Source of the DNA: Roridomyces roridus
Taxonomy: Eukaryota > Basidiomycota > Agaricomycetes > Agaricales > Mycenaceae
Direction of reading: 5' to 3'
DNA length: 64,000 nucleotides
Assembly: GCA_029378245.1 (NCBI GenBank)
Contig: JARKIF010000080.1
Span: 86,330-150,329, forward strand
Positions 1 to 64,000 of this stretch are shown here, one piece after another (position 1 is the stretch's first letter; each line of letters starts with the position of its first letter). The translations under genes and the position numbers were made by a program. A model generated the notes under the pieces. It searched no databases. It was not told where the DNA came from and was given only the letters and a program-made list of their open reading frames with translations.

Positions 1-1474
1 CGCCAAAGTACCGATAACGCCACGTCGGAACGCCTGCCGTTGAGCGGGAGAGTGCGCTCCTGCTTGCGGGGCAGGTAAAGCCTGCGAGGTTGAAGAGATC
101 CCATTGGGAGTCGGAGATGGAGAGGCCGAATGCGAGTGCGGGGACGCGGTACAGACCAGCCTCGTTGTCGGTGGAACCTACGAGGTAGGGCTAATCTCGT
201 CAAAATCGAACACGACGAACAGAGGAAAGAATTCACCAATTTAGCAAACTGGCCAGCCTCGGACAGGGCTAGGTAATCTGCGAACACGGTGATGTTATCA
301 ACCGTTGGCTGGAAAGGCGGGGAGGGGAGCAGTGTGGGATCGCCGGCCGTCACAATCTGCGCTTCAGCCGCCAAAATCTGGCTAAAGTTCTTGCTTCGCA
401 TGCATTGCATCACCACCGCAGGATCGTCCCCGTCAGATGCACACCCAATGATCCCGCTCGCAGTCGTCCAATGTCCGAGCGCCACCTCAGGCGTGTTTGC
501 CGCCAACGAAAGAGCCGTCCCTGACTGCGCTATGACCCCAGCAGCGATGGGATCATCGGCAAACGCAAAGGCGTGGTAGTCGACCGCGATACCGCCCGCG
601 GATTGTCCAAAGATGGTGATACGTGCCGGATCGCCTGCAAACGCCGCTGCATTCGAACGTACCCATTCGAGAGCAAGACGTTGGTCGAGGAGACCGAGGT
701 TCTGGGTTGTTTGTGGAGCGCCGGGGAATCCGAAAATGTTGGTCCGGTAACTTGCGAACGTGTATTGGGTGAGCTGCACGGACTGAAGACAGCGGAAAGA
801 CCTCACTTGACCGTGATCACGACGATGTCCTCGCTATCAGCTAAATATTGTCCGTTGTAAAACGGACTGTTAGTACCACCAATGTCGAAACCTGAGGATT
901 CATAGCGATATCAGTTATTTCCTGCACAATGAAAAGGGGACGCACGCCCGCCGTAGAAGAAAACCATCACAGCCCTGCCCAATTCCGTCGAATTCTTGGC
1001 CCACACATTCAGCGTCAGACAATCCTCGCCGAAAACGGCCCCCTGTCCCAGGAAAGCGTCCACGATTCGGTTGAAGTTGTCGGTTTTGTTCGGGTATGGA
1101 ATCGCTGCGGCCGCCGGAAGGGAGACGTATGGGCAAGACCTGATATTCAGTTTGTGTAAGCCGGGAATTCGAACCGCAACTGGATGGAGATTTACACAGA
1201 CTGTAATATGTATCGCGTCAACGACACACTGCGGATGAGGGACGATACGCACAAAGTCCGTCGCCTTAAAAATCTCTGTCGTAGCGAATCCCACGGGCGG
1301 GGCGAATCGCAGCTCCCCGACTGGGGCCTGTGCGTATGGGATGCCCAGATATTCGATCACTGAGGGGCTCTTGGACGCTGGATGGCCGAAGATGTCGCCG
1401 CTGGAGGTAGTTACTGCGTTGACCGCTGTGAAGAGGACGGAGAGCAAGATAGCAGTTGGAAGGTAGTAGTGCAT
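1..1474 (-). CDS. Type B carboxylesterase/lipase, secreted (3' end outside window)
   Basis: Alpha/beta hydrolase of the carboxylesterase type B family, expected to hydrolyse carboxylic esters outside the cell. The start at 1474 opens with a hydrophobic signal peptide ([20 protein letters not shown]), followed by the family's N-terminal pattern [29 protein letters not shown] follows near 1,000-1,050. The nucleophile elbow GQSAGG lies near 590-620, and [12 protein letters not shown], carrying the acidic triad residue, lies near 150-185 after an intron ending in TAG. The catalytic His would lie left of base 1. Introns of about 50-100 nt interrupt the frame, for example near 1,160-1,260, 860-930 and 185-235. 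No frame-breaking lesion is visible in the part present. An upstream ATG at 1555 would spoil the signal peptide. The family is sure; the substrate cannot be read from sequence. Confidence 0.88.
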
Positions 1475-1610
1475 GGTGTTGTGAAATGGAGGGAATTCGG
1501 GCAAAGTTGATACGATACCTCGTCGGTACGTCCCTGTTTTATACATTTCGTGCATCGTCCAAATACACGGCCAGGAATGGACAGCCTTTTGGCTAACACA
1601 CGGCGCTGCT

Positions 1611-1860
1611 CGTCAGCCTCCCCGAGGGATACGTATACAAAATTCGGGTAATACCCTCCAAAATGGGAACCTGCTTAGAAATTCGGGTAAGATGGGGTCC
1701 GACTCCTGGACGGAGTACCCACGTTTCGGCGTGATCGTCAGCCTCCCCGAGGGATACGTATACAAAATTCGGGTAATACCCTCCAAAATGGGAACCTGCT
1801 TAGAAATTCGGGTAAGATGGGGTCCGACTCCTGGACGGAGTACCCACGTTTCGGCGTGAT
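1611..1860. repeat. Tandem duplication, two 125-bp units
   Basis: The 125 bases 1611-1735 are repeated head to tail at 1736-1860. By eye I find no mismatch. Each unit itself holds two copies of AATTCGGGTAA. The near-identity points to a recent duplication. Confidence 0.92.
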
Positions 1861-2813
1861 TGCTGAGCGCTGAGCGCTGAGGGTCCACCCAATACGGAGT
1901 GAGGCCAGACATCCCCGTCGGTCTGTTCGTACGCCTTCCCCGAAAGGTAGTTGCCCGAATTCCATCTGGAATGAGCGGACTGTCAGATTAAGCATGGATG
2001 ATTGGCAGTCGCCGACTCGCCGACTCGGCATCCGCATTCCGTTTCAGACAGTTGGGGCGTCCCTGTATTCTTTGTGGCCAATAGGCCGTGGGTAGCACTT
2101 GATGGCACGAGGTTTTCGGGGAGATGACAAGCCTGACCGCGGAGAAGCTGTCGCAGAGCCCGAGCCAGGCCTAGTAGGAACCAGACCTAGTAGGAACCAG
2201 ACCCAGAGATATAAGTAAGACTGCTTCGTTCCCCGAGGAGCGAGGTCAGAGCCGGTGAGCCGCCGTGGGCCACGTTGGTGAAAGACTGAAAGTGGAAGAA
2301 GGTCCAAAGATGACAAATCGTATCGTGATAATCATCTGCAAGACGGAATGCCGTCTAGATGCCGGGGGCTGTGCTAGGGTCAAGCAACACTGGTCGGACT
2401 CCTGCGGCCCCGGCAAGATTATCTCTGGTCGTTCGCGTCTTTCAGAATCTCGAGTGAGCATTCCATAGAAGAAAAGGAAAGTATCCTCATACGACTTTGT
2501 CCACGAAGATTGAACGAAGATGATCCGGCTACATCATTCCAACGTGGTGCATGCTTCGGCTCTGGATGCCGCCGTCGAAACATGCCTAGGAATCTGACAG
2601 AATGGCAGCCGTCTCTTTGTATCTGGCAGCTCGTACCTCCTCAGGATGTTGATTTCTGGTCAGAAGAGCACTGGCAATTCAACACAACCTTCGACTCTGT
2701 CCAGGTCCTGCAGGCATTCTGACTAGACATGCCATCTGGCAGTTCGTTCCTCTCTTCCATTCGCGAAGGCAAGTGTAACACTACCTTTGGAAGCCGGATC
2801 CGTGTCTTATAAG

Positions 2814-2820
2814 TATAAAA
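2814..2820 (+). promoter_or_regulatory. TATA box of the small secreted protein gene
   Basis: TATAAAA lies 36 bases before the ATG at 2856, implying a very short 5' leader. Position and consensus are as expected for a highly expressed fungal gene. Confidence 0.6.
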
Positions 2821-2855
2821 AGGGGATGAACTCGGACGATTATCCCAGCACCAAC

Positions 2856-3543
2856 ATGAAGTTCCAACTCCTCTCAAGCATGCTTCTCCTCGCTCTCTCA
2901 GCGATCGCCTCACCGGTTGACTCTGTCGGCGAGCTCGTCGCAGTCCCATTCGCTCCCGGGTCTTCCGCTGTGTCTCCCATCCTCGAATCTGGATCCGTGC
3001 GCTCCGGCGAATTCACCTTCATCGAGGCCGGGACGACCACGTCCAGGAACACAGGCCTTCGCGCCCTCGAGGCACGTCAATTCAGCGCACCCGGCGATGG
3101 CGCACCCTCCCTCGTCATGTGCGCCGGGACCAACTGCGACTTGACCGGGACGTGCTCCTTTTTCTATATTCCCACCACGTTCGGGCAGTGCTACATCGTA
3201 CGTTTAGCTCCGATTTGTGCTCTCGATTGCCGCTCACGATAATATTATGAAGAATTCGTTCTATTATGACTCGGCATACATCTACGACCAAGCCAACCAA
3301 GGTGGGCAGGCTGCTGTCGATTAAGCGGGGTGTTCAATTTGGCTTACCGTCGACCAGGGCTTCCCGTCGGGGTTTACATCGCCCAACCCGGATGCGCCAG
3401 CCCTCTGCAGCTCCCCACAGTCAACACCTGCTACAACAGGATAATCAGTGTGTTCCTTTGCTTCAATCGGACTTGCTTATTACTTACGTACTTTCCCAGA
3501 TAACGCGGTTGCGTTCAACCTGGACTACATGTTCAAAGGGTAG
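2856..3543 (+). CDS. Small secreted protein of unknown family
   Basis: I do not recognise a family. The product starts with a clear signal peptide (MKFQLLSSMLLLALSAIASP). A mature chain of roughly 180 residues follows, with Cys pairs such as CAGTNCDLTGTC and later PGCASP and NTCYN, suggesting disulfides outside the cell. Four exons give one consistent frame: 2856 to about 3198, 3253-3301, 3358-3447 and 3500-3543. The introns of about 50 nt have GT-AG ends and keep phase, and the stop is TAG at 3541. A short Ala-rich, possibly processed region (ALEARQ) precedes the Cys-rich part. The TATA box sits at 2814. The start at 2856 is chosen because it opens the signal peptide. Confidence 0.65.
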
Positions 3544-4388
3544 ATAGATATATGCAGATCACGTCAATCCACATACTTGATTGGTTTGAGTTTGTACGAT
3601 CCCAGATATCACTGATGGCCGATGGTCCGGAACAGCCACCATTGATGGCGAGATCTTGATCAACCGCGAAGCCGAATTATACTGCCCTGCCACCGTCCCG
3701 AAGGGAATTTGTCAAGAGGACACATATGACCAACGCACCTGAAGGTCGCCGTGGTCTCAAACGAGTCTGTATGCAGGCATGTTGAAGTTCAATGAAAGGT
3801 TGTTGAACGGCAGCCGGAACTTGAGTTTGAGCTTGCGAGCTTCGCAAAAGAGACAGCCATCAGTACATTCGAATGTGCATACTTGGATGCCCTGGTCCAG
3901 TCTGCAACAGATTGTATTAAACCACTGGTGATGAGCGGGGAATTCATATACTTTAGTCCGAACCCCCGAACTTGCGCGTTCGACGTTGTGTTGGGTGCTG
4001 AAGTCTAGCTTTTGAAGATTTTATTGTCGCTGGTCAGCATCTTGTTTGTTTGTTTTCACTCACCTACGCACGTTTAGCGTTTCACTGGCAATGGTTTACA
4101 GCATTACTTGAATTGGCGCAACCCTGATCAGTTCTCTGAAATGCATCCGCCGGTTGAATTACACACGCAAGGTGCAACCATCAGCTACTCACCACGGCGA
4201 TCAACATCCCTTACATTGTAGCTGTCGGACCTCTGGGTGGTGATTCAGCAGTGGGAGAAATTAGAGAGAAAAAGCTGTTACAGCTTCTGCTATTACTATT
4301 ACAAATAGAAGTCTAGTGAATACTTTATGTAATGGGTTTCCAAGCACTGTGAAACTTGATAAAATACACTTCCCAGGCAGCGCAATCC
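3544..4388. other. Intergenic, possible coding remnant
   Basis: No supported gene. On the + strand near 3,620-3,735 one frame reads as plausible protein (WSGTATIDGEILINREAELY), with Cys residues, but it meets a stop soon after. It may be a decayed gene end or an unrecognised exon. Confidence 0.35.
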
Positions 4389-5103
4389 TCAAGGGTCAAA
4401 TTTGTATCCACATTGCAGCAAAAGAGTTGCTACAATACAAGTGTCTTGGAGACCTGATGTGATGGCGGAGGGAGCGAGTTCAAGCGACACTGCTCCATCC
4501 TCTGCACAACTGATCTGTGCCAGCAAGTCGGGAGTTGTGTGGTTCTCCGTGGGATATAGCTACCAACAAGAAATTAGAACCAGATTGGAACAAAACAAAA
4601 GATGACACCCTCACCCGTATAGTATTCTTTTGCGGAGTCCAAGTGTATTTCTGACCCATGACTTTCATAGTGTGATGGCTAAGAAAGCACGTCAGTTCAG
4701 GACCACGAGTGATGCATTGATGTACTTGCCTACCATCGCAGGACGGCACGAGCCAGTTGGCAACAGACTGTTTAGAAACAGTATTCCGAATCTCGACGAG
4801 CGGCTTGTCCCTCCTCCACTCAAGCAACGCGATAGTTCTCCCGGCTTGATTTTTGACCGTTGTATATCCTGCCATGGTGGCATCCGTTGTAATACGATAG
4901 GACGCCGTCGTATTGCCGCCGATTACGGTACAGTTCAAGATGGACGGGTTAAAGGCGGTGAATCGAAAGGTCACAAGGTTGGATGTGCAGGTGTCTGCTG
5001 CGAATGGGAGAGCGCCGTGTACAGATGTTGCGACTGGAACTGCAAGGCGAACGCGTGGGTTTGACCAGGCTGAGTATGGATTAACGTGGGTGTTGGCAGA
5101 CAT
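4389..5103 (-). CDS. DUF6593-like protein, copy 1
   Basis: Member of the lineage-specific DUF6593-like family of mushroom-forming fungi; biochemical role unknown. Exon 1 reads NPYSAWSNP, then SILNCTVIGGN and YRITTDATMAGYTTV, and IALLEWRRDKPLVEI. After an intron comes MKVMGQKYTWTPQKN, and a last exon ends LELAPSAITSGLQDTCIV...LLLQCGYKFDP before TGA at 4389-4391. The start at 5103 is chosen because it lines up with the start of the neighbouring paralogue; an upstream frame back to 5208 has no support. It lies 0.6 kb from and in the same direction as copy 2, so the pair arose by tandem duplication. The family name is from memory of the conserved pattern; a profile search would settle it. Confidence 0.75.
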
Positions 5104-5701
5104 TTGGGCTGGATAATGTGAACTGAGGCCGGCAGTTTTCTCCTTGATTGTTTTAAACTGGCCCGGATTCACACGGATCAGTCTTCTCTCTAAGCAGTTT
5201 GTAAGCACCAGTGTGTTCTAATTCACAAAGCCCGGTGCTTCATTATTGGCGGAGTCCGCTATGAAATTCTCACCGGGTAACGGTGCTTGCACCGATCCCC
5301 GCATGCCAACTCCTCTGTTACCTACCATGCCCATGAGTGATTTATAAGTTCCACCTCAGAATCCTCTGCAATCCTTGGTTTTCCATGGTCCGCGGCCCTG
5401 GGATTACCGCGGAATCTCGAATCAGATTCATTCTCGGAGAAACGTGTGGGTCAGTAATCGCATCGGGAAAAATCAGCCATCATCAATGTGATGTCAATCA
5501 AGTGATTGCATCTCTGACGTGAAAACGCCGACCACCTCAACAGAGTCGGCATGATTGATTCACACGGTATCACTGTGATGATCAATGGTGGCCGCCCGGG
5601 TCGATCGTGAGCATCTGATCGTTGACACTGAATCGTGTTCCGTTCAAAGTTCGAGCAAATGCCGATGAATTATGATAATGTCTAAAGAACCGGGCAGCCG
5701 A
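5104..5701. other. Intergenic between the two DUF6593-like genes
   Basis: Upstream region of copy 1. No open frame with coding character and no repeat stands out. Confidence 0.5.
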
Positions 5702-6403
5702 TCAGTCGATGGTGTGCCCGCACTGGAGCAGTACAGTAGCTACTATGCACGTCTCCAGGAGACCTTCAGCAACAGCAGAGGCCGCAATCTCCAGTGAAAT
5801 AGTGCCATCGTCTTCGCGGGTAATCTGACCTAACAACGCGGGAGTTGAGGTTTCGGTCGGGTATAGCTGGAGAGTTGCAGCAATGAGTCACGGAAAAACA
5901 GTCAAACCTCCGACCTACGCATATCGCTTTCTGTCGCGGGGTCCATACATATTTCCGGCCCTTGACTTTCATAACTCGATGGCTGTCCAAAATTTCATGT
6001 TTAATTCGGTGTTGGGTCATGGAGTATCCGCATACCTTGCATCCCGCGAGAGAGTGAGCCAGTCCGCAACCCGCCGCTTCGAGAATATGTCTGAAATCTC
6101 TACCAAGGGCCTGTCCTTCCACTCAATCAAACTGATCCTCTTTCCCTCCTGATCGGTTATAGTGGTGTATCCAGGCATAGAGGAAGGGTCCGTCGTGATG
6201 CGGAAGTGCAAGCCAGTATTCCTGCCGACGACATTGCAATTCAATATCGACGGACTGAAATCAGTGAAACTGAATAAAACGATGTGGGATGTTGAAGCGT
6301 TGGATGCAAACGGAAGTGCCCCATATACGGATGGGATGTCTGAACCCGCGCGGTTCGACCATGCGGAGTAGGGGTTGATGTGGGTGGGGTGTTGAGAGTT
6401 CAT
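5702..6403 (-). CDS. DUF6593-like protein, copy 2
   Basis: Paralogue of the gene at 4389-5103. Exon 1 (MNSQHPTHINPYSAWSN) carries SILNCNVVGRN, FRITTDPSSMPGYTTI and ISLIEWKDRPLVEI. A middle exon has MKVKGRKYVWTPRQK. The last exon ends ISLEIAASAVAEGLLETCIV and VLLQCGHTID, with TGA at 5702-5704. The two copies share order, intron positions and most core residues but differ throughout, so the duplication is not recent. No frame break is seen. Function and cell location are unknown; there is no signal peptide or membrane segment. Confidence 0.75.
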
Positions 6404-7660
6404 CGGGTAGCGAGGCTGGTGGCTTGTGGACCATCTCTCCCCGCTGGTCTTTAAGTATGTGGAGCGGAGACCTTCGAGTCCAGGATGAGAAAGGAGGAGT
6501 CGGTCCCCACCTAGCGACGGTACCGAGCTTATGCTTATACTTGGTACTTACATTCGTGTAAACGTTGGCAATTCCCAAGGAGGACGATCCCGAAGCAGAG
6601 CGAGTTGAGATCTGCGTTGGATAAGCGATGACAAAGCCCGTCTTGAAACTAGGTAGCTACTAGGATTCTATAGAAACAAGTAAGGTGCGGATATGGTACA
6701 AATGACTCGCTGATATTCAAAACGCGGTGTCAGTGCCACATAAGCAGCCTACGGCATTTGGAGTGCACGAAATCACGACGTGCAACTTGCAAGCGGAATG
6801 CATTGAGCTTGAAGAGCCATAAATCCTGGAAGTTGGCGACAGATTATGTTGGTGCTTGCATTGAACGGGTGCTCTGGCGGGAGAGATTGTTCAGCTCCTA
6901 CGTAATCCAGCTCCTTGGGTTTGATTGGGCGCAAAATGGGCGCCACATAAGCCTGAGCACTAGCTGTCAACGTGTCTGCCGGTTGGCTGCCGGGGATACA
7001 CAGCAACTGATCAGTTCCGAATAATGAAACTGAACGTCGACTAAATGAGAACCAAACGACGGTCAAGGCCGAATGGGATTACACCGAGACTCGAAACTAC
7101 GTCCGCAACATCCGCAATCGCTGAGCTGGAGACTGGAATACTCGAGAGCCCCGCTTCTGTCGATCATTCCCCACTTGGCGACCTGAGACCTGAGAAGTTA
7201 CCGGGAAATGATGAGCACTTGATGGACGAACCGACCAAGCCACCCCACCCGACATCATACCGACTTGCGAGTCATTATTCGAAATCGGACCACCGCTGGC
7301 GTAGTACTCACACTTGGGGGCGGCGCGCGCGGTGGCTTATAATTACTTCGAGAATGCACTGAAACCCGCAAACGTCGCCGCCGCCTTCGCCCACACCGCC
7401 TGACGGTGCAGAGTCAATTCCTCCAAATGTCGCCTCGGATGGAAGAACGGGATTTACTTCATTGGTCCGGGACCGAGCGGCGAGAATACTATTTCCAGGC
7501 GGCAAGCACTCATTCCCGACGCCGGCGCTGGAGTTGTCGGGATATGCGAATGGAGAGGTCCGACCGCCGCCGCCACGCACTCCCAGTAGCTTAGCCCGCG
7601 GCGTCGCACGAAAAGGGTAGAAATTCAATTGTTAATGGGAATAAATAACAGTACTCTGAC
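6404..7660. other. Intergenic, no supported gene
   Basis: Short open frames on both strands lack family patterns, signal peptides or consistent splice sites. The stretch holds the upstream region of DUF6593 copy 2 and the downstream region of the glycopeptide gene. Confidence 0.5.
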
Positions 7661-8596
7661 TTAGTCGCAGAATGTAATCTGAAAGATAATCGGTCAACGT
7701 GGCAGTGGCAGGAGATCAACGGAATTACGATGCGTACTTCCAAATTGACGTTGTTCGCCTGGCACGCGACTTGCACCTGAGTGTCGGTGGACACATGGAA
7801 GGCGGTCTTGCAAGACGCAGAGGTACCTGAGCATGATGATGAGGACAACTTCTCTTGAACCGACATCGCTACGCACAGTCCGCGCCAGTGGAGCATCCGT
7901 TGGTGTATCTGTTACAAGGCATCGATAAGGAATCTGATAGCGCACAGAGAAACAAACTTGAATCCAGTGGTCACTGAGAATTTGTGCCTGCAACAAGAAT
8001 GATTCAGATGGGATGAAAGGGAGCACGCCATAATTTCAAGTCGTACGGCGCGATGAGCGTGATGTCGGTACTCGAGCCCGATCCGGGAGTGGTGGGATTC
8101 TGGAATTGAACTCAATTTTCGGATGCCAATTCAGAGTGCATCACCGGACCTTGAGCGTGGTCTCAACCATCGTGCAGCTCTCGCCATTGAAACCACAAGA
8201 ACCTCGCAAGGGAGTCGGTGACGAACCGAAGCGACCTAGATGACGCACCAGTCTGCAGGTAGGCTATGGCACCGATCAAAGGCCCGTTGACGGTGTGGGC
8301 CGCTAGGCAATTGCATTGAGAGTCGGGTGTGCTAGGGCGATGACCAACATACCGCCAGTGGATAGCGTGGAGGAACCTTGGATGAGGCGAGGCTAGGGAT
8401 ATGAGTACATGTTGGACACAGACAAGCGGGAGGTAAGCACCATTCCCTTTCCACACCTAAAGGAGGGAAGTGAGACGATGACAGAGCTTTGGAATACAGT
8501 TACTCACTTGTTGACAAAGGTGACGGTGTGAGACTCGCCGCGAACGGCGCTGACGGCGAAGGCAAACAGGACAAGACTGGTTGTGAGGAAAGGCAT
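7661..8596 (-). CDS. Secreted glycopeptide (thaumatin-fold-like)
   Basis: Belongs to a common agaricomycete family of small secreted proteins annotated as 'glycopeptide', thought to adopt a thaumatin-like beta fold; role unclear. The start at 8596 opens a signal peptide (MPFLTTSLVLFAFAVSAVRG), then SHTVTFVNK just before an intron starting GTGAGT. Later exons contain GAIAYLQTG, CGFNGESCTMVETTL, PGSGSSTDITLI, HKFSVTTGF and AFHVSTDTQVQVACQANN. The last exon, after a TTTCAG acceptor, ends ITFCD and TAA at 7661-7663. At least five short introns are needed, and each named block is present on the minus strand in family order. Conserved Cys residues support disulfides. Exact internal splice sites are uncertain. 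Confidence 0.75.
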
Positions 8597-9552
8597 GGGG
8601 AGGAAGCAGAGAAGATGCTTTTCTTGACTAACTGCGCGCCATTTATCCTCTGCGGGTGAAAGGTGGACAACGCAACGTAAACATCAGTTTCAGCGTCATC
8701 TTTCCAGTTTGTGTCCCGCAAAAGACATGCGAGATCGTTGACGAGTGATTCCGGCGGTCGTCTTTGAGTCCAATGTACCATAGAGCCACGACAGAATGCG
8801 TGAAGACTCGATCACAATAGCGACATGCACTGCACTTCCAAGCTGATCAACCCCGTCCAATTCATTCATAGAGCAACGGACGTACGGTATAATTTACTAA
8901 CCCTCGTCAGAGTTGCCCCTTGTTCCGCTGCCGCCATGCTATATGCGCGAGTTTGAAGCAAAGCACCCATCCAGCATCAAAAAAAAGCGCGGTCGTTTTG
9001 AGGGAAATCCAGTAAGATGACATGCGGCGCTTGCGGGCACGCGAGACAATGGGTCGGATACTAGATAGTCGACTGCCGGATGTTGGCCGGATGTCGGACG
9101 GTGGGTCCCTCGACGGGTGCCGAGCGGCAGGATTCCGGAGAGTCCCTGCAGCTTTAGACAGCAAGAAAGAGGCATTTGGGAGTGCGGCATAAAGCAGTCG
9201 CGACAGCGCGGAGTGAATCTCGAGACGTGGACCGTGGTCACTGGTCAAGAGGTGCAGGCGATCACGTGATCATTTGATTGCTCCCGGCTCCGCCTTTGAA
9301 GTTTGATCCGTTAGCCGACCTGTGGGCTCAAGAAATCCGTGGCGCTAAAATCGGACTCGGAGAAACACGGGATACATGCGCTCTCCCCGCGGCCTCGACC
9401 GGTCTCACCACGGATGCAAATCTAGAAAATGCCGAAACCGACCGGCCCAGCCCAACCTCGTCTGTTGTATTAATGTATGGTACCACTTTGCCGAGTTCTA
9501 TAAAGGACGTCTGCCCAAGACCCGTCGAAGCCCATCTTGACCACGAAACGAA
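8597..9552. other. Divergent intergenic region
   Basis: Separates the minus-strand glycopeptide gene from the plus-strand hypothetical gene at 9553 and should hold both promoters. TATAAAG lies at 9499-9505 for the latter. A frame at 8907-9248 (minus) has no recognisable feature. Confidence 0.5.
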
Positions 9553-9934
9553 ATGGCCACTGCAATCCACACACCTTCGCTGCACTTCCGCGGTACTCAA
9601 CCCGCGATCGTCTCATTGCCCAAGGCAGAGTTTGAGCTCAATGGGTTTGCTCTCGGTGCGTAGCTTCAGATCACCTTCAAAGGTATGTACAGGTTAACTC
9701 AATTTGACTCTCGTAGACCCTCGGTTCTATGATGACGAGGAAGATTACCTGGACGAATATATCATGGATTTGGGCGCGGATTCAGAGTCCCTGCTCGAGT
9801 TGGAATCGACATCGTCGTCTTCGAATGAACGTGCAGCGCCAATCACGCCGCCCCCGCAATTTCCACCGCCTCCACCCGATGTGCCTTTTTCGTTCGTGTT
9901 TCCTCTACATTGTGCAAAATTGAGGCGCGGCTGA
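9553..9934 (+). CDS. Small acidic, proline-rich hypothetical protein
   Basis: No family recognised. Exon 1 (MATAIHTPSLHFRG) ends at 9655. A GT-AG intron of about 60 nt ends in TAG at 9714-9716, and exon 2 continues in phase into a very acidic stretch (DDEEDYLDEYIMDLGAD), a Ser run and a Pro-rich stretch (PPPQFPPPPPDVPF). A TATA box at 9499-9505 sits 48 bases before the ATG. The 3' end is unsure: the frame stops at 9934, but a further exon to about 10,119 is possible. Compositional bias suggests a disordered protein. Confidence 0.4.
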
Positions 9935-10178
9935 TTCAAAGACTTACTCCAGCCATGCAGATTGGACTCATTCTGTTACACACGTATTGGCTTGTCTGTC
10001 ACTCTTGGCTGTGTTTTGGCGGTTGGGAGCAAGGAGTGTGGGCGCTTGATCATGAGGATTATTTTGGGACTATTCATCTCATCCGGAATCCGTTGTATGT
10101 ACATTACTGCTGGAGCTGAAAAACAACGATAAATATTCTATCGTTCAAGCCAGACTGTGGATCACTCACCAATTTCAA

Positions 10179-10511
10179 TCACACGCCCTCTACCATGCTC
10201 CACACCTGCTGAATCTTGCCCTCCCCATTCAAGACATAAAACACGTTCTCCGTGATCTTTTTCTCCCTGCCTACGACCTCGATGCTGAGCCGCGCAGCGA
10301 CCTTGCGCGCCCGCTCGTCGACTATGAGCTCGTCAATCGTGAAGGTCGATCCGTCGAGGATGAGCGCGCGGTATTCGGCTGGGGTGAAATGACGGTCGTT
10401 GTGGATGACGGGGGAGGCGAGGTACGGGGCCAGCGTTCCGGAGGAAGGTGGGAGGGCGTTGATTGCGGCAATGTAGGTGCGGTAGAAGGATTGGAGGTCG
10501 GTGGTCGACAT
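10179..10511 (-). CDS. SnoaL-like (NTF2 fold) protein
   Basis: Intronless 110-residue protein of the SnoaL-like, NTF2-fold group. It starts MSTTDLQSFYRTYIAAIN and continues with YLASPVIHNDRHFTPAEYRA, FTIDELIVDERARKVAARLS and a last strand ITENVFYVLNGEGKIQQVW. This matches the helix-then-curved-sheet layout. Family members are cyclases, isomerases or ligand binders, and the role here cannot be told. The ATG at 10511 is the only start, and length is normal. It is divergent from the metacaspase gene, with about 340 bp between starts. Confidence 0.75.
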   Translation of the reverse strand: MSTTDLQSFYRTYIAAINALPPSSGTLAPYLASPVIHNDRHFTPAEYRALILDGSTFTIDELIVDERARKVAARLSIEVVGREKKITENVFYVLNGEGKIQQVWSMVEGV

Positions 10512-10852
10512 GGTGGTGGTTTGTAAGAGAGTTGTCTTGGGGTTTGATTGAATTGACCGCTTAGATTATGACGTCACTCATCACTGGAAGACAACGCTCA
10601 CAGCGACATGGACTCCATTGACGCCCGAATTTCTTTGTAGTCCTCCGACCTCAAGACTGCACTGTGTATGAATCCCGGTCCTCGATCCGACGCCGCCGCC
10701 AGTGGACTGATGCGGTGCAACTGATAATCACTGATTTTCTCCTTCTGGTCACACTGCCTCACATCGCCTCTTGTCCAGAACCACCACCTCGCCTCGCTAT
10801 CTAGCCGGACTTGTCATCTTTTCAGTCCCACCACTTTCTTCACCTACTCAAG
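10512..10852. promoter_or_regulatory. Divergent promoter region
   Basis: 341 bp between the starts of the SnoaL-like gene (minus) and the metacaspase (plus). No clear TATA box for either; an ACGTCA-type site (GACGTCA) lies near 10,570. Confidence 0.4.
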
Positions 10853-13032
10853 ATGATGTGGGATTTGTCCGGCGGGAATGCAGCGCCCGGAATGCCGGTG
10901 CCACATCCTTCGAGCTCGTCGTGCGTGCAATTCCGATCTTTCTCCTCCTCGAACCTCACAGACAGACAGGTTATCAGTGCCGTGAGTAGTCTTATAAGAT
11001 GTTCACAGGCAGGTAACAGCACTGACTGCGTCCAGGCACAAACCTCACCACCATGGGAGACCTTTGAGTGCTCCCGGCCCACCTTCTCCGGGATGGAGTG
11101 TCTCGAGGGCGCACACACCAGTACCTGTCCCAGTCCCGAATTCATTCTTGTGAGTCCCTTCTCCACCTATTCCTTTCCGCGTTTATGCGGCCAGAAACTC
11201 GGAATCTGGGTGAGTCACGCATCTTGCCCGAAAACTGCGCCCGGTACCGACGCTGTTTATGTAGCGCCTACGTCTACGAACCCACTCCGCGCGGTCTCTT
11301 GACTCCATCGCACGGACACCGGCATCATCATCATCATCACCAACACCACCACCATGCTCCGCCTCCTCCTCCACAGCCCCAACCTCGCCGACACCACCGT
11401 CCTCCGCCGAGCCCACATGTCCAATTCGTCCCGCCACAGCCACAACCTCCCCGCCGTCACCACCACGCCCACACGCCCTCAGCTCCAGTCATCAAGCTCC
11501 CGATTGTCCTCCATCCCAAGTTCCGCCCGCCCCCAGCCATCGTCCATACCCCGCATTTCATGTACTCAAAGTGCACGGGTCGTAGACGTGCGCTCTGTGT
11601 GGGTATTTTGATTTCTATCTTCGGCGGTCGGTCTCACGCGCGCCTTTTTCTTTCCTTTTCTTAGATTGGTATAAATTATCAAGGACAGAGTCACGAGCTG
11701 CGCGGGTGTATCAACGATGCCAAGCACGTCTTTAGTTTCCTCGTCCGTGCGTGTGCTGTGCTTGGCTTGGCGGAATGCTGGACACTGAAACTGCTTGTAG
11801 GCCGCGGGTATCATCCCGAGGATATCGTGGTTCTGACCGACGACAGTCCGAATCCACGCGGGAGGCCGACGAGGCAGAATATTATTGATGCCATGTGCGT
11901 TCTCTTCCTCTTCGTTTATGTTGTGCTCATGAACTGCAGGCACTGGCTAGTTCAAGGCGCGCGTACGCACGATGCGTTGTTCTTCCACTGTGCGTCACTC
12001 TCCATCCCTGATATCATGAATAGTCACAAATGCATTATGATTATGTAGATTCCGGACACGGCGGCCAGACGCCCGACCTTGACGGGGATGAGCCCGACGG
12101 ATACGACGAGACGATCTACCCGGTGGATTACAAGCGCACAGGGCATATCGTGGATGATGTATGTCGTATTCATCTGTTCTGCTCCAAGCTGACGGCGTTG
12201 TAGGAGATGCATAATATCATGGTATGATATTGAGAATCTAACCTTAAAAATTGTTGTGACATTCGAATAGGTCAAGCCGCTGCCTGAAGGGTGTCGGCTC
12301 ACGGTGTGTTTTCTCCTGGTCTCGAGAGACTCTTTGACTGACTGACTTCCATTCAGGCCGTTTTCGATGTAATTATGCTCCCGCGACGATTGTGCTTGCG
12401 CTGATTTCCGTCCCATTTAGTCCTGCCACTCAGGGACAGTGCTCGGTGCGCCCTCTCATCCGTTCTCATTTATCCCAAGCTTACCCACGCAGACCTCCCG
12501 TACATGGTCCGTCTTCCATCTTCTCCCCATCTCCCTCCTCCCCGTCTAACAAAAACGCCCTGACAGTACGACCACCACGGACGACTCAAAGGCGTGCAAG
12601 TAACAGGCCGCGCACTCGTACGCAAGACGACGCATGCGGACGTCATCTCGCTGTCTGGGTGTAAAGATGGTCAGACGAGTGCGGATACGTTTGCGGATGG
12701 GATGGCTGTTGGTGCGGCGAGTCATGTGCGTTTCATTTCATTTCATTCAGTGTGGCGAACCCGAAGTTGATTGGATTTTCAGGCGTTCATCAAGGCGTTT
12801 GAGATGCACCCGAATCAGTCTTATCGAGAGATTATGCGGAATATTCGGTGTGTTCGTTCCTTCCTTCCACTGTTATTACAAGGCTAACCAGAGGATGAAG
12901 TGTGATCTTGAATCCCAAGTTTAGCCAGAAACCTCAGCTTGGGAGTTCGCATCCTATCGTACGTTTGTCTCTCTTTTTGGTTGAGGTAAGACTGATGAGT
13001 CGAAGGATACGGGTCTCAAGTTCATTATGTGA
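10853..13032 (+). CDS. Type I metacaspase
   Basis: Cysteine protease of the caspase-like clan (Lys/Arg specific) with roles in stress response and proteostasis. A long low-complexity prodomain, rich in His (runs near 11,320-11,355) and Pro, leads to [11 protein letters not shown]. Then come [20 protein letters not shown] and [13 protein letters not shown]. The catalytic His is in [16 protein letters not shown], split by an intron at about 11,991-12,049. The catalytic Cys is in FDSCHSGT near 12,418, just after another intron. The end reads [15 protein letters not shown] then DTGLKFIM with TGA at 13030. About ten small introns are needed and all splice in phase by eye. The start at 10853 (MMWDLSGG) is the likeliest; the prodomain is not conserved, so this is less certain. 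Converges on the transporter gene. Confidence 0.85.
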
Positions 13033-13211
13033 AGTGTTTATTCGGACGCCTTTCATTTATTTGTTGCTACCACCTCTCGAGTGTATTTCCCTCGCTAGCC
13101 TACCTGTACAGTTATCCCTAATCCAATCACTTCTGAATTCCAAACGAATCGTATATCGTGCAAATCGTAAGTAATGTACAATCATAACCTCTCTCTCTTA
13201 CAAGCAGAACC

Positions 13212-15068
13212 TCAAACCTCCTTGACACCCACCACAAACCCATCCTTATCCTTCTCCCCTTCCTCAAGTCTCTCCCTCCCTCGAAGCCCGGAATCCGAAT
13301 CCCCCACGCGGTCCATCACATCACGGAATTGCGGTACAAAGTTGCAGCAAAGCGCGTATACGAGAGTGGCGATGAAGAAACATACGGGAACGACCATGGC
13401 GAACGCTGTCGAGTTGTGGATGTCGGCTACTTTGGCTGTAAGTGGGGGAACTGCGGTTTAAATTTTTATTCAGCACTCGGCATTTGGAAGGAAGGAGAGC
13501 AGAGAAAACGCACCACACGCCCCGCCTACGACGCCCGCTACGATCCACCCCGAAGCGCGCTTGGTGTGCCTACCGAGTCCGCGGATGCCCAAAGCGACGA
13601 TCGTAGGGAAACACACGCTCTCGAAGAAGAGCGTCATGTACAGCATTGCTACGCCCGTGTGGCTGTGCCTTTGGGTGATGGAGGCGGAACAGAAGATGAT
13701 GACGCCGATGATGTAGATGAGGAAGACGATGCGGGGGCGGATGCGTGTCATTATCGCTGCAAGAGGCAAGAGGTCAGATGAGATGGAGAGAGAGAGAGAG
13801 AGAGACGCACCCGAGCCAGAAAACCGCCCAGCAGCAAAACACCCCTGCGCACCCGCAAGCAGCTTGGCACCCAGCGCGGACTTTTGCACCGTGTCAAGGT
13901 TTCCCGTGGGCCACGTATCGACGACGTAGTTGATAAAGTACCCAGCAATGGCGACTTGCGCGCCAGTGTAACAGAATTGCGCAAACGCAGCGGCGAAGAC
14001 TCTCCATTGCCTCCAGAACGGCTGAGCCCCTGCGTCTTCCCCGGCATGGGTCATCTCGGCTTGCTGGGCCATGTCCGTGTCTGCGTGACGGTCAATCAAT
14101 CCAACTCCAGTGAATAGACTCGTGAAACTCACCTGTTACTTCGGGAATGACAGAAAAGAAAAAGACGACTGCGAGGCAGAATACGAATATGGCGATGGCG
14201 AGGTAGACCCATTGCACCGTTTTCAGTGAATCGACAGAGTCGCCAGTGTCTTTGAAGAATGCGTACGAGCCTTGAAAAAGAGAATATTCAATCAGATTGC
14301 TAGACACATAACAGGGAACGCACCGAGGACAGGACCGATGACGGTTCCGATAGCCTGTACAGCCTGTGCAATGTTGATTCGCAACTCTGCGTACTTGGGT
14401 GGCCCGGTGACTGTGGGGTGGGTGGTTAGACATTACGCCGAGGACGGCGGATCTACGGACGTACCGGCCATGTAGGGATTCGCCGCCGTCTCCAAGCATC
14501 CGAGACCGGAGGCGATAATGAAGGTGGCCCCACAGAACCCTCCGAAGGACCGTTTTAGAGCGGCGGGCCACATGCAGAGGGCTCCAATGCCTTCCAGCGT
14601 CAGGCCTGAACGAAAGGATGAGAGATGATGTGGAGAAGGAGGACAAGGAAGACGCACCGAGGATAAAGACAGCCCGATATCCATAATGCCGCAGGATCCA
14701 ATTCCCATATCCCAGCGCGGCGAACGGGTATGCACCAAAGTACGCCGCCTGCAGTCCTGAGGATCTCGTCCGCGTGATGCCGAGGGTGTTTTGAAAGTGC
14801 TTGTTTAGCGTGTCTAGCAGACCGTACGCGAAGCCCTGCAGAGTCAAAAGTCAAAAGGGAGAAGGTAATCCCAAGGGACGCCACGCACCCAGAGGAAGTA
14901 CAAGATGGTGACGAGAAACAGCGGCCATATGGTCTCACGGAGGGTCAGCTGGGCGGCATTCGTGATACGGTCGCCGACGCGGAGGGAATGAGCGCGGAAG
15001 CGCGCTTTCGTCTTGTTGTTTTCCACTACCGAGCTCGCTGCCTTTTCGTCGACGGGGGAAGACGACAT
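13212..15068 (-). CDS. MFS sugar transporter, FucP/FHS type
   Basis: Membrane transporter of the fucose-galactose-glucose:H+ symporter branch of the major facilitator superfamily. After a hydrophilic N-terminus come TM1 (PLFLVTILYFLWGFAYGLLD, crossing an intron) and LNKHFQNTLGITRTRSSGLQ. Next are AAYFGAYPFAALGYG and the branch hallmark GLGCLETAANPYMAG. The second half has FAQFCYTGAQVAIAGYFINY with the conserved aromatic-rich helix. The last exon begins near 13,440 and ends GFVVGVKEV at 13212. About eight introns; no lesion seen. The start at 15068 is the only in-frame ATG before TM1. The substrate is probably a hexose or deoxyhexose, inferred from family only. Confidence 0.85.
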
Positions 15069-15679
15069 CGTGGGGGCAGTGGGAGAGGGCTTCGAGAAGA
15101 AGCTTGGGGCGGGTTTTAAACGCTCTGAATCCGGCCCGTGGAATGGAGTCAGGTGGGGATGCCGTGGCGTCTGCCAGAATCAAGGAAGGTTGCTGGCCAT
15201 AGAATTCGGGATCACGAGAAGCCACGGGTACCCGCGCGTTTGCGCCAAGATCACGAGGAAGCGGATGGGTCTTTTCTGGAAGCCCGTCATCGAAGCCTGT
15301 GGAAAGCCTGGAAAGTCTGAACGTCGGTCAGGCTCAGGGAGAGGGCGTCTCAGTAGTCGTCGATTCCACTTTTGTGAGCCCACGACCGAGTGGCCTGGAC
15401 CATAAATTGCGACATTGAAAAGCGGCAGCCAGAAAAAGCTCCGCCTGAATAGTTGCAGTCCACGTAGGCGAGTGTAGGCGGGACAAGGAAGGCACTCGGT
15501 AGCGGAGCTGAGGATTTCTGTGATTCTTGTCACTGACACTTTGCACGCGTGACCTGTCCAAGGCAGGGGAAAAAAGAAGAGGATGCCAGCTGGGCTCGGT
15601 AATGGTGTTTGTTGGCGCCCAAAAGAATTACAAAAAAAATGCCCAAAAAAGGAAAGGGGAGGGGAGAGGAAAGAGGAAA
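15069..15679. other. Upstream region of the transporter gene
   Basis: No supported gene; open frames here are short and without family pattern. Confidence 0.5.
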
Positions 15680-16087
15680 CTAGATGAACTCCTGCCCTTC
15701 TGAAACCTCCAGGGTAGGATCACCCTCATGTACAAGGATCAGTCGAAAAAGCATGACCGAAGATTCGATGCCGAGATGCCACATCAATGATCTTATCAAC
15801 GATGGAATGATATGTGGCGTGTAATGCTCAGGTTCTGCTGGCCCCTCATTATTTTGCCTCCGGTAGGTCGGAGATGAAAATCTGGTGCTATTCCACTCAT
15901 TTCGGTATATTGTACGAATTTTCTCCACGCAAAGTTCCCAGGTGGCTTGTTTGATGAGCATTTGATCTGGATCACAGAGCACAGATGTCAAGCAGACCAG
16001 TAGCTCCCTGGCTGAGAAATCCTCGAGCCAATAGGAAATGTTTGCCATGAGAGATACCCACCCTGCCGCTGATGCTCCGTAGTGCAT
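15680..16087 (-). CDS. Hypothetical protein, 135 aa
   Basis: Not recognised. One uninterrupted frame from ATG 16087 to a stop at 15680 with a balanced composition: hydrophobic helices near the start (SLMANISYWLEDFSARELLV), then a Lys/Arg-rich middle, then an acidic end (EVSEGQEFI). The frame stays open upstream to 16135 but without ATG. It could be the 3' exon of a longer gene or a chance frame. There is no conserved motif and the nearest genes give no context. Confidence 0.3.
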   Translation of the reverse strand: MHYGASAAGWVSLMANISYWLEDFSARELLVCLTSVLCDPDQMLIKQATWELCVEKIRTIYRNEWNSTRFSSPTYRRQNNEGPAEPEHYTPHIIPSLIRSLMWHLGIESSVMLFRLILVHEGDPTLEVSEGQEFI

Positions 16088-17282
16088 AACACTCGGGATG
16101 GGATTGGGATCTTGCCTGCAGCCGGAGAATGTCACTTTGCGGGAGGAAGCTCACACGAGAAACAATGCTTCAGGTCCCCTTCAAAAATTCGAGACCCATA
16201 GAAGATCCTTAGAAGGTCCGAACAATTTCTTTCCTGGCAATTTCAAGGATTCACGATTATGGCCGACTGATGGCACGCACTACAACTGCAGTGCCTCAAC
16301 AGACATCTGAAAAAATTCAAGCAGTGACCCATGAGTATGAGAAACATAATTAGACACTGTTCCGTGTCATCTGCGGTGTAAGTGCTGAGGATTGAGCAGA
16401 AACGATTCAACATTCGACAATTGATTGACAGATGATGTAAACCGAAACAGCTGATGCACGTGAATAATTCCCATTCCAGGTTGCACCCTTAACCCCGGCG
16501 GGTTACACTATCTTTGGGTGTACAGTGCCAGTCGGCACTTCTCCGACACCTGTCATTCACCATCAAGGAAATTTTTGTGCATTTTCTCGTATTTATTTTT
16601 GGAAGGAAACCGACCAAAAGAATGCGATTGAGACCCTGATCTCATTTTTTCCCACGGTGTTTCACTTTTTCGAGGTCCGAAAAAATTTCAACTGCTGTTT
16701 TTGGGGTTGTCTGGCCTGGGTTGGCCTCCAATTCACCAGATATGTTGTTCCAGGGCATCCCCTTTGACCCTGGAAAGTCCTGCCAGCCAATGTGGAAGGG
16801 CCACCGGGTCGACATCGGCAGCCGAGCCGAGTGGCACGTAAGCGTAACCCTAAATTGATCGGATCAAACCGACAGCTTGGCAGTAATTGATCGGATCATT
16901 AGGGTTTGTTTCACTTTTTCCATCCTGAAAAAACAAAATGTTGTCTGATGGACCTGAGGACCACAGGGTATGTTCTTGGGCCTCCTTAGATATGTTTCCA
17001 ACAGTTTTTGAGTCCATTGAACCTCGGACCAAAATGTAATTAGTGCTCGAAGATTTGATAAACATCCCTGCCAAATCAGGAACCGCGATGTGGTGACGGG
17101 CACTGTAACCCAAAGCGGTTACACTGCTTCTGGGAATTTGATCCAACAAACACCGTAACCGCGCCGCCAGCTGGCAGGAGCGGAGCACCGAGATCGGCGG
17201 GAGTGCTGAGTCAGTCAGTGTGGTGGGCTGAAGCAAAAGAGAATGATCCGGGCACAGCTACGTATCCAAACATCACTAAACT
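16088..17282. other. Gene-poor stretch with an imperfect inverted repeat
   Basis: No supported gene in about 1.2 kb. CCTAAATTGATCGGATCA (near 16,849-16,866) is answered by TGATCGGATCATTAGG (near 16,888-16,904) as an imperfect inverted repeat. Homopolymer-rich DNA near 16,560-16,700 suggests old non-coding or transposon-derived sequence. Confidence 0.4.
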
Positions 17283-17850
17283 GATCCTAGTATGGTCATC
17301 AATTGGTCATCAATCGGCTGGCCGTTCCGGCCTCGGCAATCCTCGGCATCCTCACACCCTAAAAGATAGCGTACATCCACAAATCTTGTTGATTCCTGTA
17401 CTCCTACACAACTCGCCTGATACACAACTTTGCCCCTTTGTACCATCCGCGTCCAGCGGCAACAGTGGCAGGCGGAACGGCCCCTTTTCGTAACTTGCAC
17501 CGAAAACGGGAATTCTGGGAGTAGTTTGAGTACGACGGTCTTGCGTTGCGAGGATCCTGAGTTGATATCATTCAGCTTTGGGAATGCACGAAAGAAAGCA
17601 TGAACGAGCCGCCAACCGAGACACGTATGCGGCCCAGCGACAAAAAAGTGGATTCGGATGATGCTGGTTCGTATTCCGTTCGATTCGGGCGGCCCAGCTA
17701 CAAGAAGGGGCTGAGTCATACTTACTTTGGAACACGCTCGAGAATTCGGCCGCTGAGTTTGACCTCTAAATTTGAATCCCGACAGAAGCTTACTTACGCG
17801 TAAGCGGCATCGAAGCCAAATTTGCGAGACATCCAATGCCGAACGCACGT
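17283..17850 (-). pseudogene. Decayed cytochrome P450 3' fragment
   Basis: A second copy of the last two exons and 3' flank of the P450 gene at 19617-21760. The heme-binding region reads FFVAGPHTCLGWRL, where the full gene has FFAGPHTCLGWRF, so one residue is inserted inside the Cys loop. In the last exon the frame is lost by a +1 insertion after GGATCCTCGCAACGCAAG (near 17,535-17,555), a 12-base gap near 17,470 and a -1 gap near 17,440. The flank after the stop is also duplicated: CTACACAACTCGCCTGATACACAACTTTG-like DNA is present at both sites. No upstream exons of a P450 are seen. It is a dead partial duplicate, separated from its parent by the aldo/keto reductase gene. Confidence 0.85.
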
Positions 17851-17907
17851 CGTGGATTCACTCCGGCAGGGGATTTGTAAGGATGCTTCTAATTGGCTGA
17901 AGAGCAG

Positions 17908-17914
17908 TATAAAA
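17908..17914 (+). promoter_or_regulatory. TATA box of the aldo/keto reductase gene
   Basis: TATAAAA 49 bases before the ATG at 17963. An out-of-frame ATG at 17916 lies so close to the box that it is probably upstream of the transcript start. Confidence 0.55.
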
Positions 17915-17962
17915 CATGGTCGATAACCCAGAGGCTCTACTACTATCTTCTCCTCCGTCCTC

Positions 17963-19364
17963 ATGTCTACTTTTCCCACTCGCAAAATTGGCGGCGTCAG
18001 CGTCTCTGCCATCGGATACGGCGCAATGGGCATCGGTGGCGTGTATGGCGCCGTACCCAACGACGAAGGCCGCTTCAAAGTTCGTATCTCTCATCTTGAG
18101 GAACCTCTGTGAGCTCATCTCGATGTTCGCTGCAGCTCCTCGACGCAGCATATGCCGCAGGCTGTACCATGTGGGACACGGCGGACATATATGGATTCTG
18201 AGGACCTCCTCGGTCAATGGTGCGCTGTCTCTCCCGTTGTCTGACGCGCGGCACGCGGGCTCACCGTCGATGCATCAGGTTCAAACGCACTGGAAAGCGT
18301 AACGATATCTTCCTCGCCACCAAGTTCGGGATTGTTTCGTTTGCGCCCGGCGAGCGTGCCGTCAACGGGAGCAAGGAGTACGCCCGTGCGTCGATTGAAA
18401 ATTGCTCAAGAGGCTCGGCGTCGACTACGTTGATCTGTTCTATCTCCATGTAGGTCCTCATTCTTCATCGATCCAAGAAATCGGGCTGACTATTGGATCA
18501 GCGTGCAGACATCAACGTCCCGATCGAGGTAGGTGCCTGGCGCGTTCTCATGTCTGCATCTCACACCGCTGCAGGAATCCGTCGCCGCCATGGCCGAATT
18601 CGTCAAGTGAGTCGACCCCGATTCTCCCTCCCTGCACTCACTGAACATCTCCACAGAGAAGGCAAAGTGAAATTCCTGGGTCTCTCCGAAGTCTCTTCAG
18701 CCACTCTCCGGCGCGCACACGCCGTGCACCCCATCGCCGCCGTCCAGGTCGAATACAGTCCCTTCACACTCGACATCGAGGACCCCAAGATCGGGCTACT
18801 CGAGACGTGCCGCGAGCTCGGCGTGGCGGTCGTGGCATATTCGCCTCTGGGGCGCGGATTGCTTACCGGACAATATGTGCGTACCTCCCCTCTCACTCCC
18901 AATGAAATTGCGTAGAATCTTGATGCGCAAACCAGAAATCTCCAGAAGATTTTGAACCGACCGACTTCCGGCGCATGGTCGAGCGATACAACGCGCAGAA
19001 CTTTCCCAACATTCTCAAGATCGTCGATGGCCTCGCGGAGGTTGGCAAAAATTATGGTGGGGCGACTCCAGGACAAGTGGCGCTCGCGTGGCTCCTTGCG
19101 CAGGGCGAGGATATTATCCCAATTCCGGGGACGACCAAGCTCAAGGTTAGTGCACCGCTTGATTCCTCAAGAGATTGGCTGACGGGTTTTGGGTAGTATC
19201 TCGAGGAGAACCTGGGCGCGGCCAAGATCACGCTTTCCAAAGAGGATGCGGCGAAGGTGAGGGAGCTTGCGGCGGCTGCAGACGCGCAGCAGGGGGCACG
19301 GTACCCGTCTGGCCTGTTGGAGACGATGTTCGTTGATACGCCTTTGCCTGGAACGGTGGCCTAA
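17963..19364 (+). CDS. Aldo/keto reductase, one apparent frameshift
   Basis: NADPH-dependent (alpha/beta)8-barrel oxidoreductase of the AKR superfamily (the pyridoxal/YakC-like branch). [20 protein letters not shown] opens the barrel. WDTADIYG holds the catalytic Asp and Tyr, DIFLATKFG the Lys, and [15 protein letters not shown] the next strand with His. Later come [47 protein letters not shown] and [11 protein letters not shown]. It ends DTPLPGTVA with TAA at 19362-19364. About six short introns. At about 18,400 the frame changes without a possible intron: reading GAA AAT TGC loses the LKRLGVDY block, which resumes one base off. This is a one-base loss, real or a sequence error. Otherwise all catalytic blocks are present. 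Confidence 0.8.
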
Positions 19365-19616
19365 GAGCTCGGCGGCGTGGGGATGTGTATTGTAGGAATT
19401 TGCAACAGTTCGGAATAGAGAGCCATCCATGTCTTTTCTCGTGAGTCGTCAAGCACAAGGGTTCTGAGAGGGCAGGGCACGATTGTCATGCAAACAGAAC
19501 TTGAACTGATCTCAGTGATTCGTCATCAGTCGGCTGATTCTTCCGGCTTCGGCATCCTCACACCCCTGAACATAGCGTACACCTAGAACTGTTGAAACCT
19601 TTACAGCTACACAACT

Positions 19617-21760
19617 CGCCTGATACACAACTTTGCCCCCTTTGCACCCTCCGCGTCCAGCGGGAGCAGTGTCGTAGCCAACCTCAGGCGGAACGGCCCC
19701 TTTTCGTTCTTGGGCACCGAAAACGAGAATTCTGCGAGTAGTTTGAATACCACGGTTTGCATTTCGAGGATCCTGAGTTGGGCAAATTTTGTTCAGAAAA
19801 AGAGGAAAGAAAGAAGAAAGCCAGGAACGCACGCGAATCTCCAACCGAGACATGTATGCGGGCCAGCGAAAAAGCTGAGTAGGTTCGCATACGGACCGAT
19901 CGCGTCGCCCTGATGAACGCGCCCGTCCAACCACCGGTCGGGATCGAATTCCTCGCTGTTTGCACCCCAACGCGCATCCAACCTGAGGTGTCCCAGTCAG
20001 TCATAAGTGATTGACAACATCTGATCAAGTGTACCGTTGATAGGCAGCCACGGCCAACATGACGACCTGTCCCTTGTGCACAGGAATCGCGTGCAACTTC
20101 TTGCCAGAACGCGTAGTGATGCCAGGCGCGCTCAGTGGAATGACGGTGTCCTCTAGTGCGACCCGTTCAGAGAGAGCCGCGGCGGGGTACATCCGAAGCA
20201 TTTCCTGCCCACAGATTACTTGAGATGCGTGGATACAGGTTCAATTACACACCTTGATGAATGCGTTGAGAAGAGGCATGGTGTCATATGCGATGGGTGA
20301 GCCGGCCGGCGTGCCCGAGATGGTGGAGTGAATTTCTTCTCGCAGTCTCATTTGGAGGTCAGGCCTGCGCGCGAGCTCGAGGAGACCAAAGGCGAGTGTG
20401 TTTGACTGGACGGTGTTTGATTCAAGTTCATCCCGGCTGAAGAACGTCTGCTCACCGTTGTATCTTGCCCAGCAAGCAGGATAAGACTAGTCTGTGCTAC
20501 GAGGTCTCCCGGAAGTAGAGTCTTCTTCGTGTCCTTCTCTCCCGAATGCACTGTACTTCTGTCAGTTCACTCTCACCAGAAAGAGCAGCAAAGCACGCAC
20601 ACAACAAACTGTAGATATCCCCTTCCCTGGCCCCTTCGGGTGCCCCCAGCTTCTCCTTGACGATCCGCCACCCTTCGCTGCGCGAGAAAAACTTGTATCC
20701 GCGCAAGGCACGGAATGCAGGAGTGGGGAGGTGGATTGCGAGACGCAGGAGGGGCTTGGGCACGTGCACTGCGAGTGCATCAAAGACAAGGGCGCCCGAG
20801 GTTCGGGTTGATGCTATGTCGCTGTGGGTATATGAGAAGGATGATCAGAGAGAGTGCCAAGACACGCACAGTAGTCGAGTGTTGAGAGTGACGAATTCGG
20901 GAGGGAGGTCCTCGATCGGGCAGCCCAGCGCGACTGATAATACGTGTGAGAACAAGCTCAAAAGCCGAAAACAACGAAAACAACCAACCATCCGTAATAG
21001 CCCTGAGAGCCCCTCCAGACAAAACAGCTGACACGTCCACTTCGTCGGCGGAATCGAGCTGTTCGGCCATCTGGATTTCAAGTTGAAGTTCAATCTTCGC
21101 TTTCCAAGAGATCTGCGACACACCCATTGCGCGACATTCTCAAAGACAGGTCGATATCTGCGCACGGCAGAGGCAGTAAACCCAACGTTCAACGCCCCAC
21201 GGAGACGAGTGTGCTGTTCGCCTTCCGAAAGTCAACTACCGGACCCTGTTCAAAGACGCCGACAGACGCACCGTGTCGGGTGATGACTGCACCATGAGCG
21301 TACAGCCAGCTCCGCATAACTGCCAAGACTGGTCCCAGCTGAAAGTTCGGACTGTTGGTGATATGTTGCAGAGCGACGGGGTCGGAGATGACTAGGCGGT
21401 CTTGCTATCTCCGTAGAAAGTCCATAAATATCAGACTTTGACCAGGAAGGGAACTCACGCACGCCGAAACACCCTTTGATTCGATACACAGCTCCAAAGA
21501 GCTTCGTCCAGGCGAACTCATGAAGGCCGTAGGTTGACGGTAGGAGGAGATCGATTAGGTTACCTGTACCCCAAATCGGCTTTGAATAGAGAGGGGATTA
21601 GGCAATGCTGAAAATACGCACCAAACGCCCACGATTTCGACTCGGGCCCCAGGATATCACGAATCACCGCCTGGCGCCGCTGACGGATAACGGAACGTAC
21701 GAGGAGGAGGACGAAGACGGTCCCGGCGATCCTGAGGGAGGTTTGTGTGTCCATGGCCAT
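19617..21760 (-). CDS. Cytochrome P450 monooxygenase
   Basis: Microsomal heme-thiolate monooxygenase. The start at 21760 gives an N-terminal membrane anchor (TSLRIAGTVFVLLLVRSVIR) and basic stop-transfer; an ATG at 21850 is possible but lengthens the soluble head. Blocks in order: ESKSWAFG, LVISDPVALQHITNSPNF, HTRLRGALNVGFTASAVR, I-helix LILLAGQDTT, K-helix ExxR in KEMLRMYP, FDPDRWLDGR, and the heme loop FFAGPHTCLGWRFA with the Cys ligand. The last exon, ILEMQTVVFKLLAEFSFSVP, ends KLCIRRVV with TAG at 19617-19619. Many small introns (about ten). Length is normal for the family. It converges with the aldo/keto reductase, 250 bp between stops. A broken copy of its 3' end lies at 17283-17850. 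Confidence 0.87.
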
Positions 21761-21889
21761 GACGGGGAACGGAAAGGGAGGTGACCGGAGGTCCGCTAAG
21801 TTGCCACGTGTATTATGGGGTTGTGTGGGAGAAACGAGGGCGGTCGGCATGCCGCCACGCGTCAGACGACACGGAGATTACTTTTGAAT

Positions 21890-22269
21890 TAGAGTGTATT
21901 AGCAGCACCCTTGCCGAGATATTTCTGAGAAAAACAAAACCGTGATGGAGGAAAACTAAGCGAGAAAATAACGAGAAAATTCAGTGATCGCAAATCATTT
22001 GCTGTCTGCCGAGTCGCGGCCAAGCTCGTGAAGTGGGATAAGTACACAATCGAAGTGCCTGGTGTCGGCGCCAGTGATGAGCAGACGTTCAGAAAAAATC
22101 CACAACTCCTTGGCCCATGGAACGCGACTGTGAGGGACGGTGAGGTCCCGGCACAGGACGCGGCATACCTCGGGTAGCCGGATCTAGGATTTCTGTCAAG
22201 CTCCACACTCCACTCAAGCAAAATGATTTGAAGTACAAGCAAAACAACGGGGGTTGCTAATACACTCTA
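21890..22269. mobile_element. Candidate MITE with TA target duplication
   Basis: GAGTGTATTAGCA just inside TA at 21890-21891 is exactly mirrored by TGCTAATACACTC just inside TA at 22268-22269, and the two inverted ends continue to match imperfectly for a few bases. The 380-bp span holds no transposase frame. TA flanks and short inverted ends fit a non-autonomous Tc1/mariner-type element. The ends are unlike those of the mariner element at 26.3 kb, so it belongs to a different family. Confidence 0.6.
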
Positions 22270-22561
22270 TTGAGTTACAGAATACGCCCAGGTGGGGTGG
22301 AGACCGGTGGCACGTAATGACAGTACATGTGTTGTACGTTGGAAATTCTTGATGCCTCGGCGGGGATGCAGTACTTACTGGCAGTGGAAGGCAAGGTGAA
22401 GCCACTGGCCAGCACGCCAGTCATTGAGTCAACGTCCAAACTGAAAAGTTGATTCGTAGGTCCTCAATCAATTGACAATCAATCAAACTATTTGTTCTCT
22501 GTCAATTGATTATCATCGGCCCGCATCTCGTGGTTGCGTTACAACTTGATCGAAGTTCTTC

Positions 22562-22632
22562 ATGGCCGGACGTTCAGGGTCGGGTCCCTGACCCTCGCGT
22601 CAGGGTCGGGTCCCTGACCCTCGCGTCAGGGA
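22562..22632. repeat. 26-bp GC-rich direct repeat with internal palindromes
   Basis: TCAGGGTCGGGTCCCTGACC followed by CTCGCG occurs twice head to tail, with a third partial copy (TCAGGGAC). Each unit can pair AGGGTC with GACCCT as a hairpin. It lies about 80-150 bp before the start of the 7-TM gene, so a regulatory role is possible. Confidence 0.7.
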
Positions 22633-22708
22633 CTGGCCCCATAGTTACTCTTCACTCGTTCCTTCTTCTTTCGCGCGTCCCTCTCTCTCATTCAACCCAC
22701 CTTGTACG

Positions 22709-24190
22709 ATGAAGGACTTGAGTATCGACAAAGCCTCAGTGCGTTGAACTCTTAAGAGTCATCGGTATCACTTATACAATGCCCCACAGCTCATAGCTCT
22801 CATCATCGAGTCGGTCAATATCGGTCAGTTGCTTATCTTCACACCCTCGCATGTAAAAAGACCTTGAGTTGGGAACAGGGATATCCACAACACTGTCAAT
22901 CGCTACCTCCCTCATCATTCTCAACAAACCGAAGACCAGCAACCGGAACTGGCATCTTTTGGGAACTTTAGCGCTCATCTGGGCGCTCAGCATCGCGGTG
23001 CGCACCTCTCTCTTCTCCTGGGAGTGGTGGAAGGAACATTAAATCATTCGTAGCACTGGATAATCGACATCACCCGTGCGTATCAAGGCTTCATCAAAGC
23101 ACCCGAAGGGGCCATCGCGTACTATGGGCTGGTTTCCAACCCGCTTGAGGCGGCTAAGGATGGGGTGTACATCACGGTCACGCTGGTCGCTGACCATTTC
23201 ATGGTAATCAAGTTCAACCTCGAGATTCAAAATAGATGATGATCGTTCGATTTTCAGATCTACCGCGTCTGGATGGTGTGGAACCGGAACTGGTATATTG
23301 CCGTTTTGCCCATCCTCCTCTGGATCGGCGGTGCGGGTATGTACATGCGCAATGGAACCTGTAATACTGAATCAAAACAACTCGACAGTCAGCGGATACA
23401 CTGTCACGCACCTCCTCCTCCTTGCCGGGCACGGAGACCTGTTTGTGTCGAGCTTAGCACCATGGGCTCTGACGTTCTTTGCCATGTCCCTGACTTTGAA
23501 CGTGGTCTGCACATGTAGGATATCTACTCGCCCTTCCGGCAAGCCACTGAACGGGTCTAGTACTCATTGCCGGCCGTATCCTATGGACGCACATGAAAGT
23601 GCGCATAGTTCGGACTGGGGGTAGTTATGTGTTCACCGTCTTGGTGCGTCTGCCCTCACACAGAATCTCCGAACTCAAAATTGATGGGGCAATTTGCTAA
23701 TTCTAGACGGTCCTCGTCGAGTCGGCGGCCCTGTATTCGCTCTCCCTGGCAGTTCTCCTGACACTGTACGATCTCGGACTGAACTCGCAGTACATTCTGT
23801 TGGATTGGGTGCGTCTTGAAATCAAACTCCGCTTTGATCCATCTGATTGGGAATCGAATTACAGACCACCTCCCTCATCGTGCGTTGCCTTTCCACTCAT
23901 GCTCATGATCTACTCACCCCAGGAATTTGAAACAGGGAATCGCATTCAGCATGATAATCTACAGACTCGCAATGCCATCAACAGGTTCAACAGACAACGG
24001 GATTTCAACCATTGATCATGCCCAGCCCGGGTCGGCACGAGCCGGCGCGAACGCTAGAACAAATTCGTATACATATCCGCTGACGAGTGTGAATGTTACT
24101 CGATTAGTGGAAGTCAGCCGGGATACAGACGCGGATCGAGATGGCGATGGGGGGTATAAGCCGCAATCGGAGTGGATTTCGGCGGTCTGA
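22709..24190 (+). CDS. Seven-transmembrane fungal membrane protein
   Basis: Integral membrane protein of a common but uncharacterised agaricomycete family; I know no function. The start at 22709 (MKDLSIDKAS) splices at a GTGCGT donor to LIALIIESVNI, then to STTLSIATSLIIL and WHLLGTLALIWALSI. It goes on with HWIIDITRAYQGFIKAPEG, KDGVYITVTLVADHFM, IYRVWMVWNRNWYIAVLPIL, HLLLLAGHGDLFVSSLAPWA, VLVESAALYSLSLAVLLTLY and SLIVGIAFPLMLMIYSPQ. The cytoplasmic tail, rich in Asp and Arg, ends SEWISAV at 24190. About eight introns of 50-60 nt keep phase where checked. The shape resembles a receptor-like protein, but no ligand site is recognisable. Confidence 0.75.
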
Positions 24191-24498
24191 GCTCAGCTAG
24201 ATGAAATTTCTAGTTTGATGTTACACTGTCGGAAGGAGGAAAAGGACATCCGGAAAGTCGTTAACAATCCGCCTGTCCAAGTCTTAGAAAAAAACGATCA
24301 TGGAAGCTAAGTACTGACAGTGTTCGCCCAATTCGAACGGAAGGAACACATCTAATTTGCGGAAAGCCTGAGCATGGTATGTATGTACACTGTTCGTTAC
24401 AAGATCTATGGACAGATTGAAATACACTAGGTAGGAAGAATCGCTGTACGACATTATATTATATTACTTCACTCATACGTTCGTCATGCGGAGCCTCC
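24191..24498. other. Intergenic between convergent genes
   Basis: 308 bp holding the 3' flanks of the 7-TM and F-box-like genes; nothing else seen. Confidence 0.5.
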
Positions 24499-25658
24499 TC
24501 ACCCGCCCAGGCTCGCAATACAATCCTACACAATACACTCAGTAAGTAAACCAACTTCAAGCAAATACGACTCACCGAAAGCCAATCTGTGGGCGGATCC
24601 ACCCCCTGAATACGTGAGTTGGCGTCCAACAGCGGAAAAAACCGCTTCTTCGCACTCCTCCACCACCTCCCATCCAGCGCTATCTCAAGCTCTACCACCG
24701 GCAACGGGTCTATAGGCAACTCGCACATCCGGCGATCAACGTCTTGCAGGCTGTCATCCAGCGGATAGTGCAGCGTGAGCACGATCTTCTGGATGGCAGA
24801 GCTCGATGAGAGGGTGGCGAGGACGGGGAGCGCATATGGGAAGCCGCGGAGGTGTAGGCGCAGGATGCGCAAGCGGGGGAAGGCGGAGAGGGTGATCACG
24901 GGAGGGACGCCCCATGCGACGAAGTCGAAGATCTCGATGTTCCGGATCGTCGGGGGGAAAGATGTGTCAACCCAGCCGGTGAGCTGGGGGTGCCCGAGGA
25001 TGGAGAGGGCTTTGAGGGAAGTGCAGTCGAAGGGGGAGAGCTCGTGGAATAGCCAGTCGTTGACGCCGTGCGAGGACGCTGTAATCGCAAGCGTCGTGAG
25101 TCGTGTGCGTTTGGCGTGTGGGGGAATGGGCTCGAGGGGGAGTGCAGGTGTTCCCGAGGCCTGGGCGACGAGATCCGTGGCGGCGAGGTCGAGGTGTCGA
25201 ATCGCCGGCGAGCAGCGTGCCCAGATGAGTAGGAATAGTGCCGGGTCGGCAAAGTTGCAACGGAATTTTAGGCGCCGCAGCGTTGGTTGGCTGACGAACT
25301 CCTGTAGCGCAGTTGCAGCCAGGGAGGCAAGCGCTCGGCCCCCGAGGTCAATGGAGGCGTGCTGGGGGCGTAGCAACGGCGAGCGACAGATCGCGTCAAA
25401 GACGGCGGGGGGGAGTGACTCGGAGACGACTTCGAGGTACTGGACATGCCGCATAAGGTGTGGCGCAGAATGTAGGTGGTACCAGCGCTGCTCGTTTGTC
25501 ATCGCAGTCGGCATACGAAACGATACGCGCCTGAAAAGATGGGCTTGGGCGTTCGCTGCCCAAGCGCGGGTGACTAACGCGCAGGCCCGGAGGTTGGGAG
25601 AGTCCAGGAAGATGAGGCAGTGGTCGACGAGTTCCTGCACCTGCATGGGCGAAGCCAT
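24499..25658 (-). CDS. F-box-like protein, intact copy
   Basis: Probable F-box/leucine-rich-repeat-type protein, an adaptor that would pick substrates for SCF ubiquitin ligases. The N-terminus VQELVDHCLIFLDSPNLRAC and ALVTRAWAANAQAHLFRRVS fits the degenerate F-box of mushroom fungi. Irregular LRR-like segments follow (LRRLKFRCNFADPALFLLIW, LTTLAITASSHGV, LKALSILGHPQL, LRILRLHLRGFP). The start at 25658 gives MASPMQVQEL. At the end, a GTGAGT donor near 24,577 and a TAG acceptor give a short last exon ending IASLGG with TGA at 24499-24501; without splicing the frame runs to 24459. It is the only one of four family members here without a visible break. Confidence 0.65.
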
Positions 25659-26292
25659 GGCTGAGGAATGCAAGGCGAGAAATTGGGGCTCAGGAACATC
25701 CCGAATGGTGATTGCCTCCTAATCAATGAATCAGATCCAAGGGGCGGAGACGTTTTGGCCGGAGTGAAGCGGGCATTCCTGGACATGCTTGGTGAGGGCT
25801 CGGGGAGGGAAAGGACTCTGTTCAACTTACACCCGTGGAATTATACATCCTTCTCTCTTGTCTTCAGAAAATCCGCCTTCAGTATCCCCGCATGTGACTG
25901 CTGATTTTGTCTCGCCCGATCGACTGCAAATCCATCACGTTTCAAAACTCAAAAGATGATTGAAAGATGATGTCAAGTCTATAGCCAGTTGAATAGACAT
26001 GAAACGCAATTCTACAGGCAGGAGTAGCGAGCGAAGACTTGGTTAGCCCCACAGTAATTCCCTACGCATTGCCCCATCATGCCAAGTCTCAATGTCCGTA
26101 ACTCTATCACAACTCTAATTTCCAGGCAATGCAATTTGGAATTGTGGTTACCACCCCGGATTTACGCGTTCCGGACATCAGCGGACATCACTTGATCCCT
26201 AAAATCCAGAGCCCGATGCACGTTGGTCATCGGTGCCCTAAATGTACCGAGCCGCTATCATGCGCTAATTCCGAGTCTTAAAAATTTATTTT
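25659..26292. other. Intergenic, left flank of the mariner element
   Basis: No supported gene. Holds the upstream region of the F-box-like gene. The sequence next to the transposon (26,270-26,292) is AT-rich, ending TTTATTTTTTA-like before the TA duplication. Confidence 0.5.
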
Positions 26293-26294
26293 TA

Positions 26295-26616
26295 CAGCTG
26301 TTTGCATGTATAATGAGACTGATCAAAAAATAAATATACACAACACTCGCTTACTCTCTACTTTCTTGTCGTCGTATCTTGCTCAACCCTTGCTCAAATC
26401 ACCCAATTTTAGGCGCGTTCGACACCGTTTTGACTGCGCTTCCAGATTCTGACGGTCTGACACCCCAGCTGTCAACTTTTTTTTGGCACCTTCCGAGCAT
26501 TGCTCGCTCTCGCTCTGCTCGTTTGCCGCGCCTCCACCGCGCTCCTTCGCTTGTAACTACGTGCCTTACGACCGCATCCACCCCCAGACCCCCCTCCGAC
26601 ACTCTTTGAGGCCGTT
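26295..26616 (+). repeat. Left terminal inverted repeat of the mariner-like element
   Basis: 322 bp, inverted partner at 29551-29873. Differences seen by eye: CTTGCTCAAA versus CTTGCCCAAA, the length of a T run near 26,477, TGCCTTACG versus TGCCTGACG, and CACTCTTT versus CACGCTTT. TATA-like AATAAATATACA sits near 26,328-26,340. Confidence 0.93.
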
Positions 26617-26767
26617 ATATCGCCAACACCGCCGTTTAGATACGCGATTCCGAGTCACTTTCTGTCGCTAGAGCAGGAGAACTTTTTCGTTTTCTCGTAC
26701 ATTGGTGCGTTCCCTACGCCGTGTGCATCTGCCCATCGCTGATACGCACTCCAGTATCTGCAGAACT

Positions 26768-28235
26768 ATGGCACGCGCGACACGCCAATCGGCCAAGGCC
26801 GGCGCCGCATTGATAGCCAAGATAGCCGCTGCAGAAGATTTGGTGGACGAAATGGAGACGGACGGAGAGACAACTATTGCTGTATTGGACTCGGATGAGG
26901 AGGAAGAGGACGAGGACGACGATGAGGTTGTTCTCGTTCCACAGAAACGCCAGGCAGTGTCGGACTCTGACGGAGACTCTGACGACGATGAGGAGGAGGA
27001 GGAGCTTGAACCAGATGAGCCGGAATATGATACATCGACTTTGAAAGCGAAGAAAGGCAAGACAGCGGGGAAGAAGGCCGGCAGCACGAAGGCGAGGAAG
27101 GCAAAGAGGCGCAAGTCCAATGACTCGGACTCAGACGACCCTGGTGCGTGTCTGTATGCTCCCCAGGTCCAGATCTCATCTTCATTCGCAGATTCCACGC
27201 CGCCTCCTCGCAAAATCGAGTACAAAATTGGTGTATACACCGCTGATCAAATGAAGGCCAAAAAAACTTCACGTGGGCCTCCCGACACCGACATTGTTAT
27301 TCTCCAGAGTGACCGAGCCTGGTCCGCACTCAAATCCAAGGTCATCTCGCAGATTAGTGCAGTGCTTGGCTGCGACTCCCCCACTCTCTCCGATTACAAC
27401 ATCGTCTTTACCGTCCCACAAAAATCGACTGATCCCCTGCGCTTCGACGAGAGTAAATACGAATACATGGTCGAGAAAGCCCTACTCATCAAGGCCACGC
27501 CAACCGTCAAAATTACTGTTGAGCCAAAGGTAAGCATTTGAGTTCATGGGCGTCGGAAAGTCTTCATGGCTCGCAGCCGTCTCCCTCTACGTCCGCGAAG
27601 GAAAACAGCGAGACAGCATCGGACGCAAAGAAGAAGAAAACCAAGGTAATACGCTCCCGGCTTCATTAGCCGCGCACTAACGCTGCCATGTGCAGGTTCC
27701 TAATGCACGGGACATTTTACCAGCAAACGAGGCCCTCAACGCGAAGATGGGCGAGCTGCGGGAGCGTTGGAAGTGTCCAACTCCGGGAGGTGCATGTGGT
27801 AGCGAGAATTGCTTTTACACTGCTACTGAGCCCGAGCACTTCCCTCTCTCGCACACTCATATACGAAGCTGGGGTGAGGCCATGGTAAGTCGTCAGTACA
27901 CCTACCTATGCGCACTAATAAACTTCCCTTCCGACTTTCTCACTGGTGTGCGTGGCGTTGCTCCACCGATCCCGGGCCCCGCCGCCAACGAAACCCCGAT
28001 GCTCATTCCGTATGGTCGTATTGCCGGGGAGGAGGTATCCATCAATATGTTTTGTCTTGACTATGGATTAGACGACGATATTGCAGCACGCCTGACCGAG
28101 AACAAGTTCAAGCGGACCGGCGCGCTGGCATTTGTGACGCTGGATGATCTCAAGCAGATGGGCTTTGCTCATGGTGAGATTGCGGAGTTGAAGGTTGCTG
28201 TTACAAAGTGGTCCAAGCTCCCGGGAGAAGTCTGA
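26768..28235 (+). CDS. Transposon-borne acidic protein with Cys/His cluster and SAM-like end
   Basis: I do not recognise a named family. Four exons (26768-27143, 27192-27529, 27577-27645, 27696-28235) join in phase into 440 residues. The N-terminal quarter has acidic runs (DSDEEEEDEDDDE) and a Lys/Arg cluster (KKAGSTKARKAKRRKS) that could be a nuclear signal. The middle reads like a folded domain (TDIVILQSDRAWSALKSKV, YNIVFTVPQKSTDP). Then comes a Cys/His cluster WKCPTPGGACGSENC with HFPLSHTH, spacing C-x6-C-x4-C-x8-H-x4-H-x-H, suggesting zinc binding. The last 60 residues (YGLDDDIAARLTENKF, TLDDLKQMGFAHGEIAELK) are helical and SAM-domain-like. It lies inside the transposon, driven from the left TIR, so it probably serves the element or was captured by it. 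An accessory DNA- or chromatin-binding role is inference. Confidence 0.72.
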
Positions 28236-28320
28236 ATTGTGGTTTGTATTTATCATTGTACAATTGGTGGTCGTCTGTGTCATTAGAAATACGAAATTGT
28301 GCAATTATCAGTCTGCAGCA

Positions 28321-29399
28321 TCAGAAATAGCCGGCGTGTATGAAGTACCCAATCGCGTCCTCCTCCGTGACGATATTCATTGCCTCATGCATATCATACA
28401 GCAACGCGTGCGGCTCATCTTCAGGCCCGTAGGTAAAGATGTCGTTGTTTCGACGAATCCATGCCTTGATCTGAGAAAAGGCCTCTTCAATCGGGTTGAG
28501 GTCGGGCGAATACGGAGGCAAATAGATGAGACGGACACCTGCAGAGTCCTCGGTCAGCTGTTTGAGATAAATGCACACCATTCTCACCGAAGCGGTCGCA
28601 CAACTCAAGAATTTCTTCGCCATGATGGATACGCGCGTTGTCGAGAACAAGGACACTGAGAGGGCCGGGGAAAGGAGAGCATAGCGGCAGCTAGTATGCT
28701 ATTAGTCTAGCCAAATCTGGGCCAAGTACCGAGTATCGTACGTACCACCTGATGCTCCATAAATTCGAGGAACTGATCACGGTGCATCGAGCCCTCGACG
28801 ACGGTGCTAGTAAGCATGCCACGGCAGGTGAGCAGACCGGTGGCCGTTAGTCGTCTTCCTTGAACCAGCTTGCGTCGCTTGTACGCCCGTTTACCCTTCT
28901 TAGCACGGCCTCTGCGGCGGCCCGGCGTTTTGTCGTTTTTGGAGGTTTCGTCCATGAAACCGAGGTAATCCGCCGGATACTGCGAGATCTCGCGACAGTA
29001 GTCGAGCCGCGTCAGCTCTGATCGCTCCTCCGCGATCTCCTTCAAAATCTTCGTCGACATGCCGGCGCGCTCTAGCTCGCGGTGGATAGTAGTGAAGTGA
29101 ACAGAAATGAAACGGTTGTTTGCGAGCAGGTCGAGAAGTTCATCCAGGAACCAGTCAGGATTCTCCCGCACAAGGAGGAGGAGGTGTTCAAGGTCGTCGT
29201 GGTGGAGGAGCCGTGGGCCTCCAGGATGGTTGGGGGCACGCTCCACATCTCCGGTCTCGCGCCACAAGCGGAGTACACGAAAGAAGGTCGCGCGAGAAAA
29301 GCCGACACAGGCTAGGATGTCGTTCAGGGAGAGTTGACCATGCTCCCACAGGTTTATCGCAGCGATCTTGACGTCCCGACTAATCCGTCTATTGCCCAT
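28321..29399 (-). CDS. Tc1/mariner-superfamily transposase (DD34E), apparently intact
   Basis: Cut-and-paste transposase of the IS630-Tc1-mariner superfamily. Three exons (29399-28746, 28690-28588, 28538-28321) total 975 nt and give 324 residues with no break. The N-terminus MGNRRISRDVKIAAINLWEH with LSLNDILACVGFSRATFFRV is a helix-turn-helix that should bind the inverted repeats. LGFMDETS holds the first catalytic Asp, LVLDNARIHHGEE the second, and LPPYSPDLNPIEEAFSQIKA the Glu; 34 residues separate the second Asp from the first Glu. A basic linker (RRRGRAKKGKRAYKRRK) follows the first Asp and may be the nuclear signal. The ATG at 29399 lies just inside the inner, weaker part of the right TIR. 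Length is usual for the superfamily. Confidence 0.93.
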
Positions 29400-29550
29400 A
29401 GTGCTGATGTAGACGATCTACTCGAGACGAATGAGCGAAGGGGAGATGCACACGGCGTAGGGGACACACCAAGTTCCAAGAAAACGCAAAAATCTCCTCC
29501 TCTAACGAATAGCGTTCCAAAGACGTTGGGGATGACGTGATTGGACGTAG

Positions 29551-29873
29551 AACGGCCTCAAAGCGTGTCGGAGGAGGGGTCTGGGGGTGGATGCGGTCGT
29601 CAGGCACGTAGTTACAAGCGAAGGAGCGCGGTGGAGGCGCGGCAAACGAGCAGAGCGAGAGCGAGCAATGCTCGGAAGGTGCCAAAAAAAGGTTGACAGC
29701 TGGGGTGTCAGACCGTCAGAATCTGGAAGCGCAGTCAAAACGGTGTCGAACGCGCCTAAAATTGGGTGATTTGGGCAAGGGTTGAGCAAGATACGACGAC
29801 AAGAAAGTAGAGAGTAAGCGAGTGTTGTGTATATTTATTTTTTGATCAGTCTCATTATACATGCAAACAGCTG
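29551..29873 (-). repeat. Right terminal inverted repeat of the mariner-like element
   Basis: 323 bp, inverted partner of 26295-26616. The outer end is CATGCAAACAGCTG followed by the TA duplication at 29874. The transposase leader is read out of this repeat. Confidence 0.93.
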
Positions 29874-29875
29874 TA

Positions 29876-30663
29876 AGCTCGGTCTTATCGGCCCGTTTCC
29901 CGCCAAAGTAGGGGTCCAACTTTTGATCGATGACGTCTTTGAGCCTGAGTCATTCGTGCTTATGCTTTGAACATTGATCTCCCTCTATCCGCCGACGATT
30001 GCTGTGGGAACTAATATTTTTCCAGCACCGGACCCCGTTCCGAACTTCCCGATGACAGCTCGGCGCGCCTCTTGCTTCCCAAACCCTCACCGACCATGAC
30101 ACCCCAATTCGACACTCGCTGGTCCCACTCTTTCATTCAACTATTGTCAAACTATTGTTTGCCATGGCTCTTCTGTGAGTATCACCTTCCTCTCTTCTTC
30201 TAAGTTCTCCCTGGGGCATACCATTGAAATGTTGTACTTTTCTCGTGTCATATGACTCGTGGTCCTGGGTGGATTGCCCCGACATCGTCCTACATACTTT
30301 TTGCCCTGTCACCCTCATCGTCTGGTTGCATCTTATCCACCCTGGACTCGGATTGCCATGCGATAGCAATGGCCCTTAAAAGCAGGTTTAGGTGAATCGA
30401 TTGTGGACCACCTGTGAGGCTAATGTTCGACGCAGGCGATTGGTCCGCGAAGGTTACTTACTTGATCGCAGCGGTGGATAGATTGCACCACAAGAGATCG
30501 ATATGTGGTGACTCGGTTGTACGATGCGCACATTACTTAAGACACATTGAACCTGGCGCCTACACTCATGCTCCTCCATGATCACGAACATCAAAGCCGA
30601 AGAGGCTCGGACTTTTCGGATGTTCGAAATAATGTCCTCGGCAAGTCCCCGGGCCGCTTCCAA
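29876..30663. other. Intergenic between two mobile elements
   Basis: No supported gene. A minus-strand open frame (30,454-30,668, including KLEAARGLAEDIISNIRKVR) is cut at the LTR insertion point and has no recognisable continuation beyond 43,456, so it is either a disrupted unknown gene or chance. Confidence 0.4.
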
Positions 30664-30668
30664 CTTCT

Positions 30669-30913
30669 TGTAAGTCTGCCACTTACTACTTATGGACTCA
30701 GAGTGATTCAACATCACTGATGTATGATACGAGTATTTATACCTTTCCCATCTTTGTAGTTATTTATCTAGCCTCTTACTTACACCACCACAATCTAGGT
30801 TCCTATTTCTTCTTCCTGTATTTATCTAGCCTCTTACTTACACCACCACAATCTAGATCACTGTTCTTGTCTTTCTGTCTGAATTAGTGAGGACGCAATC
30901 CAGCGTCCTTTCA
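30669..30913 (+). repeat. 5' LTR of the outer retrotransposon
   Basis: 245 bp, TG...CA ends. Inside, a segment of about 38 bp beginning TATTTATCTAGCCTCTTACT is repeated at 30761 and 30819. Confidence 0.95.
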
Positions 30914-31191
30914 CTTTTTTTTTGACAACGAACACATACCTGCCGGTGCCTCCTACAGCCTCCACACTGTTTCGGCACACTCTAGCTTAAACAGCCTCCA
31001 CACTGTCTCGCCGGACTCCATCCACCCCTACCCCTCTTAGGACCCGGTTGTGGGCAAAGAATCACCCTTCTGTCACCACAGCGCCAGCAGACCCCCAAAC
31101 TTCTGAAACAGGATCCTTATCTGACAGCTCCCCTGAATCTGTCCATCTGTCCAACTTGGCATCCGACAGTGACAGTGATTCTGACAGCACC

Positions 31192-33362
31192 ATGGCACCC
31201 CTGGCAACCAAACCTACTTTTGCAACAATCACCCATCCCAAATCTGATCGCTGCCCCATTCTGGAAGCCGGTATCATTACCCCAGAAATTCTATACGAGT
31301 GGCGCCGTGCATGCCAGAAATATCAAAAGAACTGCAAGGAGCGGACTGCAGATGATCTTGTTAGCTATGTGGCTGACGAGATGCGCGAACCCATCTTGGC
31401 AAAGTGGTATACAGCTAGCCAGACCAGGATTGATGGCTTGAAGCTGGATGCCTACATTGCCGAGCTTGGGACTTTGGTTTTGGAGAAAGGATGGCAGGGA
31501 AAGATGCGGTGCAAGGTTCTAGGTGCCAAAATGGCCCTCAGTGGCCAGACCTTTGCAGATTGGGCCTATGACATCCAGAACACCAATGCTATACTCTCTC
31601 AAGCCGCAGCAACCTTTGCTCTCACAGATGCAGACCTCAAGAATGTCCTTGATGCTGGACTGACAGAGACTCTGCAGATGGATCTGGACACAGAGCCTGT
31701 CCTTTCTACAGAACTCAATGCATGGATTGCAGAAGTCAAGCAGCGCGACGACCGTCTCAAATTTGAGGCTCTGCGCATGCAGCAGGTCATTGACTCTCAA
31801 CCAACCAAATCCCCTGCCAAGGTCAAGCTATCTCTAGCTGAGCGGCTTGCACTTCCTCCCAAACCCTCATTGGCTTCGAGGCTCACCACACCTCCACCCA
31901 AAGATCCCAAGGCCAAATGCCCACCTCTCACCGACGGAGAAAAGGCTCTTTGGATTTGCATGATGGCTGCAGACGCTGCCGCAAGTTCTACATTGGTCAC
32001 CGCACCCTCAACTGCGATGGAGACTTCCCAGATGCAGCTACCTATAGGACTCTTACCCAGGCTGATGCAGAAGCTCAAGCTGCTGCTCGTGGGAAGACCC
32101 TCAAGACAAAGCGTGAGCCAACTGCTGTGGTTCATGCTTCAAAGAATATTTTGGATACCGACTACGAAGAATCAGACTCTGACCGTGACGGGTATGTCAC
32201 TCCTCCTCTGACTGTCCCCCATCTTTATGCCGATATCACACTTTCTGGACCTTCCATCTCTGAATTCCCTATTTCTGTTCGCTCACTGCTTGATATTGGT
32301 TGCCCCTCCATAGTTATTAGTGACAAGCTTGTCCACCAGCTTGGCCTGAGGCGATTTCCTCTTCCCACTGAAGAGGATAATCTGTCTTCACTATCGGAAT
32401 CACCGTTGAGTTGCAGGGAATATGTAAAATTGAAGGTCTCATCGGCAGATGGGAATTGGACTTCGGGGACTGTCAGAGCTAAAGTCAATGTTGGTCTATG
32501 TATACCGTTGATATTGGGAATGCCATTTTTATCTGGAGAATATATTGTCATTGATTCTGCTTGTCGAACTGCAATTGATAAGCGTACTGGCTTTGATTTG
32601 CTGAACAATCCAAAATATCCACCTCGTCAATGGGAACCTGACCGGGTCATCCCCCCATCGACTCCCAAGAAGCTGAAGCAGAAACCTAGTACATCAGATT
32701 CTGTGCCATTCGGCTCCAATGAACTATTACCAATCAGTGTTATGCTGCAGGTCAAATCCCACCTTGAAGAACTGGAATTCCAGCAGCTTCTCAAGGAGGA
32801 AGACATCAAAATGAAACTCAAACATGCTGATGTTTTCCCACTCCGTTTGCCAGACAATGCCGGTGATCTTCCCGATGAGATACTTCATCGGATCCGGCTG
32901 AAGAACCCTTCAATCGCCGTGAAGGGCAAGGCATATCAGCCGGCTCGCAAAAACTTGGACTCATGGAAGCGGATGCTTGATGAGCACATTGCTGCTGGCC
33001 GGATGAGGCCATCTTCATCTGAGTTCTCTTCACCAGCATTTGTGATTCACAAGTATTCAGGGGGAGTTCCAGACCCCACCGTGGATCCTCGTTGGGTAAA
33101 TGACTACAGAGAGCTGAACAAGAACACAGTCCGGGACCATTTCCCCTTGCCTAGAATAGATGATATCTTAGCCGACTGTGGCCGAGGGAAAATCTTTGGC
33201 AAAATGGATATGACCAACAGCTTCTTCCAGACTCGCATTCATCCAGATGATGTGCACCTTACTGCGGTCCGCACACCATGGGGACTCTATGAGTGGCTTG
33301 TGATGCCCCAAGGGGGCTGCAATGGTCCACCAACTCATCAGAGACGTGTGACAGCAGCTCTG
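31192..33362 (+). pseudogene. Outer element gag-pol, 5' portion (frameshifted, interrupted)
   Basis: Plus-strand structural and enzymatic polyprotein of a fungal Ty3 chromovirus. From ATG 31192 the Gag part reads KPTFATITHPKSDRCPILEA then EWRRACQKYQKN and ADWAYDIQNTNAIL. Near 31,948 the frame jumps by one base: a short Cys-rich segment (CRRCRKFYIGHRTLNC) that normally continues Gag is in the next frame, consistent with loss of one T from a run. In the new frame follow the aspartic protease region (RSLLDIGCPSIVISDKLV), a linker, and the reverse transcriptase fingers and palm (RWVNDYRELNKNTVRDHFPL, FGKMDMTNSFFQTRIHPDD, RTPWGLYEWLVMPQG). Coding stops at 33362, where the inner LTR begins. Nonfunctional as it stands. 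Confidence 0.9.
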
Positions 33363-33837
33363 TGTCACGACAAGACTTGTTTCACGCGTCCAACAGCGGT
33401 AAGATGCTGTGGATTGGGTAGTGCGCTACTAAAGCTCGTAAAATGAACTGAATAAAAGTCTAGGAGAGGGTACAGAATACGACGACTAGCTACTGCTTTT
33501 ATACTATGAGGAATAGATCTACGATGCTACACTAATTGTCCTGGTGTCCAACATGCGCTATTGTCCCGCGCCTTTGTCTTCTCCTATTGTCGTGTCTCCA
33601 CCGTGTCCTTCATAGAAGCCTGTCATGATCGGACAGTTCACTGATCGGAAACTCCTTCCCACATCCATGCTGTCGTTCATAAATATGAAACTATCCCACG
33701 TCTTTAAATAATGTCTTCCTCGGCTTCTTCCTCAATCCGATCGAGACGGGGTTCCCAGGACTTTAACGCTGTACGGCGCCAATGCTTATCTGGTTTATTT
33801 GGCGTTGTCACGTGCGCAAATAGGTCAGCGCGTGACA
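33363..33837 (-). repeat. 3' LTR of the inner retrotransposon
   Basis: 475 bp; on the minus strand this is the downstream LTR. It also encodes the last 43 or so residues of Pol, which stops at 33704. Confidence 0.96.
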
Positions 33838-36800
33838 TTACCCCCTCTCTAGGATCGACGTCCTCGTCGATGTCGACAAAACGATTTTCATCGTGAATAA
33901 ATAATTTCTTCTTTAAATATGGTTGGGACTCCTCCTTTGGGACGAATCTCTTGCATTCGCCGTCCCAAAATCCAGCCGGGAGCGTGGGTAGCGCCCTGAC
34001 GTCAATGCTGTGTTCCCTGTTATATTTATCCAACAGCTTCCTTGCATGCGTCAAGTTACGCGATGGTTCCCACGTCCTTTCTCCCATCGGATAATTCTTC
34101 CACTTTATTAAATATTGAAACCCGCGTCCCATCTTGCGGTGTTTCAGTATCTCCTCCACCTCGTACTCCTCTTCGCCGGATATGATTTTCGGCGGCGGCC
34201 GCTTCTCCCTTCGATTCTCGGGTGGTTCCGTATATGGTGTGAGAATCGCCTTGTTGAACACCGGATGTGACTTGTCCGTGCTCGGCAATTTCAACCTATA
34301 GGATGACGCTCCGACTTTCTCCAGGACCTCGTACGGCCCGAGCCTCCTATCTCCCAGCTTCTTTGAGGGTCTATCCGTCTGGATATTCGTCGCCTCAATC
34401 CAGACCTTGTCTCCCTTTTTAAATACCGGCGCTGGTCGCCGTCGTAGATTATATGTTTTTTCCATCGTTTTCTGTGTTTTTTCTAATGCCGCGGTTGCCT
34501 CATCGCGGATCTTTTTCATTTTCTTGCCGAACTCGTCGGCCGCCTCGTTCCTCGTTTCCACGGCGTTCTCGATCCCTTTCCAAGGGTGATAGCCGGTATT
34601 TAAATAGAACGGCAAGGCCTTCGTTGCTGAACTGGCCTTGTCGTTGTAACAGAACTCCGCCAGGGAGAGCCACTCGGCCCAGTCCGTCTGGTGATAATTG
34701 ATAAATATGCGGAGATATTTTTCGATCTCCTGGTTCATCCGTTCCGTCTGCCCGTCGGTTATCGGATGGTGTGCCGTACTCGGGTTCATTTCGATCCCCA
34801 GGATCTTATTGAGCTCCCTCATAAAGCCTCCTACATATCTCGGATCCCGATCCGAGATGATCTTTCGGGGTACCCCGTGATATCTAATCACACGGTCGCG
34901 TGTCAAACGCGCAACTCCTTCAGCTGTGATCTCCATGGTCGTGGGCTCCACGTGAATCATCTTGCTGAAAGTGTCCACCCAGACTTGAATCGCATTGTGG
35001 CCGTTGCTAATCGGCAGCGGCCCGATCAAGTCCATTGAAATGATCTGCCAGGGACCTTCCGCAATCTTGTGCGGGTTCAGCTTGCCCTGCTTGTGCCGAA
35101 GAACTCGTGACCTCTGACACGCTTCGCATGTTTTTACATACTCGGAAACATTGTTGCCGAGCTTCGGCCACCAGTAATTTCGTTCAACGAGTTCCTGGGT
35201 CCGGTTCCCTCCGGGGTGTCCCACGATTGCCGGATCGTGGTGGAGTCCAATAATTTTATTTCTAAGTTCCATGTTATGCGGAACGTAAATAAGGCCATTG
35301 TAGTACACAATGCCGTCCTCCTCCTCCCATCTAGGGAGCTTCTTCAATAAGGCAGACCTCACGCTGCCGTCCCTCTTGCGTTCCGATCGGATCTCTTCCA
35401 AAAGATCCTTCTCGACGCCTTCGAGCGTGATCTCCTGCGCTCGGAAATATTCGGGTTTAAGCAAGACAATTTCCTGATTATCTTCCTTCCCCTGGTCATG
35501 ATCCGCCCTGCGGGATAATAAATCGGCCTGCTTATTCAAAGCTCCGGGCCGGTGCCGTAACGAGAAGTCGTACTGCGACAACTCGATGATCCATCGTGCC
35601 TGCCGACGATTGATTTTCTGCGGCTTTTTGAAGTACTGGAGGTTCTTGTGATCCGTCAGAACCTCGAACGTGTGCCTTGCACCGAGTAGGAATTGCCTCC
35701 ACTCATCAAGAGCGAGCATGATTGCGAGCATTTCTTTGTCATAGATCTCGTAATTCCTTTCGGTATCGCTCATGCCGTGGGACATGAAAGCGACAGGCCT
35801 CCACACTCCTTCCTGGAGTTGGCTGAGCACTGCTCCAACTGCTCCGTCCGACGCATCGGCCTCAAGCCGATATTCCCCGTCGTCTGTTGGCAAAGCCAAT
35901 ACGACATCCTCTGCGATCCGTTCCTTCAACTTGTTGATCGCCGCCTCCTGTTCCGGTCCCCAGGACCACGCAACCTTCCCCGTCAGCTTAGTGAGGGGCC
36001 TGGCGATGTCGGCAAAGCCGCGGACAAATCGCCGATAAAAGTTAATAAAGCCCAGGAACGCCTGCACTTGCTTGACGTTCTTTGGCATGGGCCACTCCAT
36101 GATCCCTTTGATTTTCACCGGGTCCATCCGCATGGAGTTGTGGGAAATAATTACCCCGAGGTATTCGATCTCCGTCTTCTCGAATTCACATTTCTCGGGT
36201 TTCAAGAATAATTTATTCTTCTCTAACGTCTCCAGGACGCGTGACACCATCCGTCTATGCTCCTCCAGGGAGTCCGTGTAAATTAAGATGTCATCCAGGT
36301 AGACGATCACATGGCCCTCGTTGATGAGATCCCGAAGAATGTCGTTCATCATTGTTTGGAACGTGGCCGGTGAATTGGTCAACCCAAAGAACATCACGAG
36401 CGGCTCGAACAATCCCCGATTGGTCCGAAAAGCCGCTTTCCACTCATCTCCTTCTTTGATCCGTACGTTGTTGTAACCCCAACGTATGTCAAGCTTGGAG
36501 AAGAATCTTGCTCCTCGGAGTTTGTTGACCAGCTCCGAGATTAGAGGCAACGGGTACTTGTTCTTCACCGTCATCTCGTTGAGCTTCCGGTAATCCTGTA
36601 CCGGTCGAAGGGACCCGTCCTTCTTTTTAATAAAGAAAAATGCCGAGGCCATCGGCGACTTGGATGGTCTGATCCGTCCACTCTTGAGATTCTCTTCAAG
36701 AAACTCGTTCAGCTTTTCTTGTTCGCTTAACGAGAGTGGATAGATCTTGCAATCGACAGCCTTTGATCCGGGCTTTAGTTCGATCGCATGATCCCAAGGT

Positions 36801-37936
36801 CGCTTTTCCGGCAATGAGTCAAAAGACTCTTTTGCGAAAACCTTGACGTACTCCCGATATTGCTCCGGGATCTTGTCTTCCGTCAATTTTTCTTTTTCTA
36901 CCGAAGCCTGTTCGGCCATCTGCTGTGCCTGCGTTGCCTTGCTCCGCAGCTCCACAACAGGCGCGAAATCGACCAATAGGATCGATTCGCCTTCTTCCAC
37001 CGCTTCCTCCCGTGTGACACCTTTTCCGGCTTCTAGTCCGGTCATGCCACACTCAGCCGGACATCGGCTAAACTTCATCGTCTGGTCCCGCCAGTTGATC
37101 TCTGGGTTGTGTTTAAACAACCAGTCGTACCCAATGAACATACGTGCTTTGCCTAAGCCCGTGATCAGGAATTTTTGTCTTTCAACATGCGGGCCGATAG
37201 ACATGATCATTTCCACATAATGAGTGATCTTGCCTTTCGTGTTCTCGGTCCCGTCGGCATTCCTGGCCACAATCGGCATGTCGAGTTTTTTAAGCTCGAA
37301 GCCTTCGGCCTTGGCATAGTCCCTGTCCATGCACGTGGTGGTACACCCGTTGTCCAGCAACGCACGAATGGAACGTGTTTTCCCTGTGTCCAGTGTTTCC
37401 AGCTGGACTGCCACCAACATCTCGTGGTGGACACGTTGCCGTTGGAACTCACGCAGCTCCTGAGCCAAGCGTTGTTCCGTTTCTCCCATAGCACGGCGTG
37501 CGATCCATTGTGCAGCCTCCTTCTTTCTGAGACCAAATGGCACCCGTGTATGCTTAGGCGCTACCTCCTCTTTCGAGGATTGAGCCTCCGCGACATCGTC
37601 GCCCTTTTTCTTCTCACTATTTTTATCACTGGTTTGGGTTCCAGGGGCCTTTTTAAAAGCGCTCCAGCGCTTGTTCGCTGCATCCATGCGTTGATTTTTT
37701 AAATTACGTTTCCTATTCTGGTTCTCCAAGATACGTATTTTTTGTGGCTTTTGTACTTTGCCTACAAGAAATTCTTGTATACTACGTTGCAGGCTAGTTT
37801 TTTCTATATAATTTACAGGTACACTATTTTGCATATTGTTCATGCTGTCCGTAACCGCCTCTAGCGGTGTGAATTGTCCATGGATGATAGATACGGGAGG
37901 GCACACCGGTTCGGCCTTGACCGGGCGCCCTAGCAA
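33704..37936 (-). CDS. pol: Inner element Pol polyprotein (PR-RT-RH-IN-chromodomain)
   Basis: Uninterrupted frame of 1,410 codons with no start of its own, reached by -1 frameshift from gag. In order: a protease-like segment with ALLDNGCTTTCMDRDY near residue 195; reverse transcriptase (RPVQDYRKLNEMTVKNKYPL, FSKLDIRWGYNNVRI, active site YLDD near 548); RNase H (LEADASDGAVGAVLSQ, LTDHKNLQYFKKPQ); integrase zinc finger (H-x-H then CEACQRSR); integrase core (MDLIGPLPISNG, ISDRDPRY, and the Glu in TDGQTERMNQE); and a C-terminal chromodomain (YEVEEILKHRKMGRG, YLIKWKNYPMGERTWEP) that would guide integration to modified chromatin. Every catalytic block is complete. The protease triad carries Asn (DNG) where DSG or DTG is usual. 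The last residues are encoded inside the 3' LTR. Confidence 0.96.
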   Translation of the reverse strand: MLGRPVKAEPVCPPVSIIHGQFTPLEAVTDSMNNMQNSVPVNYIEKTSLQRSIQEFLVGKVQKPQKIRILENQNRKRNLKNQRMDAANKRWSAFKKAPGTQTSDKNSEKKKGDDVAEAQSSKEEVAPKHTRVPFGLRKKEAAQWIARRAMGETEQRLAQELREFQRQRVHHEMLVAVQLETLDTGKTRSIRALLDNGCTTTCMDRDYAKAEGFELKKLDMPIVARNADGTENTKGKITHYVEMIMSIGPHVERQKFLITGLGKARMFIGYDWLFKHNPEINWRDQTMKFSRCPAECGMTGLEAGKGVTREEAVEEGESILLVDFAPVVELRSKATQAQQMAEQASVEKEKLTEDKIPEQYREYVKVFAKESFDSLPEKRPWDHAIELKPGSKAVDCKIYPLSLSEQEKLNEFLEENLKSGRIRPSKSPMASAFFFIKKKDGSLRPVQDYRKLNEMTVKNKYPLPLISELVNKLRGARFFSKLDIRWGYNNVRIKEGDEWKAAFRTNRGLFEPLVMFFGLTNSPATFQTMMNDILRDLINEGHVIVYLDDILIYTDSLEEHRRMVSRVLETLEKNKLFLKPEKCEFEKTEIEYLGVIISHNSMRMDPVKIKGIMEWPMPKNVKQVQAFLGFINFYRRFVRGFADIARPLTKLTGKVAWSWGPEQEAAINKLKERIAEDVVLALPTDDGEYRLEADASDGAVGAVLSQLQEGVWRPVAFMSHGMSDTERNYEIYDKEMLAIMLALDEWRQFLLGARHTFEVLTDHKNLQYFKKPQKINRRQARWIIELSQYDFSLRHRPGALNKQADLLSRRADHDQGKEDNQEIVLLKPEYFRAQEITLEGVEKDLLEEIRSERKRDGSVRSALLKKLPRWEEEDGIVYYNGLIYVPHNMELRNKIIGLHHDPAIVGHPGGNRTQELVERNYWWPKLGNNVSEYVKTCEACQRSRVLRHKQGKLNPHKIAEGPWQIISMDLIGPLPISNGHNAIQVWVDTFSKMIHVEPTTMEITAEGVARLTRDRVIRYHGVPRKIISDRDPRYVGGFMRELNKILGIEMNPSTAHHPITDGQTERMNQEIEKYLRIFINYHQTDWAEWLSLAEFCYNDKASSATKALPFYLNTGYHPWKGIENAVETRNEAADEFGKKMKKIRDEATAALEKTQKTMEKTYNLRRRPAPVFKKGDKVWIEATNIQTDRPSKKLGDRRLGPYEVLEKVGASSYRLKLPSTDKSHPVFNKAILTPYTEPPENRREKRPPPKIISGEEEYEVEEILKHRKMGRGFQYLIKWKNYPMGERTWEPSRNLTHARKLLDKYNREHSIDVRALPTLPAGFWDGECKRFVPKEESQPYLKKKLFIHDENRFVDIDEDVDPREGVMSRADLFAHVTTPNKPDKHWRRTALKSWEPRLDRIEEEAEEDII

Positions 37937-39036
37937 AAACCCTTCTCACGGAGGATGGCGGCCAACACCTGCAGATCCTCCTGAGAATAATCATCGGTCT
38001 TGATCGACCGGATATTGAACTTCTTTTTGGGAGGCTCCGGGCACTCCCGCTTCATGTGGCCCTCCTTGCCACAGTTGTAACATTTGAACACGGCCTGCCG
38101 CGTTCGATCGACGTCCATCGGCGCCGGGTTTCCGGGAGTGACCCGAGTCGCCAGATGGGGGGCTGTCCCCTGGGGTCTAGGCGGCGGCACCAGTGCCGTG
38201 GCCTTGGGGAACTTGGGCGGCGGCTGCTGCTGCGCCGGCGTCCAAAACATTCCACCTCCCGCTCCCCAGCGAGAGTTGATGAGCTTCCCGCGCTCAATGA
38301 TGCCGTTGATTGTCATCAACCGGCTTTTCAATCCGGGGTAGGTCCCCGGGATCTCGACGCCACCAGCGTACAGCTGTTTGCGTACCTGGTCCGAGACCAG
38401 GATTTCCAGTGCTTGGCACAAAAAGGTGTCGTGCAGCACATTTCCGGGCGCGTAGCCCGCCTGCTCCGCGTTCAGCTCGAACGACTGGAGGAAGTCGGCC
38501 AGGGTGGACGTTCCCTGCCGAGTGTTCATCAGGCGCAACAGCGCCGTCTCCTTGACGTTCTGATCCGCGAACGTCGACTCCAACTCCGTTATAAACTCCT
38601 CGAAGGAGGGACGGAGTTGACCAAGGCGTAAATGCTTCGCCTTCCAGTTCCGTGACCAGTTGGCGGCCGGACACGGAGAACTCTTTTCGTCGCCCAGCAA
38701 CGAGAGCACGAAGAAAATACGTCTATGATCCATATTAAAATCGTGTTCGTATGCCACAAGGTAGGTCGTGACACTGTCGATCCAAGTTTCCCACTTGGAT
38801 TTGTCGTTGCCGTCAAACGGCGGGGGAAGCCGGGCCAGCGTCATCCTTGCTGGTGCCGGGCGTGGGGGGAGGGCCTGAAGTAACTCAGTCAGGCCATGCT
38901 GGGCGGGGATGGAATCGGGTCGGGTGGGAAGAGGGCGAGGGGGAGAGCGGGTAGGAGGGCGGGATGGGTAAATTTGGGGGTGGGGGGAGTAGACCGCCTG
39001 AGGCTGGTCGTAATGGATGGGACTGCCGTGATGGGA
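37930..39036 (-). CDS. gag: Inner element Gag
   Basis: Capsid-nucleocapsid protein of the inner chromovirus, packaging its RNA in cytoplasmic particles. The first in-frame ATG is at 39036 (MSHHGSPIHYDQPQ), and the frame stays open upstream to about 39,249 without ATG. A Pro-rich N-terminus leads to a capsid region (LARLPPPFDGNDKSKWETWI, ETALLRLMNTRQGTSTLADF, FELNAEQAGYAPGN). One CCHC knuckle, CYNCGKEGHMKREC, lies about 35 residues before the end. It ends REKGFC with TAG at 37930-37932, inside the start of the pol frame. About 368 residues. Confidence 0.93.
   Translation of the reverse strand, partial: SHHGSPIHYDQPQAVYSPHPQIYPSRPPTRSPPRPLPTRPDSIPAQHGLTELLQALPPRPAPARMTLARLPPPFDGNDKSKWETWIDSVTTYLVAYEHDFNMDHRRIFFVLSLLGDEKSSPCPAANWSRNWKAKHLRLGQLRPSFEEFITELESTFADQNVKETALLRLMNTRQGTSTLADFLQSFELNAEQAGYAPGNVLHDTFLCQALEILVSDQVRKQLYAGGVEIPGTYPGLKSRLMTINGIIERGKLINSRWGAGGGMFWTPAQQQPPPKFPKATALVPPPRPQGTAPHLATRVTPGNPAPMDVDRTRQAVFKCYNCGKEGHMKRECPEPPKKKFNIRSIKTDDYSQEDLQVLAAILREKGFC
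37936..37942 (-). promoter_or_regulatory. -1 ribosomal frameshift slippery site between gag and pol
   Basis: On the minus strand the gag frame reads AAG GGT TTT TGC TAG. G GGT TTT is a canonical X-XXY-YYZ heptamer two codons before the gag stop, and pol is in the -1 frame exactly from here. Family layout and sequence agree. A downstream RNA structure was not evaluated. Confidence 0.8.
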
Positions 39037-39542
39037 CATGGCAGGGGCGGCGGTGTGGAAGGTGTGGTGGGTGGTGGAGGAAACAGCCAAGAGTTGGTCT
39101 GCTACGGAGTTGGCTTCACGGCTAGAGGTGCCGGAAGAGGAAGATGATGGTGCGCGAAACGCCGTCGCGGCTTGGGTAGGAGCGGCACGAAGCCGGTGGT
39201 GGGTTTCTCGGTCGTAACGCTTGCCGATAGAACAGACCCGGGCCTTCTACGACTCTCCCGGTATCTGCGCGAGGGTACTCTCCGAAGATTGCCACCCGAA
39301 CGCCAACGTCTGCTATTGTGCGGGGACGGACTCAACGTTTCCCGTAGCACAGCGACTGTCTATCAAAATAGTTCGACCAGAGATTGGCGCTTGTTTAACG
39401 TCGCGATTTAACGACGTGACGCTTGTGGTATGAGTGGATCTTCAATTACGAGAATCCAAGTAGTGGGGGAGGGACGCCGAGGCGTATGGAAAGGATAGGT
39501 CGGGGGGGGAGGTAAGAGTGGTATGAGGGTAGACTTTTATTA

Positions 39543-40017
39543 TGTCACGACAAGACTTGTTTCACGCGTCCAACAGCGGTAAGATGCTGTGGATTGGGTA
39601 GTGCGCTACTAAAGCTCGTAAAATGAACTGAATAAAAGTCTAGGAGAGGGTACAGAATATGACGACTAGCTACTGCTTTTATACTATGAGGAATAGATCT
39701 ACGATGCTACACTAATTGTCCTGGTGTCCAACATGCGCTATTGTCCCGCGCCTTTGTCTTCTCCTATTGTCGTGTCTCCACCGTGTCCTTCATAGAAGCC
39801 TGTCATGATCGGACAGTTCACTGATCGGAAACTCCTTCCCACATCCATGCTGTCGTTCATAAATATGAAACTATCCCACGTCTTTAAATAATGTCTTCCT
39901 CGGCTTCTTCCTCAATCCGATCGAGACGGGGTTCCCAGGACTTTAACGCTGTACGGCGCCAATGCTTATCTGGTTTATTTGGCGTTGTCACGTGCGCAAA
40001 TAGGTCAGCGCGTGACA
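39543..40017 (-). repeat. 5' LTR of the inner retrotransposon
   Basis: 475 bp, one difference from 33363-33837. On the minus strand it should carry the element's promoter. On the plus strand an ATG at 39891 is open in frame into the outer element's pol remnant, giving a fused frame to 42107. Confidence 0.96.
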
Positions 40018-43000
40018 CTCTGCGTCACTTGATTGGGAAGATCTGCCATGTTTATGTGGATTATATCATTATCTGGTCTGACTCTCTTGAAGAGCACCGG
40101 AAAAATGTTGAACTGGTCATTGAAGCCCTTCATGCAGCCAAGCTGTATTGCAATCCTCGTAAATCCCAACTTTTTGCCACAGAAGTTTCCTTCTTGGGTC
40201 ATACTATATCTGCCCAAGGAATCTTTGCAGACCCGAAGAAGGTTGAGCGAATTGTTCAATGGCCTCAACCCAGATCTGCCAGCGATGTCCGGGGTTTTCT
40301 TGGATTGGTTCGATATATTGCAACCTTCCTGCACAATCTTGCAGAGCATACATCTGTTCTCACACCTCTTACGACAAAGGAGGCGGAGAAGTCTTTTCCT
40401 CTCTGGACAGAGACTCATCAACAGGCATTCCAAGCCATCAAGGATATTGTCATTGGACGTGACTGTCTAACTGTTATTGACTATGACGACCCAACCAAGA
40501 CAATCTTTGTCACTACAGACGCTAGTGACCGCCGCACTGGTGCTGTGTTGAGCTTTGGGGAAACTTGGGAAACTGCCCGTCCTGTTGCCTTTGACTCCTA
40601 CCAATTGAATGCTGCAGAAAAGAATTACCCTGTCCACGAGAAGGAGCTTCTTGCAATTGTCAAGGCACTGAAGAAGTGGAGAAGCTCTTTGCTCAATGTC
40701 CACTTCAAAGTGATGACAGATCACCGAACACTGGAATACTTCCAGGCACAGAAGGATATGTCTCGCCGTCAATCCCGTTGGGCCATGTACATGGCTGACT
40801 TTGACTATGAAATTCACTATGTCAAAGGAGAGAGCAATTTTGTTGCAGATGCACTGTCTCGATTACCTGACTCTGAGAATGTGGATTTGAAACTCACACC
40901 AATGGTTGCAGCAGCGTTGCTTTCACAGACTCATCTGCCCCAGAGAGATTGCATCCCAGCTGCTGCTGGAACTCTCAACATTACTGCAGATGAAGAGTTT
41001 CTACGTCGGATCACCGCCGCGTACGAGACAGACGAGTTCACCAGGCAGCTTGAGGCTGGTATTGCCAATGGCAGTGTTGCAGGTGTCCGCAGAAGTCCAG
41101 GACAAAACTTGGTGTACATTGGGGACAGACTGGTCATCCCAAAGGATCTCAAGGTTCGAGAGCTTCTCTATCATCTAGCCCATGATGCTCTGGGACACTT
41201 TGGATTTACAAAGAGCTATGCTGCCTTGCGAAATTCATTCTACTGGCTAAACATGAGGCGTGACCTTGAGGATGCATACATTCCCTCATGTGTTGACTGC
41301 CAACGCAACAAGAGTAGAACAAAGAAGCCTACTGGACCACTTCATCCCCTACCTGTCCCTGATGGACGTTTTGAAGAAGTTGCCTTGGATTTTGTTGGTC
41401 CTTTGCCCAGTGATGATGGCTTTGACATGATTCTCACAATGACAGACCTCATGGGTGCGGATGTACAGATTGCCCCTGTACATTCTACTGACACTGTGGA
41501 GCAAACTGCACTGGTTGTATTCAACAGCTGGTATTGTGAAAATGGCCTGATGAAAAGCCTGATTTCTGACCGGGACAAAGCCTTTACATCCAAGCTCTGG
41601 GAAGCCTTGCACAAGCTCACCGGTGTAAAACTGAAGATGTCTACATCTTATCATCCCGAGACTGATGGGAGCAGTGAGCGGACCAACAAAACTGTTGTTC
41701 AGGCCATCCGCTACCATGTTGATCGGAACCAGAAGGGATGGCGTGCTTCACTACCACGTGTGCGCTTTGCTATCATGAATTCCCTGAATGCATCCACGGG
41801 ATTTTCACCTTTTCAGTTGAAGTCTGGCCACTCTCCCCGGATCATCCCAGCTCTTGCACCTCCCATCGGTAATGAAACTGCAGATGATATGGATGCACGA
41901 TCTCTGATCAAGAAGCTTGAACTGGATGTTCAAACCGCTCAGGACAGCCTGGCTGCAGCTAAAGTCAGACAAGCATATGTAATGTCCGTGCCGGAGGATA
42001 GGACAAAGGGCCGGAACCAGAGGTCGGAGGTCGGAGGGTCGGAGGTCGGAGGGTCGGAGGTCGGAGGGTCGGAGGTCGGGGGACCGTGGGATGATGACCG
42101 AAGGTGATCCGGATGAGGTGAACGCTACTCGGAGGGAGAGCGCACCAACCACTTGACTTCCGAGAGAGGATTACTCGGAGACTAGATGGCACAGAGGAGT
42201 TGTGGAGGCAACACACGTTAATTAACTACTGACGTACATCACAATCGTATGTCCTATTTATACTAAGTAAGTATGACACGACCTAATGGAGTCAGAAGTA
42301 TGAAAGACAATAAGCTCTATACTACAACAATAAGAGAGAAGAAGATAAAGATAATCACAATAAGGGAAACGCTCAGAAGAACTTCATTGCGTGAAAACCC
42401 TATAGGATTGTGCAATACGAACAGATCGGATGCATCAAGGTCGGAATGTCCGGATCAGTCGGAAATGATCCGAACCGGAGGAGTCGGAAGGTCCAAGGGA
42501 GAGTCGGGAGAGTTGGACATGCATGGATATAACAACGTAAGATTGTGCAATATGACGTGATCGAATGCATCTTGGATGGAAGAGGCCGGAAGGTCGGAGG
42601 GACCGGAGGGCCCAGAGGGATCGGAGGGCCCGGAGGGATCGGAGGGCCTCGGATCGAAGTCGGGATGACATGGATATAACAGCATATCATGCAAATATGC
42701 ACCGTGCCCCTGAAGATGTTTACAAAGTTGGAGACCGAGTCATGCTCTCTACCCAGAATTGCCGTCGGGATTACAAGAGGGCTGGCACCAAGAGAGTTGC
42801 CAAGTTCATGCCTCGGGATGATGGGCCATATGAAGTGGTGAAGGCCTTTCCCGAACGCTCAGAGTACACCTTGAAGCTGCCCAACAATCCACAACTATTT
42901 CCGGGATTCCATGCTCACCTACTCAAACGTCACATCCCTAATGACCCTAAGCTCTTCCCGGGTAGGGAACCAGGACGTCCAGGTCCAGTAATTACACCTG

Positions 43001-43176
43001 ATGGTGCAGTGGAATGGACTGTTGAGAAGATTCTGGATGAGCGCAAGTGGGGACGTGGTAAACAATACCTGGTGCGCTGGGAAGGATATGGCCCAGAATG
43101 GGACGAGTGGGTGCCTGCTCGAGAGATGAAGGACACAATTGCCCTGGATGTGTGGGAAGAGGAAGAAGATTCCTAA
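40018..43176 (+). pseudogene. Outer element pol, 3' portion, split by a solo LTR
   Basis: Direct continuation of the reverse transcriptase frame that stopped at 33362. The catalytic motif reads HVYVDYIIIW, with Tyr in place of the second Asp of the usual YVDD. Then FLGHTISAQGIFADPKKVER, RNase H (FVTTDASDRRTGAVLSFGET, DHRTLEYFQAQKDMSRRQSR), and the integrase zinc finger (HDALGHFGF, CVDCQRNKS). The integrase core follows (LDFVGPLPSDDGFD, ISDRDKAF, HPETDGSSERTNK). At KVRQAY the frame enters a solo LTR (41978-42681) and stops at 42107. It resumes at 42682 with HANMHRAPEDVYKVGDRVML and a chromodomain (EKILDERKWGRGKQYLVRWE, YGPEWDEWVPA), ending TAA at 43176. Multiple lesions make it dead. Confidence 0.92.
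41973..42686. mobile_element. Solo LTR of a third retrotransposon
   Basis: 704 bp (41978-42681) with TGTAATGTCC...ATATAACA ends and 5-bp duplications GCATA at 41973-41977 and 42682-42686. It shares no sequence with the two other LTR families here. Its left third holds tandem GGAGGTCGGAGGGTC-like repeats, and its right third GGATCGGAGGGCC-like repeats. Two similar segments (ATTGTGCAATAC...GATCGGATGCATC and ATTGTGCAATATG...GATCGAATGCATC) show an internal duplication. A solo LTR is the expected result of LTR-LTR recombination. Confidence 0.85.
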
Positions 43177-43206
43177 CTCATTCAAAATTTTCAAAACGGG
43201 GGAGGG

Positions 43207-43451
43207 TGTAAGTCTGCCACTTACTACTTATGGACTCAGAGTGATTCAACATCACTGATGTATGATACGAGTATTTATACCTTTCCCATCTTTGTAGTTA
43301 TTTATCTAGCCTCTTACTTACACCACCACAATCTAGGTTCCTATTTCTTCTTCCTGTATTTATCTAGCCTCTTACTTACACCACCACAATCTAGATCACT
43401 GTTCTTGTCTTTCTGTCTGAATTAGTGAGGACGCAATCCAGCGTCCTTTCA
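43207..43451 (+). repeat. 3' LTR of the outer retrotransposon
   Basis: 245 bp, identical by eye to 30669-30913, followed by the target duplication CTTCT at 43452-43456. Confidence 0.95.
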
Positions 43452-43456
43452 CTTCT

Positions 43457-44276
43457 GTGTATTTTGCGCCGACTATGTAGACAGATTTTCATCACCCCCG
43501 TAGTACGTTGGACATGTGTTCAATTTGGAATTGTATTTGAGCTAGCGAGAGTTGCTCAACGTCCCCATCAAGTCGGATCAGTGATCAAAATCATCATCAT
43601 GATACCGTCATCCACATATTTCTTGCTCCACTTCTCCTGCTTGAGATCTGGATACGCCGAGGACCCCCGAAGCCTTCATTCCCGTTCCATCACACGGCAC
43701 CTTAGGTGATGGATTGAGAACCAGCGTGAGGTAAACAGAATCACATCGCGGCACGGTACGGTATCAATGATCACAGCGCTACTTATTCCGGCTCAGCTGG
43801 CTTCCCAAGCTCAAGAGTCAAAAGGCCCATTGAGCCAGGCACAAATCCCACCTTTGTCCCAAGCATTGGGCCGTAAGACTGGTGAATTCTCCTCGTATGA
43901 CAATAGAACAATACGAGACGAAGGTCAAGGCGCCGGTGGGTGATTGACTCCTAACGGTGCTCACTGCTATCCCGTTTGTTGAGTGTCCGTGATAACGCTG
44001 TCCTGAAATCAGCTAGGCATAAAAAAACCTTGAGAAACCACCGATCAGTTCAATTGGCGGCGCAAAATTTAGTTAGCCGTTCCAGTATCCAGTGTCCAGT
44101 CCCGTATACTTATACTGCAGCGCATCAAGCAATTCACCACGCCAACAGGCGTGCAGAATCTCGAAAATTATCTCTTGATGGCTGGGACAGTTGTCAGGAA
44201 GACTAATTGAATTGAACAGGTTTCGGTCATACGGTGTACCAAGATACAGTCTCTTACATCGCCAAGAAATTCAACC
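43457..44276. other. Intergenic, right flank of the retrotransposon nest
   Basis: No supported gene in about 820 bp on either strand; open frames are short. Confidence 0.5.
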
Positions 44277-46096
44277 CTAAAGCGTACGCCCGACACTCGC
44301 CAACCTCCTCCTATAAAACTCCCTCTCCTCCTCCTTCTCCTTCTTCGTCGCCGCCTTATACTTCCCTGCCTTCTCCGCCGTCTCAGGAGTCAGCACCACA
44401 TTGTACTCTTTCTCAAACTGCCGCCGAATCTGGTCTGGCGTGACCTCGCTATCGGGGCCCATGGCCAGTTGGTTCCAGGTCGCGAGGACGCGCATCTGGT
44501 GGATTGTTGAGAGGTCGCCCGTGGCCATGGCGCGCCGGCGGGCAACGAGGAATTCGATATCGGCTGCACACATATGCGGACGCTCACTTGGATGGAATTC
44601 AGTATGATGGAGCAAGGAACTCACCGCCGGGTGGGAAGTTGATTAGGATTGAAATTGTGTGTCCAGGAGTGGTATCAAACTAAATGAAAACTCAGCGTTG
44701 CGTTGGGTGTGTGGAATGGGTCAGGACTCACATGGTAGAAAGACCGCTGCGAGTCGGGCTTGCTGAGATACCAAATTTGACGCCATAGAGCCGGGGATCT
44801 GATATACCCATCGGCGACGGGAGGACAACCAATAAACTCCGCGGGCGCGTCCGGCGCGGGTGCGAGACGCGGATCGAAATCCTTTTTGCCGCAGAATTTC
44901 TTGTGTTCTGGCCAGTCCTTCTTCTGGCAATCACTGTGCGCCGACTCGAGTCAGACACTCATTTGTTTCTGAAACTTGGAAAGGGGACGCACCTGCTGCA
45001 GTAAAGAACGATCTGACAACGGCCACAACGCTTGAGTTTCTCGAGGTCCGTTTTCTTGAGACACACGCTACAAGCGTGGTAGGCGATCGCGTCGCGTTCT
45101 TTGCACTGCGAGTTATCTACCGTCTTCTTGAGGTTGTTGCGCTTGATGCCGTCGCGGGACATCTCCTTGCGAGCTTTGCGGTCGTCGTCGCGAGGGCGGG
45201 CGGAAGAAATGACGGGGATATAGGGTTCGAAGGGGTAGTTTGTCTTGGAGATCGGTGTCGATAAGTGTAATAGGAGGAAAGGAGGTGCGACGTACATAGA
45301 CGCGTATGATACTTACGAGAGTCGAGACGATGCAGAAAGTGCGCCAAAGGAACGCCCTGCGGACGAATGCCTTCAAGTGGTCCGACGCGTCCGGGGAGTA
45401 TCGGTATTCATGAGCGACGAAGGGATGTTCGTACAAGAAGACTTCCTTGACCCGCATGTTTCCCGTGGGGTCGTGCGCAACGATCTGCTTGAGCTGTAGA
45501 AGTCTGGTTGTCAGAGAAAACTCAGAGCAAGTCCATCTGCGACGCACCAAGTTGATGAGGTTATACTCGCCGTCGCCGATGAGAACTTCGATCCTAAGCT
45601 CTGGGCAGATGATACGGCTGTTGTCTCGCGGACAAGTGCAGGAACCGCGGTACAGCCCGTCCAGAGCCAACTCCCTCTTCTTCTCAACGCTCAAAGCCTT
45701 CCATTCCTCCTCAAAGTTCCCGTACTGAAGCTGCTCCACGGCTAGAGCAGCAAGCACGCCCTCCGCGCGCATGAGCTCCTTGGTGGTCCGGACATTATCG
45801 AGGTTGAATTCATTCATAGATTGACTGTTCCAGGCCCATTCATTGTCCTCCCGCTTATCCATCGCCTGAAAGTCGATGAAGTGTGAGTATTTGAAGTTCA
45901 GCTCTTCCTCGAACCACTCGTTCCATGCGACTCGGTCGGTGTGCTTATCCGGACGCGGGCGGTTACTCGCCTTGCGTGGCTGAGTGCGATTGCGAGATGG
46001 ACCAGAGTCGGGAGTGGCACCGCCGTCGCGGCGACGCTCTTGGAGGGCCCCAGCGAGTGCGCCCATCATAATCTGCTCTTTCGTGAGAGTGGACAT
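44277..46096 (-). CDS. MYND-type zinc finger protein
   Basis: MYND fingers bind zinc and recruit Pro-rich partners; full-length proteins of this agaricomycete group have no known function. The start at 46096 reads MSTLTKEQIMMGALAGALQE, then a basic, Pro-rich segment. A helical region (FEEELNFKYSHFIDFQAMDK, EGVLAALAVEQLQYGNFEEE) and TTRLLQLKQIVAHDPTGN follow. The finger is CSVCLKKTDLEKLKRCGRC then YCS, continued after an intron with the remaining Cys/His as DCQKKDWPEHKKFCGKKDF near 44,880-44,945. Later exons read GYIRSPALWRQIWYLS and DIEFLVARRRAMATG, ending LASVGRTL with TAG at 44277. Four or more introns. No damage seen. Confidence 0.78.
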
Positions 46097-47297
46097 GGCT
46101 GTGAGTGGATTGGAGAGTCTTCAGGCTGAGCGAGAGTGGGCTTTGGTCGTGCTGGCAGAAGGTGAAGAAAAAAAGAAGCGCGCGGCGTTCGGAGTCACCC
46201 GGCCGAAGTGGTCGGCAGCTCTTTATCAGGTGGTCATCACAAATACAAATAGCCTCCCGGAAGGACCAGAATCGAATTGAAATTTCCCTGCGGCAGCCGC
46301 ATTCCGACGTCGAATAAGGACTGATCAGGTCCTGGTAACTACTTAGTAGCCTGACTTGAACCTGACTCCCAACTGACTCCCGGGCCTGAGGACCATCCCC
46401 TTCGGAAGCTTCCAATCGTCATCTTTGCTTTCATCTTGGGATTCAATTCGCTTCCTAATTACACCGTATAATCTGAGCCGTCAGCCGCAGTCCGTGGTTC
46501 TTCTTCGTCTGGACCGCTCGTCTATGGGTTTTTTCGCGGTGCGCACTGCACCCCTCTGATCCGTCTGTGGTCCGAATTGCTCAAAGGCTTTTGAGATTCC
46601 ATATGGCGGTGGAGTTTATGAGGGAGTGGAAGGTTGTTCCGGTAGCGTAACATGCCGGTTGGATGGTTCACCACGGGGAAATCGCACGGTAACTTGGAAA
46701 GCCTGAGCCTTTATCAAGACTCAACAGATCAGAATTGAAAACTCAACTCAGTTGACCTATAGGCTATCTCTATTTTCCAGACCCGATTCATTCGACACAG
46801 CTCCTCTCATGTCTGTCAGCAAAATGTGAGAGAACCTCGCGGGCAATTGGCTTGGCAATGGACTTGAAGAGCCAACTGAGGTACTAATGATACTGCCTCC
46901 AATGGGATTCTCGCAGCCAGTCGAAAGCTGTCGATGTCGAATGAACAGCTGCTTGTCGATAGGCATCTTTGTTCGCCCTGGGAAGAGAATAAGCATTTCA
47001 ACTGGGTTCTACTGGAGTGAAGCAGGCGATGTTGTATCAAGGAAGGCTACCCAGACTGAGGAATATCGCCATTGTGAATGGGGAAAAGAGCCCTGCATCT
47101 CGTCAACAATTTCAGGTGACCTCTGAATTTCAGACGAACAGTCATACTTCTGTCATCTTTGAGAAGTTGGAGCAGAATCTTACTTTGAACTCTCTTGGCA
47201 CCTCTCACGACGCGATTCGTCGCCTCCAAGATTGAATTGTCCCTGGGATGAATATAAAAACTCGGTCGGTCCACCGCAAATAATCAGTACACCCACC
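46097..47297. other. Intergenic, no supported gene
   Basis: 1.2 kb between divergently oriented genes. Open frames on both strands lack consistent splicing or motifs. TATAAAAA at 47253-47260 belongs to the next gene. Confidence 0.5.
47253..47260 (+). promoter_or_regulatory. TATA box of secreted protein gene A
   Basis: TATAAAAA 38 bases before ATG 47298. The neighbouring paralogue has ATAAAAG at about the same distance (48,233-48,239 before ATG 48285). Confidence 0.6.
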
Positions 47298-47995
47298 ATG
47301 TACTTTGCAAAACTCTTCCTCATCATCGCACCACTCGCCCTCCAAACCCACGCCCAGATCCTCACCGCAGACAATCCAAACCTCCCACTCATCCAAACCC
47401 CCGCGCGTGCGAGCCGTGTCCCGCAGCTCTCCACCCTCGCTACCCCCACCGTCCCGGCCTTCGTCCCTGCCCAGTCGGACATTGTCAAAAACACCACAGT
47501 CCCCCTGGGCCAGATTTCCTTCCTCGGATGGCGCTTTCCCGTCATCGCCGGGTTCGACGACGATACGGAGGTGTTCGATGGTACCAGCAAGAATATCACA
47601 ATCTTCTTCACACCGCCTGGCGGGGTGGAGGCGCGCGTTGTTAGGCGAGTACCCAGTTTTTAAAATTCACCGGAGAATATGCGTTGATTGGGTTACGTCC
47701 CACAGCTTCTTCAGCGGCCCTCCGATCACCTCCCGGTGCGAATTCATTCCTGGAGATTCCTTCCTTGCTGGAGTCATGGGCACCGTGGTTGGAACGTGAG
47801 TTTCATAGATTCAAAGTACTAACCAACCGGACTGACCATAATTTTTTTCTCAGATATCAAGGCAGATGGGTCGTCAATTTTGGAAGCAGCGCAGACACCA
47901 CGGCGCCTTTGGATCCGACGACGGGGTGCGGACCGCAGCCCTTCGACATTCAGACTGCGGAGTTTGTGGCTACTTGGGAGGTTGTGCCGGCGTGA
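47298..47995 (+). CDS. Small secreted protein A, unknown family
   Basis: No named family. Signal peptide MYFAKLFLIIAPLALQTHAQ, then a Pro-rich segment and a folded part: GQISFLGWRFPVIAGFDDD, EVFDGTSKNITIFFTPPGG, then across introns SFFSGPPITSRCEFIPGDSF and YQGRWVVNFGSSAD. The end reads DPTTGCGPQPFDIQTAEFVA then TWEVVPA before TGA. Three exons of regular structure. N-glycosylation sites (NTT, NIT) and two Cys fit a secreted protein. It is a tandem paralogue of the gene at 48285-48981, with which it shares layout, intron positions and a Tyr-Gln/Arg-Gly-Arg-Trp-Val core. Confidence 0.65.
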
Positions 47996-48284
47996 GGGAT
48001 GACAGCATTGATAGGACGAACAAGGGTTTCTTTGTCTGCATGATATTCCTGTTTGTACGAATTTATCGGTGAGATGTTGTGACAAACGGAACGCAGCTAA
48101 GCCCACGGAGTCTGCCGGTTTCTGAACGGCTCCACTCTAAGTGCTTCGGGAGAAATGCGGACTCGAAGCATCGGCACTCACGACACGTCTTCGAAGTCCC
48201 CTAAACGTCCAAGTGTACTTCAATGACTGAGCATAAAAGCTGGCTAGCTGAGACGTGCGTCGTGCACTCACCCACTGACCCACC

Positions 48285-48981
48285 ATGCATCTGAGCATCG
48301 TGTTCGTTCTCCTCGGAGCATCCCTCCCTGCACTCACGCAAGCTTCGCCCAATCCCAAACCGACCGCAGGCAACTTCCCCATCGTCAATAGCCCAGTCGG
48401 CGCCGCACCAGCTCCAGACACCGACGCCGGCATTCCGATCGTCTGCCCCTTCGTCCCTTCACCCGACCACCTCATCGTCAACACCACAATCGCCCCGGGG
48501 GACATCGCATTCCTGGGGTACCAATTCCGCATCATCCCGTCCGTTAACAAGGAAGGGAATCTGCAGGTCTTTGACGGTACGGCGAAGAACATCACCACTT
48601 TTTATGCGCCACCCGGTGGACCGGAGCAATGGCTCGGCGGGTGAGTTTTCAGCTTGATTTGAGTGGTGATTTGACGACGGACCCATTTAAAGCTTCGAGA
48701 GCGGACCGCCGATAGACTCCACCTGCGGGTTCTTCTCCGGCATGGCGTTCTACTCGATGATCATGGACACAAGCGTTGTCGGAACGTACGTCTGTTTTCT
48801 CCTCGTCTCCTGCACTTCATTGATTCGGAATCGCACGATGCATAGCTACCGAGGAAGATGGGTCTTTGAATTTGGAAGTAGCGCCCAACCACATGCGCCG
48901 TTGAGTCAGACGACGGGATGTGGGCCCGAGCCGTTTGACATCAAGAGGGTGGAGTTTGTGAGGGAGTGGGAGGTGGTGTAA
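48285..48981 (+). CDS. Small secreted protein B, paralogue of A
   Basis: Same unknown family as the gene 290 bp upstream. Signal peptide MHLSIVFVLLGASLPALTQA, then GDIAFLGYQFRIIPSVNKEG, LQVFDGTAKNITTFYAPPGG, FESGPPIDSTCGFFSGMAFY, YRGRWVFEFGSSAQPHAPLS and TTGCGPEPFDIKRVEFVREW. It ends EVV with TAA. Three exons, introns at the same places as copy A. The start is fixed by the signal peptide. The sequences have diverged clearly, so the duplication is old. Function unknown; secretion is the only firm inference. Confidence 0.65.
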
Positions 48982-49437
48982 TGCGCGACTCGATCGGCTT
49001 GAATAAATTCCATTTACCGAGCGAGCAGAGAAAAGGAAGGAAGGAAGGGGTTCTAAAGAACGATTATCGATTAGGAATCGTAACATTACCCTGATTGTCG
49101 ACTGTGGTGCTCAGAGATTGCGAGTTCGTGGACTGTGGACGAGGGCAAATGCCCAGTCCACTGCCAAGTGAAATGCTTTTTTCCCTATTTATTTTAAAGA
49201 GTGAGTTCCGTAGTTGCCACAAGTAAGGACCCAGAACGTGGAAGTTCATCTACTGAAACCGACGGGGAAGAATTTACGGGTCGCAGAGGGCACACCCTGT
49301 GCAGCTGGAGGTCTTCCCAGGTTGTTCGAATGAGGTCTTGGGTGAAAGGACATCCTGTGGTATTTCACAACGTCTCATGGAGCCACTCGTCGTTTGCGAA
49401 TTTATCAAAGCGTACCTGGGAAAGATCAATGCGGGCT
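48982..49437. other. Intergenic; holds the F-box 3' flank that is duplicated at 61.7-61.9 kb
   Basis: No gene. The minus-strand sequence of about 49,250-49,437 reappears in plus orientation near 61,690-61,925. Confidence 0.55.
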
Positions 49438-50546
49438 TCAAACAAGCAACGTGGGTCTGCATACTTCAACGCCAGGCATAACAAGTACAGGTTCAGCTTG
49501 AACGAGCATGGGCTCCAACTCGAGTATCGCTAGGCGGTGGAATGGACCCTGAGGCCCGCCGCGCTTGAGCACCGATTGGATTTTCTCTATCACGTCGTCT
49601 GGGAAGTAGACGGTGTTGATTCGGATGGTGTGTAGATGCTGAGAGTACGCGACGCTTGACAGAGCTTGGACTAGACGGTTGATGTGAATGCCTGCTAGGT
49701 GCAGGGTTTTGAGATTGGGGAATACGGAGAGATCGAGAGATGGCTTGACGCCCTGTGAGGCATCTCAAGTGAGGGGAGTGGGATGCCGGGAACGCAATGA
49801 ACTCACCACCAAGCGCAGATTTTCGATGTTTTCAAGGGCGGGTAGTAACACCGGCCACTGAAAGACTGCATTCGTAGTCCAGTGCACAGAAAGTGCTTGC
49901 AGACGGGAGAGGTCGAAAGGGCAATTTGGGTCTCGTAGCCAATGCCCAATGACACCTGCAAACATGTCTAGTTCGAGGGCGTCAAGCGCCACCCGTGAAG
50001 CCCCGGACGAGGAAGGGATTGGAGGAGTCCCCGTGGGATACGAATTCGAAGGCGGAATGTGGCGACATGCGAGGGCGAGGACCTTGATCGTGGGCGACGC
50101 CTGTTCCCAGATCCGGAAGAACGTCTCCGCTTGCACAAAGTTGCAATCGAGGTCCACGCTGCGAAGAGCGGGCATGCTGAGAATCTGGCGCACACCCAGT
50201 GCGTTTGCTTCCGTGAGGTCGAAATGATCAGTTACGACGGTGTCTAGGCGAGTAAATGCCAGGCGACAGAGATCGTAAGAGTCTTTGGGATCAAAGGAAA
50301 GCTGGCGGACGTGATGAAGGAGGTGAGGGGAGCGTACGAACGTCTGCTGGAGGAGACGACGCTTGTGGTGTGTGTCGGGTCCTGGAGTTGCTTTATATAG
50401 AGGCGCTCGATAGAGGTGACAACGGGCCGGATGCGTCCAGCTCCGAGCGACGAGAGCGCATGCATGAAGATCCGAAATTGAGTCACAAAGGTGGTGAATA
50501 ATTGGTGGAGAAGCTCTGGGACATTGAGGGCAAGTTTGGTCGACAT
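49438..50546 (-). pseudogene. F-box-like gene with one frameshift
   Basis: Same family as the genes at 24499-25658 and 60154-61321. The start at 50546 reads MSTKLALNVPELLHQ. About 15 codons in, near 50,500, the frame shifts by one base, and the expected F-box continuation IIHHLCDSISDLHACALVAR is in another frame. The rest is open: RSVDLDCNFVQAETFFRIWE, LDALELDMFAGVIGHWLRDP, CPFDLSRLQALSVHWTTNAV. After an intron near 49,755-49,805 the last exon reads LKTLHLAGIHINRLVQALSS and ends VEVCRPTLLV with TGA at 49438. With a single one-base lesion, a sequence error cannot be excluded, so the gene may be live. Confidence 0.65.
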
Positions 50547-50877
50547 GGTGAGTCGAGTCAAAGAGGAGCCGCAAGAGTCGGGAGCTATGCGGCCATCAGG
50601 CTGTCATCACGTACAAACCAACACCGCTCGAGAGTCGACTGAGATTCTCGCCTCCTGATCTTGTCCCTATCCTCTCCGACTTGGCTCAATCCTGGCAGCT
50701 CTCTGCCTGACTACTTCGATGGGATTATTCTTGGCATCTGAACTGGATCCAACATCATAAAAATCAAGCGTTTATAGATTCAAGTCGAATTATACAAAGG
50801 AAGGCGAAATCGTTAAAAAGAATCGTGTAGTACATCTGCTTTTGCGCGAAACTCATCCAGCTCACTTATCAAGAGAT
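50547..50877. other. Intergenic between the F-box start and the GH7 3' end
   Basis: About 330 bp holding the F-box upstream region and the 3' flank of the cellobiohydrolase; no gene seen. Confidence 0.5.
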
Positions 50878-52794
50878 TTAGAGGCATTGCGAGTAGTCTA
50901 TGGCGTCCAAGATCAGCACCGCATCAAAAAAACGAATTTTCAACACTCACAAGGGTTCACAACGTTGCAAGTGAAGGGGCTCGCGCAAACGGTCGCGCCA
51001 GTGTACCCCATGCCTCCGCATTGACCGTACTCAGCAACGGTCTGGCCGCCAGTGGGAGGAGAGGTAGGGGAGGTGACGGGGCTGCTGGAGGAGCCAGTGG
51101 GGTTGCCGGGCTGGGTGCCGGTGGAGCTGAAGGTCGAGCCGATGGGACCAAACTTGATGTTTGAGTAGGTCACAGAGTTGCTGCCCTGCTGGGACTCGAC
51201 GGTCTATCAAGGAAGATGAATATTTATCCACATCGAGAATCGAAGAAGGCAACGAACCGGGGGGTTGCCAGAAGTAGTGGAGCAAGGACCGCGGGAAACA
51301 CCGGGGGCAGTCGTGCTGGCGTTGAGCGGGTAGTCGCTGTCGAGCCAGTACATGCCAGCAGCGTAGTCGTCCCAGATGGAGAGCGCCAACACCATTCCGC
51401 GGGTGAGCGACTCGCCCATGGTCTTGAGACCGCCGAGGGTCGCAAAGTAGTTGTCATCGCCGGTGAAGCTCTTCTGCTCCGCGCAGAAGTCGTCCGTGAT
51501 GCCGTTAACGGCGGGCGAGACACCAGCGAGGTTGGTGAACGAGTTGTCGATGACCTTGTTGTTCTGAACGTAGAGACGGTTGATGGCCGAGAGTGTGCCG
51601 GTGCTGGTGCCGTCCGAAGAGACGAACTGGGTGACGACGGTGACGGGCTGCGAGGTGTCGACAGTGAGGCCGGGACCGAAGAAAGTCTGGTTGCCCATGC
51701 GCCACGAGTTGAAGTCACAACCGTCGTGGTCGCAGAGACTCGAGTCGCGGGAAGCAGCTGTCGCGCCGCACTGATCGCCGGTGCACGAAGTCTGGCCGAC
51801 GACCGAGCAGGGGTGGGGCTAAATATCCAATGAGGTCGTGGAAGTAATGATAATCGAGAAAACGTACAGTGTATGCCGAGCCGTACTTGTTGGCCTCCCA
51901 GATATCCATCTCATTGCAGCAGGTACCCATGTTTCCGGTACCGGTGTTGGCATCGTTGCTGTCGGGCGCCCAGCCTTCAATATTAGCGAGGCCGTTGATG
52001 AACTTGATGTCCTGGGGGCACTGCGAGTCGCAGTATCCGACACCGTATTGCGCACCGGCCTTGTTGGTGGCAGGGAAGCGAGCCATTCCACCGTCGGCGT
52101 CCATCTCTGCGACACAAATATCAGCGAAGGAACACAGGTCGATAAGAAGAAAATCGCACCAGAGAGGTACAAGGCGCCGTTGATTCCACAGCCGAGGTTG
52201 CTCATATCCACAGTGAAGGTGAACTCTGTCGAGAAATGAGCACGTGTTCGAAGTTCATGAAATAAAACCCACCTTGGTTAACAAGCTTGAACATCTGATA
52301 CTCGTTGGTGCTCGCCATCAAGTAGACACGACTCCCAACGTTCGAACCAGTGACAAAGTCAAGCTTGAGCGAGTTTCCGGTCGTGGTGATACCGTAGGTG
52401 GAAGCATAGTCGGCACCGTCGAGCGCACAGTTGGTCGCACAGGTAGTCGGGTCAGGGCAAAGAGTAGCATCCTGCTGGGCGTTAGCGAGTGATTGGATCT
52501 ATTGAAGAAGCTTGCGCACCCAGGTGTTACCAGTGTAGCAGTTGGTGGTGTCCTTGGTCGAGTGGAGCCAGCGCCAGTTGCTGTCGAGCACGACCGCGGT
52601 GTTGAGGGTCGTGCAGCTACCACCGGCAGAGCAGGATTCGATCGGGAGCGGGGGGTGGACTGTTGCAATCAAGTTAGGCAAGCTTCGGGGCGCCAACAAA
52701 AATCCCACGGACCCTCGGCGACCTGGGTGCCGATCTGCTGGCCGTAGGTGACGGCGAGGAAGCAGAGAGAAACAAGAGCAGCGGTAGGGAACAT
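50878..52794 (-). CDS. GH7 cellobiohydrolase with C-terminal CBM1
   Basis: Secreted cellulase releasing cellobiose from cellulose chain ends. Signal peptide [18 protein letters not shown], then QQIGTQVAE and, after an intron, HPPLPIESC. Core blocks: [59 protein letters not shown] and [18 protein letters not shown]. The catalytic motif NEMDIWEAN has the nucleophile Glu, the helper Asp and the acid/base Glu in proper spacing. The core ends with [13 protein letters not shown] Ser/Thr/Pro linker leads to CBM1 ([20 protein letters not shown]), spliced after NVVNP to end YYSQCL with TAA at 50878. The many Cys residues match the family's disulfides. About ten introns, none breaking the frame. The substrate-tunnel loops were not modelled. 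Confidence 0.93.
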
Positions 52795-53175
52795 TGCGAA
52801 AATGCCAAGCTAATAGCCAAGTCAGCGGAGTTTAACCGTGGTGGGCACAAGGGCTTACTAGGAGGAGTGCCAAGGACGAGAAGTGTGTGTTTGCCTCTTG
52901 GCGACTGTCTGCAACAGAAAATCATCAGATTTTTTACTGATTCAAGTTGGGAGAGTGCGTACGAGCTCAGGAGAGACGCTGAGTAGAGTTGGAGAACTGG
53001 CTGGAAGTTGCTGCTCGGCCGTCCTTTTATATCTGACGACGATACGCAGAGTGCCCCGTGAGCTAGTGGCAAAGAAATTGGAGCTGGGGTGGTGGATATT
53101 CGTCGGATGTATCGATTCATGCTCCGGGCCCAAGTCATAGAGCACGGGACTGGCCCAGGAGCCACGGGCACAAAG
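52795..53175 (-). promoter_or_regulatory. Promoter and 5' leader of the GH7 gene
   Basis: On the minus strand ATATAAAA lies at 53025-53032, about 230 bases before the ATG. A candidate 5'-leader intron with GTAAGC and TATTAG ends lies at 52810-52858. Regulation by carbon source is usual for such genes but is not shown by a site I can confirm. Confidence 0.55.
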
Positions 53176-54939
53176 CACGGCTCAACGTCGGTCTAGACTT
53201 TTGTCGGCATCAGCAACTGACATTCGGTGAATCCCCGGTGCGGAAGATTCAATGATTTTGGTTCGAGCTAAGATAAGCTGGTCCTCTTTTTTTACGTCGT
53301 CTTGTACAAGAATAGGGCCAAACAGCTGGCAGTATTTCGGACGCTCTTGAAAGACTCGGATCGCTGGATATGACGCGGAGAATACATCGGAAGGACAATT
53401 GTCGAAGAAAGAGATGGCTGCCGAGAGAATGCGAAAGGAGCGACATTTCGTTATCCAGAAGTGTGGGCAAACGATAATGATACCGAGTCGTCAATTATCA
53501 GAGAGTTCTAGTAAGCTCAAGAGATCTGAGTGTGTAGAAAACTGTGCCGCTAGTACTACCGATCAAAGCCGGTGCGCAGTACAAGGTCGTCAAAGTCCCG
53601 TCCGAGCAAGATCCGTCAGAAGAAAGGCAGTCACGAGAAGACACGGCGGCATCAACTTCTAGCGCTGTGGTATCAACGGGCTCAACGGCTGCGAACGGCT
53701 CTACAAACGCGGTGACAATCCAAAGGCGCCAGCGGTCAAGGGCTTGATCACCGAACGAGCTTGGAGGAAACCATGTGAAAGACAAGTATGTCCGCCCGAA
53801 ACGAGTGTTCTGCCGCCGGAGGTTGTACAGGAATAGCCAAGAATCTCGGAGCGTTATTCTCGATATCGCTCCTCAATGAACCGACACTACGGAATCGTGG
53901 TCATAGGAGCGGGCGCGGACGAGACAGAGAGGTAAATCATATTTGAATGTCCTGTGAGCAATCGCTCCTCAGAGAAACACATGAGGACGACGACGTACCC
54001 AGGGAAGCAAACACCCCTGCTATATGCCTATGGATAAACGCGAATTGTTACTCATTGGTTCACGGAGATATACGAACCCACCGAAAGAAGCCCACCGAAA
54101 GTGCACGTGTCAAGCATGAAGGGCAAGGGTACACAATTCCTTGACGACAGACACCTGAGCACTGAGGAGCACTGTCAGCTCGCGACCACACGAGAGGGAT
54201 TCTGGCACCACATACCGGGACCAGCCATGGCGTATGTCTCAGTGAGCACTGCCTGCAGTCCATTCATGCGCCACCAGATAGCCTGCAACACCCCCAGTTC
54301 ACCGTCAGCTTGCGAGGACTGGGATATAGACACACAGGACGTGCTGCCACATGTCGAGCTGCCACAGCGGGAATAGCACAGGGATACCATCTTCCCCGTC
54401 AAGGCGGAGTTGATGGAGCGACGGCCCGGCGAGCAGGATTCGTACGAGGTGAGAGGTGGACGGGCCGAGAGCCTCAGGGAGGAGATAAGATCCGCCACGA
54501 GCCTCGCCATGCGTTCTCTCGCAGCTCATGCATCATGTACCAGGGAAACATTTGGATTTCCACCTAACGGCGGTCTCAGGCTTCAGGCCACGGAGGGGAG
54601 TCTTCCAAAGGAGATGAGAGTCAAGGGCAAGCCGCGATCAACATGTGATGGGTTTGGACAAGTTTGGCTCGATCCGATCCCGGCTGTTGCCAAGGTATCA
54701 CTCATGGCCTCCTTCCTCCTGCTCCTCCTCCTCCTCGCTTAACGAGGCATCTTCTTCAACGAGCCCAAGATGAAACCGCATCCCGAGCCTCGAGGCCCCA
54801 TCGCCCAATGATGCGTGGTGCAGTCCAATCCATATGCATCGCGGATGTGCCATCTCATCTCGTCGAAGCATCAGCGATATTTTCACGGACCATGTCAGCA
54901 ACCGTCCCACACGCCACCCACTCTCTTGCCACCCTTTAG
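53176..54939. other. Gene-poor stretch
   Basis: 1.7 kb without a supported gene. Minus-strand open frames at 53,498-53,785 and 54,175-54,510 (ATG at 54510, 111 residues) have no motif, signal peptide or consistent splice context. A (CTC)n tract lies near 54,715-54,735. Confidence 0.4.
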
Positions 54940-55704
54940 ATGGACCACCCCTACAGCGGCTCAGCGGGTTACATCTACGCCAACGATGTGCGTCCCTCGT
55001 CGCTGCCAGCAGCAGCCTCGGAACTGACGTCGATTTCACACAGCACCCGGCACCATACCGACCGACCCTCGTCCAGGTGAGCCAAGCGGCGCCGACCAGC
55101 CCGCCCAAGCAGAACGGCTCCTCGACCCCGACACATAGTATCTCAGCCAAGCCACGGACATCGCACGACTCGAGCTGGTCTACCGAGGGCACCTACACGC
55201 GAGTGCAACGCCCCAAACACGTGGATGCAGCACCCATACCTGTGCCCATAGGCCGTCCACGCGGACACTCGCAGTCCAGCGGTCCTCTCCTCCCTCTCCG
55301 CGGGCCCATATCCCATCCGTATCAGCAGCGTAACACGTCGTGGGTTGAGCCCGAGCATGATGACGCCGTGGAGGCCCAGGAAACCGTCGGTCCTGCGAGC
55401 AGCGTGAGCTTCGGCGTGCAACCCCGTGCGATAGCTCCATCAACGACACGGAGGGCCCCAATGATGACGCCGTATGCCACTGACGGAGATCCGATGAGCC
55501 TTCGTCGCTCGGCTTTCGTTCCTCACGACTTGGGTCCATCCGATAGGACGGTTATCTCGGATTGGCAGGATACTTTGGAGGTGTGTTCCTGTTTCGTTTT
55601 CACCAAGTATCTCTCTAACGAATCTCGAGCAGCAAGGGCAGAGACGGATCCAGCGGGCGATACGACGCTTGAGACGGTGGACGTGTACTGTCATCCCTGA
55701 TTAA
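54940..55704 (+). CDS. Disordered Ser/Pro-rich hypothetical protein
   Basis: No family recognised. The start at 54940 (MDHPYSGSAGYIYANDV) splices with GTGAGC/CATAG ends into SISAKPRTSHDSSWSTEG, VPIGRPRGHSQSSGP, SHPYQQRNTSWVEPEHDD and RSAFVPHDLGPSDRTVISDW. A GTGTGT/GAGCAG intron then leads to a short basic helix, GQRRIQRAIRRLRRWTCTV, and TAA at 55704. Phase holds across both introns, which favours this model over the longer single frame from 54834. Low-complexity composition with a basic amphipathic end suggests a protein- or nucleic-acid-binding regulator, but that is inference. Confidence 0.45.
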
Positions 55705-56138
55705 CATCCCGTCTATCTTTCGGGGTGCATTCTGAACGGCGTGGGGATCTACCGCTCATCCGGTTTTACCTTTTGTATTCTTGGTCCGTGTTCTTCGTTA
55801 TTTATCTAAACGCATTCCGCTCTTTTCAGCCCGACCAATTCAATCGGAACACCGTTCTCGTCTGGTTTTGCAGTGCTCAAGCCGACTCGCCCAATCTTTC
55901 GTGATCCCGGGCCCACTCGGTCTTGATCATTCCCCGTGTTGACGTTGACTGTTCAGGCGAGTGACGTGATACGCACATGCCCATGTGTGCGGACCGAGTC
56001 GTCCGGTGGTGTCCAATCCGTCTGTCTTGATTTGTGTAGAGCGGCTCTCCTGGATCGTTGAAGGACGTCCTGCACTGATTTATTCTCGATTTTCCGTAAG
56101 ATCTTCTGCATATGTACATATCTCATAAAGTACCAAAC
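55705..56138. other. Intergenic between convergent genes
   Basis: 434 bp with the 3' flanks of the hypothetical protein and the halogenase; nothing else seen. Confidence 0.5.
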
Positions 56139-58084
56139 TCAATTCACCACAGCCGAAAGCCCCAACTTTCCCCTTTCCAACACAACAGCAAACCCACCTC
56201 CAAGCCTCTCACTAACGAAATTCCGCTCCCAATCGTATATCCCCTCGACAGCCTTGCGTGCATTGACGCGTAGCAAAACGTGCTTGACCTCCTCGTCCTC
56301 GCCCGCTACGGTCTTGACGCTGGCGCCAGAGAGGAGTGGACCGTCGGGTGCGAGGAGGGTCGAGTCGACGCGCTTGGATACGGATGCGTGCATCTCGGGT
56401 GTCGTCGGGCCTAGGGCGTGCTCGCAAAAGTCCATTGTGCGTTGGAGGGTTGATTCGGTTATGTTGTGGTCCGTGTCGGCGTCGGCTGTGCCTTGGATGA
56501 CTGGGGGGTATACATAGTTAGTATCCAATCATCGCAATTAGGAATTGAATTTGAAAGACATACCAGGCTTGAGGAATTCAAATGCCTTGTCGAAATTATC
56601 TTCATCCACATCCGAGAGGACGGGATCGGATTGGGCTGTTATTTGGCGGTATATGCTGAGGACGACGAGGAGGAATCTGGTATACGACGTCCCGGTCTTC
56701 TCACTGTGGAATCGACTCGCTTCGGCTTCGGTGCAGTGTCCGCGGATTGACGCCGCTATGGTGCTCGCCGCTGACAGGGCGTTTGAAAACGCGAGATGGA
56801 CGCCGGATGAGAAGAAGGGGTCGATCTGCCAGATGAGGATGAGTTGACTGGATGTGACTGCGCCTACTCACAAATGCTATAAAAAGATCCGCCCCGTTAG
56901 TGGACCTAGAATCGACGGAAGGAAGGGTGCTAACCGCCCGCATCTCCTGCAATACGATAGTTGGGCCCAGCATACTCGCTCGCAGAGTAAGAATAGTCGC
57001 CCGCTGATTTGATCTCGCCGACCAACTTGGCGGCTCCGAGGAGCTGGAGAAGGCCTGGTGCGAATTTGAGTTGAGTGAGGTAGTGCGCTGTATTGTCGGA
57101 AGCCTTCGAGTCCTTCTTCTTAAGACGGCTCGATTCCTCCTTCAGTACGACACCGACGGAGACGGTGCCGTCGTGTAATGGGATGAACCTAGTAAGTTTA
57201 TCGGTTTAGCGCGCGTTTCACAGCCTAGAAGGCAAAAAAAAGTTCGCTTACCAAGCCCAGCCCGTTTCATCTGTCAAGGAATGAGTAAAAAAAGGGGAGC
57301 AATCAACTCTAGAAGGTTGGTTCAACTCGCCTGTCAATGCCTCAAACCAGGGAGCATTCGCCCTCCTCGTCCCAGCAGCATACGTCCCTGCACCAGTCCA
57401 ATATCCCCAGAATGCCACATTCCTCAACGTCTGGTTGAATTTACGGTTCTTCAAGTATTTAGTCGACATGATGCCCGTCCGGCCCGAAGCGTCGACAAGC
57501 CATTTGAATTGAATGGACCCACTGGCACCTCGGTCCGATGTCCACGAGGCACAGACGGGCTGCCTGGGATCTGTCGTGGAGAAAGCGATGGCTGTGACCT
57601 GCACGCCTTCAAAGACGGAGACACCGCTTTCCGAGGCATGACGGAGCAGGATTTCGTCGAATTCAGAACGCACTACGTTCCAAGCAGCCTTCTCAGGGCC
57701 GTTGGCGACGAAATCCGTATCTGGGCTCAGAATGAGAGGAATGCTGCAAGAATGAAATGAGTACATGTACGCACATCCCTCGCGTTTGTATTGATTGAGC
57801 TTCACAGCAGCGCCGACCTTGACAGTGAACCCGTGGTTGACGACCTTGTCTTCTGCCCCGATGAACCGCAGGAAGGGGCGGCAGGACGGGAGCATGCTTT
57901 CGCCAATGTGGTACCGCGGAAAGTGTTCCTTTTCGAGCAAGGTGACTTGGAAGCCCTCTGGGGAATGTGAGATCGAGATTGACACTGGATAGTGGGAGCT
58001 TGTACCTCGGGAAAGCGCAGAAGCGGCGTAGGCACCCGCGGGGCCGCCTCCGATTACGAGGATCTCGGTGGTAGTGGGCTGCAT
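56139..58084 (-). CDS. Flavin-dependent halogenase
   Basis: FAD-dependent enzyme that halogenates an electron-rich aromatic, using hypohalous acid made from flavin hydroperoxide. The start at 58084 (MQPTTTEILVIGGGPAGAYA) gives the FAD-binding GxGxxG right at the N-terminus. Next: VTLLEKEHFPRYHIGESMLP, FLRFIGAEDKVVNHGFTVKV then GAAVKLNQ, the region of the catalytic Lys. Later: EKAAWNVVRSEFDEILLRHA, WLVDASGRTGIMSTKYL, and the hallmark W-x-W-x-I-P in TGWAWFIPLHDGTVS. DPFFSSGVHLAFSNALSAAS closes the flavin fold. A long C-terminal extension ends ERGKLGLSAVVN at 56139. It is closest in style to basidiomycete halogenases such as the Armillaria ArmH enzymes. About seven introns. No polyketide synthase or prenyltransferase is adjacent. 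Confidence 0.87.
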
Positions 58085-60153
58085 GCATGAGTTGTCAGTG
58101 GCGAAGAGGAAGAAAGGAGCGGTTGGGCGTACGATCGCAGGTGAGGGCATCTGGGAGTAATTTGGGGGAGGGAAGGGAGTACGATCGACCTACATATATA
58201 CGTTTTTGAAAGCCGAGCAGCGCACTGCAATTGCATTATTGGTGGGAATGTATCAAGGAAGTTCGGCGGGCTTGGACGTTTGAACCTTGAGGACAAGACC
58301 CATTCTTGACTCGGACTAAGTCCGGTTTCAGGGCAATCCACCCCGTCGATAGAATAGAATAGGAAACATTCCAACGTTAGTGGGCCGCCACAAGCGTCAA
58401 AGTTCATCCTAAGTGCTTCCTGCCGTTATGCTTCAGTTTACAGTCTCCCAGTGAAAACTGAAAAAGTGGTAGCACACATTCGCGATTCACGAATCACGAA
58501 CAGAGTCATAAAAATACCTTTACCGCGAATGGTGCAACATCCCCGAGATAACACCAGGTTTCGGAGAGTATTTAGTCGAGATTGCCGGCGAATTGTTAGC
58601 GCCGCAGAGAATGGTGAGTATGCAGTACTAGTGAATTCCCTAAAAAGCTTTAACCACGAATGGTAAACGGTGTTGCTAAACCCACCATTGGATCATGTGT
58701 CTGTCAGCGGGAATTCGAGGCACAGGACTTGAGCGAGACCCATGGTCTTCAATGTATAGCGCTCCGTCATGCTCGCACCGAATGTTCCCGTTCCCTCACG
58801 GCTGGATCTTGGCACTGGCCTTATCCATTGAGTTTCCACCTTGGGTGACGCGTCGCACAATGACACCGGAGAGCTGACGACATCTCGGGAGCACGGCATT
58901 GATATTCAATGATTTGCGATCGGACGTGGGGAGGCACCAGTTGTCGTCGGCGGCGGTGGAGGGAGAGTCGGATGCGATAGTTCCGGACGCGCGGGCAGTT
59001 CTAGTTCATACGGTACTGGCTCGCCAGCCAAGGACGACGGTCAAGGAAGAAAAAATTGGAGCGTGCATCATTGTGATTCATTCACGGCAAACAAAAGCCG
59101 AGGCGTCGCATCAAATCGCCGGGCTCATGCAAGCCCAGGCCGTATTTTGCTTAGCCCTCCAGCAACCTTTTCTATAATGAAAGAATGGATTTGGACACTC
59201 CGGGCCCCGAGTGGAGTGAGCGAATAGATTGTTTCTCGGCATCCCGAGGTAAACCCTAGCCGAGCTGCGCAAACGACGTCGCTGGTATACTCGGGGTGCG
59301 GGTTATGGGTTGCGAGACGACCTCACAAAATCCCCTGGAGCAATATTCATTCGGATAATCCTGTGATTTCGACTTCGCCTTGAGATCACGCAGCACGAAT
59401 TTATCCACTTACATACTCCCGCCACAGGGGACATGGTTTGGACATGCTCTAGACCTGCGTGGCGTCTTTGAACCTTCCAAAAGAGGGTCGGCCTGAATTC
59501 ACTTACCCACGCAGCAGGTGGGCCATCCGTAACCCCCGAAGAACTGTTTTTTTTGTGAGCCGTTGCGGAATGATGTGTTTATTTTTGTCAAAAACGGCCA
59601 AATGTAGAGACCGCCCACAGACTGCCCAGAGGCCCCAGCGCTCCAACGACGCCGCTGCCGTGTACCTCGGACGCTAAAGTACCTTTCCCTCCCCGAACGT
59701 CCAATTCAGAGTCGGACCAATCAAAACAAGATCAAGAATGAAATTTACGGCAAATCTGATCCGCCAGTCATCAGTGTTTTAACATTTTACTTGGCGGCTT
59801 TTTGCCCTTGTCGGCTTGTCCACAAGGTCACAAGTTCGAATACCGGCCGGGATCTTATTTTTTCTTGTTCAGAAATGTGAAAGGGATGCGTTGGAGGACT
59901 CCAATGGCCCCAAAAACAATGTCTCTTCGTTTTTATTCTGCAGGCCGAAGCCATCAGAACAATGACTGGGGAAACAAAAAATCAAAATAATGCACTGCTC
60001 AAGGGTTGAACAGTGTACCTTGTGGAAGGAAGACATGGGCTTGTCAGCTTGTTGGAACATTGACATTCATCCCATTTTGGCGGAGCTTGTCAGCTTGTCG
60101 AGGCTGACAAGCAGATTGTTAAAAGTCTGATGCACTTTTTGCTTCAGACCACG
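58085..60153. other. Gene-poor stretch
   Basis: About 2 kb between divergent genes (halogenase minus, F-box plus) with no supported gene. A plus-strand open frame at 58,899-59,177 has no motif. GCTTGTCAGCTTGT repeats occur near 60,040-60,110, just before the F-box gene. Confidence 0.45.
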
Positions 60154-61321
60154 ATGTCACCTGATGCGCTGAAGGTCCCAGAGCTCCTGGACCGATGCAT
60201 ACACTACCTGCATTCAGACCCGGATCTCAGCGCTTGTGCCCTCGTCTCTCGGTCCTGGCTCCATCCAGCCCAGTCCGCTCTCTACCGTGCACCACTGGAA
60301 ACCACGCCTCAACGATGGGAGACACCGGAGCAGAAACGACGACGGTCTCTTCTCGCTCGCACATTGCTCAACTCTTCTCGCCTCATCCCCTTTGTTCGAT
60401 ATCTCTGCCTTGACCCAGAGGCTGAGCCGGACCTCTGCCATGTGCCGTTCCCCCGATTGGAGGCCGTCCACACGATCTACTTCACCCTCACGATCACTGC
60501 TGCCCTCGCTCTCCAGCAACTCTTCAGTCTTCCGACCCTCCACCGGGTAGCGCTGCACTGCAATCCCACGGAGCCAGCGACCTTTGTGGGGGTTTGGGCG
60601 CGTGCCCGACTATCAAAACCGTGGACATCAACTGCAGTCAGATAGTAACAGATGACGGGTTGACAACGTTGACCCACGTCCCCGATCGTCGCACCGTACA
60701 AATTCCTCTGGAAACCCTTCGTATCGACGTTGACGAGGGGATTGGCGGCGTTTGGATACAGGACACAAATTGCGTATTCGACCTCTCGAGGCTCAAGAAC
60801 TTGATTTTCAAGACGCCTCGCGGTTTCCTGCAATGGCGTACATTGACTCCGGCCTTCCAAACGATCGAAGTACTGGATTTAGGCGTGAGTGAATCAGCCA
60901 CCGACTTTTCGGTATAGATTCATATTTTTTCCCAGCTGCTGGAGCCTACACGACCGCCCGTCGATCTGTCTGGGTTCACAAGTCTCCACACTCTTCGTGT
61001 CCGCGCCGTACGTTTCTACAAACTTCTGGACACACCCGCACGTGTTCCGAGCACGAATCGAATTCGGCAGATGACACTCGGTGCTGCCGGACGACCAGGG
61101 ACTGTCGAGGATTTGCAGTCGCTACTTTCTGGTGGAGGGTTTCCTCATTTGGAGGAGGTTGAATTTGTGCGGATTATCGTTGAGGTGCCCTTACTCCAGT
61201 TGCCGAATGTCCGCGTATGTCTATTCTCACTGCTCTGAGGAAAATCACCCATTTCCTACAGGTTAGGAGAGCTGAAATCGAGGGCGACTCCGATTCCGGT
61301 CGATTAAGCCGTTGGATTTAA
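60154..61321 (+). pseudogene. F-box-like gene with one frameshift
   Basis: F-box/LRR-like family member. The start at 60154 gives MSPDALKVPELLDRCIHYLH, then DLSACALVSRSWLHPAQSAL, FVRYLCLDPEAEPDLC and TLHRVALHCNPTEPATFVGV. Near 60,605 a one-base loss switches the frame at WARA; the family's next block CPTIKTVDINCSQ is in another frame. It continues open: IPLETLRIDVDEGIGGVWIQ, FDLSRLKNLIFKTPRGFLQW. A GTGAGT intron near 60,885-60,935 leads to SGFTSLHTLRVRAVRFYKLL and HLEEVEFVRIIVEVPLLQLP. A last short exon ends SGRLSRWI with TAA at 61319. An ATG at 60130 is an alternative start. A single lesion means it could be a sequence error. Confidence 0.62.
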
Positions 61322-61369
61322 ACGTACAATACCAAAAAAAAGTGTTACTCCTCTTTGTCTCACCTCACC

Positions 61370-61925
61370 ATGTCTCCCGAACGTGCTCTCGATGACCCAG
61401 AGCTTGTCCGCCAATTCATCCATCGAGATCGGATCTAGCTCAAGCTCTCTCAAGCGTCGGATACTCGCAGCATCTACACACCGTCAGAATCAACACCGTC
61501 CTCTTCCCAGACGACCTGATAGCGCAAAAAACCGGTGCTTATGCACACATCGATCGGGCCTCAGGGTGCATTTCACCGCCTAGCGATACTCGAGTTCTAG
61601 CTCATGCTCGTTCAAGCTGAACCTTGGCTTGTTCTGCCTGGCTTAGAAGTATGCAGAGTCCAGACCTATGCTGCTTGTATTAAGCTCTCATTGATCTTAC
61701 CCAGGTGCCTCAAGAAATTCTCCAACGACGAATGGTTCAAGGAGATGTGGTGACATCACCACAAGATCTAGACGATGCCATCTTGTTATATATTACTTAT
61801 TCCCATCTCGTCAAGTCCTCATTCGAACAACCTGAGAAGACACCCAGCTGCGCATATGCACAAGGTGTGCACTCTGCGACCCGTATCTCATCCCTCGGTT
61901 TCAGCAGATGAACTTCCCCGTTCAA
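61370..61925 (+). pseudogene. Internally deleted F-box pseudogene with duplicated 3' flank
   Basis: MSPERALDDPELVRQFIHRD at 61370 looks like a family N-terminus but stops after about 22 codons and passes at about 61,430 straight into the family's C-terminal DNA (equivalent to HLHTIRINTVYFPDD in the copy at 50 kb). That DNA carries a run change and stops in all frames. The match to the 50-kb copy, in opposite orientation, continues through its stop into the 3' flank (TTCGAACAACCTGAGAAGAC, GGTTTCAGCAGATGAACTTC). Most of the middle of the gene is missing. Confidence 0.75.
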
Positions 61926-62442
61926 TTCGGGTTGGGTGCTTACTCTTGCTTTCTGACTTTTTACATCAAATAAGTATGTAAGTAGAGAAGCCATTTCACT
62001 TGACAGCCTCTTGGAAGTTGGCGTTTTTTGCCCTCGTTTAGAATCACACTCCACGAACCCACGATCTCCGAGACCGACGGCTTTCCTGTTCCGAAGCCCG
62101 CGAAGTCCGATATACATTGAAATGTACGCATGGGAATCGTTCTCACTCCAATTCTTTCCCTCTTTGTGCAGCGAGAGGAACCCCGTTCGATTCGGGGATG
62201 CGTGGTAGGGTGCAGGCACGCAACAATCCTTTTTTCCTTCCTGCACGAGGGGAGAATGTAGATAGACTCGGACTCATTGGACACACCCAACTCGAGGAAA
62301 GGCTGTGAATCCCCAAGGTATTGTAAAGTTCCATAATTCCATACACATTCATTACCCTCCGCCTCGACTCTGCTAGTCTTTACTCCAACCATCACCATCA
62401 CTGCCTGACCCCCGCACCCAAACCCGTAGAAAACATCTTCCT
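61926..62442. other. Intergenic, no supported gene
   Basis: Open frames on the minus strand here have no recognisable feature. Confidence 0.45.
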
Positions 62443-64000
62443 CTATCGCGGCGGCACGTCCCCCGTTTCATTATCCACAGCCATCCTCATCCTCTCATCC
62501 TCTCCTTCATGCATATCTTCATCTTCACCCTCCTCTCCAATAACCATCAAATGCGCCAACGGATGCCTCCCATACCCCTTCCCCGAGGACGACGACTGAG
62601 ACTCCAAGACCCTAATCCGTTCTTCAATTCGACTCCGCTCGCGAAACTCCTTCAACTCGGCACGCAACCTCGCAGCCTCCGCCGTCAAGCGCTCACACCG
62701 CGCAAGTAGATCAACGTCAGCGTCAGCGTCAGCTCCAGACCCAGAACCCGACGCTCGTTTCTCAACGACCCGATCCGTCGGCAGAGTCAGAGGCACACGC
62801 AGGGGCGAGCGCGTAAGCTGGTAGGTATGAACCACGGCGGGCACGAATAGCGGTTCGCGCGTGGACAGCGATTCCGATTCGCCCGAGCCCGAGTTGGATG
62901 GTGTCGACGGATCGGGGAACCGAGCGATCGACAAAGGGGGTAGCGATGCCAGGGACGCAGAACGAGAAGACGCCAAACTTGAAGTACTCGCGATGGCTCC
63001 CCAATCCATGGCGACCGGGCCCGGTGAACTAGACGCACGAGGTGACATCGTCGCCGGCTTCTCAGGTGATGGATCTGGATAAAGCAGCTCCAAGTCGGAA
63101 TCGTCATCGTCGTCGTCGTCGTCGTCGGGTGCATCTTGAGGCGCCGATATCCCCTCCATCTTAACATCCGGCTCTTCGCTTCGAACCCCGAAATTTCCCT
63201 CGCTTCCAGCAACAATGGGCGTAAACCCCACATGTCCCGGCGCCACACTGCCCATCTTCGTCCGCACAGCGAGAACATCAACGCTGGTTGCACGCGACGG
63301 TTCCGACTCGGCCTCAGGTGTCGGGTACGCCGATTCTGGATTGACCGTCTTCAAAACGGCGTTCGAAGCCTCCGCCATTTCGACGTCCTGTGATTTATCC
63401 TGCCGAAAATTATCAGCGACGTCAATGAAGAGAACAGATCAACGCACAACAGGAACGTCGACAATAGCCCCCATTTCCAGTCGCTTCCTCCTGTTGAACG
63501 TATGAGAACGCTGCACCGATCGAGGAGTTGACAACTTACATCCGGCGGCGCACTAGGAGGTACAAACCACAGACTGTTGCCTCTGCATTTGTCGCGGTAT
63601 CTCGTCCCACAGCACACGGTTCTTCGTCTACGAAGACGGTCAGTGGATTCAAGCCCATGTAAAACTACAGCGAGGCCGTACCGCCGGAGGAAGGGACACC
63701 TCTTTCTCGCTCTTCGTCACTTGATTTTGATTTTGACTTTGAGCCAGCGCTGCTAATCGCATTTTGCGCCGCTCGCGTGGTAGTGGGAGTGCGCGTGGAA
63801 GCTCCGTGGAAGAAGACTTTGTGGATGGATTAGCAATTCAGTTTCCTAATAAATAAATAAACTCACGGATGGTGTCGTCAAAGATGCGGAGGCGTGATCG
63901 ATATTATGAGTCACAATGGGCACCGGTAGTACTCGGGTAAGAGGAGTAGGATGGGTGTCAGAGGGAGGAAAAATAGCGGAGGGTGCCACATCGGAAAATG
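62443..64000 (-). CDS. Acidic hypothetical protein with C-terminal coiled coil (5' end outside window)
   Basis: No family recognised. The last exon (63,410 to 62443) reads KSQDVEMAEASNAVLKTVNP, an Asp run (DDDDDDDDDSDLELLYPDP), Ser-rich low complexity, then LARCERLTAEAARLRAELKE and RSRIEERIRVLESQ, a likely coiled coil, and an acidic end (GEEGEDEDMHEGEDE). Upstream exons in phase include RKRLEMGAIVDVPVV and, before a GTAAGT donor, GLNPLTVFVDEEPCAVGRD. A further exon (LPLPRERRKMRLAALAQSQN) near 63,720-63,830 and HPTPLTRVLPVPIVTHNIDH near 63,900-63,960 appear to belong to the same gene, so the start is right of the window; an ATG at 63658 is an alternative. Composition suggests a nuclear, largely disordered protein. 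Confidence 0.5.

What the first reader, a model, noticed from the sequence alone, without database searches (positions are those of the whole stretch)
26293..29875. Two-gene Tc1/mariner-like transposon with very long inverted repeats and an unfamiliar passenger gene
Seen: TA duplications, about 322-bp near-identical TIRs, an intact three-exon DD34E transposase, and a second intact four-exon gene (440 codons) facing it. Known: fungal Tc1/mariner elements usually carry one gene and short TIRs. Inferred: the second protein, with an acidic/basic N-terminus, a C-x6-C-x4-C-x8-H-x4-H-x-H cluster and a SAM-like end, is either a dedicated accessory factor or captured cargo. This is my best candidate for an undescribed system.
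Basis: partly seen in the sequence, partly recalled or inferred. Interest (0 to 1): 0.88.

Follow-up and report, generated by a model that had tools for sequence, protein, structure and literature searches.

The report
Two-gene mushroom jumping gene with helper
A mushroom genome (Roridomyces roridus) carries a mobile DNA element that pairs its cutting enzyme with a second gene, and the same pairing recurs in at least five other element lineages of that genome; the second protein is predicted to self-assemble and likely helps the element move.

Summary
Window 26293-29875 is a precisely inserted, TA-flanked Tc1/mariner-like element: a DD34E transposase (324 aa) facing a second gene (440 aa). Empty target sites exist in the same genome. 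The long TIRs are duplicated 5' leaders: the ATGs start at bases 474 and 475 from their ends, and TIR homology (99% over the outer 300 columns, about two thirds further in) runs to both.

The second gene is not stray cargo. Of 23 transposase loci examined in this genome, 17 carry a recognisable second gene, convergent each time, in 7 lineages (one only weakly related); the other transposases are 38-73% identical to the window's. One lineage has 8 near-identical copies. In 4 of 9 Mycena species both proteins lie on contigs of identical length. Distances of the two proteins correlate (r = 0.92, 11 pairs). Predicted models of two members 17-20% identical show a PB1 fold; one also matches SAM.

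Most likely a dedicated accessory factor that assembles on TIRs or transposase; this mechanism is inferred, untested. Multi-gene DNA transposons are known (PIF/Harbinger, ciliate Tec/TBE), so this is a new variant.

The parts
26293..26294 (.). left TA target-site duplication
   Evidence: sequence; two empty copies of the host repeat carry a single TA there
29874..29875 (.). right TA target-site duplication
   Evidence: sequence
26295..26593 (+). left TIR, outer near-identical part (about 300 bp, 99% identical to the right one)
29574..29873 (-). right TIR, outer near-identical part
26594..26767 (+). left TIR, diverged inner part: 5' leader of the second gene
   Evidence: inner columns 127 of 189 identical, homology runs to the ATG
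29400..29573 (-). right TIR, diverged inner part: 5' leader of the transposase gene
26768..27143 (+). second gene exon 1 (ATG; acidic/basic low-complexity N-terminus)
27192..27529 (+). second gene exon 2 (most of the predicted PB1-like domain, residues about 130-241)
27577..27645 (+). second gene exon 3 (linker)
27696..28235 (+). second gene exon 4 (C-C-C-H cluster residues 288-309; predicted SAM-like domain about 373-438; stop)
28746..29399 (-). transposase exon 1 (HTH region, first catalytic D)
28588..28690 (-). transposase exon 2 (second catalytic D)
28321..28538 (-). transposase exon 3 (catalytic E of DD34E; stop)

Best explanation
This is a two-gene Tc1/mariner-like DNA transposon whose second gene, found beside the transposase in at least six element lineages of this genome, likely encodes a dedicated accessory factor predicted to polymerise through PB1 and SAM-like domains. 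Shown: the element inserted precisely at TA, both genes are open, and both face inward from TIRs that reach to their start codons. Shown: the pair recurs in convergent order beside transposases 38-73% identical to the window's, and both proteins are constrained between window and C279. Inferred: because both genes start from copies of one leader, they would be expressed together. Inferred: the second protein would enter the nucleus by its basic stretches, assemble head-to-tail through PB1 and SAM, and contact the TIR or the transposase through its C-C-C-H module. This would bring the two ends together or concentrate transposase there, much as ORF1 does for PIF/Harbinger. Inferred: short MITEs with the same outer ~46 bp ends are mobilised in trans.
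Confidence: 0.55

Rival explanations
1. The second protein is an anti-silencing or transcription factor of the element: it binds the TIR promoters and keeps both genes expressed against fungal methylation or RNAi, rather than acting in strand transfer.
For: TIRs are the 5' leaders of both genes, so a factor bound there would control both; the acidic N-terminus resembles an activation-type stretch (by eye); PB1/SAM polymerisers are known in chromatin and signalling assemblies (recalled). Faster divergence than the transposase fits an arms race.
Against: No methyltransferase, demethylase or DNA-binding Pfam domain matched. Nothing here separates this role from a role in the transposition complex.
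Confidence: 0.22
2. Captured host gene carried as cargo, of no use in transposition.
For: A SAM-like end of the same type also appears, without the rest of the second gene, at 13 other loci, so its parts have host relatives.
Against: Same kind of protein beside transposase in 7 lineages (one weak) in the same orientation, parallel divergence, constraint, no full-length copy apart from a transposase listed in this genome.
Confidence: 0.06
3. The second protein is a negative regulator, limiting transposition by sequestering transposase or blocking ends.
For: PB1 and SAM assemblies can sequester partners (recalled); self-limiting elements persist for long times (general knowledge).
Against: A self-repressor should be lost often in amplified families (inference), but 6 of 9 copies in the C198/C24 group keep the 1,472-bp stretch tested uninterrupted (a tenth match at C497 is a fragment).
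Confidence: 0.12
4. Ordinary single-gene Tc1/mariner with an unrelated gene trapped by chance between nested TIRs.
For: A transposase-only 1.36-kb relative exists in two copies.
Against: The layout repeats at 17 loci; empty sites show the whole unit, both genes included, inserts as one.
Confidence: 0.02

Closest known systems
Tc1/mariner superfamily (DD34E)
   Same: DDE_3 catalytic domain with DD34E, TIRs, TA target-site duplication; long TIRs occur in some members such as Minos (PMC7325037, passages)
   Different: second conserved gene; TIR acts as leader for two convergent genes; Tc1-family members are described as about 1.3 kb with one ORF and ~30-bp TIRs (PMC7325037 passages)
Tec and TBE elements of ciliates (Tc1/mariner relatives)
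   Same: more than one ORF beside a DD34E transposase; very long TIRs in Tec (~700 bp), a zinc-finger protein in TBE (PMC7325037 passages)
   Different: three ORFs, ciliate hosts, site-specific recombinase in Tec; no PB1/SAM protein described in the passages read
PIF/Harbinger (ORF1 + transposase)
   Same: two separate genes; in the cases tested both proteins are required, ORF1 binds the TIRs and MITEs are mobilised (PMC2836001 abstract in listing and passages)
   Different: 3-bp duplication and Myb-like ORF1 there; here TA, DD34E and PB1/C-C-C-H/SAM-like
MarorTcMar-18 / MarorTcMar-21 of Marasmius oreades
   Same: mushroom TcMar family of 3,972 bp, about the size of the two-gene elements here, with a 1,120-bp derivative seen as a new insertion (PMC9674265 passages)
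   Different: no second gene is mentioned in the passages read; its sequence was not compared

Membership tests
Tc1/mariner | DDE/D transposase with DD34E-type spacing | tested here: met
   DDE_3 E 1.1e-28; 34 residues between second D and E counted by hand on the translation
Tc1/mariner | TA target-site duplication | tested here: met
   empty sites of a sister copy and of the window's insertion point
Tc1/mariner | terminal inverted repeats | tested here: met
Tc1/mariner | N-terminal helix-turn-helix DNA-binding region | tested here: inconclusive
   HTH_32 (3.9e-05) and HTH_23 (7.4e-04) match below their curated cut-offs
Tc1/mariner | single ORF (typical, not strictly defining) | tested here: not met
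   second gene in the window and 16 further loci
PIF/Harbinger | 3-bp target-site duplication | tested here: not met
   2 bp TA
PIF/Harbinger | Myb-like domain in second protein | tested here: inconclusive
   no Myb match among 36 family members in Pfam at E <= 0.01
PIF/Harbinger | second protein required for transposition | not testable with these tools
   needs an excision assay
Tec/TBE | three ORFs | tested here: not met
   two genes fill the element; 85 bp between their stops
PB1 domain | PB1 beta-grasp fold | tested here: met
PB1 domain | acidic OPCA motif or basic lysine patch used in assembly | tested here: inconclusive
   a lysine sits in the first strand (IEYK) in many members; no clear acidic motif seen by eye; the motif itself is recalled
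SAM domain | five-helix SAM fold | tested here: inconclusive

The most novel reading that the evidence does not exclude
A new two-component branch of Tc1/mariner in Mycenaceae: the transposase works with an element-encoded PB1/C-C-C-H/SAM-like protein that polymerises along long, promoter-bearing TIRs to pair the ends. This partnership would be old, inherited together while the transposases diverged below 40% identity, and would be the first Tc1/mariner transpososome built on a self-assembling scaffold.
Probability: 0.35. Interest if true: 0.78.

Novelty: new variant of a known kind. Interest (0 to 1): 0.62.

Why it matters
Tc1/mariner transposases are taken as self-sufficient, which is why they work as tools in many hosts (recalled). 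A branch that has kept a second, predicted polymerising protein beside its transposase through deep divergence would make it directly testable what a transposase gains from a helper: end pairing, nuclear delivery or escape from silencing. It also explains very long TIRs simply, as duplicated leaders for two genes, and supplies a ready assay substrate: a MITE family of 17 places sharing the ends.

Tried and rejected
Captured cargo and chance nesting: rejected on recurrence and empty sites. SAM-like-only hits at 13 other loci were set aside: the matches there were to the SAM-like end only (L026 has two such stretches and a weak transposase match, E 5e-4); ORFs of 10 of the 13 were printed (output cut, L020 in part), the other 3 are near-identical copies of two of these. 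Pfam and PDB sequence searches of the second protein found only weak matches to its acidic part, or nothing. Foldseek gave no match at E <= 0.001; the PB1 and SAM calls rest on VIA-align Z and on the agreement of the top rows. The C13-member list is filled by its PB1 region, so its SAM-like end was not tested. The fold of the C-C-C-H region was not tested alone. C57's outermost ends were not resolved. Two of the 25 transposase loci (C442, C24:1537923) were not examined, and itself is a lower bound. Paper searches for a two-gene fungal Tc1/mariner or for PB1/SAM in transposons (listings only) showed none that describes it, nor did passages of PMC10799480; subscription journals and Repbase are not covered, so prior description cannot be excluded. 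DOI 10.1093/gbe/evx261 was not held.

Full report
What is there. Window 26293-29875 holds one transposon, 3,579 bp between two TA dinucleotides. The genome is Roridomyces roridus: the window's second protein is 100% identical to public protein FB45DRAFT_1042644, on a contig of the same length as the window's contig. On the minus strand lies a three-exon, 324-aa DDE_3 transposase with a DD34E triad; on the plus strand a four-exon, 440-aa gene. Their stops are 85 bp apart.

Insertion. The element sits inside a dispersed repeat. Two unoccupied copies of that repeat read straight through the target with a single TA (these are two of the copies whose match spans the junction). A copy of the sister C198 lineage on C156 has its flanks continuous on C442: 984 bp at 99.6% and 140 bp at 99.3%, overlapping by exactly 2 bases. 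So the whole two-gene unit moves as one and makes a TA duplication. The resolved ends sit in T-TA...TA-A context: C198 group 8 of 8 left and 4 of 4 right ends, and both ends of window, C279, C13, C224 and C212 (C57's ends are unresolved), and both ends of the 6 complete MITE copies looked at (2 more were incomplete at one end).

The TIR is a leader. Aligned from the ends, the two arms are identical in 296 of the first 300 columns and then in 127 of 189 up to the two start codons. The ATGs start at bases 474 and 475 from the ends. In C279 they start at 480 and 497 with 413-bp TIRs; in C198 at 408 and 404 with ~311-bp TIRs; in C13 and C224 the second-gene ATG is at 139 and 145 with TIRs of 89 and 99 bp. 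TIR length thus follows leader length in these five. The sharp step in identity at 300 bp suggests recent homogenisation of the outer part (inference).

Recurrence in the genome. Searching the 90.8-Mb genome with the transposase gave 25 loci, a lower bound. I examined 23. A recognisable second gene in convergent order is present at 17: window, C279, C57, C13, C224, C168:569028, C212, C61 (cut by the contig end), C24:1506660 and eight C198-family copies. One is weak (C1:205883, E 0.002). Five lack it: C454 and C124 share a 1,363-bp transposase-only unit, and three others are degenerate or partial (C1:2331895, C1:2318790, C168:436117). The transposases of the six other positive lineages are 73% (C279) down to 38% (C224, C212) identical to the window's; the two transposase-only copies are 30%.

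Are the second genes one family? C279 and the Mycena proteins are plainly so. C57 and C13 align with 19 invariant columns across seven proteins, among them two cysteines, a histidine and a tryptophan of the cluster. For the far ones, profile comparison with 36 members gave 96% (C224) and 88% (C198); the transposase as negative control gave 0.2%. C212 is weak, 12%, and is tied in through C198 (E 4e-4) and by position. Counting C224 and C212 as members leans partly on layout.

Other species. Protein searches found second-gene relatives only in Mycena, Roridomyces and Favolaschia (all Mycenaceae, recalled): 17 and 36, where only 7,996 candidates were scored. The transposase has 2,187 relatives, the best 120 listed. 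This is indirect, since the contigs could not be opened.

Co-divergence and selection. For 11 pairs (seven own lineages, four species pairs) the two distance matrices correlate, r = 0.92, none of 20,000 permutations as high. The pairs share ancestry, four rest on contig length, and several proteins were spliced by eye. Between window and C279 synonymous sites are saturated while non-synonymous differences are 0.19 (transposase) and 0.37 (second gene) per site: both are constrained, the second gene about half as strongly.

MITEs. 17 places cover at least 331 of 376 bases of a nearly self-complementary MITE. Its outer ~46 bp match the window element's ends (87-95% in the copies that one search lists); no match further in was reported. 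They are the likely non-autonomous partners, and they suggest that the long TIR is not needed as a whole for mobility (inference).

Mechanism. The best reading is a dedicated accessory factor that assembles on the ends or on the transposase. The closest functional model is PIF/Harbinger, where ORF1 binds the TIRs and positions the transposase, and both proteins are required (PMC2836001, passages). Anti-silencing or regulation by binding the TIR promoters is not excluded. What is shown is the anatomy, precise insertion, recurrence, co-divergence and constraint; the biochemical role is inferred.

Novelty. More than one ORF beside a DD34E transposase is known from ciliate Tec/TBE (PMC7325037, passages). 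A 3,972-bp TcMar family with a newly inserted short derivative is reported in Marasmius oreades, without mention of a second gene in the passages read (PMC9674265). I found no description of a PB1/SAM partner of Tc1/mariner in the searches named under Tried and rejected. I call it a new variant of a known kind.

Noticed in passing
C156:19584-23782 against C442:2184144-2184481 (L085): A 3.87-kb two-gene element is present on one contig and absent from a 99% identical stretch on another: an insertion polymorphism, haplotype difference or duplicated stretch inside one assembly.
   Followed up: yes
own genome, 17 places listed: A ~375-bp MITE family, almost one long palindrome, whose outer ~46 bp match the window element's ends.
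   Followed up: partly
element and MITE ends read: Insertions sit at TTAA with only the central TA duplicated, a stricter target than plain TA.
   Followed up: partly
L012-L015, L017-L021, L023-L026: A SAM-like domain of the same type closes ORFs at 13 other loci, apparently in several unrelated protein families (by eye).
   Followed up: partly
C212:280683-280994: A ~312-bp insertion splits the left TIR of the C212 element.
   Followed up: no
C454:216701-218063 (L033) and its C124 counterpart (L034): A 1,363-bp transposase-only unit with one recognisable end and no paired TIR found at the other, in two 99.3% identical copies.
   Followed up: partly
window 26269-26294 and 29876 onward: The window element is inserted in a dispersed repeat: 41 matches to the joined flanks, with 40 of 223 candidates scored.
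   Followed up: partly
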